From Desulfoluna sp. (GTDB lineage: Bacteria; Desulfobacterota; Desulfobacteria; Desulfobacterales; Desulfolunaceae): DNA of 40,972 bases. The number at the start of each line of letters is the position of its first letter. The first letter of the stretch is position 1. The notes below the pieces were generated by a model. The model was given only the letters and a program-made list of their open reading frames with translations, had not been told where the DNA came from and did no database searches. Positions 1 to 40,972 of this stretch are shown here, piece after piece. A program made the translations under genes and the position numbers. The stretch covers positions 1-40,972 of the forward strand of contig NZ_JAQYWB010000051.1 of assembly GCF_030145185.1 (NCBI RefSeq), in the 5' to 3' direction.

Positions 1-342
1 GCGCTCCGTTTCGGTCCATCTTTCTCGTTTTTTTTAAGATTGTGGACAAACAATGACCAAGGCCACTAAAAGCCTCCGGCGGCAAGGTGTGCCACCTTGA
101 AAGCGGGTCAAGAAGCCGGCGCGCCCGCAAACGTTGTTGGGCATGACCATCAGGAAAACCATGGAAAGGGGCCGAGGGACCCTTCACTGTTTACCAAGCA
201 TAGAATGCGCTTGCGCACCAAAACGGCTGGCACCCTACCTCCAAATTCATGTGGAAAATCATCGACACTCGCCCTGATTTTTATCAGCCGGAGCGTAGCG
301 ACCCCACAACCAAGAACCAAGCACCAACTTTAAGGAACACCC
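1..342. other. Gene-free left edge
   Basis: I see no convincing coding sequence here; the short open frames lack a plausible ribosome site and resemble nothing I know. The stretch holds one copy of a 37-bp dispersed repeat at 72-108 and a small palindrome near 206-217 (TGCGC-TT-GCGCA). The segment at about 291-305 (GGAGCGTAGCGACCCC) resembles one near 33741-33753, so the region looks like ordinary repeat-bearing intergenic DNA. Confidence 0.6.
72..108 (+). repeat. 37-bp dispersed hairpin repeat, copy 1
   Basis: This segment starts GCCTCCGGCGGC and contains the hairpin CAAGGTG-TGC-CACCTTG followed by AAAGCGGGT. The same 37 bases, with one difference in the hairpin loop, occur in inverted orientation at 1095-1131. 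The core GCCGCYGGAGGCAT of the opposite strand also appears near 33567-33580. It behaves like a short intergenic palindromic repeat; I cannot name the family. Confidence 0.7.
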
Positions 343-789
343 ATGAAACTTCACATCTGGCCCCCGGTCTGGCTCACTCTAATGGCCACCCTGGCCTTCT
401 TCACCGACCGACTGCTGCCCGGCCTTCGCCTCCCCGGAGCCCCCTTTTACCTCACCGGACCCATCTTGTGGATTCCGGCCCTCTGGCTGTTCTGGCATGC
501 CTGCGACCGATTCCATTCAGCCCACACCTCCACCCACCCCTTTACGCGACCCAACGTCTTCGTTATTCGTGGGCCTTACACAAACAGTCGAAACCCCATG
601 TACGTCGTGGCCCTTATGGTCCTGACCGGCTGGTGCGCGGTTCTTGGAAACCCCGCCACCCTGCCCTTTGTCTGGCTGCTGAAAAAAGTCCTGTACCAAT
701 TCGTTATTCGTGAAGAAGAGAAAATGCTCGAGGAGATGTTTAAGGGGAACTACCGGGACTATTGCCAAAGGGTTCCGAGATGGGTTTAA
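343..789 (+). CDS. Isoprenylcysteine carboxyl methyltransferase-like membrane protein
   Basis: This is a 148-residue integral membrane protein with N-terminal hydrophobic segments (about residues 8-27 and 36-55). The C-terminal half has the pattern of the ICMT/PEMT-like methyltransferase family: RGPYTNSRNPMY near residues 76-87, then a hydrophobic segment, then REEEKMLEEMFKGNYRDYCQRV. In this family the RNP-Y and EE-L-F-Y-Y-VPR motifs form the S-adenosylmethionine site at the membrane face. The substrate cannot be told from sequence; bacterial members are mostly uncharacterised. AAGGA lies eight bases before the ATG and supports the start. It stands alone, with the nearest gene convergent on the other strand. 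Confidence 0.8.
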   Translation: MKLHIWPPVWLTLMATLAFFTDRLLPGLRLPGAPFYLTGPILWIPALWLFWHACDRFHSAHTSTHPFTRPNVFVIRGPYTNSRNPMYVVALMVLTGWCAVLGNPATLPFVWLLKKVLYQFVIREEEKMLEEMFKGNYRDYCQRVPRWV

Positions 790-1112
790 AAATGATTCGG
801 CTGAGTGATTGATGATAATGTTGAGGTGTAACTCAAAACCGAGCATGGATCCCCGGCCTACGGCAATTCGGCGTGTAAGAGAAAGAGAAGGATGAGGTCA
901 ATAATTCGTCTTCGGTAGCCCCGAAAAGCCGGGGATGACGAACGCCTGAGTTATTCCTGTTAAAACCAATGGCTGAATTGGATTCTGCCCACCGACAGCT
1001 CGTGCACTTGTGACGCACTGTGCGTTTCCTTACACTTCACGCGAATGCGGACGCATTTCAGCCTTAATAAACGACGCCCGATGCGCAGTCGCAAACCCGC
1101 TTTCAAGGTGGC
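790..1112. other. Intergenic region with stem-loop at 905-942
   Basis: No gene is visible between the two convergent genes. At 905-942 an outer stem TTCGTC/GACGAA encloses an inner stem CCCCG/CGGGG. A GGATCCCCGGCC segment lies upstream at 847-858. This looks like a degenerate intergenic inverted repeat and could also help end transcription, but there is no clear T-tract. A tight palindrome AATGCG-GA-CGCATT sits near 1043-1056. Confidence 0.5.
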
Positions 1113-1131
1113 TCACCTTGCCGCCGGAGGC
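1095..1131 (-). repeat. 37-bp dispersed hairpin repeat, copy 2, overlapping a gene end
   Basis: Read on the minus strand, this matches the copy at 72-108 at 36 of 37 positions. It supplies the last codons and the TGA stop of the nucleotidyltransferase gene (the C-terminal residues PPAAR), so the repeat is partly coding. The hairpin CAAGGTG-AGC-CACCTTG falls right at the stop codon. Confidence 0.7.
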
Positions 1132-2462
1132 ATGCTTTTATCTATCAATCGGGCCGCTTCTATCAACAGCGCCTCCTTTTCATTGAGTTCCGGGGTCTCG
1201 ATGACCAGCTCCAGGAGGGCCTTTAGAAGGATTCCCACCTGGGGTCCCTGGGGAACCCCCACCTGGGTGATGAGGTCCTGGCCGCTGACGGCAAGATGGG
1301 CCAGGGAGAAGCCCCCTTTATGCCTGGCGGAAATTTCGGCGTAGACGGCACGGACCATAAGGCGCATCTCAGCAAGGGAGTACCCCCCCTTTTTCTTTCG
1401 ATTGGCCTTGCCGTCGGCGAACACCCCACGCATCCAGTCCCGCCAGGGAAGCTCGCTGTCGTTCAGGTCCCTGAGGATTCGGCGCACCGCCTTGGGAGTG
1501 GTGTCCGCATCGATACGACGCATATGGTGGCGCACTATTTTAGAGACAAAGGCACGCTGTCGATTGCTGAATCCCAGGCGTTCCAGGGTTTCATCCACCA
1601 GGGGCTCCCCTGCCTTTTCATGACCGATAAAGCGGATGCCGTTTTTTCCCTGGTCCACGCACCGTGGCTTGGCCACATCGTGGAGGGCCATGGCAAGCCG
1701 CAGCAGGGGGAATTTGGGAGAAATGGCATCGGTCGCCATCATCATATGCTCCCACACCGTCTCCTCGTGATGAGGCCCCCCGTCGTGCCCCACACTCTTC
1801 AGCATCTCAGGGAAGAGATACTTAAGAAGGCCGCCTTTTCGCAGGGTTTCAAAAAAAAGAGAGGGCGTCTCCCCGGCCATGGCTTTCAGCATTTCATGAT
1901 GAATCCGCTCCGGGGCCACAGCCGTCACCGCCTCGGCCCGGGCCACCATAGCAAAAAGGCTCTCTTCATCCATGGAGCCGGAAAGTTCCGAGACAAAGCG
2001 CGCCGCCCGCAAAAGCCGTAAGGGGTCCTCTTCGATCCGGGCTTTCGGGTCTCCGGTGAAACGAACGAGGCGGGCCTTCACATCGGCCATGCCCCCCCAG
2101 GGGTCGATGACATCAAGGGTCTCTGGACACCACGCCATGGCATTAAAGGTCAAATCTCTTCGCAGCAGGTCCTCCGTCAGACTCTCACCACGAAAGGTGG
2201 CCACCTCCACCCCATCCACGAGCACCAGGGGAAAGCTCCGGCCCACCGACTCGACCCGGCGGTCACTGAAAAGAGCCACAATGTCACGAGGGTGGGCATC
2301 CGTGGCAATATCGAGCTCTCGCACCGGACGGCCCAGCAGGCAATCCCGCACCGCGCCTCCAGCCACGACCGCTTCAAAACCCCGGCCCCGCAAGCGCGCC
2401 AGCACACGTAAAGCCGTCCCATGCGCCGAGAAGGCGTCCTGTTCAATCTTCACTCCATCCAT
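1113..2462 (-). CDS. CCA tRNA nucleotidyltransferase / poly(A) polymerase family protein
   Basis: The product is a class II nucleotidyltransferase of 449 residues that probably adds or repairs the CCA end of tRNA; a poly(A) polymerase role cannot be excluded. From the chosen start, residues 34-44 read AGGAVRDCLLG, followed by the metal-binding strand ELDIATDA, in which the usual first Asp is Glu (E49-L-D51). RRDLTFNAMAW and RLLRAARF follow, as in the family. An HD-type domain is indicated by ALHDVAKP. An upstream ATG at 2522 would add 20 residues, but homology starts later and ATG 2462 has an AGGATATCGGGG stretch just before it. The last codons lie inside a dispersed repeat. Confidence 0.88.
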   Translation of the reverse strand: MDGVKIEQDAFSAHGTALRVLARLRGRGFEAVVAGGAVRDCLLGRPVRELDIATDAHPRDIVALFSDRRVESVGRSFPLVLVDGVEVATFRGESLTEDLLRRDLTFNAMAWCPETLDVIDPWGGMADVKARLVRFTGDPKARIEEDPLRLLRAARFVSELSGSMDEESLFAMVARAEAVTAVAPERIHHEMLKAMAGETPSLFFETLRKGGLLKYLFPEMLKSVGHDGGPHHEETVWEHMMMATDAISPKFPLLRLAMALHDVAKPRCVDQGKNGIRFIGHEKAGEPLVDETLERLGFSNRQRAFVSKIVRHHMRRIDADTTPKAVRRILRDLNDSELPWRDWMRGVFADGKANRKKKGGYSLAEMRLMVRAVYAEISARHKGGFSLAHLAVSGQDLITQVGVPQGPQVGILLKALLELVIETPELNEKEALLIEAARLIDKSMPPAAR

Positions 2463-2528
2463 CCCCGATATCCTAAATAAAGTCCCAAAAACCTGCCTCT
2501 GCGGCAAGGGTGGCAAAGCCACATTCGC

Positions 2529-2899
2529 CCTCAGCCTTTCGCCTCTCGCCTCTCGCCTTTAGCCTTTAGCCTTTAGCCCTTCGCCTTTAGCCCTTCGCCC
2601 TTCGCCCTTAGCCTTTAGCCTTTAGCCTTTAGCCCTTAGCCCTTAGCCTTTAGCCCTTAGCCCTTAGCCCTTCGCCTTTAGCCCTTAGCCCTTAGCCCTT
2701 CGCCTTTAGCCCTTAGCCCTTAGCCCTTCGCCTTTAGCCTTTAGCCCTTCGCCTTTAGCCTTTAGCCTTTAGCCCTTAGCCCTTAGCCCTTAGCCCTTAG
2801 CCCTTAGCCCTTCGCCTTTAGCCTTTAGCCCTTCGCCTTTAGCCTTTAGCCTTTAGCCCTTCGCCTTTAGCCTTTAGCCTTTAGCCCTTAGCCCTTAGC
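2529..2899. repeat. Heptamer tandem array, 53 units
   Basis: The array holds 53 consecutive 7-bp units with no break in phase. Units are mainly CTTTAGC, CCTTAGC and CCTTCGC, with CTCTCGC and CTTTCGC variants at the left end. A 28-bp higher-order block (CTTTAGC, two CCTTAGC, CCTTCGC) is repeated three times in a row at 2648-2731, which points to growth by slippage or unequal exchange. On the minus strand TAA or TAG triplets recur through the array, so it is not a protein repeat. It lies 67 bp upstream of the nucleotidyltransferase start on that strand. Confidence 0.97.
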
Positions 2900-3258
2900 C
2901 CTATGATTTACAGCGGATCAGCCACAAATTCAAGCCGCAGAATCCCGGCCCATCCCTCCTTTCTTGTTGAATACGACGAAACGATTTTGTCGAGCCTAAA
3001 AAGTTGAGGTACAAAAAATCTTTTCCCTAATGCCTTGAAGAAATCTGGATTTGCATTATATTGGGACTTCCCCTGATGGACGGCAGGGGAAATACAACCG
3101 TTTTTACAGTCCCCACGAAACGAGGTGTGATCTTCATGTGTCGCTCGTGGAGAGTGTGAAAACCCGGACCATTTATCCGGTGACCTCATGACCCCTCGGG
3201 CTGAGAGCCAAGACGGCAAAAGCCTGTAGACTGAACTCACGAAGGAGCGTTAAGCACC
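2900..3258 (+). other. Gene-free leader region upstream of mrp
   Basis: I see no credible gene in this 359-bp stretch; an open frame on the minus strand (2908-3240) lacks recognisable features. A promoter candidate lies at 3035-3062. The following ~190 bases up to the mrp start contain several possible stems: CCGG-accatttat-CCGG at about 3163-3182, GGCT-gag-AGCC near 3199-3209 and GGC-aaaa-GCC near 3215-3224. A structured 5' leader is possible, but I cannot assign it to a known riboswitch class. Confidence 0.4.
3035..3062 (+). promoter_or_regulatory. Candidate sigma-70 promoter for mrp
   Basis: TTGAAG at 3035-3040 and TATATT at 3057-3062 are separated by 16 bp, a fair match to the -35 and -10 consensus. 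It would give a leader of roughly 190 nt before mrp. This is sequence resemblance only. Confidence 0.35.
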
Positions 3259-4107
3259 ATGATTCACGACAGTGTGGATAAGGCTAAAAAAGCCAAAGGC
3301 GGAAAATCCGACGCCGCCCAGGAACAGGAAAGGATGATCAAGGGCACTCTCTCCAAGATCAAAAACAAACTCTTTGTCATGAGCGGTAAAGGAGGGGTGG
3401 GCAAAAGCTCTATCTCCGCCAACCTCGCTGTAGGCCTGGCCGAAAAAGGCTTCAAGGTCGGACTCATGGATGTGGACCTCCACGGCCCCAGCATCGCTCA
3501 GATCATGGGACTCAGCGAACTTCTCGACATCAACGAAGAGAAAAAGCTGATCCCGGCCCAGAAAGGGCCCAACCTTAAGGTCATCACCATGCAGTGCCTC
3601 ATGCGCGAAGCCGATCAGGCCGTCATCTGGAGAGGCCCGGCCAAGGCGGGGATGATTCAGCAGTTCGTCACCCAGGTCGAATGGGGCGAGCTTGATTTTC
3701 TGGTTATTGATGCCCCTCCCGGAACCGGCGACGAGCCCTTGACGGTGGTTCAGACCATTCCCGAAGCCAAGGCCATCGTGGTCACCACGCCTCAGGAAGT
3801 GGCCCTTGCCGACGTACGCAAGTCCATCAACTTCTGCCAGACGGTCAAACTTGACGTGGTTGGCCTGGTGGAAAACATGGGACCCTTCACCTGCCCCGGC
3901 TGCAACACCAAAATCGCCCTCTTCAAAAGCGGCGGAGGCCTGACCACAGCCACCAAAATGGGCATCCCTTTCCTCGGCACCATCCCCTTCGACCCGGCCG
4001 TAGTGGAAGCCTCGGATGCAGGCACCCCCATTTTTACCAAGGACAAAAACAACGAGTTCTCCGTAGCCATTGAGACAATTATCGCAAAAATTGTCAAACA
4101 GCTGTAA
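3259..4107 (+). CDS. apbC: Mrp/NBP35 family P-loop ATPase (iron-sulfur carrier)
   Basis: This is a cytoplasmic ATPase of the Mrp/ApbC/NBP35 family, which binds and transfers iron-sulfur clusters to apoproteins. The deviant Walker A GKGGVGKS is at residues 43-50, DVDLHGPS follows at about 71-78, and DAPPGTGDEP is at 151-160. The family's C-x-x-C cluster ligands are present as Cys212 and Cys215 (FTCPGC). The length of 282 residues fits the short form, and there is no N-terminal MIP18-like domain. The N-terminal ~35 residues are lysine-rich and probably flexible. AAGGAG lies about 10 bases before the ATG. It appears to be a single-gene unit, followed by a GC-rich hairpin at 4119-4144. Confidence 0.93.
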   Translation: MIHDSVDKAKKAKGGKSDAAQEQERMIKGTLSKIKNKLFVMSGKGGVGKSSISANLAVGLAEKGFKVGLMDVDLHGPSIAQIMGLSELLDINEEKKLIPAQKGPNLKVITMQCLMREADQAVIWRGPAKAGMIQQFVTQVEWGELDFLVIDAPPGTGDEPLTVVQTIPEAKAIVVTTPQEVALADVRKSINFCQTVKLDVVGLVENMGPFTCPGCNTKIALFKSGGGLTTATKMGIPFLGTIPFDPAVVEASDAGTPIFTKDKNNEFSVAIETIIAKIVKQL

Positions 4108-4118
4108 GAATGAAGCCT

Positions 4119-4144
4119 GCCGGTCCGTGATTTTCCGGGCCGGC
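4119..4144 (+). terminator. GC-rich hairpin after mrp
   Basis: GCCGGTCCG (4119-4127) pairs with CGGGCCGGC (4136-4144), giving nine pairs including one G-T wobble and an 8-base loop. There is no T-tract after it, so it may be a weak or factor-assisted terminator or an RNA-stabilising element. Confidence 0.4.
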
Positions 4145-4193
4145 CCGCCCAGCCTTACCCCAGATCCTCTTCAAATAGTGCGGTCATAAAAAT

Positions 4194-5351
4194 ATGGACC
4201 CATCCGGCGCCACAATCAGACACCGCCTTGAACGGGTGGAAGAGCACCTGGCCTCCTTTGCGTCCAGATCCCGGAGTGCCCTTCGCCGACGGCCCGACAA
4301 AGCCGAGTCCACCGGCTACCGACCCTCCTACGCCGTCGACGTGGACCGAATCATCAACTCCCAAGCCTACACCCGCTACATCGACAAGACCCAGGTTTTT
4401 TCCCTCATCCAAAACGACCATCTTACCCATCGGGTGCTTCATGTGCAGTTGGTGTCCAGGATTGCACGGACCGTGGGCCGAGCCCTGGGCCTGAACGAAG
4501 ACCTCATTGAAGCCATCGCCCTGGGCCACGACATCGGCCACCCCCCCTTCGGCCACGAAGGAGAGCGTATCCTCTCCCTCCTCTCCAGGAATGCCGACCT
4601 CGGCCCCTTCCGTCACAACCTTCAAAGCGTCCGTTTTCTCGACACCATAGAAAAAGCGGGGAGAGGATGGAACCTCACCCTTCAAACCCTGGATGGCATC
4701 TTCTGCCACAACGGAGAGAGTCATGATGTGCCGCTCTCCCCGGATCTGACCAAAACATTCACCCGTTTTGATGAAGAGCTCAGGCGCATGGCGGAAGGCG
4801 AGCGTATCACGCCGATCCCCCTGACCCTGGAAGGGTGTGTGGTCAAATTTGCGGACACCATCAGTTACATCGGCCGAGACATCGAAGACGCCATCCGGCT
4901 TGGAATTATCCAGCGCACAGAGCTTCCCGCAGACTGCACACGGGTCCTGGGGCAAACCAACGGCACCATCGTCTACACCCTGGTCACCGATGTCATCACC
5001 CACAGCACCGGGGAGGTCATCCGCTACTCCCAGGAGGTGGCAGATGCCATGAAAGCCCTGAAATTATTTAACCTCGAGCGCATTTACATGAGCAAGGAGA
5101 TCAAGAAACATCTCGGCAACCTGACCGATCTTTTTACCCTCGTCTTCGATCGTTGCCTCAGCGACCTGCACCAGCAACGCGGGGACTCCCTGATCATCAA
5201 AAACTTCGTCAAAAAAATGCCCCCCGAATACCTGCAGGCCACCCCGCCAGCCATGGTGGTTCGAGACTTTGTCTCCGGTATGACCGACAACTATTTCCTG
5301 CGACTCTGTCCGGAAGAACGACGCCCCACGGTCATTCACCTCAAGCCATAA
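4194..5351 (+). CDS. dGTPase-like HD-domain nucleotide phosphohydrolase
   Basis: This 385-residue protein resembles the deoxyguanosinetriphosphate triphosphohydrolase family, which cleaves dNTPs to deoxynucleoside and triphosphate. Visible features are SQAYTRYIDKTQVF at 56-69, HLTHRVLHVQLVSRIAR at 76-92, the HD pair at His112-Asp113 within GHDIGHPPFGHEGE, and RHNLQSVRFL. FADTISYIGRDIEDAIRLG carries the downstream Asp expected of HD hydrolases. Length and motif order fit. The start ATG has only a weak ribosome site. It is 26 bp upstream of the UPF0280 gene on the same strand, so the two are probably co-transcribed. Confidence 0.85.
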   Translation: MDPSGATIRHRLERVEEHLASFASRSRSALRRRPDKAESTGYRPSYAVDVDRIINSQAYTRYIDKTQVFSLIQNDHLTHRVLHVQLVSRIARTVGRALGLNEDLIEAIALGHDIGHPPFGHEGERILSLLSRNADLGPFRHNLQSVRFLDTIEKAGRGWNLTLQTLDGIFCHNGESHDVPLSPDLTKTFTRFDEELRRMAEGERITPIPLTLEGCVVKFADTISYIGRDIEDAIRLGIIQRTELPADCTRVLGQTNGTIVYTLVTDVITHSTGEVIRYSQEVADAMKALKLFNLERIYMSKEIKKHLGNLTDLFTLVFDRCLSDLHQQRGDSLIIKNFVKKMPPEYLQATPPAMVVRDFVSGMTDNYFLRLCPEERRPTVIHLKP

Positions 5352-5377
5352 ACCCACATCCTGAGAAGCCTCGATCC

Positions 5378-6112
5378 ATGAAAAATCCACTTTTTAAAAA
5401 CCGGACCTATCGCCGTCTCTGTTCCAGGGAGAGCCTCATCTCCTTTCATGTCACCGTCAAAGAGACAGACCTGGCCATTTCCGCGGCCCGTGACCTCAGC
5501 CACGAGGCCATCCATGCCATCCTTGACTGCCGAACTCCCCTTGAGACATGGATTGCCGACCACCCCTCATTTGCCACCTCCCTGGCCCCCATCCCGATCA
5601 CCGGGCCGGCACCGGCCCTCATCCGCACCATGGCGGAGGCCTCGCAAAAAGCCGGGGTCGGCCCCATGGCCGCTGTGGCCGGAGCCCTCTCCGAAGCTGT
5701 GGGGCGCGCGCTCCTCCCCCTCTCTTCCGAGGTGATCGTGGAAAACGGCGGGGACACCTTCCTGGCTGTCACCGGAAACACCACCGTGGCCCTTCATGCG
5801 GGAGACTCCCCCTTTTCCATGAAGGTAGGTCTCTCGTTTAAAGACGTGCAGAGCCCCTTTGCTGTTTGTACCTCCTCCGGAACCCTGGGACACTCCTTAA
5901 GCTTCGGTAAAAGCGACGCCGTCTGTGTCGTCTCCGCCTCGGGAGCCCTTGCCGACGCAGCCGCCACGTCCATCGGAAACCGGGTCAAGGATGCCGGGTC
6001 CATTGATCAGGCCATGGACTACGGAAAAACCATTGAGGGCGTCAAGGGCCTTGTGATTGTGGTGGGCTCCCGCATCGGGTTCTGGGGAAACCTTGAGCTG
6101 ATACGCCTCTGA
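5378..6112 (+). CDS. UPF0280 family protein
   Basis: This 244-residue protein matches the UPF0280 family, a group found in sulfate reducers and methanogens and related in fold to ApbE. Recognisable stretches are FKNRTYRRLC near the N terminus, GPMAAVAGALSEAVGR around residue 95, VIVENGGDTFLA around 118, and CTSSGTLGHSLSFGKSDAVCV around 164-184. The alternating glycines and aspartates suggest a nucleotide or flavin pocket, but no reaction is established. I chose the ATG at 5378 because it starts where the family does; an open frame extends upstream into the preceding gene in another frame. It lies just after the dGTPase-like gene. Confidence 0.82.
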   Translation: MKNPLFKNRTYRRLCSRESLISFHVTVKETDLAISAARDLSHEAIHAILDCRTPLETWIADHPSFATSLAPIPITGPAPALIRTMAEASQKAGVGPMAAVAGALSEAVGRALLPLSSEVIVENGGDTFLAVTGNTTVALHAGDSPFSMKVGLSFKDVQSPFAVCTSSGTLGHSLSFGKSDAVCVVSASGALADAAATSIGNRVKDAGSIDQAMDYGKTIEGVKGLVIVVGSRIGFWGNLELIRL

Positions 6113-6354
6113 ACGTGGACTCATTTCCTCCATGAACCGGCACGAAAGAGCCCGTCCGCCAAGCCCCTCCAAGAAAAAAAGGTTGAATTCTTCAGACAAA
6201 AAGCGTATGTGAATCGAACAGTATTTTTGTCAAATTGCCTGCCGATTCGATACGCCAAACCCGTCCGCCACCATCCGACGGACCGCGCCCCTTACGCAGG
6301 CCACGTAACCCCTGCCGACGGACAAAACCGGGCACGACACTATGGAGACACACC

Positions 6355-6750
6355 ATGAAAAAATTCAAAATCGCTCTGTTATTTTTGATTCTCGCCGCTC
6401 TGTTTGTCGTTGTCTATCAAAACTGGACCTTCTTCAGTGCCAAACAGATATTGGCTGTCGATCTCAAGATGAAAACCTTTCAGACCCCTGACATCGCCAC
6501 CGGGCTCTATTTCCTCGGGTCCTTTCTTATTGGTTTTCTTCTGGCATACACCGCCGGCCTCATGGCCCGATTCAAGACCAAGAAAGCGGCCAAAGAACTC
6601 AACGCCGTGATCGACTCTCAGCAGGAAAAAATTTCCACCCTCCGCGGTGAAATGGACCTCCTGAAAAGACGCCCTGTAGCACAGGAGACCACCCCTGTTG
6701 AAGAAGCCATGATACCCGGAGAGACGGAAGCGGCCCCCCAGCAGGGCTGA
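6355..6750 (+). CDS. LapA-domain small membrane protein
   Basis: The 131-residue product has two membrane segments, about residues 5-23 and 47-68, joined by a short loop (VYQNWTFFSAKQ...VDLKMKTFQTPD). A cytoplasmic coiled-coil tail follows at about 75-108. The QNW element after the first helix and the second helix with GSFLIGFLLAY are typical of the LapA (DUF1049) family, linked in enterobacteria to lipopolysaccharide assembly. The tail after residue 108 is acidic and low in complexity. The ATG at 6355 follows TATGGAGACACACC, a fair ribosome site. A much longer open frame upstream (to 6235) has no family support. Confidence 0.8.
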   Translation: MKKFKIALLFLILAALFVVVYQNWTFFSAKQILAVDLKMKTFQTPDIATGLYFLGSFLIGFLLAYTAGLMARFKTKKAAKELNAVIDSQQEKISTLRGEMDLLKRRPVAQETTPVEEAMIPGETEAAPQQG

Positions 6751-6851
6751 TTTCCTCGTCCCGTTTCATCATTGTAATTAAACGCCCAGGGGATCCGCCC
6801 GTTTTAAGCGGCCGCTGATATATGAGGCCATTTCTTTCAGGTGGCCCCGGC

Positions 6852-6857
6852 TATAAT
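6852..6857 (+). promoter_or_regulatory. Perfect TATAAT box upstream of mutS
   Basis: TATAAT at 6852-6857 is an exact -10 match, but there is no good -35 box 16-18 bp upstream (only CATTTC-like sequence). If used, the transcript would run straight through the hairpin at 6875-6899 before reaching mutS. It may be fortuitous. Confidence 0.3.
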
Positions 6858-6874
6858 CCATTCCAGAGCCGTTT

Positions 6875-6906
6875 ACGCCGCGCCCAATCAGCGCGGCGTT
6901 TGTTTT
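6875..6906 (+). terminator. Intrinsic terminator between lapA-like gene and mutS
   Basis: ACGCCGCGC (6875-6883) and GCGCGGCGT (6891-6899) form a perfect nine-pair stem with a 7-base loop, followed by a T-rich run TTGTTTT. It ends transcription from the LapA-like gene. Because it lies inside the GTG-started extension of the mutS frame (6841), it argues against that start and for the ATG at 6934. Confidence 0.8.
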
Positions 6907-6933
6907 CGGCGGGAAGCAACACCCAAAGCAAAC

Positions 6934-9615
6934 ATGACGCAAAACAAAACCACACCCATGATGGCCCAGTATCTTGAGATCAAAGCCAAGCACCCGGATG
7001 CGATCCTCTTTTACCGAATGGGTGATTTTTTTGAGATGTTCTTTGACGATGCCGAAAAAGCATCCAAGGTTCTTGAAATCGCTCTCACCTCCCGGGACAA
7101 GAAGTCCAAAAACCCCATTCCCATGTGCGGGATACCTGCCAAGGCAGCTGACAGCTATATCGCCCGCCTCATCGGAGCCGGTCTCAAGGTGGCCGTCTGT
7201 GAGCAGGTCGAAGACCCCAGGGAGGCCAAGGGGCTGGTAAAACGAGACGTCACTCGCATCGTCACCCCCGGCATGATCCTGGACACCGCTCTCCTGGATG
7301 AAAAGAGCAACAACTTCATTCTCTCCATCCATCGCAACAACGGCGCTGCCGGGTTGGCGTGCCTGGATATTTCCACGGGCTCCTTTCGGCTCTGCGAGTC
7401 TCGGGATCTCTCCGCCCTCTTTGATGAATCCATCAAACTGTCTCCTTCCGAAATTCTTCTGCCCGAGGCGCTTCGGGACGATGACGATCTGGGTCCCCTG
7501 AAAGAGGCTCTCCAGAACAGCTCCTTCACCTACCTGGAAAACCGGGAATTTGACCTCCGGGGAGCAAAAAAACGCCTCACCGACCAGTTCAACACCCGAT
7601 CTCTGGAAGGTTTCGGCTGCGAAAATTTAAAGGCCGGTGTGGGTGCCGCCGGAGCGATCCTTGCCTACGTAAGCGAAACCCAGCTCCAGAAAATTGAGCA
7701 CATAGACCGGATCGAAACGTATGGCCTCAACGACTATCTCATCATGGACGACTCCAGCCTGCGAAATCTGGAACTCCTTTCCAATTTGAGGGACGGCTCA
7801 CGCAAGGGGACCCTCGTCGGAACCATCGACAAGACGGTCACCGCCATGGGCGGGCGCCTTCTCAAGAGCTGGATCCGCTCTCCCCTGCTGGTCCCTGCGG
7901 GCATCGAAGCTCGACTCGACGCCGTCTCCGAAGCCAAGGAGCATATGACGCGCCGCAGCCTGGCACGCGAAGACTTGAATGGAGTCTTTGACCTGGAGCG
8001 CCTGGCCAGCCGCATCGCCATGAATCAGGGCAACGCACGAGACCTTACCGCCCTGAAGAACTCCCTCTTCGCCCTGCCCCGACTGCTGGAGCAGCTCACC
8101 GACTTCCACTCTGCCCTTTACCGCTACGAAGGTGATCTCAGCCTGCTTTCCGAACTGGCAAATCTTCTCCACAAAGCCGTGCGAGAAGACGCCCCCCTGG
8201 GCCTCCAGGACGGGGGCATCATTCGAGAGGGCTATGATGAAGAGCTGGACGAATACATCCGTTTGACCACCGACGGCAAGAGCTGGATCGCCGAGCTGGA
8301 AGTTTCGGAACGGAAAAAAACCGGGCTTTCGTCCCTGAAAGTCAAATACAATCGGGTCTTCGGGTACTTCATCGAGGTCTCCAAGGCCCAGTCCACCCAG
8401 GTCCCGGACAGCTACATCCGCAAACAGACCCTGGTAAACGCCGAACGCTACATCACCGAAGAACTCAAGGAATTCGAAACCAAAGTCCTTCATGCCGAAG
8501 AGAAACGAAGCAGCCTCGAATATCAGATCTTCTGCGCGTTGCGAGATGCCGTCACAGCCCGCAACGCGGAGCTGGCATCCGCCTCTCGCTTTATCGCCCG
8601 GGTAGACGTGCTCCTGGCCCTGGCCGAGGTGGCCGATCACAATGGCTACACCCGCCCCCTCATGACAACCGACGGAGTCATTGATATCCGGGATGGCCGC
8701 CACCCCGTGGTGGAAAAAATGATCACCGCCGAACGGTATGTCCCCAACTCCATCCGCCTTGACAACACGGACAATCAGGTGATCCTCATCACCGGTCCCA
8801 ACATGGCCGGTAAATCCACTGTCCTGAGGCAGGTGGCCCTCATCACGCTCATGGCACAGTTAGGCTCCTTTGTTCCGGCAGCCAGAGCCGTGATCAGCGT
8901 GACCGACCGTATTTTTACCCGCGTGGGCGCCCTGGACAACCTCTCCCAGGGCCAGAGCACCTTCATGGTGGAGATGGAAGAGACGGCCAATATTCTCAAC
9001 AACGCCACCTCCGACAGCTTGATCATCATGGATGAAATCGGCAGGGGAACCAGCACCTACGACGGCCTCAGCATTGCCTGGGCCGTGGCTGAGTACCTCC
9101 ATGATCTTTCAGGAGCCGGCGTAAAGACTCTGTTTGCAACGCATTATCACGAATTGACAGAGCTCGAAGGGCTCAAGCCCAGGGTGAAAAACTTCAACAT
9201 TGCCGTCAAGGAATGGAATGAAAACATCATTTTCCTGCGAAAACTGGTTGAAGGCGGGACCAACAGAAGCTACGGTATCCAGGTAGCACGCCTTGCCGGC
9301 GTACCCCACAAGGTGATCAAACGAGCCAAAAAAGTGCTCTCCGTCATCGAAAGTGATGAAAATGGCGACCAGAAGAACCTGGGCCGTCGACTGGGTGAAG
9401 GCCTTCCGGAGGCCCGAGGCAGCAAAAAAACAAAGCCGCCAAGGAAAAAAAGCAAAAAAGAGAACGGTTTTGTTCAACTGGCTCTTTTCCCTTCCAGGGA
9501 AAATCCCATTTTAGAGAAACTTCAGTCGGTGGACATCAACGCCACCACCCCCCTTCAGGCATTGGCCCTGCTGAACGAGCTCAAGGCTCTTTCTGAAGAG
9601 GAATCAAAAAGTTAA
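6934..9615 (+). CDS. mutS: DNA mismatch repair protein MutS
   Basis: MutS (893 residues) recognises base mismatches and small loops in DNA and recruits MutL. The mismatch-reading motif GDFFEMF places the stacking Phe at 32 and Glu at 34. Connector, lever and clamp regions follow. The ABC-type ATPase has Walker A GPNMAGKST with Lys627, and Walker B DEIGRGTS with Asp700-Glu701. A C-terminal QLALF at about 848-852 fits a beta-clamp binding peptide. The linker before it is very lysine-rich (around 822-842). The frame is open to a GTG at 6841, but a terminator hairpin lies in that extension, so I start at 6934; ATG 6958 is another option. The amidase gene starts 13 bp after the stop. Confidence 0.95.
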   Translation: MTQNKTTPMMAQYLEIKAKHPDAILFYRMGDFFEMFFDDAEKASKVLEIALTSRDKKSKNPIPMCGIPAKAADSYIARLIGAGLKVAVCEQVEDPREAKGLVKRDVTRIVTPGMILDTALLDEKSNNFILSIHRNNGAAGLACLDISTGSFRLCESRDLSALFDESIKLSPSEILLPEALRDDDDLGPLKEALQNSSFTYLENREFDLRGAKKRLTDQFNTRSLEGFGCENLKAGVGAAGAILAYVSETQLQKIEHIDRIETYGLNDYLIMDDSSLRNLELLSNLRDGSRKGTLVGTIDKTVTAMGGRLLKSWIRSPLLVPAGIEARLDAVSEAKEHMTRRSLAREDLNGVFDLERLASRIAMNQGNARDLTALKNSLFALPRLLEQLTDFHSALYRYEGDLSLLSELANLLHKAVREDAPLGLQDGGIIREGYDEELDEYIRLTTDGKSWIAELEVSERKKTGLSSLKVKYNRVFGYFIEVSKAQSTQVPDSYIRKQTLVNAERYITEELKEFETKVLHAEEKRSSLEYQIFCALRDAVTARNAELASASRFIARVDVLLALAEVADHNGYTRPLMTTDGVIDIRDGRHPVVEKMITAERYVPNSIRLDNTDNQVILITGPNMAGKSTVLRQVALITLMAQLGSFVPAARAVISVTDRIFTRVGALDNLSQGQSTFMVEMEETANILNNATSDSLIIMDEIGRGTSTYDGLSIAWAVAEYLHDLSGAGVKTLFATHYHELTELEGLKPRVKNFNIAVKEWNENIIFLRKLVEGGTNRSYGIQVARLAGVPHKVIKRAKKVLSVIESDENGDQKNLGRRLGEGLPEARGSKKTKPPRKKSKKENGFVQLALFPSRENPILEKLQSVDINATTPLQALALLNELKALSEEESKS

Positions 9616-9628
9616 TACGGGAGACCGG

Positions 9629-11332
9629 TTGCAGCAGATCAGAGTGAGCCACCAGAGAGCAAACGCCCCCTCAAAATCCCACGGGTTCCCGTGGGCGGTC
9701 GCCGTGGTCCGTCTCCTGCTGCTGGTATGCCTGCTCACCGGACCGCTCACGGTCTCCGCCGCCCCGGCCCAGGACGAGGCAAAAAAAGCCTACCTATCGG
9801 CGGAGAGCTACCACCGCAAACTGCTGAAAAAAATATCCTGGAAAAACAGACGGGACAAATGGGAAGTCTGCGCCGATAAATATCTCGATGCCTGGCGAAA
9901 GGACAAACGTGGCCCCTGGGCCCCGGCCGGTCTCTTTCAGGCCGGTAAATTGTACATGGAACTGGAGAAATTTTCCGGCAGGCGAGCCGACCTGGAACGC
10001 GCCCGAGACCTTCTCACCCAAACCCGTGGCTTTGAGTCCAGCCGGTACAGCCAGGAAGCGACAAAGCTCTTAAGGCGTCTCCCAAAAGTCACCGTTAAAC
10101 CGGCCCCGGCCAAGCCTCAACCGGTCGTCAAATCGCCTGAGACCCGAAAAACAAACAAACCGGTGACAGTCCCTGAAAAGAAGACCGCCCCCCCACCCGT
10201 CAATGGGGCCATCACCCATATCCGTTATGGCACCCTCCCATCACGCACCCGCATCGTGCTGGACACCCGAGGCGCCCTTGTCTTCACCCACGGCATGCTC
10301 CGTCACGACCCAAAGACCAAGAAACCCAAACGCATCTGGATCGACATCAAGGGTCATGCCCAAAATACGCTGAAATCAAGCATCACCCTTGAGAGCGATC
10401 CCCGGGTGAAACAGGTCCGCTCGGGCCTCTTCAAACCCGGCGTTGTCCGAGTGGTGGTGGACGCCGTCAACTTCAGTCACTACAAAGTCTTCCCGCTGAA
10501 AAAACCCAACCGCATTGTCGTCGACATCTGGAGTGGCTCTCAGCCCACGCATCCTCCGATCAAAAACGAGACGAAACCGGCAATCGATGAGCTGTTCACC
10601 CCCGAAGACCTGGCCCGACAACTGGCCCTGGGGGTCCGCCGCATCGTCATCGACGCCGGACACGGAGGCAAGGACAATGGTGCCCCGGGATATTACAAAG
10701 GGGTCTCTGAAAAAAACATCGTCCTGTCCCTCTCCAAGCGGCTGGCCGTCAAACTCCGCAAGGAGCTGAAATGTGAAGTGATCCTCACGCGAAGCAATGA
10801 CCGGTACCTGAGTCTGGACGAACGAACCACCCTGGCCAACCGAAAACGGGCCGATCTCTTTATCTCGATCCATGCCAACGCCTCACGAAATAAAAAAGCC
10901 TATGGCGTGGAGACCTACTTCCTCAACCTCGCCAAAGATCGAGACTCCATCAACGTGGCCGCCCGGGAAAACGCCACCAGTGAAAAGAACATCAGTGACC
11001 TTCACACTATCTTGAACAGTCTGATGAAGAACGCCAAGATTAACGAATCAAGCCGCCTGGCTCAATACGTCCAGAGTTCTCTGGTTTCCAGCCTGAGCAA
11101 AAACTACACACGCATTCGAAACAAAGGCGTCAAACAGGCTCCCTTTTATGTCCTTCTGGGCGCACGCATGCCGGCCATTCTCGTTGAAACGGGGTTTATC
11201 AGCAACAAAAGCGAGTGCAAGCGGCTCACCTCCGCAACGTATCAGGATAAAATCTGCGAGGGCATCGTCAAAGGCGTCAAACGCTACATCGACTCCACCC
11301 ACCCCTCTTCCATTGCCCATGGCACGCCTTAA
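9629..11332 (+). CDS. N-acetylmuramoyl-L-alanine amidase with AMIN domain
   Basis: This 567-residue exported hydrolase cleaves the amide between muramic acid and the stem peptide, usually during daughter cell separation. An N-terminal hydrophobic segment (about 22-45, ending near VSAAPA) acts as signal peptide or anchor. A helical, TPR-like stretch lies at about 50-150. A proline/lysine-rich linker leads to a beta-rich AMIN domain at roughly 190-300, which targets peptidoglycan. Amidase_3 follows with the zinc ligands His345 (DAGHGG), Glu361 and His415 (SIHAN) and catalytic Glu520 (VETGF). The start is a TTG with GGGAGA just before it; it is preferred because it includes the positive n-region. 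It follows mutS closely. Confidence 0.9.
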   Translation: MQQIRVSHQRANAPSKSHGFPWAVAVVRLLLLVCLLTGPLTVSAAPAQDEAKKAYLSAESYHRKLLKKISWKNRRDKWEVCADKYLDAWRKDKRGPWAPAGLFQAGKLYMELEKFSGRRADLERARDLLTQTRGFESSRYSQEATKLLRRLPKVTVKPAPAKPQPVVKSPETRKTNKPVTVPEKKTAPPPVNGAITHIRYGTLPSRTRIVLDTRGALVFTHGMLRHDPKTKKPKRIWIDIKGHAQNTLKSSITLESDPRVKQVRSGLFKPGVVRVVVDAVNFSHYKVFPLKKPNRIVVDIWSGSQPTHPPIKNETKPAIDELFTPEDLARQLALGVRRIVIDAGHGGKDNGAPGYYKGVSEKNIVLSLSKRLAVKLRKELKCEVILTRSNDRYLSLDERTTLANRKRADLFISIHANASRNKKAYGVETYFLNLAKDRDSINVAARENATSEKNISDLHTILNSLMKNAKINESSRLAQYVQSSLVSSLSKNYTRIRNKGVKQAPFYVLLGARMPAILVETGFISNKSECKRLTSATYQDKICEGIVKGVKRYIDSTHPSSIAHGTP

Positions 11333-11593
11333 TTTCAGGGCATCTCGCATCAACACTGAAAGGCGACCCAGTGAGGAACACCCCAGCAAAAAAAACGCGA
11401 AAGAGTTGAAATTACCGCTAAGGTAAGATAACCATAGGTTATAAACACTCACACCATACAATAAACAACGCTCACAACCCCCTTTCCCGCCCCAGAGGAA
11501 GGGGTGGAATCCGTCACGCCGAGCAGCCTCAATTTATGGTGATCGGATCTCCGGGTGATGCGTCTGCCCATGCCTTTACCGGAGGATTGATCG

Positions 11594-14500
11594 TTGTCAG
11601 ATTCCATGCAACATGAACCACCGAAGGAAGCCATCCCGCATGTGGAAACGGAGTTGAAGGAAATCAGGGAATCCCTTGCTCTGAAGAAAACGATGATTGA
11701 ACACGCAAGTGACGGAATCGTTGTGGTCCAAGACGAGTGCTTCGTCTTCTCCAACCGCAAAGTGGTGGAGCATCTCGGGTGCCCGGTCAAGGATATCATC
11801 GGACACCCCATTGCCGAATTCATTCACCATGACGACACCCTTCGGGTCCTGGCCAACTATCGCCTCACCATCGGAGAGGCCTCCGGCGACGATTTCTCCC
11901 AGTATACCTTCCGCACTCAAAAAGCAGATGGCACCTTCGGCGTGGTTCGCCTTCGATCCTCCGGGATCCTCTGGAAGGGGCGCCCCGCCACCCTCTCTTA
12001 TCTTCGTGACATCACCCGGAAAATAAAAAGCCAGAGCGAGCTGGAAGAGTACCGAAACCAACTCGAAGAGAAGGTGGAAAACCGCACCGCTGAGATGGTG
12101 TCCGCAAACCGAAAACTTCGGGAGGAGATTGCCAAACGCAAGCAGTACGAAGAAGAACTGATTAGAAGCCGGGACTCCTACCAAACCATCTTAGACAGCA
12201 TCCAGGAGGGTTTTTTTGAGGTCAACCTCGGCGGCAAGCTGGTCTTTTTCAACAACTCCATGTGTGAGATCTCCGGGTACTCAAGGCAAGAGCTGATGGG
12301 GCTCCACTACAAAGATTACACCAGTAAAAAAACCGCCGATGAGCTTTTCACCGTCTTCAACATCATCTACAAAACCGGTAAATCTGGAAAAATAAGCGAT
12401 TACGAGATGGTGGGGAAAAATAATTCCAGCGCCGTGCTTTCCATCTCCGCCACCCTCATCCGCAATCAACACGGCGAGCCCACCGGATTCCGGGGGGTGG
12501 CCCGAGACATCACCGACCGCAAACGAGCCGAAGATGCCCTTGCCACAGCACGCAATGACCTGGAAAAGCGAGTGGAGGAGCGGACGGCGGAGCTGATCCG
12601 GACCAATGAAAGCCTGACACGGGCCAAGGAAGAAGCCGACCAGTCCACACGGGCCAAAAGTGAATTTCTCGCCAACATGAGCCATGAGATCCGTACGCCG
12701 CTGAACGCCATCGTGGGGATGTCGGATCTCCTCATGAAAAACAACAGCACAGAAAAGCGAGGGGAGTATCTCAACATCATCCGCACCTCCTCCCTCTCCC
12801 TGCTGGAACTCATCAACGACATTCTCGATTTTTCCAAGATCGATGCAGGCAAGCTCACCTTTGAGAGCATCCCCTTCTCCCTGCATGAACTCATCGATGA
12901 AAGCGCCGACATGTTTTTAGAAAAAAACATGGCCAAGCAGCTGGAGATGATCATCGATATCGACCCCCGAATCCCCAGGCAGCTCATTGCCGATCCTCTG
13001 CGCCTTCGCCAGGTGCTCTCCAACCTGGTCAGCAATGCCTTTAAATTTACGGAAGAGGGAGAAATCTGCATTCGAGTCTCCCTGAAGGAGATGAACGGCA
13101 CCAACGCCGTCCTCCTGTTCGAGGTCCGGGATACCGGCATTGGTATCGAGCCCAAGCTGGTGGAAAACAGCAAAGGAGATATCTTTGATGCCTTTGCCCA
13201 GGCCGATGGCTCCACCACCCGTAAATATGGCGGCACCGGGCTGGGCCTTGCCATCTGCCGAAATATTGTCCGCATCATGGGAGGCGACATCTGGGTCGAG
13301 AGCGAAAGGGGAAAAGGCAGTCTTTTTGCCTTCACAGCCCGTTTCAAGGCCGTGCTCCACAGCATCACCCCCACCCCGACCCTGCCGCCCAACATGCGTG
13401 AAATGTGCGCCCTCATCGTGGATGACAACCCGTCCACTCTCATGGTGATCAAACGGTACATGGAGTCCTTCGGGTTCCGCACCGAGTTGGCAGAATCCGG
13501 AGAAAAAGCCATCGATCTCTATCTGGCGGCTGCCGAAGGGCGCCCCTATGATTTGGTGGTTCTGGATGTCCGTCTGCCCGGAGTGGACGGCATCGAAGTG
13601 GCCCAGCGCATCAAAGAAACCCCCCAGATAAAAGCACCGCCCATTGTTATGATCAGCGCCCTGGGCAACGAATATGAAATCAGGCGGGCCAAACAGATCG
13701 GCGTGGACAGCTTTCTGCTCAAGCCCATCAAGCAATCCCTGCTCTTTGACTCCATCATGGAAATCTTCGGGTACGAATCCACACGAAAAGAGACGCCCTC
13801 CCGACAACCCGCCCCGTCCAACGAATTTTCAGATGTCACCATTCTTCTGGTGGAAGACAACCCCATCAACCGGATGGTGGCCATCGAAATGATGCGGGGC
13901 TCCGGCGCCCTGATCGACACGGCCGAGTACGGAACCGAAGCCGTGAAAAAGGTGGCGGCTAAAAACTACGACGTGGTACTCATGGACATTCAAATGCCCG
14001 AGATGGATGGTTTCCAGGCCACTCGGGCAATCCGCCACGACCTGAAACGCATCAGCCTGCCCATCATCGCCATGACGGCCCACGCCATGTACGGAGACCG
14101 GGAAAAATGCCTGGCCGCCGGCATGAACGACTACATTTCAAAGCCCATCGACAGAAACCGGCTTTTTTCCGCCATCCGGAAAAATATCCGCCTCTCCGAA
14201 GCCCTGAAGATGCAATCAAGTTACCCCGCCGAAAACCAGTCCAGTCATTCCCGCCAAGAGCTCCCCTTCACCCTGCCCGGGCTCAACCTGGAGGAGGGAA
14301 TCCACCGACTGGGAGGCTCCTGGGAAAGCTACATACGGATTCTTCAGGAGTTCAAAACACAGTACGCCGTGTTCTCCACAGAATTTCGGACCTTTATCGC
14401 CGATAACGACTTAGAGAGCGCCAAACAATGCGCCCACGCCCTGAAGGGAGTGGCCGGCAACATCGCAGCTGGAGACCTGATGCTTGCCGCCCAATCCCTT

Positions 14501-14953
14501 GAAACGGCCATCCTCGCCGGAGAAAAGGACCCCATTCTCGGGAGGCTTCCCCTGGTCGAGTCCTCCCTGTCCGTGATTATGGAATCCATCAATAAACTCG
14601 GCCGAAAAGCACTCCAGGACAAGGACGGCACCCTGACAGTGGCCCCACCTCCCGGTGGACCCGAGACAGCGATTATCCTGATGCAGGAGTTGGCCTCTCA
14701 CCTTGCCAAATTTGATCCCGTGGAATCCGAAGAATCCTTCCACACCATCAAACAAGCGCTTAAAGGAAGACGCTTTCTGGATGAAGAGCTCGGGGAGCTG
14801 CTCGCCTCGGTGGAAAAGGCGATTCACGGGTACGATTTTGAACGTGCCTCGACCCTGACGGATACCCTCGCAAGACACCTCAAGCGAACCCTCTCCCCCC
14901 AAACGAGAGAGTCATCTGAACCCAAGCTGCTCAAGGACCAATCCCATGATTGA
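11594..14953 (+). CDS. Hybrid sensor histidine kinase (PAS-PAS-HisKA-HATPase-REC-REC-Hpt)
   Basis: The product is a 1119-residue multi-step phosphorelay kinase without membrane segments, so it is probably cytoplasmic. Two PAS domains at about 22-140 and 192-312 are each followed by a coiled coil. HisKA has the phospho-accepting His364 in SHEIRTP. The ATPase has N-box NLVSNAFKF and G-boxes DTGIGI and GGTGLGLAI. Receiver 1 has Asp658 (VVLDVRLPG), receiver 2 has Asp798 (VLMDIQMPEMDG), and an Hpt domain has His948 (AHALKG). The last ~120 residues are helical and not assigned. The start is TTG, supported by GGAGGA seven bases upstream; the first ATG would be at 11606. It overlaps the next gene by 8 bp, so the HD-GYP protein is the likely output. 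Confidence 0.92.
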   Translation: MSDSMQHEPPKEAIPHVETELKEIRESLALKKTMIEHASDGIVVVQDECFVFSNRKVVEHLGCPVKDIIGHPIAEFIHHDDTLRVLANYRLTIGEASGDDFSQYTFRTQKADGTFGVVRLRSSGILWKGRPATLSYLRDITRKIKSQSELEEYRNQLEEKVENRTAEMVSANRKLREEIAKRKQYEEELIRSRDSYQTILDSIQEGFFEVNLGGKLVFFNNSMCEISGYSRQELMGLHYKDYTSKKTADELFTVFNIIYKTGKSGKISDYEMVGKNNSSAVLSISATLIRNQHGEPTGFRGVARDITDRKRAEDALATARNDLEKRVEERTAELIRTNESLTRAKEEADQSTRAKSEFLANMSHEIRTPLNAIVGMSDLLMKNNSTEKRGEYLNIIRTSSLSLLELINDILDFSKIDAGKLTFESIPFSLHELIDESADMFLEKNMAKQLEMIIDIDPRIPRQLIADPLRLRQVLSNLVSNAFKFTEEGEICIRVSLKEMNGTNAVLLFEVRDTGIGIEPKLVENSKGDIFDAFAQADGSTTRKYGGTGLGLAICRNIVRIMGGDIWVESERGKGSLFAFTARFKAVLHSITPTPTLPPNMREMCALIVDDNPSTLMVIKRYMESFGFRTELAESGEKAIDLYLAAAEGRPYDLVVLDVRLPGVDGIEVAQRIKETPQIKAPPIVMISALGNEYEIRRAKQIGVDSFLLKPIKQSLLFDSIMEIFGYESTRKETPSRQPAPSNEFSDVTILLVEDNPINRMVAIEMMRGSGALIDTAEYGTEAVKKVAAKNYDVVLMDIQMPEMDGFQATRAIRHDLKRISLPIIAMTAHAMYGDREKCLAAGMNDYISKPIDRNRLFSAIRKNIRLSEALKMQSSYPAENQSSHSRQELPFTLPGLNLEEGIHRLGGSWESYIRILQEFKTQYAVFSTEFRTFIADNDLESAKQCAHALKGVAGNIAAGDLMLAAQSLETAILAGEKDPILGRLPLVESSLSVIMESINKLGRKALQDKDGTLTVAPPPGGPETAIILMQELASHLAKFDPVESEESFHTIKQALKGRRFLDEELGELLASVEKAIHGYDFERASTLTDTLARHLKRTLSPQTRESSEPKLLKDQSHD

Positions 14954-15986
14954 ACATGCCAACAGGAGAATTCTCCTCGTTGACGATACCAAAGCCAACA
15001 TCGATATTCTCGTTGAGACCCTCAAGGATGATTACAAACTCGGTGTGGCCCTGGACGGTAAAAAAGCCATTGAATATTCCCACGCAAACCGCCTGGACCT
15101 CATTCTCCTGGACGTCCTGATGCCCGGAATGGACGGATTCGATGTCTGCAAACGGCTGAAAGAAAATCCCGCCACCTGCGATATCCCCATCATTTTCATC
15201 ACCGCGATGGACGCCCCCGCAAACAAACGCAAAGGTCTGTCCATCGGGGCCGTTGATTACATCACCAAGCCCTTTGATATCTCCGAAGTGAAGGCACGGG
15301 TCAAAACCCACCTCACCCTCAAAGTGATCCAGGAGAGCCTCAAAAACAAAAACCTCATCCTCGAAGAAAAGGTCAAGGAGCGCACCCGCGAACTGAAAGA
15401 GACCCAGGTCGAGATCATTAACCGCCTCAGCCTGGCCTCCAAGTTCAGGGATTACGGGACAGGACAAAACGTCATTCGGATCAGCTACCTGGCTGAAATG
15501 CTGGGCCGACAGGCGGGCCTCTCCCCTGAGGAGATCGAACGGCTGGCCCTCTCCAGCACACTCCATGACGCGGGAAAAATAGGGATCTCTGATAATATCC
15601 TCATGAAAAAAGGAACACTCACCGAGGACGAATGGATGCTGATGAAAGAGCACACCACCATCGGCTCCCGCCTCCTGGCGAACAGCAACTCCCTGCTGAT
15701 CCAGGAAGCCCAGATCATCGCCCTCACCCACCATGAATGGTGGGACGGGAACGGATACAACCGAGGACTGGCCGGCGAAGAGATCCCCCTCATCGGGCGC
15801 ATCGTGGCCATCTGCGATGTCTTCGACGCCCTGATCTCCGAGCGCCCCCACCGAGCACCCTGGCCCGTAGAAAAAGCCTTCCAGGAGATTCAATCTCGAA
15901 GCGCCACCCAGTTTGACCCACGCCTGGTGAAACACTTCATGGAGATGAAAAAGGATATCATTGACCTCATTAATAAAACCGATTAA
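14946..15986 (+). CDS. Response regulator, receiver plus variant HD-GYP domain
   Basis: This 346-residue protein has a receiver domain (about 7-125) with phospho-acceptor Asp56, a coiled-coil linker (about 128-158), and an HD-GYP-type phosphodiesterase domain. HD-GYP enzymes hydrolyse cyclic di-GMP. Here the HD pair is His207-Asp208 (LHDAGKIGI), and HHEWWDGNGY at 262-271 and Asp291 (ICDVFDA) are kept. However, the usual E-TG-x-H element reads G171-TGQN, so the glutamate and histidine ligands are Gly171 and Asn175, and GYP is GYN. Activity is therefore uncertain: it may be a reduced-metal or binding-only form. The start overlaps the kinase stop, indicating translational coupling. Confidence 0.9.
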   Translation: MIEHANRRILLVDDTKANIDILVETLKDDYKLGVALDGKKAIEYSHANRLDLILLDVLMPGMDGFDVCKRLKENPATCDIPIIFITAMDAPANKRKGLSIGAVDYITKPFDISEVKARVKTHLTLKVIQESLKNKNLILEEKVKERTRELKETQVEIINRLSLASKFRDYGTGQNVIRISYLAEMLGRQAGLSPEEIERLALSSTLHDAGKIGISDNILMKKGTLTEDEWMLMKEHTTIGSRLLANSNSLLIQEAQIIALTHHEWWDGNGYNRGLAGEEIPLIGRIVAICDVFDALISERPHRAPWPVEKAFQEIQSRSATQFDPRLVKHFMEMKKDIIDLINKTD

Positions 15987-16045
15987 AATAGCTTCGTTTA
16001 CCCACGGCCACTTGTTCACAACCCGCACGGGACACAACGGACTTC

Positions 16046-16810
16046 ATGGATAAAAATCGACTCACACGTATTTTGGAAAACCTGCAGCGCGGTGACCTCT
16101 CTATTGAGGAGACCGCCGGCAAGCTCACCCACTTCATCAACGAAGACCTCTCTTTTGCCAACATCGACCACCACCGAAGCCTGCGCAAAGGGTTTCCAGA
16201 AGTCATCTTCGGCGAAGGCAAAACAAGCGAACAGATCATCGGCATCATGGAACGAATGATACCCCAGGAAGAGACGATCCTCGCCACCCGCGTCGATGAA
16301 GAAAAAGCCCAACGCGTCCTCAGCGCCCTCCCCGCCTGCCGGTATGAGGCGGATGCACGCATGATCATACTGGCTCCCAAAATCCCCGATCCCACCGGAC
16401 ACGGTACGGTTCTGGTCCTCTCTGCCGGCACCTCAGACATCCCCGTGGCCCGGGAGGCTCTTCTCACCGCTCAATACATGGGAAACCAGGTCCACTCGGT
16501 CTTTGACGTCGGCGTGGCGGGCATTCACCGCCTCTTAAGCCACCGGGAGACCCTGGAGCAAGCCACCGTCATTATCGTGGTGGCCGGCATGGAGGGCGCC
16601 TTACCCAGCGTGGTCGCCGGCATGGTCAAAGCCCCGGTGATTGCCGTCCCCACCAGTATCGGCTACGGGGTCAGTCTCGGAGGCATGACCGCCCTTTTCG
16701 GAATGCTCAGCAGCTGCAGCTCCAACGTCGCCGCTGTGAACATTGACAACGGCTTTGGCGCAGGCTACATGGCCTCAGCCATCAATCATATCCCCCTGCC
16801 CTCCTCGTAA
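16046..16810 (+). CDS. larB: LarB, pyridinium dicarboxylate synthase (nickel-pincer cofactor)
   Basis: LarB carboxylates and hydrolyses nicotinic acid adenine dinucleotide in the first step of nickel-pincer nucleotide synthesis, the cofactor of lactate racemase and related enzymes. The 254-residue product has the family's N-terminal helical part (SLRKGFPEVIFGEGKT at about 45-60) and the PurE-like C-terminal domain: VLSAGTSDIPVAREA near 130-145, DVGVAGIHRL, VVAGMEGALPSVVAG and VPTSIGYGVSLGGMTAL. These are strong family signatures. No larC or larE lies nearby, so partners must be elsewhere. There is no clear Shine-Dalgarno; the ATG fits family length. Confidence 0.93.
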   Translation: MDKNRLTRILENLQRGDLSIEETAGKLTHFINEDLSFANIDHHRSLRKGFPEVIFGEGKTSEQIIGIMERMIPQEETILATRVDEEKAQRVLSALPACRYEADARMIILAPKIPDPTGHGTVLVLSAGTSDIPVAREALLTAQYMGNQVHSVFDVGVAGIHRLLSHRETLEQATVIIVVAGMEGALPSVVAGMVKAPVIAVPTSIGYGVSLGGMTALFGMLSSCSSNVAAVNIDNGFGAGYMASAINHIPLPSS

Positions 16811-17014
16811 TCATCGCTTTTTAAGCCACGGTCTGGTCTTCCAAGGGCCCATGATTTTTTTTCATAAGAAAAAAACCGCTGAGCGAGCCTCTATAGAATC
16901 ATTTTTTTGTTTTTTTACAAAGGGGGCGCATACCGCGTCCTCTTTTCTCTCGAGAATATCAATGATTTCGAATAATTAGCACCCATTCAACGCGACGATT
17001 CTATCTGCAGGCCT

Positions 17015-17038
17015 GCGTCTTTTCTAAAAAAAAGACGC
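17015..17038 (+). other. Inverted repeat in larB-ilv intergenic region
   Basis: GCGTCTTTT (17015-17023) and AAAAGACGC (17030-17038) form a nine-pair stem with a 6-base loop. No T-tract follows, so I do not call it a terminator. The rest of 16811-17099 is AT-rich with long T and A runs and no gene. Confidence 0.5.
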
Positions 17039-17099
17039 GCTGTGCTTAACATATATAAAAGATTGCCCCCAACTTTTTTCCACATCAGCTACGAAGCCC

Positions 17100-17128
17100 T
17101 TGACAAGGAGGGGTGAAGAGTATATCAA
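17100..17128 (+). promoter_or_regulatory. Promoter of the ilv cluster leader
   Basis: An exact TTGACA -35 box at 17100-17105 is followed after 17 bp by TATCAA (17123-17128), or after 15 bp by TATATC. The predicted start near 17135 would give a ~200-nt leader RNA carrying the small peptide gene and the attenuator before ilvD. Confidence 0.6.
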
Positions 17129-17165
17129 GTGACGATCAAATGAATCTATTAGGAAACTCTGACTC

Positions 17166-17270
17166 ATGAACGACGCCAAAGCGATTACCACCCTTATTAT
17201 TGTGATTCTAATTCTTGTAGCGGGCATCGTACCCGTGATTAGGATTCGTCTACATAAAGGCGACTGGTAA
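17166..17270 (+). CDS. ilv operon leader peptide (34 aa)
   Basis: This 34-residue ORF runs from ATG to TAA and is the likely attenuation leader for the downstream branched-chain operon. Residues 7-29 (codons 17184-17252) contain 8 Ile, 4 Leu and 4 Val among 23 codons. They use mostly ATT, CTT, CTA and GTA rather than the ATC, CTC/CTG and GTC/GTG favoured in the adjacent ilv genes. This arrangement matches leader peptides such as enterobacterial IlvL in kind, though not in sequence. An AGGA precedes the ATG by 11 bases, a rather long spacing. The stop codon lies inside the RNA arm that forms the antiterminator. The peptide could also be read as a tiny membrane protein, but the RNA arms around it favour a regulatory role. 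Confidence 0.85.
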   Translation: MNDAKAITTLIIVILILVAGIVPVIRIRLHKGDW

Positions 17271-17337
17271 TGGCTTAACATAAATATCACACACCAAAAA
17301 AAGCCGTTATCAGTCAACACTGATAACGGCTTTTTTT
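17179..17337 (+). promoter_or_regulatory. Transcription attenuator of the ilv cluster
   Basis: Four RNA arms can be seen. Arm 1 (17179-17190) pairs with arm 2 (17265-17276) at 11 of 12 positions. Arm 2 (17263-17276, ACTGGTAATGGCTT) pairs fully with arm 3 (17301-17314, AAGCCGTTATCAGT), allowing two G-U pairs. Arm 3 pairs perfectly with arm 4 (17319-17332) in the terminator. Arm 2 covers the leader stop codon. A ribosome stalled at Ile/Leu/Val codons would leave arm 2 free, form 2:3 and let transcription proceed; a ribosome reaching the stop would cover arm 2 and allow the terminator. The pairings are seen in the sequence; the mechanism is inferred by analogy to known attenuators. Confidence 0.85.
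17296..17337 (+). terminator. Attenuator terminator upstream of ilvD
   Basis: The arms 17296-17314 and 17319-17337 are perfectly complementary over 19 bp with a 4-base loop CAAC, ending in seven Ts. The ilvD ribosome site GGAG begins only 3 bases later (17340-17343), so termination here must silence ilvD unless it is overridden. Confidence 0.95.
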
Positions 17338-17349
17338 ATGGAGCACTTC

Positions 17350-19017
17350 ATGAAAAGCGACAATGTCAAAAAAGGTATAGAGCGAGCCCCACACCGATCC
17401 CTTTTCAAGGCCATGGGCTACACCGACACCGAGATTGAACGACCCATCATCGGCATCGCCAACTCGGCCAACACCATCATTCCGGGCCACACCCACCTGA
17501 ACCGCATCACCGAAGCGGTCAAGGCAGGGATCTATATGGCGGGCGGCATGCCGGTAGAATTCGGTGTGATCGGCGTCTGCGACGGCATCGCCATGAACCA
17601 CACGGGCATGAGCTACTCCCTGGGCAGCCGGGAACTCATCGCCGATTCCGTGGAAGTGGTCGCCACCGCCCACGCTTTCGACGGCCTGGTGCTGATCCCC
17701 AACTGCGACAAGATCGTCCCCGGCATGCTCATGGCCGCAGCACGGCTTGACATCCCCTCCATTTTTATAAGCGGCGGCCCCATGCTGGCCGGCCGTCACC
17801 CGGAGCGCCCCCAGGAAAAGGTGGACCTGATCACCGTCTTCGAATCCGTGGGAGCTGTACTCTCTGGAAAAATGACCGAAGAAGAGCTCACCACCATAGA
17901 AGATTCGGCCTGTCCCACCTGCGGCTCCTGCTCCGGCATGTTCACCGCCAACTCCATGAACTGCCTCACCGAGGCCATCGGCATGGGTCTGCCCGGCAAC
18001 GGCACCATCCCTGCCGTCATGGCAGCCCGGGAACGTCTGGCTAAAATGGCCGGGATGAAGATTCTTGAGCTGGTGGAAAAAGGCATTACCCCCAGCCAGA
18101 TTCTGACCGAAAAAGCCTTTGCGAACGCCCTGGCCGTGGACATGGCCCTGGGCTGTTCCACCAACACCGTCCTTCACCTGAAAGCCATCGCCAACGAAGC
18201 AGGCGTGGAGGTTCCCCTGACCCTGATCAACGAGATCAGCAAAATCACCCCCCACCTCTGCTCTCTCTCTCCCGGTGGCAAGGACCACATCGAAGACCTG
18301 TACCGGGCGGGCGGCATCCAGGCCATCCTTAAAATCCTTGCGGATCAGGGACGCCTCAACACCGAATGCATCACCGTCACCGGAGCCACCGTGGGTGAAA
18401 ACAGTAAAAATGCCCGCATCCTGGATCCCGATGTCATCCGTTCCTGGGACTCCCCCTACCACGAAGAGGGCGGCCTTGCGGTCCTTTTCGGCAACATCGC
18501 CCCGGACGGCTGCGTGGTAAAACAATCCGCGGTGCTTCCTGAGATGATGCAGCACAAAGGCCCTGCCCGGGTGTTTGAATCCGAAGAAGAAGCCTCCGGC
18601 GCCATCATGAAGGGCCAGATTCACAAAGGAGACGTGGTGGTCATCCGCAACGAAGGGCCCAAGGGCGGTCCGGGTATGCGAGAAATGCTCACCCCGACCT
18701 CTGCCATCGCCGGCATGGGCCTTGACGGCTCGGTGGCCCTCATCACCGACGGACGATTCTCCGGCGGCACCCGTGGCGCCGCCATTGGGCACGTCTCTCC
18801 CGAAGCGGCATCGGGCGGCCCCATCGGCCTGGTTCATGAAGGGGATCTCATCAGCATCAACATTGCCACCAAGAGCATTGACCTGATGATTCCCGAAATG
18901 GCCATTGAAAAACGCAAGGCCGAATGGAAGGCACCCGCGCCCCGCATCACCAAGGGATATATGGCCCGATACGCCCGACTGGTCTCCTCTGCCAGCGAAG
19001 GCGCTGTGGTCAAGTAA
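17350..19017 (+). CDS. ilvD: Dihydroxy-acid dehydratase IlvD
   Basis: IlvD dehydrates 2,3-dihydroxy-isovalerate and 2,3-dihydroxy-3-methylvalerate to the keto acid precursors of valine and isoleucine, using an iron-sulfur cluster. Of 555 residues, Cys119 (NCDKIVPGM) and Cys188/191/194 ([10 protein letters not shown]) are the conserved cysteines. [10 protein letters not shown] and the C-terminal GHVSPEA are also typical. I start at ATG 17350, where GGAG lies six bases upstream. The in-frame ATG at 17338 touches the terminator T-tract and has no ribosome site. It is the first structural gene after the attenuator, and ilvB follows at 119 bp. Confidence 0.96.
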
Positions 19018-19028
19018 ACATGGGCTTA

Positions 19029-19048
19029 ACGGCCGCTTCGGCGGCCGT
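19029..19048 (+). other. UUCG-capped hairpin between ilvD and ilvB
   Basis: ACGGCCGC and GCGGCCGT form a perfect eight-pair stem closed by a TTCG tetraloop. The next T run begins about 19 bases later (19067), too far for a normal terminator. It probably stabilises or processes the intercistronic RNA. Confidence 0.6.
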
Positions 19049-19136
19049 CACTATAGTTTATCGAGATTTTTTTTTGATGACGACAGCGTAACGGAAGACA
19101 AGGTTTCCCGTTACCAAACCAGCAAAGGACCAAGGA

Positions 19137-20831
19137 ATGTCTGCAAAGGAACTGACAGGAACAAAAATCCTGATGAAAGTGCTGAAGGAAGAGGGCGTTG
19201 ACACCATCTTTGGATACCCGGGTGGAGCCGTCATCGACATTTACGACGAACTCGCCAGGACAGAGTTCAAACACATCCTTGCACGCCATGAACAGGGTGC
19301 TGTTCACGCAGCCGATGGCTTTGCCAGGGCCAGCGGCAGGACCGGCGTCTGTTTCGCGACCTCCGGCCCGGGTGCCACCAACACCGTCACCGGCATCGCC
19401 ACCGCCTACATGGACTCCATTCCCATGGTGATCATCACCGGGCAGGTCCCCACCCAGCTCATCGGAAACGACGCCTTCCAGGAAGTGGACATCGTAGGGA
19501 TCACCCGTCCCTGCACCAAGCACAACTACCTGGTAAAAGACATCGAAAGCCTGGAACGCATCCTTCGGGAAGCCTTCTTCCTGGCCAGATCCGGACGCCC
19601 CGGACCTGTCCTCGTGGATATCCCCAAAAACATCCAGGTGATGAAAACCAAGGTCAACGGGCCGCAGGACATCAACATGCGGACCTACAAGCCCACGTAC
19701 AAGCCCAACGTCAAGCAGCTCTCCCGTGTGGCAGGCCTCATCAAAAAGGCGAAGCGCCCCTTGATCTTTTCCGGCGGCGGCGTGGTACTGTCCGGCGCCT
19801 CCGAGGCCCTGGTCCAACTGGCCAGGAGCACCAACACCTGCGTCACAAGTACCCTCATGGGCCTGGGGGCTTTCCCCGGGACCGATCCCCTCTGGTTGGG
19901 GATGCCGGGGATGCATGGCACCTTTCGAGCCAATATGGCCATCAGCCAGTGTGACCTGATGCTGGCCATCGGCGTTCGATTTGACGACCGCGTAACGGGC
20001 CGAACCGATGATTTCGCCCCCAACGCTACCATCGTTCAAATCGACATCGACCCCACGAGTATCCATAAAAATATCGAGGTCGAAGTCCCCATCGTCGGCG
20101 ACTGCAAGATCGCCCTGGAAAAACTGAACGATCTCCTGGAAAAAGAGCCGGAGCCGGAGAACGCGCCGGACCGCAGCGAGTGGAACCATCAGGTCGAAGC
20201 GTGGAAGAAAACCACGCCCCTTGCCTATGATCAAAAAGAGACCATCAAGCCCCAGTACGTCATCGACACCTTCTTCAAGATGACCAAAGGCGAAGCCATT
20301 GTCACCACAGAGGTCGGGCAGAACCAGATGTGGGCGGCCCAGTACTACCACTTCAACCGGCCCCATCAGTTCATCACCTCCGGTGGACTCGGGACCATGG
20401 GATTCGGTCTCCCTGCGGCCATCGGTGCCCAAATGGCCTGCCCCGACAAGCTCGTCGTGGACGTGGCCGGTGACGGCAGCATCCAGATGAACATTCAGGA
20501 GATGGCCACGGCGGTTGAGCATAACCTGCCCATAAAAATCATCATCCTCAACAACCGATACTTAGGCATGGTGCGTCAGTGGCAGGATCTCTTCTACGAC
20601 AAATGCTACTCTGCCACCACCCTGGACCACAACCCCGACTTCGTCAAGCTGGCCGACGCCTACGGAGCCAAAGGGCTTCGAGCCACCCGGCCCGAAGAGG
20701 TGGAAGCGGTTCTTAAAGAGGGCCTTGAGACCCCAGGCGCCGTCATCATGGAGTTTGTCGTGGACCGTGAAGAGAACGTCTACCCCATGGTCCCGGCCGG
20801 CAAAGCCATTACCGACATGCTGCTTGTCTGA
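19137..20831 (+). CDS. ilvB: Acetolactate synthase large subunit IlvB
   Basis: This thiamine-diphosphate enzyme condenses pyruvate with pyruvate or 2-oxobutyrate, the first common step to valine/leucine and isoleucine. The 564-residue product has the catalytic glutamate at Glu52 (ARHEQGAVHAA), the FAD-domain sequence GVRFDDRVTG, and the thiamine motif GDGSIQMN...EHNLPIKIIILNN near 445-475. The length matches the biosynthetic catalytic subunit. AAGGA directly precedes the ATG, an unusually short spacing, with another AAAGGA six bases further up. The regulatory subunit gene follows after 106 bp that contain a strong hairpin. Confidence 0.96.
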   Translation: MSAKELTGTKILMKVLKEEGVDTIFGYPGGAVIDIYDELARTEFKHILARHEQGAVHAADGFARASGRTGVCFATSGPGATNTVTGIATAYMDSIPMVIITGQVPTQLIGNDAFQEVDIVGITRPCTKHNYLVKDIESLERILREAFFLARSGRPGPVLVDIPKNIQVMKTKVNGPQDINMRTYKPTYKPNVKQLSRVAGLIKKAKRPLIFSGGGVVLSGASEALVQLARSTNTCVTSTLMGLGAFPGTDPLWLGMPGMHGTFRANMAISQCDLMLAIGVRFDDRVTGRTDDFAPNATIVQIDIDPTSIHKNIEVEVPIVGDCKIALEKLNDLLEKEPEPENAPDRSEWNHQVEAWKKTTPLAYDQKETIKPQYVIDTFFKMTKGEAIVTTEVGQNQMWAAQYYHFNRPHQFITSGGLGTMGFGLPAAIGAQMACPDKLVVDVAGDGSIQMNIQEMATAVEHNLPIKIIILNNRYLGMVRQWQDLFYDKCYSATTLDHNPDFVKLADAYGAKGLRATRPEEVEAVLKEGLETPGAVIMEFVVDREENVYPMVPAGKAITDMLLV

Positions 20832-20837
20832 TCCATG

Positions 20838-20866
20838 CCCCGGCTCCGCCTGTTGCCGAGCCGGGG
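20838..20866 (+). other. Hairpin between ilvB and ilvH
   Basis: CCCCGGCTC (20838-20846) and GAGCCGGGG (20858-20866) pair perfectly with an 11-base loop, six bases after the ilvB stop. No T-tract follows. It is likely an intercistronic stability or processing element. Confidence 0.6.
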
Positions 20867-20937
20867 ATGTGTCTCTACCAACCTGACTCTTTACGGGCGG
20901 CCGAGCTCCGGCCTCCCTGACATAAGGAAATCGACCC

Positions 20938-21423
20938 ATGAGCGAAAAACGACACATTCTCTCCATTCAGGTGGACAACGAACCCGGTGTTCTCTCCCGT
21001 ATCGTCGGCCTCTTCTCCGGACGCGGTTACAACATTGACAGCTTAAACGTCGCGGCCACCAACGAGCCGAATATTTCCCGTATCACCATGGTCACCACGG
21101 CGGATACCGCCATCATGGAGCAGATCAAGAAGCAGCTGCACAAACTCATCAACGTGGTGACGGTACACGACCTCACCGAGTCGGACTACGTCCAGCGCGA
21201 GCTGGCCCTGATCAAGATCCATGTCAAAGCCGACAACCGAGGCGAATTAATCAACATCGTCGACATCTTTCGCTACAAAATCGTCGATGTGGGTCCAGAG
21301 CATGTAACCATCGAAGCGACGGCCACAGAAGAGAAGCTGAAAGCCTTCATTGAGCTCGTCACCCCCATGGGAATCAAAGAGATCGTTCGCACCGGCAGCA
21401 TCGCCCTTTACCGGGGCAACTGA
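20938..21423 (+). CDS. ilvH: Acetolactate synthase small (regulatory) subunit IlvH
   Basis: The 161-residue subunit activates IlvB and confers valine feedback inhibition. The N-terminal ACT domain (about 4-75) shows the hallmark NEPGVLSRIVGLFSGRGYNIDSLNV. The C-terminal domain contains RELALIKI and GPEHVTIEATATEEKL. Length is typical of the long IlvH/IlvN type. AAGGAA lies eight bases upstream of the start. It sits between its partner ilvB and cimA in one transcription unit. Confidence 0.95.
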   Translation: MSEKRHILSIQVDNEPGVLSRIVGLFSGRGYNIDSLNVAATNEPNISRITMVTTADTAIMEQIKKQLHKLINVVTVHDLTESDYVQRELALIKIHVKADNRGELINIVDIFRYKIVDVGPEHVTIEATATEEKLKAFIELVTPMGIKEIVRTGSIALYRGN

Positions 21424-21455
21424 TCAACGAACCTCCCGACGAGCCTCAGCAAAAT

Positions 21456-21482
21456 CCTTTCGCACCGTCACGGCGCGAAAGG
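21456..21482 (+). other. Hairpin between ilvH and cimA
   Basis: CCTTTCGC (21456-21463) and GCGAAAGG (21475-21482) form a perfect eight-pair stem with an 11-base loop. It has no T-tract. It is one of five hairpins found in the gaps of this gene cluster. Confidence 0.55.
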
Positions 21483-21555
21483 CAAGGCATCTCGTTTACA
21501 CCCGCACCCGGAAGGTCCGGCTTTTCACGGTGCAATAAACCCGGAGCGACATGAC

Positions 21556-23136
21556 ATGGAACCGGTCCTGATATTCGATACCACCCTGCGTGATGGCACC
21601 CAGGGGGAGAACATCTCCTTTTCGCCAGATGATAAAATCAAAGTGGCACAACGCCTTGACGACATGGGGATACACTACATTGAAGGTGGATGGCCCGGTT
21701 CCAACCCGGCGGCTGATCGGTTTTTCGAACTGGCGAGAGACACCCAATTCGCCACCGCACGCATCACCGCCTTCGGTTCCACCCGCCGTCAGGGGGTTCC
21801 CGCCGGGGAAGACGCCAACTTACAGGCCCTGATTGCCTGTGGCTCACCGGCGATTACCCTCTTCGGAAAGACCTGGGATCTCCACGTGGTGGACATCATG
21901 GGAAACACTCTCTCCGAAAACCTGGCCATGATTGAAGAGAGCGTGGCCTTCCTGAAAAGCCACGGGCGTGAGGTGCTCTACGACGCCGAACACTTCTTCG
22001 ACGGCTACAAAGCCAACCCGGAGTATGCGATCCAGACCCTGAAGGCCTCCCTTTCCGGAGGCGCCGATTTCGTGGTATTGTGCGATACCAATGGGGGAAC
22101 TTTGCCCCACGAAGTCAGCGAGATCCTCGACACGGTGAAATCCAGGCTTGATGCAGAGTCAGGGAGAGACATCCGCATGGGAATCCACGCCCACAACGAC
22201 TGTAACGTGGCCGTGGCGAACTCCATCGCCGCGGTTCAAGCCGGGGCAGCCATGGTGCAGGGCACCATTAACGGGTACGGCGAAAGATGCGGGAACACGG
22301 ACCTCACCTCCGTCATCCCCATCCTCAACCTGAAACTGAAACGGCCCTGCGTGTCTGAGGAGAACCTGAAAAAGCTGAAACCGCTGTCACGTTTTGTGAG
22401 CGAGACCTCCAACATGATCCCCCTGGCCTCCCGCCCCTTTGTGGGCAAGAGCGCCTTTGCCCACAAAGGCGGGGTGCATGTCAGCGCCGTGATGAAGCAG
22501 CCCCTTTCCTATGAACACATCAGCCCGGAGGACGTGGGAAACAAACGCCGGGTTCTTGTCTCGGACCAGGCAGGCCGAAGCAACATCGAATACAAGGCCA
22601 GGGAGATGGGCATCAACTTGGACGCCCCCGAGTTTGATTCCAAACGCATCGTCAACGAAATTAAGATGCTGGAGCAGGAAGGCTACCAGTACGAAGTGGC
22701 CGATGGCTCCTTCAAGGTGCTCATGGACAAATTTCTGCTTAAGTATGAGCCGGTCTTTGACCTGGAATCGTTTCGAGTCACCATCGAAAAGGACAAAGAT
22801 CGCCCCTGCACCTCCCACGCCATGGTCAAGGTGAATGTGGGCGGTGAAAGCGAAATCACCGCAGCAGAAGGTCATGGCCCGGTCAGCGCTCTGGACAACG
22901 CCCTCAGAAAAGCCCTGGGCCGCTTCTACAAAGAGCTTGAGACCATGCACCTGGTGGACTTCAAGGTCCGCGTCATGGACGGACGGGGCGGGACGGAATC
23001 CAAGGTACGCGTCCTCATCGAATCCCGAGACGGGGATGATATCTGGAGCACCATCGGCGTCTCCGAAGACATCATCGAAGCAAGCTTTGAGGCCCTGGCC
23101 GACAGCTTCCAGTACAAACTGGTCCAAAAAAAATAA
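21556..23136 (+). CDS. cimA: (R)-citramalate synthase CimA
   Basis: CimA condenses pyruvate and acetyl-CoA to citramalate, opening a threonine-independent route to 2-oxobutyrate and isoleucine. The 526-residue product has the DRE-TIM metallolyase signature [14 protein letters not shown] at 7-20, IEGGWPGSNP near 42-51, the metal-binding HAHND near 213-217 and NGYGERCGN near 238-246. The C-terminal LeuA-type regulatory domain spans roughly 400-520. The GGWPGSNP and GKTWDLHV stretches separate it from isopropylmalate and homocitrate synthases. GGAG lies nine bases before the ATG. Its place between ilvH and leuA fits isoleucine synthesis. Confidence 0.92.
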   Translation: MEPVLIFDTTLRDGTQGENISFSPDDKIKVAQRLDDMGIHYIEGGWPGSNPAADRFFELARDTQFATARITAFGSTRRQGVPAGEDANLQALIACGSPAITLFGKTWDLHVVDIMGNTLSENLAMIEESVAFLKSHGREVLYDAEHFFDGYKANPEYAIQTLKASLSGGADFVVLCDTNGGTLPHEVSEILDTVKSRLDAESGRDIRMGIHAHNDCNVAVANSIAAVQAGAAMVQGTINGYGERCGNTDLTSVIPILNLKLKRPCVSEENLKKLKPLSRFVSETSNMIPLASRPFVGKSAFAHKGGVHVSAVMKQPLSYEHISPEDVGNKRRVLVSDQAGRSNIEYKAREMGINLDAPEFDSKRIVNEIKMLEQEGYQYEVADGSFKVLMDKFLLKYEPVFDLESFRVTIEKDKDRPCTSHAMVKVNVGGESEITAAEGHGPVSALDNALRKALGRFYKELETMHLVDFKVRVMDGRGGTESKVRVLIESRDGDDIWSTIGVSEDIIEASFEALADSFQYKLVQKK

Positions 23137-23237
23137 CCGGCCGTGCCCTGGTGGCACACTCGACGACCTTAAAAAAGACGTATGGCGATCCACCCGGTCG
23201 CCCGACCATCCACAAGGGGAGCAGGAGGCCCCGCCCA

Positions 23238-23309
23238 ATGAAAGAGGTGATCAAGACCGCAGGAAACGCCGCAGGCATCCTGCGGTCCAGGCTCACTGGG
23301 TTTGCCTGA
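23238..23309 (+). CDS. Possible 23-aa ORF upstream of leuA
   Basis: An ATG preceded by AGGAGG (nine bases upstream) opens a 23-residue frame ending at TGA. It contains only two Leu codons, so it does not look like a leucine attenuation leader. Two mutually exclusive hairpins (23255-23287) lie within it. It may be chance. Confidence 0.25.
   Translation: MKEVIKTAGNAAGILRSRLTGFA
23255..23287 (+). other. Alternative hairpins between cimA and leuA
   Basis: GACCGCAGG (23255-23263) can pair with CCTGCGGTC (23279-23287), nine pairs. CCGCAGG (23269-23275) can pair with the same 3' arm over seven bases with a 3-base loop. The two structures exclude each other. No T-tract follows. Confidence 0.5.
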
Positions 23310-23371
23310 ATTCAAGCGAATGATCCTTATGTCGAATGACCCACCGCAGACCCTTTTTCGGAGCACACATC

Positions 23372-24910
23372 ATGACCAGAACCATCACAATATTTGACAC
23401 CACCTTACGAGACGGCGAACAATCACCCGGCGCCAGCATGAACACCGCGGAGAAGCTGCGGATTGCCACCCACCTGGACACTCTGGGTGTGGATGTGATT
23501 GAAGCGGGCTTTCCCGCATCATCACCCGGCGATTTCGAGGCGGTCTCCCGCATTGCAGACACCGTAAAAAATGCCGAAGTGGCCGCCCTCTGCCGCGCCA
23601 CCGCCAGTGATATCGACCGGGCCTGGGAGGCCATTAAAAATGCGGCCAAACCCCGCATTCACACCTTCATCGCCACATCGGACATTCACCTGGAGTACAA
23701 GCTCCGCATGGGACGCGATGAAGTGGTGACGCGCGCCGTGGCCGCCGTGACGCACGCTCGGCAGTACACGGAGAACATAGAATTCTCCGCCGAAGACGGC
23801 TCCCGCACCGACCCGGAATTTCTCTGCCGGATTTTCGGTGAAGTCATCAAAGCGGGTGCCACCACCGTCAACCTCCCCGATACCGTAGGCTACGCGGTCC
23901 CCGATGAGTTCGGTGAGCTGGTGCGCCACGTCATCGCCCACACCCCGGGCATGGAAAACGCCACCTTGAGCGTTCACTGCCACAACGACCTGGGCCTGGC
24001 CACGGCCAACACCCTGGCGGCCATCGTTGCCGGAGCCGGTCAGGCAGAGGTGACCATCAACGGAATCGGCGAGCGAGCGGGCAACACAGCGTTAGAAGAG
24101 GTCGTCATGGCGATCCACACCCGCCCCGGCACCTTTCCCATGGACACCCATATCGACACCACCCGCATCCATGCCACGGGTCGGCTGGTCAGCTCCATCA
24201 CCGGCATCATGATCCAGCCCAACAAGGCCATTGTGGGGGCCAACGCCTTCTCCCACGAATCGGGTATCCACCAGGACGGCATGCTCAAAAACCCCATGAC
24301 CTACGAGATCATGAGGCCTGAAACCGTGGGACTGACCACCAACAAACTGGTTCTGGGGAAACTCTCCGGACGCTTTGCCCTGCGCTCCCGTCTCGAAGAG
24401 ATGCGCTACAACCTCACCGAAGAGGAACTCAACACCGTCTTCGAGAGTTTTAAAGCGCTGGCCGACCGAAAAAAAGAGATCGTGGACGAGGACTTGGAAG
24501 CCCTCGTCACAGACGTTATCCTGCGAAGCCATGAGGTCTACACCTTGGAGTACCTCCACGTCACCTCCGGCACCACGGTCTTTCCCATGGCCAGTGTGCG
24601 CCTCGGCATCAACGGCAAGATCAAGCAGGGGGCTTTTGAAGGCAACGGCCCCATTGACGCGGTCTTTAACACCATCGCAAAAATTGCCGGAAGGGAGCCC
24701 GAGCTCCTGCGCTTTTCCATCGGCGCCCTCACAGGCGGCACCGATGCCCAGGGTGAGGTGACCGTCCGCATGCAGGAAGGCGACTATGTCTCCCTGGGCC
24801 GCGGCGCCGACCCCGACATCATTACAGCCAGCGCCAAAGCCTATATCAACGGACTTAACCGGCTGGAGTACTTCAAATCCAACCCCGTCACATCCTGTGA
24901 TGTGATATAA
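23372..24910 (+). CDS. leuA: 2-isopropylmalate synthase LeuA
   Basis: LeuA condenses 2-oxoisovalerate with acetyl-CoA, the committed step of leucine synthesis. The 512-residue product carries [16 protein letters not shown] at 7-22, [14 protein letters not shown] near 41-54, the metal-binding HCHNDLG near 198-204 and NGIGERAGN. The C-terminal domain (about 390-500), with [14 protein letters not shown], binds leucine for feedback control in homologues. The start at 23372 has GGAG eight bases upstream; the in-frame ATG at 23336 would add 12 residues without support. It lies in the ilv cluster, but leuB, leuC and leuD are not in the window. Confidence 0.95.
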
Positions 24911-24918
24911 AGAAAATC

Positions 24919-24938
24919 GGGTCGCCTGCGGGCGGCCC
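24919..24938 (+). other. Hairpin between leuA and ilvC
   Basis: GGGTCGCC (24919-24926) pairs with GGCGGCCC (24931-24938) with one G-T pair and a 4-base loop. The sequence after it is A-rich rather than T-rich, so it is not a standard terminator on this strand. Confidence 0.5.
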
Positions 24939-24993
24939 CATAAAAAACCAAACCGACCCATTAATTATTTTTTACGATATGGAGCATCCAAAG

Positions 24994-26460
24994 ATGAACT
25001 ACTTCAACACCCTCCCCTTACGTCTTCAACTGGAACAGCTTGGCAAATGCAGCTTCATGGACTCTTCAGAGTTCAACGGTGTAGAGAAACTCAAAGGCAA
25101 AAAACTTGTCATCGTCGGATGCGGCGCCCAGGGCCTCAACCAGGGTCTCAACCTGCGTGACAGCGGCCTCGACGTCTCCTACACCCTGCGTCAGGCAGCC
25201 ATCAACGAGAAACGTCAGTCCTGGCTCAATGCCACGGAGAACGGCTTTTCCGTCGGCACCTACGAAGAGATGCTCCCCACCGCCGATCTTGTCCTCAACC
25301 TTACCCCGGACAAGCAGCACACCAACGTCGTGGAAAAGGTGATGCCCCTGATGAAAAAAGGTGCCTGCCTCTCCTACTCCCACGGCTTCAACATCGTCGA
25401 GGAAGGGATGCAGGTCCGCGAGGACCTCACCGTCGTCATGGTGGCCCCAAAATCTCCTGGAACTGAAGTCCGTGAAGAGTACAAACGCGGTTTCGGCGTC
25501 CCCACCCTGATTGCCGTCCACAAAGAGAACGATCCCAACGGAGATGGCCTGGAGATCGCCAAGGCCTACGCCGCCGGAACCGGTGGAGACCGCGCCGGCG
25601 TGCTTCTCTCCTCCTTCATCGCCGAGGTAAAGTCCGATCTCATGGGTGAGCAGACCATCCTTTGCGGCATGCTCCAGACCGGCTCCATCCTCTGCTTTGA
25701 TAAGATGATCGAAAAAGGGATCGACACCGGCTACGCCAGCAAACTCATCCAGTACGGCTGGGAGACCATCACCGAAGCCCTCAAGCACGGCGGCATCACC
25801 AACATGATGGATCGCCTGGACAACCCGGCCAAAATAAAAGCCTTCGATCTCTCTGAAGAGATGAAAACCATCATGCGTCCCCTCTTCAACAAACACATGG
25901 ACGACATCATGGGCGGCGCCTTCTCCGAAGGGATGATGGCCGACTGGGCCGAAGGTGATGCCAAGCTCCTCGGATGGCGGGAAGAGACCGGCCAGACTGC
26001 CTTTGAAAAATCCACGGCGGGCGAGATGGAGATCACCGAGCAGGCCTTCTTTGACAACGGCATCCTCATGGTGGCCATGGTTAAGGCCGGGGTTGAACTC
26101 GCCTTTGAGACCATGGTGGCCGCTGGCATCAAACCCGAATCCGCCTACTATGAGTCTCTCCACGAGACCCCCCTCATCGCCAACCTCATCAGCCGCAAGA
26201 AGCTCTACGAGATGAATAAAGTGATCTCCGACACCGCAGAATACGGCTGCTACCTCTTCGCCAACGCCTGCGTGCCCCTCCTGGCCGATTTCATGAAAGG
26301 TGTGAACACCGACATCATCGGCAAAGGGCTGGCGTCCGAAGACAACGGCGTGGACAACATGGCTCTCATCGAGGTGAACGAAGCCCTGCGTAACCACCCC
26401 GTCGAAGTGGTCGGCAAAGAACTGAGAGGCTACATGACCGCCATGAAGGCCATCCTCTAA
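24994..26460 (+). CDS. ilvC: Ketol-acid reductoisomerase IlvC, class II (long form)
   Basis: IlvC isomerises and reduces acetolactate and acetohydroxybutyrate with NADPH. At 488 residues it is the long, class II type: it starts [19 protein letters not shown] like the enterobacterial enzyme and has a duplicated C-terminal knot domain. The nucleotide loop [15 protein letters not shown] is near 33-47, and [28 protein letters not shown] and [15 protein letters not shown] are as expected. I start at 24994, matching the family N terminus, with GGAG nine bases upstream; ATG 24979 is less likely. Class I (about 330 residues) is the commoner bacterial form, so the class II type here may reflect transfer. 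A strong terminator follows. Confidence 0.95.
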
Positions 26461-26492
26461 AAAATGCCCTCTCCGGCGCCTCTGCCGGGGAC

Positions 26493-26513
26493 CCGCGTTT
26501 CAAAAAAACGCGG
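26493..26513 (+). other. First hairpin after ilvC
   Basis: CCGCGTTT (26493-26500) and AAACGCGG (26506-26513) form an eight-pair stem with a 5-base loop. It precedes the true terminator and may protect the 3' end of the transcript. Confidence 0.5.
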
Positions 26514-26536
26514 ATAAAAGGCAGGCAAACGAACAC

Positions 26537-26574
26537 AAAAAAGGTGGAACCGATGACGGTTCCACCTTTTTTTT
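26537..26574 (+). terminator. Intrinsic terminator of the ilv cluster
   Basis: An A-rich arm with GGTGGAACC pairs with GGTTCCACC around a 6-base loop GATGAC, followed by eight Ts. The flanking A and T runs extend the stem, so it could act on either strand. It marks the end of the ilvD-to-ilvC unit. Confidence 0.95.
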
Positions 26575-26834
26575 ACATCTCACATCGTGCTACCTCTCCC
26601 CACGGCCCTCCTCAAAATGAAATTTAATGGCCGTTCTTTGCCAGGGCACAAACCTGTGACATGACGTCAACATTTCATCATCTCGCGCCTCATTTATTTA
26701 CCTAATAAAATTTTAATCTTATTTAAATTAAGTAATATAAATTTTCAAATACGAATAGATATGTCATAGTCATTTCATTTTTCCGTATAACAGGCGCGTC
26801 ATGTTTTATTCACATTTTTGAAAGGATTGAGCCG

Positions 26835-27737
26835 ATGAAATTATTCACCATGGGTGCCCTCATGGCCTGCATTATGAGCTTCAGCCCCAACCTCGTTCTG
26901 GCCACCGAAAGCACGGCCCCGGCCGAGAGCCTCTCTTCTCAAGAGATATTGCATGGCGATGAGTCGAAATACGCCACTCAGTTCAAGGAAATCACTGAGC
27001 AGATTAATCTACTTAAAAGCCAGTACAAAGGAATCAATCAGGCCACCCGACAGCTCAAAGAGGCGGGTGCCTCATACCAACATACCTTGACAGCCGACAC
27101 GCACAAGGTGTCTCAGTACCTCACAGACGATCAATTGGGTACCATGGCGGGCGTATATACCATTGATGCCGGCTATGCCGCCCTCTTCCTGCGGAAAAAA
27201 GAGCTGAAAAATGTCATCTTGGCCCGAAGGGACTTAATGATAAAACTCGGGTTTCAGGCCCCCTTGTCCCCTAAAATGAAAAAGCTTCTTCAGAACCCGG
27301 AATCCATAAAGGATGGTCAGGCATGGACCGATGCCGTAAAGGCTGTGCACAAAAAATTTATGGCAAATGGAATAAACAGCGCTAAACAACTAAAAGTAAT
27401 AACAAATGTAGGCTACGGCATGCTCGTTGAAGGCCTTTACATTGCCACGGAATCCATTGCCATGGCGGATTATTCACCGAAGATGCTGGAGCAGCTGAAT
27501 ATCCAGCATGAACGGATCCATTTCATGATCAAACTGCTCAATACCATGCGACATGACGAAGACCTGAAGCATGCTGTGGGCTTTCGCCATAGCCTTGACT
27601 TTATGGGCAAAATTCACGCCCTGCTGATCGTCACCGAATATACCAGACAGGACGTCGAGGCCCTCCGCGAGGTTATTCGCCCCGAACGTCAAGCCATCCT
27701 GGATGGGGCCATCGGAAACGTCGCCACAAAACAGTAA
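26835..27737 (+). CDS. Secreted helical protein of unknown function
   Basis: I do not recognise this 300-residue protein. It starts with a clear signal peptide (hydrophobic about 4-20, cleavage likely after VLA at 21-23). The mature part looks almost entirely alpha-helical: amphipathic segments at about 44-75, 95-130, 160-215 and 220-290, no cysteines and no repeats. A coiled-coil-like stretch lies at 46-70 (FKEITEQINLLKSQYK). It is therefore probably periplasmic. AAAGGA lies nine bases before the ATG. The 260 bp upstream are clearly AT-richer than the surroundings. The ABC fusion starts 26 bp downstream, so the protein is probably its extracytoplasmic partner or substrate-handling factor. 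Confidence 0.75.
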   Translation: MKLFTMGALMACIMSFSPNLVLATESTAPAESLSSQEILHGDESKYATQFKEITEQINLLKSQYKGINQATRQLKEAGASYQHTLTADTHKVSQYLTDDQLGTMAGVYTIDAGYAALFLRKKELKNVILARRDLMIKLGFQAPLSPKMKKLLQNPESIKDGQAWTDAVKAVHKKFMANGINSAKQLKVITNVGYGMLVEGLYIATESIAMADYSPKMLEQLNIQHERIHFMIKLLNTMRHDEDLKHAVGFRHSLDFMGKIHALLIVTEYTRQDVEALREVIRPERQAILDGAIGNVATKQ

Positions 27738-27763
27738 CGTAGAAGCAAAGCGCAGGTGCCCGG

Positions 27764-30700
27764 ATGATTGTTTCAGAGTTAACCTTAAATGGTATTTTGC
27801 ATCTTTTTGCCCTGTTATCTTCCTGTTATCATGAATCCGGGCCGCTTAAAGCACGCGACATGGTCAAAGCCTATCTGTCCGACTATCTGCGGATTGTTCA
27901 TACCGACACGTATCTTGGTCTATTCGACGGATTCTTAGACTTTTATGATGGAGACTCAGACCTGGATCTCCTCATCGCCCGAACCACTGAAATCTGTGGT
28001 CATCTGAAAGGCAACCTCCCGCGTCCTGAACAATACGCTGTGTTGCTCCGATTTTTTGAGCTTTCCCAAGCCGTTCCCCAGGCCCATCGTCATGAACTTT
28101 CCCGCCTCGCGGATGCCGCCGGCCAGGCCTTTGAAATCAGGCCGGATGTTATCCAGGATATGCTCGCGTTGCTCCATCACACCGAAGCCATGGAAGCCCT
28201 CGGTCCCAACCACCTCTTTATTCACTCTAAAAAGCCATGCGGCACGGCTCCCTGCCACGGGCTGGTTCGCGAGCACTTCGCCGGAGGCGTCACCGTTCTC
28301 CATATCGAAGATATCGACACTCTGTTTCTTGTGCCCCATACCCTTTCAGGGCAAACCCTCAACGGCACCCCCCTGCAACCGGGCGCGATTTATCCCCTTC
28401 CCACGGGATCGATCCTGAAAGATATTCATTCGAACCCCATCTATTACTCGGATATCGCCGCCTTTTTTAAACCACTCAACCCTGCAGGCGACATCCTCTT
28501 TACCGGTCACCATATTGATTTTCGTTTCCCAGGCAGTGACAACGGCCTCCACGATTTTTCTTTTGAGGCGACCGGGGGCCAGATGATTGGGGTGATGGGG
28601 GGCAGCGGGGTGGGCAAATCCACCCTTCTCAGTCTCCTGAACGGCTCCCTGCCCCCCCAGGAGGGTCAGGTCCTGATAAACGGAGCGGATCTTTATGGGA
28701 ACAGGCAAACACTCGAAGGGGTCATTGGGTTTGTGCCACAAGATGATCTGCTCTTTGAAGAGTTGACGGTTTACCAGAACCTCTTTTACAGCAGCCGTCT
28801 CTGTCTGGCCGACCTCAGCAAAGAGGCTTTGGCCAAGCGGGTCATGGGGATTCTGGGTGAGTTGAACCAGGAGGAAATCCGCGACCTGACCGTCGGGTCC
28901 CCCTTGGATAAAACCATCAGTGGCGGCCAGCGTAAACGGCTCAATATCGCCCTTGAACTGATCCGAGAACCATCGATCCTCTTTGTCGATGAGCCCACCT
29001 CCGGGCTCTCATCTGCGGACTCATTAAATGTGATTTCCCTGCTTAAAGAACAAAGCAAGAAGGGGAAATTGATCATCGTGATTATCCATCAGCCCTCCTC
29101 GGATATCTTCAAAATGTTCGATCAGCTGTGGCTGCTGGACAAGGGGGGACGCCCTATTTATACCGGCAATCCCCTCGATGCCATCCTCTATTTTCGTAAG
29201 GCTGCCTGGCAGGCCGGCACCGACGAGTGCCTCTGCCCTCAATGCGGCAATGTCAACCCGGAACAGATCTTTGATATTATCGAGATGAAGGAGTTGGACG
29301 ACCGGGGCTACGCCGCTGACCGGCGTCGATTCTCTCCAGAGGATTGGCATACGCGCCACCAGAAAACACGGACGACGGAGGACAAAAAACCTCCCACGGA
29401 CATGCCCCCCCCGCAACGGGCCCTGAAACGTCCGAGCCTGACCGGTCAGTTTGTCGTTTTTTTTATACGCAACCTCTTGACCCGGTTCACAAATCGGCAG
29501 TACCTGGCCATCAATGCACTTGAGGCCCCTCTGCTGGCCTGGGCCATCGCATCCTTTGCCGGGTATGGGAAGGGTCCGGGATATACCTTTGGGGCCAACC
29601 ACAACATCCCCGTTTACTTTTTTATGAGCGTGATTATCGCGTTATTCATGGGACTGTCTGTCAGTGCAGAGGAAATTATCCGTGATCGAAAGATATTAAG
29701 CCGGGAACGATTTCTCCATTTAAGCTGGTTCAGTTACATCAACGGAAAAGCCGGGTATCTGTTCCTGGTGGGAGCCCTCCAGATGGGCCTTTATGTCCTG
29801 GTGGGCAATACCATGTTGGGGATCCCGGAGTTCACCGCCAAATTATGGACGGTGCTTTTCTCCTGCTTCGTCTGCGCCAGTCTGATCGGGCTCAACATAT
29901 CCGCAGCCTTTAAGACCGTGGTGACCATCTATATCCTCATCCCCCTTCTGCTGGTGCCCCAGATCATCATGGGGGGCATGGTGGTCTCCTTTGATGACCT
30001 GATCCCCCCCCAGACGCCCCACAACCGCGTCCCGGTCGTCGCCAACTTCATGCCCTCGCGCTGGGGGTTTGAAGCCGCCGTGACGGAACAGTTCTGGAGC
30101 AACCGTTTCCAGGCGCCCTACACCGACCTGGACAGGCAAATCAGCCATGCCGATTTTTGGGTAAACTATTATGTACCCGAGCTTTTCTCCCAGATCGATT
30201 TCCCTTTCATCGATACCCCGGACGCCTCTCATGCCCAAAAGACAAAGGCTGCATTAACATTATTAAAAACTGAATTTACAGACCTTGCTAAAAAACAGGG
30301 CATCGACCTCAAGCTGCCCTCCGATGCCTTTACCCCTCAGGGCTATTCACGCCACGTTGCCCGCCAGTTAAAAACGTCGTTGTCCAAGGTGCTCACCTCT
30401 TATCGCCAGAGGCGAGGCGAGGCCAACGACAAACGTCGAGACCTTGAATCCGCTCGAATCCAAGTCATGGGGATCGCAGTTTACCGGACCCTCGAAAAAA
30501 ACAACCAAAACAAAAGCCTTGTGAACCTGGTCAAAAACCGCCGCAACCTCGACGATTACCGGCTCAGCCCGACCCGAATCGTCCGCGTCTCCGACCCTGT
30601 CTTCACCCAGGATGTCACCCCCTGGGGCGGAGCGCCTTTTTATGCAGGACAAAAGCGAATCGGGCGCGTCGTTGTGCCCACCTACTTTTTTAATCTTGGG

Positions 30701-30826
30701 GTTTTATGGCTCTTCTCGGGTCTGTTCTATGCGGCTCTGTACGGAAACCTGCTGGCGCGTCTGCTCTCTCTCGGGGCGTCTGTGCATCGACCCGGTTTTT
30801 TCCAGAAAAATAAAAAATCGAAATAA
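27764..30826 (+). CDS. ABCG-like ATP-binding/permease fusion with N-terminal extra domain
   Basis: This 1020-residue inner-membrane protein has four parts. Residues 1-160 are helical and vaguely TerB-like. Residues 160-250 are beta-rich and contain LNGTPLQPG and LPTGSILKD. The ATPase has Walker A GGSGVGKST (Lys285), signature SGGQRKR from Ser386 and Walker B with Asp409-Glu410, then IIHQPSSD. The permease has predicted helices near 580-602, 615-635, 664-682, 694-715, 719-743 and 969-1000. A 225-residue loop between helices 5 and 6 should face the periplasm, as in the ABCG fold but much larger. A CLCPQCG motif near 488 may bind metal. It is coupled to the upstream secreted protein. Substrate unknown. 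Confidence 0.85.
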   Translation: MIVSELTLNGILHLFALLSSCYHESGPLKARDMVKAYLSDYLRIVHTDTYLGLFDGFLDFYDGDSDLDLLIARTTEICGHLKGNLPRPEQYAVLLRFFELSQAVPQAHRHELSRLADAAGQAFEIRPDVIQDMLALLHHTEAMEALGPNHLFIHSKKPCGTAPCHGLVREHFAGGVTVLHIEDIDTLFLVPHTLSGQTLNGTPLQPGAIYPLPTGSILKDIHSNPIYYSDIAAFFKPLNPAGDILFTGHHIDFRFPGSDNGLHDFSFEATGGQMIGVMGGSGVGKSTLLSLLNGSLPPQEGQVLINGADLYGNRQTLEGVIGFVPQDDLLFEELTVYQNLFYSSRLCLADLSKEALAKRVMGILGELNQEEIRDLTVGSPLDKTISGGQRKRLNIALELIREPSILFVDEPTSGLSSADSLNVISLLKEQSKKGKLIIVIIHQPSSDIFKMFDQLWLLDKGGRPIYTGNPLDAILYFRKAAWQAGTDECLCPQCGNVNPEQIFDIIEMKELDDRGYAADRRRFSPEDWHTRHQKTRTTEDKKPPTDMPPPQRALKRPSLTGQFVVFFIRNLLTRFTNRQYLAINALEAPLLAWAIASFAGYGKGPGYTFGANHNIPVYFFMSVIIALFMGLSVSAEEIIRDRKILSRERFLHLSWFSYINGKAGYLFLVGALQMGLYVLVGNTMLGIPEFTAKLWTVLFSCFVCASLIGLNISAAFKTVVTIYILIPLLLVPQIIMGGMVVSFDDLIPPQTPHNRVPVVANFMPSRWGFEAAVTEQFWSNRFQAPYTDLDRQISHADFWVNYYVPELFSQIDFPFIDTPDASHAQKTKAALTLLKTEFTDLAKKQGIDLKLPSDAFTPQGYSRHVARQLKTSLSKVLTSYRQRRGEANDKRRDLESARIQVMGIAVYRTLEKNNQNKSLVNLVKNRRNLDDYRLSPTRIVRVSDPVFTQDVTPWGGAPFYAGQKRIGRVVVPTYFFNLGVLWLFSGLFYAALYGNLLARLLSLGASVHRPGFFQKNKKSK

Positions 30827-30857
30827 TAAAAAAGGGGGCCCCTCAAACAGGTCCCCC
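30822..30857 (-). terminator. Minus-strand terminator for the chalcone-isomerase-like gene
   Basis: On the minus strand a CCCCC arm (30857-30853) pairs with GGGGG (30838-30834), with inner CC/GG pairs and one bulged base, followed by TTTTTTATTATT. It overlaps the end of the convergent ABC gene. Confidence 0.6.
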
Positions 30858-30907
30858 CTCTCCCTCATCATACCCTTTGTGTGACAGGCTCACACAAAAC
30901 AAATCAA

Positions 30908-30955
30908 ACCCACCCAACAACACGCTTTCGCAACGCACGGGCGGGTCTATTTTTT
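30908..30955 (+). terminator. Plus-strand terminator after the ABC fusion gene
   Basis: ACCCACCC (30908-30915) pairs with GGGCGGGT (30939-30946) with one mismatch, followed by CTATTTTTT. The loop is 23 bases, which is long. The T run reaches the stop codon of the convergent gene. Confidence 0.5.
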
Positions 30956-31538
30956 AGCCCTTAGGCTGTCCCAGCATCCCGGCTTTCATGGTTTCCAGGG
31001 TGGGCTTGGCACCGAGCCAGATACCGAAAAGGGCCTGTTTGAACGCAAGGCCTTCGATGGTGGCCTTTTTCTCGCCCTGCTTGTAGATACAGGTACCGGC
31101 TCCAGGGACATAGACCATGTCGTAGATATCATCCACGTTGATCTTCTCTTTGAAGACGTCCATCATGGCATCGATCTCTTTCTCGATGGGCGCGGTGTTG
31201 CCGTTGGTGGAGAGCTCGAAACCCTCCCGGGTGGACTTGGTCATCTTGTCGGAAGAGATCAGTTTGCTGGTAATGTAAAGACGAATGGCCATGGGGGCAT
31301 CGCCGCTGACCACCGCATCACCGTCCTCCGTCTTTTCTTGAAGAAACAGGGCCGCCACGTAAGGTTTCACCTTGATAAAACCAATTTTTTTAATCCGAAT
31401 GCCGGACCCGTTGAAAACAAGCTCCACGTTCTCCAGTTTAAGCTGCTCCGGAAATTTGACATCCTTGGCATCCACGGCAAAGGCCGTCCCGGTGGCAAGA
31501 CAAAGGGCCAAAAGCACCATCACGATTCGTTTGAACAT
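30954..31538 (-). CDS. Secreted chalcone isomerase-like protein
   Basis: The 194-residue product belongs to the chalcone-isomerase-like family, which in bacteria is common but without known substrate. A signal peptide (MFKRIVMVLLALCLATGTAFA) is followed by the family pattern NGSGIRIKKIGFIKVKPYVAALFL at about 43-66. RLYITSKLISSDKM, TREGFE, VPGAGTCIYKQGEK and the closing FKQALFGIWLG are also typical. The ATG at 31538 has AGGAGG five bases upstream; an in-frame ATG 20 codons earlier lacks support. It lies 66 bp after the DUF2147 gene on the same strand, so the two exported proteins are probably co-expressed. Confidence 0.85.
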   Translation of the reverse strand: MFKRIVMVLLALCLATGTAFAVDAKDVKFPEQLKLENVELVFNGSGIRIKKIGFIKVKPYVAALFLQEKTEDGDAVVSGDAPMAIRLYITSKLISSDKMTKSTREGFELSTNGNTAPIEKEIDAMMDVFKEKINVDDIYDMVYVPGAGTCIYKQGEKKATIEGLAFKQALFGIWLGAKPTLETMKAGMLGQPKG

Positions 31539-31604
31539 ATTTCCTCCTGTGAGATTATGGGTCGGTATGGAGCCAGCCTGAAAAACAGGCCGCCTCAACT
31601 CCCG

Positions 31605-32063
31605 TTATTGCCCTTTTCGCGTCCAGTACTCGTTGCGTCCCAAAAGGGCGACGCCGATAAATCCCCGAACCTTCAACTGCCGCCCGCTTTTTTTCAACTT
31701 CATCAGGCATTTATAGGTTTTACCGTTGTCGGGATCGTAGATGTGGCCGTTCTCCCAATCGTTTCCCCCCACATGAAAAAAACCCTGGGCGATTTTCAGG
31801 CCAATGACAGGCTGCCGGGCTTTTTCTGGATCGGGATTCTTCTTATCAAGGACCGGAGTGCCATCATCTTCCGTAGCCACGGACTCTGCAAGCCAGACAA
31901 TCTTCCCGGTGTAGGTCTCGCCCTCTTTAAAAATTTCCACGAGGGCTTCATGATCCTTGGTATACCAATGCCCCACGATCGCATCCGCCGATGTTTCGCA
32001 GAAACCTGCCTGGGGCACACAAAAAGCGAAAAACAAAAAAAGAACATGAATGCTGCGTTTCAT
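31605..32063 (-). CDS. Secreted DUF2147 family protein
   Basis: This 152-residue exported protein has a signal peptide (hydrophobic about 5-15, cleavage near FCE at 21-23). A single small beta-rich domain follows with the DUF2147 signatures: GHWYTKDHEALVEIFKEG at 31-48, YTGKIVWL, NPDPEKARQPVIGLKI at about 76-91, and WENGHIYDPDNGKTYKCLMKL. It ends VRGFIGVALLGRNEYWTR. The function of the family is unknown. AAGGAG is seven to eight bases before the ATG 32063; the longer frame to 32117 has no support. It precedes the chalcone-isomerase-like gene. Confidence 0.85.
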   Translation of the reverse strand: MKRSIHVLFLFFAFCVPQAGFCETSADAIVGHWYTKDHEALVEIFKEGETYTGKIVWLAESVATEDDGTPVLDKKNPDPEKARQPVIGLKIAQGFFHVGGNDWENGHIYDPDNGKTYKCLMKLKKSGRQLKVRGFIGVALLGRNEYWTRKGQ

Positions 32064-32232
32064 ACAAAGGCTCCTTTCCATCGTCTCACAGTGGTTAACA
32101 ATCAAACGACAAACCAAACAAAAAGACAGCCGCCATGCATTCTAACTATGTTTCATCTTATTAAACAAAGATAGGCATCAAAAGCAAGGACATTTACCAT
32201 GACGTGGCTTTGATAAAAGAGTATTTACCAAC

Positions 32233-32260
32233 AAAAAAAGCCGCGTATAAACGCGGCTTT
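32233..32260 (-). terminator. Intrinsic terminator of pyrD
   Basis: On the minus strand AAAGCCGCGT and ACGCGGCTTT form a perfect ten-pair stem with a 4-base loop TTAT, followed by further Ts (CTTTTTTTG). It lies about 35 bp beyond the pyrD stop. Confidence 0.9.
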
Positions 32261-32294
32261 CTGTTAATCTACGGGCTCTTTCGGCAACCGATAT

Positions 32295-33215
32295 TTACAC
32301 CTCAACGCTCCCGATCAGATCGTTGACATCGGTCATTCCCTTCTCCTTCAGAAAGGCCTCAATACCATCCACCACCTTTTCGGCGGCATCAGGGTACACA
32401 AAATTGGCCGTCCCCACCTGAACGGCAGAGGCCCCTGCCATCATAAACTCCACGGCGTCTTCAGGGGTCATGATCCCTCCCATACCGATGACGGGAATGT
32501 TGACCGCTTTCGCCACCTGGTACACCATGCGAATGGCCACCGGCTTCACAGCAGGCCCGGAGAGCCCACCCACCACGTTGGCCAGCAAGGGTTTCCGGGT
32601 ATGAATATCGATGCCCATGCCGGTCAGGGTGTTGATCAGAGAGACTGAATCGGCCCCCTCCCCTTCCACGCTCCGGGCGATCTCCACAATATCGGTGACG
32701 TTGGGACTGAGCTTGACCATCACGGGCAAAGACGTTTTTGCCTTAACGGCCCTCACCACCGTAGCGGCCGCCACGGGATCCACACCGAAAGCAAGCCCTC
32801 CGGCGCTGACATTGGGGCAGGAGATGTTAATCTCAATACCGTGGATCCCCTCCACCCCTTCGGCCGTCTCGGCAATGGCGGCATATTCCTCGACGGTCTT
32901 GCCGTAAATATTGATGAAGACTTTGGTATCAAAGGGCTTCATCGCCGGCAGCTTCTCCTTGATGAACCGCTGAATCCCCACGTTCTCAAGGCCAATGGCA
33001 TTCAGCATGCCACAGGAGGTTTCCACGATGCGTGGAGGAGGATTGCCTTTGGAGGGGAAAAGGGACAGGCCCTTCATAACGACGCCCCCCAAGCGGTTGA
33101 GGTTGAGGACCTCGTCAAACTCCATCCCGTACCCAAAGGTGCCCGATGCGGTCATCACCGGGTTGGCGAGGCAGACGCCTCCGATATCCACTGATGTTTT
33201 GATGGTCTCGCTCAT
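32295..33215 (-). CDS. pyrD: Dihydroorotate dehydrogenase, catalytic subunit (class 1B)
   Basis: PyrD oxidises dihydroorotate to orotate in pyrimidine synthesis using FMN. The 306-residue cytosolic product has NPVMTASGTFGYG at 18-30, KGLSLFPSKGNPPPR near 48-62, and the catalytic cysteine Cys133 in NISCPNVSAGG, which marks class 1 enzymes. VKLSPNVTDI and IGMGGIMTPEDAVEFMMAGASAVQVGTA complete the FMN barrel. The sequence is of the 1B type, which works with the NAD-linked PyrK subunit. No pyrK is adjacent, so it should be elsewhere. The start ATG has only AAAGAGA upstream as ribosome site. Confidence 0.93.
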   Translation of the reverse strand: MSETIKTSVDIGGVCLANPVMTASGTFGYGMEFDEVLNLNRLGGVVMKGLSLFPSKGNPPPRIVETSCGMLNAIGLENVGIQRFIKEKLPAMKPFDTKVFINIYGKTVEEYAAIAETAEGVEGIHGIEINISCPNVSAGGLAFGVDPVAAATVVRAVKAKTSLPVMVKLSPNVTDIVEIARSVEGEGADSVSLINTLTGMGIDIHTRKPLLANVVGGLSGPAVKPVAIRMVYQVAKAVNIPVIGMGGIMTPEDAVEFMMAGASAVQVGTANFVYPDAAEKVVDGIEAFLKEKGMTDVNDLIGSVEV

Positions 33216-33411
33216 GATCTCTTTCGTCTGTATTGATGGTGACTTATATAACGGCCCTGAAACACCGGGACGACCTCTTTCTCTCGGCGGAATCCATGGA
33301 TGATTATCCGAAAGGCACTATAGCACAGGCAAGCGCCCGGCGACACCCCGGGTTCGCGAATGCTCCAATCCCTTGCTTGTCACGCCATAGCCCACGGAAA
33401 CGGGTCAAAAG

Positions 33412-33524
33412 TTTAACAAACAGGTCTTAAATGCATATTCCCAATTTACGTCGGACAGAGGCTTTTTTGGCGCTGAATAGTTACGAATTTAATAGAGAGC
33501 AATTCTTAAGATCTGTTTGTTAAG
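33412..33524. repeat. Possible MITE-like segment with terminal inverted repeats
   Basis: TTAACAAACAGGTCTTAA at 33413-33430 and TTAAGATCTGTTTGTTAA at 33506-33523 are inverted copies with one mismatch, enclosing 75 bp of noncoding AT-rich DNA. Both outer ends carry TTAA. This could be a miniature element or a long RNA stem. I see no transposase or clear target duplication. Confidence 0.45.
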
Positions 33525-33595
33525 CCCGTCTTTATAAAATCAGGCAAAAGTTTAGCCCCCGGCAGGGCCGCTGGAGGCATAAGCTGAATAGTTAC
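33472..33595 (+). repeat. 13-bp direct repeat GCTGAATAGTTAC
   Basis: GCTGAATAGTTAC occurs at 33472-33484 and 33583-33595. Each copy is preceded by a GAGGC block and, further upstream, by AAAAGTTTA (33407 and 33546), so a composite module appears to be duplicated with different spacing. Confidence 0.6.
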
Positions 33596-33703
33596 TTAAA
33601 CGAAGGCATAGAGCCCTTGTTGCAATGGGCTCATTACCTGCCGTTTCGGTTAATCGCCGCTTGAAATATAAAAGCCCGACATATCGTATGGCAGCCATGG
33701 AGC

Positions 33704-33727
33704 GCCGCACTCCGGTGCGGCTTTTTT
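33704..33727 (+). terminator. Orphan intrinsic terminator
   Basis: GCCGCAC and GTGCGGC form a perfect seven-pair stem with loop TCCG, followed by six Ts. No plus-strand gene lies upstream for more than 3 kb, so it may end a small RNA. An outer arm pair GCCATGGAG/CTCCATGGC (33695-33703, 33750-33758) could replace it. Confidence 0.6.
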
Positions 33728-33813
33728 ATATGCCGGTCGAGCGTAGCGACTCCATGGCCTTTCGCCTGTCTTTTATCTGCCTTTAGCCAGTCTTTTATCT
33801 CCATAAATCACTC

Positions 33814-34587
33814 TCACGCCATGTCGCCATTCAAAAGCGCCTGCATGGCCTCCGGGACAAAGACGAATGACGCAACCCGCGTCTCCTCGGCCTCCCCCGG
33901 GGGACAAAACGTAATCGCATGGGCATGCAACCCCAGACGCCCGTACCCGAATCGTTCCTCCAGAACAGCCAGGGAACGCTTCGACCCGTACCGCCGATCC
34001 CCGGCAATGGGATGGCCGACCAGCTTGGCATGGCGACGAATCTGATGTTTTCGGCCGGAAAGGGGGCTGCACCGCACCAGCGTGTAGCGCGTGGAGCGAT
34101 CCATAACAGAAAAAGTCGTCGCCGAAGGCATCCGCTTCCCGCTGCCCGCTGGATTGTTGCGTCCTCCGGCTTCCTTCGAAAGGGAGGCATCCCAGGTTCC
34201 ACTGTCCGGCACCAGGTTTCCATGAATCAGGGCGATATACTCCTTGGTCACCCGCTTCTCTTCAAACTGCCGTGTCAGGTGCCTTGCCGCCTCTTTCCCA
34301 AAGGCAAAGAGCACCACACCGCTGGTGTCCCCATCCAACCGGTGAACGGCATGAACGGTGGTCTCCTCCTTCGGCGTGCTCTGCCTGAGAACCTCTGGGG
34401 ATGACCTGAGAGCCTGGGTCACCACGGAAACAAGGTCCCGCCCCGGCTCGTTGTGAACCGAGACCCCGCAGGGTTTGTCCAAAGCCACCCACCCTGCACC
34501 GCCTGCTATAACGCCAATTCCCAGCGCCTCGAGGGTCGGAGCCCCATGCTCTTTACTATGATCATTTTTACTCAAGGGTGTCTCCAT
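33814..34587 (-). CDS. RluA-family RNA pseudouridine synthase
   Basis: The enzyme isomerises specific uridines in rRNA or tRNA. The 257-residue product lacks an S4 domain and consists of the catalytic domain: VALDKPCGVSVH at 34-45, the active-site motif HRLDGDTSG with catalytic Asp85, KEYIALIHG near 115-123, and SGRKHQIRRHAKLVGHPIAGDRRYG near 177-201. The last element, with Q-I-R-H, is typical of RluA. Which RNA position is modified cannot be deduced. The ATG at 34587 overlaps the regulator gene by 20 bp and has no ribosome site. A TTG at 34575 with GGAG six bases upstream is an alternative start. Confidence 0.87.
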   Translation of the reverse strand: METPLSKNDHSKEHGAPTLEALGIGVIAGGAGWVALDKPCGVSVHNEPGRDLVSVVTQALRSSPEVLRQSTPKEETTVHAVHRLDGDTSGVVLFAFGKEAARHLTRQFEEKRVTKEYIALIHGNLVPDSGTWDASLSKEAGGRNNPAGSGKRMPSATTFSVMDRSTRYTLVRCSPLSGRKHQIRRHAKLVGHPIAGDRRYGSKRSLAVLEERFGYGRLGLHAHAITFCPPGEAEETRVASFVFVPEAMQALLNGDMA

Positions 34588-35263
34588 TAAAATAAAACTG
34601 ACGAATATACGATTCCTGATCGTCCAGTGACCAGTGGGTTGTCTTCAGGAAGTGTGCAGCCCCCTGGGCGTCACCGCTGCGAATCAGCTCAATAAAGGCC
34701 CGATGCTCTTCGCAGTGTTCCGCTTCCCACTGAGGAATGTGCTTCCGGTTCAAAAAGTCATAGAGACGCTGCTTATTCAATTGAATGATGCGTCTCATCT
34801 GGCTGTTGCTGGAGAGATCAAGAAAGATATTATGAAAGGCCACGTTGTTCTGATAAAAGCCATAGGTATCCTTCATCTCGGTGGCCCGCTTCATCTCTCG
34901 GGTCAGTCGCTCCATCTCCAAAAGACACGCCTCGTTGAGTTTGTCGAAAACGGGCACAAGAATCTCTGACTCCAAGGCCCGACAAATCTCCCAGGCATGT
35001 TTGACATCCTCAAGGGAAAGCTTGTTGATCCTCACCCCCCGCCGCGGAAGAATCGACACAAACCCGTCGCATTCAAGCTGAATCAATGCATCTCGCAAGG
35101 GGGTCTTGCTGATGCCGAGTCTCTGGCTGATTTCGTTCACATTCACTAGAGACCCCGGTAAAAGGTTCCCCCTGCCCATTTCGTCCCTTAAGTATTCGTA
35201 AATCTGTTCCCTCAACGGCTTTGCTATAATGCTTATAGTCTGTCCGTTCCTCTGATCCCCCAT
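34568..35263 (-). CDS. GntR-family transcriptional regulator with FCD domain
   Basis: This 231-residue DNA-binding protein has a winged helix-turn-helix at about 12-80 (SLVNVNEISQRLGISKTPLRDALIQLECDG) and a C-terminal all-helical FCD domain. Its metal/ligand-binding histidines are likely in AFHNIF (near 147), EEHRAF (near 190) and FLKTTH (near 211). FCD members usually sense a small organic acid. The target is unknown; it overlaps the pseudouridine synthase gene, which may be a chance coupling. I choose ATG 35263, seven bases after AGGAG, over the GTG one codon earlier. Confidence 0.9.
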   Translation of the reverse strand: MGDQRNGQTISIIAKPLREQIYEYLRDEMGRGNLLPGSLVNVNEISQRLGISKTPLRDALIQLECDGFVSILPRRGVRINKLSLEDVKHAWEICRALESEILVPVFDKLNEACLLEMERLTREMKRATEMKDTYGFYQNNVAFHNIFLDLSSNSQMRRIIQLNKQRLYDFLNRKHIPQWEAEHCEEHRAFIELIRSGDAQGAAHFLKTTHWSLDDQESYIRQFYFNGDTLE

Positions 35264-35695
35264 CACACATCTCCTTCGCCATATTCAGAGCCTTTTCCCG
35301 GGGCACGACAGACAAACGCCGCCACCGGAAAACCCTTTCCAGGACTCTCTTAAAAACCGTCTTAATTCGTTAAATAAAACCGGACTGATCCCATTGAATA
35401 CCCTGCCACTGGATCGTTCAACAAAGGACGAAAGGTACACGCAAACACCCTGCCCCATCAACTTTTGTTCGATCCACCTCATAAATAAAAGCTGTTCACA
35501 ATGCGATAACAGGCGTCCATAAACACAAAAAACAAATAACCGGCTTGCAAACCATACAGTTCCTGCGCATCACCGGCATCAACTAAGGAATGACTCGTCT
35601 TCAATAAAACGATTTCAACCCGGATATTTCGCAGTAACCAGCCGTAATAAAATCTTATTTCTTTGGCATGCTCGTTTTCTCATGCAATATTCGGG
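35264..35695. other. Intergenic region upstream of the GntR gene
   Basis: No gene is visible in this 432-bp stretch. On the minus strand, TTGAAC (35421-35416) and TTCAAT (35398-35393), separated by 17 bp, form a possible promoter for the regulator gene. The right half is AT-rich. I see no terminator with a T-tract for the large gene whose stop is at 35696. Confidence 0.4.
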
Positions 35696-38638
35696 TTAAG
35701 GTGGCAACAGGACACTCACGGCATGTCGGCCATCCACCTTCATCACACACGGGGTTTCAAAGGTGGCAAGGGCTGTGAATTCCCCATCAACGGCCACCGG
35801 CTGTTTAAGGAGCCACGCCATATCAAAGTGGTCTCCCCTCGCCTCTATAATGGAGATATAATTGATCCCCAACGCGGTGATGTTATGAAAAAAATGTGAC
35901 CCCTGGGACGGATCCGCTTTTAAATCTTTGTGACTGCTTTCCACAATACCGCACACCTCAGAGATCTCCTCCCAGGTCACGGGAATGCCCAGCCACCGGT
36001 CTGCAGAGCCCCACCGCCCCGGCCCAAGCAACACATACTTCTCCTGCCGTTTGGCCATTTCCGCATTCATCCGACCGATCTCCCGGGCTATTTCCCGGGT
36101 CTTCTTCAAATCAAAGGCATCGGGCTTCACGTAGAGAATATGATGAACAGGCAACCCCTTCACATGCCCCAAGGCATGGGAAGAGACGCTCACGGCGGCG
36201 GCTTTTTCTGCCTCTGAAATGCCCACATCTGCCAGGGCCTCCCGATCGGTCATGGGCCGAATCTGGAGCAGCACGAACCGCCCCTTCTCCCCAGGCTGAC
36301 AGGGCAGGTCAACGGCAAATTCGATCTCAACCGATGAGCCCATGCCCTGGGCTCCAATGTCCAAAACCCGGGAAAGCAAGGCCGGGAGGGGAAAAATGTT
36401 GTACTTGAGAATTTTATCAAATGTCAACACCCTGGGTCCGCGGAGCTGAGGCCCGTACCGAATGGTATTCTCATCTCGAACGTAGGTTCCTGCAAGATGC
36501 TTCAACGGGCTGTTGTCATCGAGATCACGAACAGAGAGCTTATCGATTTCCGAATTCAGAGAGACCACGGAAGCCGGTGCTTTTCCGCCAACCTTCAGGG
36601 CATATAAACTTTGCTGAGCACTCTTGAGGATTTCTTCCACCCGAGAAAACTGCGGCAGAATATGGGGCCGTTTGGGAGAAAAACGCAAGGCCTGTTCCCC
36701 TTCCACCACCGTACGCCCCAATCCCATGGCAATGGCGGCAATCCCCTCTTCCGCCTTCATTTTTCCAAAGGGATAGTAATTGTAGGATTGGGCCACCCCC
36801 GAAATCGCAGGATAATAATAATCGCCCCACCGACGCCCGGAGACCGCCTGGATGATCACCGCCATCTTCTCCTCTTCGGTGCGATGCCCGACCCTCCTCG
36901 CAAAACTCTTGGGGCCCTGAAAATAGGTAGAGGCGTAGACCAATTTCACCCCAGAGATCAGCTGATTCACCCTCACCTCCAGATCCGGGTGATCATTGGA
37001 CATCATGCAGGTGTGATAAAGGCCCGCATAGGCCATAAACTGGGCGTCTTCAAACAGCGCTGACGAACGGACAGCGAGGGGATGATGAATCTCATTTAAA
37101 AAAACCCGCAACTCTTCGCCAATCCATCCAGGGAAGACGGCCTTCTGAAAGTGCTCAATCACCTCCTCATCTGGAAGGTCGGCCTTGGCAAGCCACAAGA
37201 GATTGTTTTCCTGCACAAAGGCATCAAACCCTTCGGTGGAGATCACCAGGGTCTGGGGAAGAGCAATCTCCACATCCTCAAAGGCTTCGTTCAACTCGGG
37301 GTGGTGCCTGAGAAGCGTTGAGGCGAACACAAGCCCCCGGGCTTTGCCCCCCAGGGACCCGTTTCCAATTTTCAGAAAATCGGTCTCCGGGTCAAACTCA
37401 TCGGCATCGAATTGAACCACCACACCCTTCTGCCGACTGCGCCGACGCTCTTGAATATTCCTCTGAATAAAGGCCTTCATGTCGGAGATATTCCCGAAGA
37501 AATCCTTATCCGTGGCGGGCCTCAGGCGATTAGCGAGCAGGGTCTCCGAGCGGGCATAGAACCACCGGGAGAAATCATTTTTCCGCCAGTGGTGATAAAA
37601 ACACTCATCCGAGATATCGGCCAACCTCTTTTCAAGAGCCCGAAAGTTGGGGGCTCTCCCCAGCTCGCGCCCGTCGTCGCCTCGGAACACAAAATCACCA
37701 AACCCCAGTTGATTCACAAAATAGTGGTGAAAATCACCGGAAAGTGAGGGGGAATTCTTGTCCACAAAGTAGATGCCCAGGGCATCTGCCATGCGCCGGT
37801 TGGAAGATTCCGTGCTGGCCATCATCAGAGGAATATCGGCCTGGTGAGCTTGAATATGGGACAGGACACGGTATCCGGAGTCATCACAAACAGCGCCCTC
37901 CCGTGGGAAACTGGCGTCAGAGATAACCCCCAGAACATAATCCTTGTATGTCTCATAGATCTCCATGGCCTCTTCGTAACTCTGGGCCACAATAATTTTG
38001 GGCCGGGCCCGCATGGTCAGGAGCCGATGTTCATGGTTTAAGACCTCCTCCATCACATTCTGAACCTGAGTGACCACCTCTTTATATAAGATTGGAAGAA
38101 TGGCCGAGGTATAAAGGGGAGAATCCTCCACCATCAGAATCACCCGGACCCCGGCTTTTTCCGTGTCATGCGCCACATTAAGTCGATCCTCTTCGCTTTT
38201 AATCAGGGCAAGGAGAATGTCGGCATTTCCGCTCCAGACGTACATGCGATCCACGCCCCGGGATTTGGAACGTGCCAGATCGAATTGACTCGGCAACTGA
38301 CTGTGAGTCAGCAGAATAACTGGGATGCAGGGGCACTTACGTTTGATCTCCTCCCCCAGGGTGAAGGCGTCCATGTCCACGAGCCGAAGCATGGTGACGA
38401 CCATGTCAAAGGGGCGTTTTTCCAGCATAGCCAGGGCCTCTTCAGCCGTAGAAACCCAGGTCAACCGAGGAGGCCGACTCAAGTTAAGGCCCCGATACTC
38501 GGTGACGATCTTCTCCGAAAGCCGCCCGTCCTCTTCCATGATGCAGGCATCATACAGACTTGAGACCAATAAAATCTCCCTGATTTTATTGGGCATCAGC
38601 TCATAAAATATCTTAAACCGAGAATCAAAATCTTCCAT
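35696..38638 (-). CDS. PEP/pyruvate-binding protein with two receiver-like domains
   Basis: This 980-residue cytoplasmic protein combines signalling and metabolic modules. Residues 18-150 form a receiver-like fold whose acceptor position is Met83 (FDMVVTMLRL), so it cannot be phosphorylated there. Residues 165-310 form a second receiver-like domain with Asp241 (GVISDASF). From about 425 there is the ATP-grasp nucleotide-binding domain of PEP synthase/PPDK: GNGSLGGKARG, LAVRSSALFEDA near 521-532, and later VEIEFAVDLP and VLLQIRPM. The phosphohistidine and PEP-binding barrel domains are absent, and a unique ~200-residue C-terminal part replaces them. Start: ATG 38638, AGG upstream; a GTG at 38746 would add 36 residues without support. 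Role unknown. Confidence 0.85.
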   Translation of the reverse strand: MEDFDSRFKIFYELMPNKIREILLVSSLYDACIMEEDGRLSEKIVTEYRGLNLSRPPRLTWVSTAEEALAMLEKRPFDMVVTMLRLVDMDAFTLGEEIKRKCPCIPVILLTHSQLPSQFDLARSKSRGVDRMYVWSGNADILLALIKSEEDRLNVAHDTEKAGVRVILMVEDSPLYTSAILPILYKEVVTQVQNVMEEVLNHEHRLLTMRARPKIIVAQSYEEAMEIYETYKDYVLGVISDASFPREGAVCDDSGYRVLSHIQAHQADIPLMMASTESSNRRMADALGIYFVDKNSPSLSGDFHHYFVNQLGFGDFVFRGDDGRELGRAPNFRALEKRLADISDECFYHHWRKNDFSRWFYARSETLLANRLRPATDKDFFGNISDMKAFIQRNIQERRRSRQKGVVVQFDADEFDPETDFLKIGNGSLGGKARGLVFASTLLRHHPELNEAFEDVEIALPQTLVISTEGFDAFVQENNLLWLAKADLPDEEVIEHFQKAVFPGWIGEELRVFLNEIHHPLAVRSSALFEDAQFMAYAGLYHTCMMSNDHPDLEVRVNQLISGVKLVYASTYFQGPKSFARRVGHRTEEEKMAVIIQAVSGRRWGDYYYPAISGVAQSYNYYPFGKMKAEEGIAAIAMGLGRTVVEGEQALRFSPKRPHILPQFSRVEEILKSAQQSLYALKVGGKAPASVVSLNSEIDKLSVRDLDDNSPLKHLAGTYVRDENTIRYGPQLRGPRVLTFDKILKYNIFPLPALLSRVLDIGAQGMGSSVEIEFAVDLPCQPGEKGRFVLLQIRPMTDREALADVGISEAEKAAAVSVSSHALGHVKGLPVHHILYVKPDAFDLKKTREIAREIGRMNAEMAKRQEKYVLLGPGRWGSADRWLGIPVTWEEISEVCGIVESSHKDLKADPSQGSHFFHNITALGINYISIIEARGDHFDMAWLLKQPVAVDGEFTALATFETPCVMKVDGRHAVSVLLPP

Positions 38639-39023
38639 CGATAACCTGCCGTTCAATGTCAAGCCACACCCTCCTTCGTACCCACCAAAGAGATAAAAGA
38701 CCCATTCCAAAAATGACAAAGGGGTACTGTTTGATATATCAGACACCTAATACCAAAGCAAGCTCAGGCTGAAGGTTCCGCCCCACACCAACCCCCTATT
38801 TTTCCTGTCATTCCGGATAAAAAAGAGTTCACCCCCTCGGGATTGCGCCCCCTTTCCTCTCTTTTATCTACTGAAAACCCTTCTTCAGATTGACTTTTCA
38901 TCGGGACTGGACTAAGGCCAATGCAGACAAAATTGGCGTCAAAATGACGCCATAAGGCACACGGATACAGGTCCGACCAAGCCGGACAAAATGCTGAACA
39001 CTCAATGAAATGAGGCCATCCAC
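38639..39023. other. Divergent intergenic region before panC
   Basis: No gene is seen. The stretch separates two divergent genes and must hold both promoters. A perfect inverted repeat TGGCGTC-aaaat-GACGCCA at 38934-38952 is a possible operator or RNA hairpin upstream of panC. TTGACT at 38890-38895 is a possible -35 box without a convincing -10. Confidence 0.45.
38934..38952 (+). promoter_or_regulatory. Palindrome upstream of panC
   Basis: TGGCGTC and GACGCCA are exact inverted copies separated by five bases, 71 bp before the panC start. With no T-tract it suits a protein-binding site or a leader hairpin rather than a terminator. Confidence 0.4.
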
Positions 39024-39869
39024 ATGGACGTCATCGGTTCAATTCAAGAGATGCAGAGCTTAAGCAACACGCTGCGACAGGAAGGCAAGCGAATTGCCTT
39101 CGTCCCCACCATGGGTTTTCTCCACGACGGACACCTCTCCCTGATGCGGGAGGCAAAGAAACACGCAGATGTTCTAGTCACCAGTATCTTCGTCAATCCG
39201 GCCCAGTTTGGTCCCAGCGAAGACCTGGACGCCTACCCCCGAGCCATGGAAAGTGACCTGGCCAAATCCAAAGAGGTGGGCGTGGATGTGGTCTTCACCC
39301 CGACAAACGACCAAATTTATCCAGACGGATACGAAACCTACGTCCAACTGGAGACATTGCCCAACCATCTCTGCGGCCTCTCCCGACCCGTCTTTTTCAA
39401 AGGGATCACCACCGTCGTCACCAAACTGTTTAACATCATCAAGCCCCACGTGGCCGTCTTCGGTGAAAAAGACTTTCAACAGCTTGCCATCATTCGACGC
39501 ATGGTGAAAGATCTGAACATGGACGTTGAGATCCTCGGCGGAACCCTGATCCGGGAAGCCGACGGACTCGCCATGAGCTCTCGGAACGCCTACCTGACCG
39601 AGCCCCAGCGTAAAGAGGCGCTCCGCCTCAGCCAATCTCTGGATAAAGTACGAGACCGGGTCGCCCAGGGAGAAACCAGCGTTGCGGCCCTTCGAACCCT
39701 GGCAGAAAAACACCTCACCGAGTGCCCCATGATCCAGATCGACTACATCTCCTTGTGTAATCCCGAGACCCTGGACGAGGTGGAGACCCTCACCGGCCCC
39801 ACGCTCATGGCCCTGGCGGTGACGATGGGCGCGACTCGCCTCATCGACAATCGAGTGCTGGTTCCTTAA
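39024..39869 (+). CDS. panC: Pantothenate synthetase PanC
   Basis: PanC joins pantoate and beta-alanine with ATP to make pantothenate, the precursor of coenzyme A. The 281-residue cytosolic product has the nucleotidyl-transferase motifs FVPTMGFLHDGHLSL at 26-40 (HIGH-like HDGH) and the KMSKS-like MSSRNAYL near 184-191. FVNPAQF, FGEKDFQQL and the closing TRLIDN are also typical. The usual RPGHF stretch reads RPVFF here. The ATG lies close to a GAGG ribosome site. It stands alone; panB and panD are not in the window. A bidirectional terminator follows. Confidence 0.95.
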   Translation: MDVIGSIQEMQSLSNTLRQEGKRIAFVPTMGFLHDGHLSLMREAKKHADVLVTSIFVNPAQFGPSEDLDAYPRAMESDLAKSKEVGVDVVFTPTNDQIYPDGYETYVQLETLPNHLCGLSRPVFFKGITTVVTKLFNIIKPHVAVFGEKDFQQLAIIRRMVKDLNMDVEILGGTLIREADGLAMSSRNAYLTEPQRKEALRLSQSLDKVRDRVAQGETSVAALRTLAEKHLTECPMIQIDYISLCNPETLDEVETLTGPTLMALAVTMGATRLIDNRVLVP

Positions 39870-39935
39870 GGGCCGTCAAGGCCTGCCTCAGGCGTGTCAA
39901 TGCATGATTATTTATGTCCATCCGCCTTACCAAAC

Positions 39936-39974
39936 AAAAAAACCGACCCCGGCAGCTGCCGGGATCGGTTTTTA
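39936..39974. terminator. Bidirectional terminator between panC and the TauE/SafE gene
   Basis: A long stem with CCGA-C-CCCGGCAG pairing CTGCCGGG-A-TCGG, flanked by A and T runs on either side, lies between the two convergent genes. Only one internal mismatch is present, so it should work on both strands. Confidence 0.9.
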
Positions 39975-40018
39975 TTTTTGTAACCTCATGAAATATCCGG
40001 GTTAGGGGGTGGGACGCA

Positions 40019-40804
40019 TTACCCGATATGAAGCACATTGGCAAGAATAATAAACACACCGGTGGCCAAAAGCACCCAAAAAACAATCTTTCGAAAAAGC
40101 GCCGCATCGACCCTGTGATGGACCACTTCACCGATGAAAATCCCCACCAGAAGAAAGGGAAGCGACCAGACCAGATTGAGCAGGCTCTGGCCCATGGGAG
40201 CGCCTTGGGTGGCCACCGCTGCGATGTTGGATAAAATAGGATCAAAGGTGGTATCGGTGGCAATCAAAAAGGTGTTCAAAGAAACCCACAGAAGACTCAA
40301 TGTTGCCCTGAACTCGCCTTTGTCCAGAAGTTTCCGTGTGGCATAAAGCACCACAAACGGCCCGCCGGTTGCAAACGCTCCGTGAAGAACACCACCCAGG
40401 ACCAGCAACACATAATAAATCCATTCTGGAACCGTGACGCCGAGATCCAGCCCCCCGTACTCCTTTTTCAATTGAAGCACCGAGGTAAAAATAATAAATA
40501 TACCAAGAAAAAGTTTCAGCGTATCGCTGGGGAAATGGTTAAACAGATAAATCCCTGCGGGCATCCCCAAACCCACAAGCGTCACGATAATCCCGAACTG
40601 ACGCCAGTTGATGTGTCGAAATTTCGTAGAGACAAGATAAGCGCCCAGCACCCACGTCAAGACGGCCAAAAGAACCTTGGCCTCATAAATTCCCAGAATC
40701 CATGTAATAAAGGGAAAGGCGAGAACAGTGCACCCAAAGCCGGTGATTACTTCAAGGGTGTGGGTAAGAAACACCACAACACCGGTCAAAAAAAAGGTCA
40801 TCAT
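40019..40804 (-). CDS. TauE/SafE (TSUP) family membrane permease
   Basis: This 261-residue integral membrane protein has about eight hydrophobic helices and the internal two-fold pattern of the TauE/SafE family, which moves sulfite, sulfoacetate or other organosulfur anions. Helix 1 contains HTLEVITGFGCTVLAFPF at about 15-32 and the second half repeats the theme as GGVLHGAFATGGPFVVLY near 137-154, the family's paired signature. VSTKFRHINWRQF is the usual cytoplasmic loop. The substrate is not deducible; sulfur anion export would suit a sulfidogenic lifestyle. AGGA lies ten bases before the ATG. Confidence 0.88.
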   Translation of the reverse strand: MMTFFLTGVVVFLTHTLEVITGFGCTVLAFPFITWILGIYEAKVLLAVLTWVLGAYLVSTKFRHINWRQFGIIVTLVGLGMPAGIYLFNHFPSDTLKLFLGIFIIFTSVLQLKKEYGGLDLGVTVPEWIYYVLLVLGGVLHGAFATGGPFVVLYATRKLLDKGEFRATLSLLWVSLNTFLIATDTTFDPILSNIAAVATQGAPMGQSLLNLVWSLPFLLVGIFIGEVVHHRVDAALFRKIVFWVLLATGVFIILANVLHIG

Positions 40805-40972
40805 GCGTTAAACATCCTTCGTACATAAAGGTCGGGGTCGATTTCCCAAAATATGCTGCCCCCTGCCCCCCTTCCGGCTCGGTACGACAGCAGACTCCCA
40901 CCAGGTTTCAAACAATACACGATTCACAAATTAAGCGTCGCATCCCCCCTGGACCTGGAAACCAACCCCTTG

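Follow-up and report, generated by a model that had tools for sequence, protein, structure and literature searches.

The two adjacent genes described here encode a helical, secreted protein of 300 residues and an ABC transporter of 1020 residues, and form a conserved module that has been kept together in very distant bacteria. They were found in Desulfoluna sp. within a stretch of 40,972 nucleotides, which is referred to as the window (Table 1). The same layout, with a neighbouring partner protein, recurs widely in relatives of the transporter, and in many Bacteroidota the pair adjoins a partner-switch module. This distant conservation, together with the frequent phosphorylation-switch neighbours in one large group, suggests a regulated machine of the cell envelope. 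The explanation that we prefer, to which we give an even chance, is that both genes make one envelope machine, in which the secreted partner sits on an ABCG-fold transporter, the cargo is lipid-like, and regulation in Bacteroidota is exerted by the switch proteins. In our reading, the pair represents a novel form of ABCG transporter that has an extracytoplasmic partner of its own. A search of the open-licence literature, as distinct from subscription papers, retrieved no paper on it.

Table 1. Features of the transporter-partner locus (positions in the window; residues of the transporter)
Feature	Position	Strand	Basis or remark
Terminator-like perfect hairpin, 16 pairs	26537-26572	.	minus-strand scoring; between ilv cluster and pair
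AT-rich stretch, presumed promoter region	26575-26834	+	GC
Partner ORF	26835-27737	+	300 aa
Transporter ORF	27764-30826	+	1020 aa
N-terminal helical domain, residues 1-145	27764-28198	+	model; TerB-like in relatives
Beta-rich domain, residues 146-245	28199-28498	+	strands in model
Nucleotide-binding domain, residues 246-480	28499-29203	+	Pfam, motifs
Linker, residues 481-557, invariant C491/C494-G495	29204-29434	+	alignment
Connecting helix and membrane helices 1-5, residues 558-735	29435-29968	+	Pfam, model, fold match
Enlarged outer loop (EL3 position), residues 736-972	29969-30679	+	model, fold match
Membrane helix 6, residues 973-993	30680-30742	+	model

Architecture of the transporter

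In a single chain, Pfam finds the ATPase ahead of a membrane domain of ABC2 type (ABC_tran, residues 262-413, 1.1e-30; ABC2_membrane, residues 562-773, 3.2e-18). The ATPase motifs are intact, including Walker A (279-287), the signature (385-390), Walker B with Glu410, and the switch histidine His442, and a comparison of 46 sequences shows little or no variation at their residues. An AlphaFold2 model, obtained from an alignment of 46 sequences (mean pLDDT 89), comprises seven helices in residues 5-138, strands at 150-227, the ATPase, and membrane helices up to residue 735, followed by a loop (736-972) and a last helix (973-993). Over residues 241-1002, the predicted model has the ABCG fold, with Z 31.7, rmsd 3.7, and 542 aligned residues against ABCG2 (7ojh_A); further fold matches listed for it include ABCG5/8, ABCG1, ABCG25, Pdr5, and Cdr1. 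Its assignment as a half-transporter of the ABCG (type V) kind, with its ATPase motifs preserved, is strongly supported. A Kyte-Doolittle scan marks four hydrophobic stretches only and misses the first helix, so that the six-helix topology derives from the model together with the match to ABCG proteins.

In the initial annotation, an unfamiliar N-terminal helical domain and a beta-rich domain were described as fused to an ABCG-type ATPase and six helices. The Pfam domains, the model, and the fold match agree with this arrangement, and the first domain is helical, but it is not wholly unfamiliar, since five of 17 members match Pfam TerB (PF05099) with E values no higher than 0.1, the lowest being 2.9e-8 (the sequence in the window is without a match).

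The partner protein

A Sec signal peptide, with cleavage after residue 23 (VLA/TES), was recognized by eye in the partner, and its predicted structure is all helix (mean pLDDT 78.2, residues 1-42 below 50), in keeping with the earlier description of a secreted helical protein. No family exceeded the cut-off in Pfam or NCBIfam for the partner of the window, and matches to Pfam among 41 partner members were weak and isolated. Foldseek returned no match at E 0.001, and the best Z in VIA (6.1) lies within the range of common helical arrangements. A profile match to G-alpha-s in the PDB (E 0.0017) was judged to be due to chance. Pfam, Foldseek, and the PDB profile comparison thus gave neither a family nor a solved fold for this protein. 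In groups other than Bacteroidota, it seems to be a soluble secreted protein. All 30 Bacteroidota/Chlorobi partner rows have a lipoprotein-like cysteine just past the hydrophobic stretch, which places the partner outside the cytoplasm in these bacteria as well.

Conservation of the pair

The neighbourhood of the transporter was compared in 83 loci, namely the window, two further loci (L044 and L045), and the 80 best-ranked of 255; many are from Prevotellaceae and some are near-identical, and their labels span seven or more groups at the level of phylum or class. The partner adjoins the transporter or lies near it in 76 of these 83, and three of the seven loci without it end at a contig end. 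Among the 76 pairs, 74 are on the same strand, with a median gap of 54.5 nt (26 nt in the window) and with either gene order. A layout that recurs this widely exceeds chance.

Since the partner HMM for this tally was built from the neighbours of the same transporters, a cleaned HMM test and even genome draws provide less circular evidence. An earlier HMM, other than that of the tally, had been seeded with all neighbours, among them unrelated ORFs in L074, L104, L111, and L093 and a truncated one in L058, and its extra hits are therefore void. An HMM of 60 Bacteroidota neighbours detected the partner of the window at 2e-8 and six others of the 12 non-Bacteroidota partners, leaving five unreported. 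An HMM of eight non-Bacteroidota partners, from which the window and its nearest kin had been excluded, detected the partner of the window at 3.5e-32; its 31 hits among 3632 ORFs were all partner ORFs. Across 296 evenly drawn Bacteroidota genomes, the partner was present in seven and the transporter (E below 1e-60) in the same seven.

All 24 whole genomes with the transporter also encode the partner. A partner match lies within 6 kb of 29 of their 42 transporter copies (in one case a match of only 108 bases), 13 copies are without one, and 21 of the 52 full-length partner copies are orphans located elsewhere. For these counts, 42 of 46 transporter rows were used, the weak rows from G450, G453, and G462 having been removed along with a gene's second piece in G467; of the 59 partner rows, 52 were taken as full length. 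In three genomes, all belonging to a single genus, the partner match is weak and the search for the transporter at E 0.001 found none. In a search of 58 relatives, including five genomes of the same genus, the partner was found only in the window's own genome, and the transporter matches were at the ATPase level. It is strongly supported that the 300-residue protein belongs with the transporter across distant bacteria. The two genes had been proposed to form a separate unit, and the comparison of other genomes found them mostly together rather than mostly apart.

The outer loop and the partner

The loop between helices 5 and 6 is mainly helical in the model, with a few short strands, and homology to ABCG2 and related proteins places it outside. 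Its extent is close to that given in the initial annotation (744-968), where it was predicted to be periplasmic. The partner distances track the loop best among six transporter regions (r 0.973, against 0.949-0.961 for the others), and the loop was the best-correlated region in 499 of 500 subsamples. For each of the six, the correlation with the partner has an r of 0.95-0.97, and within the Prevotellaceae subset the N-terminal domain is slightly above the loop (0.783 vs 0.768). The correlation of rates, highest for the loop, mildly favours docking of the partner on it. A common origin of loop and partner was considered and rejected (hhalign 0.1 percent), and a match of the loop profile to RecA fusions in the PDB (E 2.6e-6, with no stretch passing alone) was attributed to chance.

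Proposed function and periplasmic partners of other ABC systems

The transporter would act as a homodimer, as ABCG2 does, with the partner docked on the enlarged loops. ATP binding and hydrolysis would drive a hydrophobic, lipid-like molecule out of the inner membrane, either to the partner or beyond it, and the partner would serve as carrier, acceptor, or gate. In Bacteroidota only, a SiaC or STAS protein would bind the cytoplasmic domains and turn the ATPase on or off; a phosphatase of SpoIIE type and a kinase of SiaB/RsbW type would control the state of this protein. A more far-reaching proposal, which we regard as possible but doubtful, is that widespread, undescribed ABCG-fold machines combine a partner docked on the loop with an ATPase switched directly by phosphorylation-controlled SiaC/STAS proteins, as a counterpart of FtsEX-EnvC or Mla. 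This would provide a second ABC fold working with a dedicated periplasmic partner, and the numerous orphan SiaC/SiaB and SpoIIE genes of Bacteroidota would gain a direct target besides sigma factors or cyclases.

The Mla system (MlaFEDB-MlaC) transports lipids by means of an ABC complex that includes a STAS subunit and works with a carrier in the periplasm, and this subunit may be compared with the STAS genes found near the present transporter. The pair differs in that no MCE match was reported in either protein or in the loop of 17 members, and represents a separate evolutionary family. Type VII ABC systems have a membrane fold different from the ABCG fold; in MacB, FtsX, and LolC the membrane part thus contrasts with that found here, which is ABC2_membrane in Pfam and ABCG-like over its whole length. 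The feature common to both is an ABC protein with a dedicated periplasmic partner, as outlined for FtsEX-EnvC, LolCDE-LolA, and YbbAP-TesA in PMC12646458.

According to the same text, FtsEX-EnvC and YbbAP-TesA work as transmembrane devices whose function is set by the partner. The present pair might similarly carry nothing and transmit ATP-driven movement outward to the partner, or the state of the partner inward to the TerB-like and switch domains. The linkage to partner switches and the large cytoplasmic front end of the model fit this reading, whereas the ABCG fold, a family whose known members transport, and the well-conserved ATPase-membrane core argue against it, and we hold it to be rather unlikely.

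Partner-switch neighbours

Among the same 83 loci (the best 80 of 255 plus three), SiaC and SiaB are near the transporter in 15, SpoIIE is near it in 20, and another 15 have a STAS gene or an ATPase of RsbW type in the vicinity. The Bacteroidota loci share with SiaABCD of Pseudomonas aeruginosa a SiaA/SiaB/SiaC-type order before the target gene, which would be an ABC transporter here and is the diguanylate cyclase SiaD there. The threonine of the NT(S/A)S motif in the Bacteroidota SiaC-type proteins aligns with SiaC and, from an offset of one, presumably corresponds to its T68. SiaC is known to regulate a neighbouring enzyme, and the authors of that work propose the modulation of adjacent proteins as a general role of the DUF1987 family (PMC8457831). 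Unlike P. aeruginosa, the genome of the window has no SiaC (0 matches to PF09345), and among eleven other non-Bacteroidota genomes SiaC occurs only in G450, where it is not beside the transporter.

These genes might instead regulate something else, such as transcription or c-di-GMP, and be uninformative about the transporter. Some of the genomes examined are rich in members of the SiaC and SpoIIE families (42 SiaC matches in G464), and partner switches often act on sigma factors (PMC7647112). Coordinates show, however, that of the 19 genomes with SiaC, 15 have one copy adjoining a transporter, and that the only SiaC does so in five of six single-SiaC genomes. Different switch types, Sia and Rsb, also recur beside the transporter, and an unrelated role is accordingly judged unlikely.

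Relation to other ABCG-like proteins

The transporter shares with ABCG2 and the eukaryotic ABCG half-transporters the order of ATPase and membrane domains, the fold over residues 241-1002, and an outer loop between helices 5 and 6. It differs from them by its additional cytoplasmic TerB-like and beta-rich domains, by the size of the loop (about 237 residues), and by the dedicated secreted partner. Rv1747 of Mycobacterium tuberculosis, an FHA-ABCG protein, is likewise bacterial and ABCG-like, with regulatory domains before the ATPase and a neighbouring regulator gene, which encodes the kinase PknF (PMC3908365). The switch genes of the present loci are of Sia/Rsb type instead of a Ser/Thr kinase, and the TerB-like domain, the big loop, and the partner are further differences.

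FHA-ABC proteins were the next relatives in searches (G333, G610, G650, and G654), and the beta-rich domain occupies the FHA position, with an FHA domain as the best PDB match of its profile (E 0.16). That the transporter is an Rv1747-like exporter whose FHA domain has degenerated, the partner being an accessory protein outside it, is nevertheless improbable, given that FHA was matched in Pfam by none of 17 members, that hhalign gave 7 percent, and that G610, G650, and G654 are without a partner match, which seven other genomes have. Least probable is that the partner is cargo, a lipoprotein or secreted protein extracted from the membrane as lipoproteins are by LolCDE (PMC12646458), for in spite of the lipoprotein-like form in Bacteroidota, extraction would be needless where the partner seems soluble, and export by an ABC protein would be needless for a protein with a Sec signal.

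Upstream region and occurrence

The gene ilvC, with ketol-acid reductoisomerase domains in Pfam (24979-26457), ends at position 26460. The AT-rich stretch reported upstream of the pair is evident from GC values of 0.35-0.38 over 26500-26874, compared with 0.52-0.60 immediately before. A consensus scan placed no sigma-70-like site in the presumed promoter region and two promoter-like sites within 26400-31000, both outside it. Rfam gave no match above threshold across 26300-31100. As for the terminator assigned to the ilv cluster in the initial annotation, a hairpin is present, but it was scored on the minus strand, and the terminator-like sites of the region (7, against 5.6 with sd 1.8 in shuffles) are in no clear excess; its position suggests that it may end the cluster.

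A scan of viral contigs with the transporter revealed no relative, and in anti-phage libraries the transporter had only ATPase-level matches and the partner none. Two plasmid records match the membrane half of the transporter. In the Parabacteroides plasmid record, the pair adjoins recA, so that this record is probably chromosomal DNA. The module occurs in Prevotella-like bacteria of the gut and rumen and in the culturable marine genus Marivirga, which makes it amenable to testing.

Conservation of the Gene Pair

The window encodes a 300-aa secreted partner protein and a 1020-aa ABC transporter in co-directional genes 26 nt apart, preceded by an AT-rich gap and, before that, the ilv cluster. 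We take the pair to be a machine in which an ABCG-fold protein has a dedicated partner outside the cytoplasm, docking and switching being putative. Relatives were collected by scanning genome contigs with three aligned family members. The best 80 of 255 relatives, together with the window, L045 (a second genome of its phylum) and L044 (Parabacteroides), gave 83 loci. Record titles among the relatives include Desulfobacteraceae, other deltaproteobacteria, Synergistaceae, Acidobacteria, Verrucomicrobia, Competibacteraceae, Oligoflexia, Bacteroidetes, and Chlorobi. Most of these records come from metagenome assembly, and their labels are therefore those of the depositors.

Of the 83 loci, 76 have the partner close to the transporter: on the same strand downstream in 68 and upstream in six, with one case at 36 bp on the opposite strand and another at 1465 bp. 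Among the seven partner-less loci, the contigs of L059, L063, and L091 end less than 180 bp past the transporter, and those of L053, L057, L058, and L093 do not. Full-length partners are located elsewhere in the L053, L057, and L093 genomes; in the L058 genome, a truncated ORF adjoins this transporter copy and full partners adjoin two others. The conserved co-occurrence that the initial annotation proposed as a check was also found in whole genomes, since all 24 that hold the transporter hold the partner. Among the copies counted there (42 of the transporter, 52 full-length ones of the partner), 29 transporters lie within 6 kb of a partner match and 31 partners near a transporter. Simple inheritance of one old operon is less likely as the sole cause of pairing, because gene order is swapped in some loci.

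An even draw of 296 genomes from the phylum of Marivirga arenosa (Bacteroidota) yielded the partner in seven, with weak matches in two (9e-7, 2e-8). Ten matched the transporter profile at 1e-20. Seven of these fall below 1e-60 and are the genomes with the partner; the remaining three hold FHA-ABC proteins (FHA domain ahead of the ATPase) of about 730-750 aa. In the window's phylum (395 genomes), three genomes matched the transporter query at 1e-5: the window's own, G145, and G333, the last with an FHA-FHA-ABC protein. The partner occurred in five: its own, G145, and three of one genus, whose matches are weak (1e-8 to 1e-12) and which gave no transporter at 0.001. The pair was not found in five genomes of the window's genus, and a Desulfobacteraceae genome carries it at 70 percent identity; its distribution is thus patchy, perhaps through horizontal transfer or loss.

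Architecture of the Two Proteins

Pfam detects the ATPase and ABC2 membrane domain of the transporter. Its predicted structure (mean pLDDT 89, pTM 0.81, 46 aligned sequences) runs from an N-terminal helical domain through a beta-rich domain, ATPase, linker, and membrane helices to the loop and a final membrane helix. In the model, residues 241-1002 superpose on ABCG2, ABCG1, ABCG5/8, ABCG25, and Pdr5 (Z up to 31.7), which bears out the layout first described. By the same homology, the loop between helices 5 and 6 occupies the EL3 position outside the cytoplasm, in agreement with its earlier periplasmic assignment. The Walker A, Q loop, signature, Walker B, and His of the ATPase are conserved across the 46 sequences. 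The N-terminal domain had been called unfamiliar, which does not wholly hold: 5 of 17 members match Pfam TerB (best 2.9e-8), the window's own copy not among them. The beta-rich domain was assigned to no family: Pfam gave FHA for 0 of 17 members, its match to an FHA domain in the PDB is weak (0.16), and hhalign gave 7 percent. An invariant CxxCG motif in the linker is a possible metal site, with no second ligand pair identified.

Coordinates of features in the window and in related loci
Feature	Location	Strand	Remarks
Partner	26835-27737	+	
Transporter	27764-30826	+	
CxxCG motif	29234-29245		residues 491-494, after ATPase
Loop			residues 736-972
Chalcone isomerase-like (PF16036)	30954-31598	-	small, presumably secreted; downstream of pair, opposite strand
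DUF2147 (PF09917)	31605-32117	-	small, presumably secreted; downstream of pair, opposite strand
1016-aa protein	35699-38746	-	response-regulator receiver match (94-150) combined, unusually, with a pyruvate phosphate dikinase ATP-binding domain (464-841)
Third gene	L060 8678-9106		no Pfam match
Partner-family member	L213 6458-7306	-	weak, no transporter
Partner-family member	L214 6401-7513	+	weak, no transporter

As initially described, the partner is secreted and its model all-helical (pLDDT 78.2); the model has no Foldseek match at E 0.001. Identity to the window protein is low (11-49 percent among the rows compared). The window partner was nevertheless recovered by profiles that excluded it, at 2e-8 from 60 Bacteroidota neighbours and at 3.5e-32 from eight other partners; the former profile recovers 7 of 12 non-Bacteroidota partners. 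A Cys follows the hydrophobic stretch, lipoprotein-like, in 30/30 Bacteroidota/Chlorobi rows and in 2/11 others, both having an AxA-like site by eye; both partner forms are therefore extracytoplasmic. The members in L213 and L214, two genomes of one genus, both adjoin an apparent valyl-tRNA synthetase gene.

After an identity filter (46 of 70 pairs retained), partner distances track those of the loop at r 0.973, against 0.949-0.961 for other transporter regions. The loop was the best-correlated region in 499 of 500 subsamples. Of three subsets, two likewise favoured the loop, and in Prevotellaceae the N-terminal domain was ahead. Similar speed of both regions could also produce this correlation.

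Putative Function and Signalling Neighbours

Known ABCG proteins move lipids or other hydrophobic compounds. LolCDE and YbbAP-TesA, like the window pair ABC systems with a partner, are described as handling lipids (PMC12646458). For these two reasons, export or hand-over of a lipid or other hydrophobic compound would be the likeliest job of the pair. The main rival is a purely mechanical signalling device.

Partner-switch (phosphorylation) genes recur within 4.5 kb of the transporter. Across the 83 loci, SiaC (PF09345) with a SiaB-like DUF6272 protein occurs in 15 and SpoIIE in 20; a further 15, lacking SiaC, have STAS or RsbW-type ATPase genes. A recurring order is SpoIIE-SiaB-SiaC-transporter-partner-small secreted gene. 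All loci with switch genes are Bacteroidota/Chlorobi, except for one STAS gene in Oligoflexia. SiaC was found in 19 of 32 genomes searched, and not in the window's own; by coordinates read by eye, it stands beside a transporter in 15 of the 19, and in five of six with a single copy. SiaC is described as a phospho-switch protein activating the adjacent cyclase SiaD (PMC8457831; PMC7647112), and its authors suggested a modulating effect of DUF1987 proteins on adjacent ones (PMC8457831). SiaC may likewise act on the transporter.

The genome of L083 (G464) contains 42 SiaC-family matches, a large expansion of the switch protein. In many Sia-type loci, the partner is followed by a third, apparently secreted gene product of about 140-180 aa (17 ORFs), which in L220 follows an orphan partner with no transporter there.
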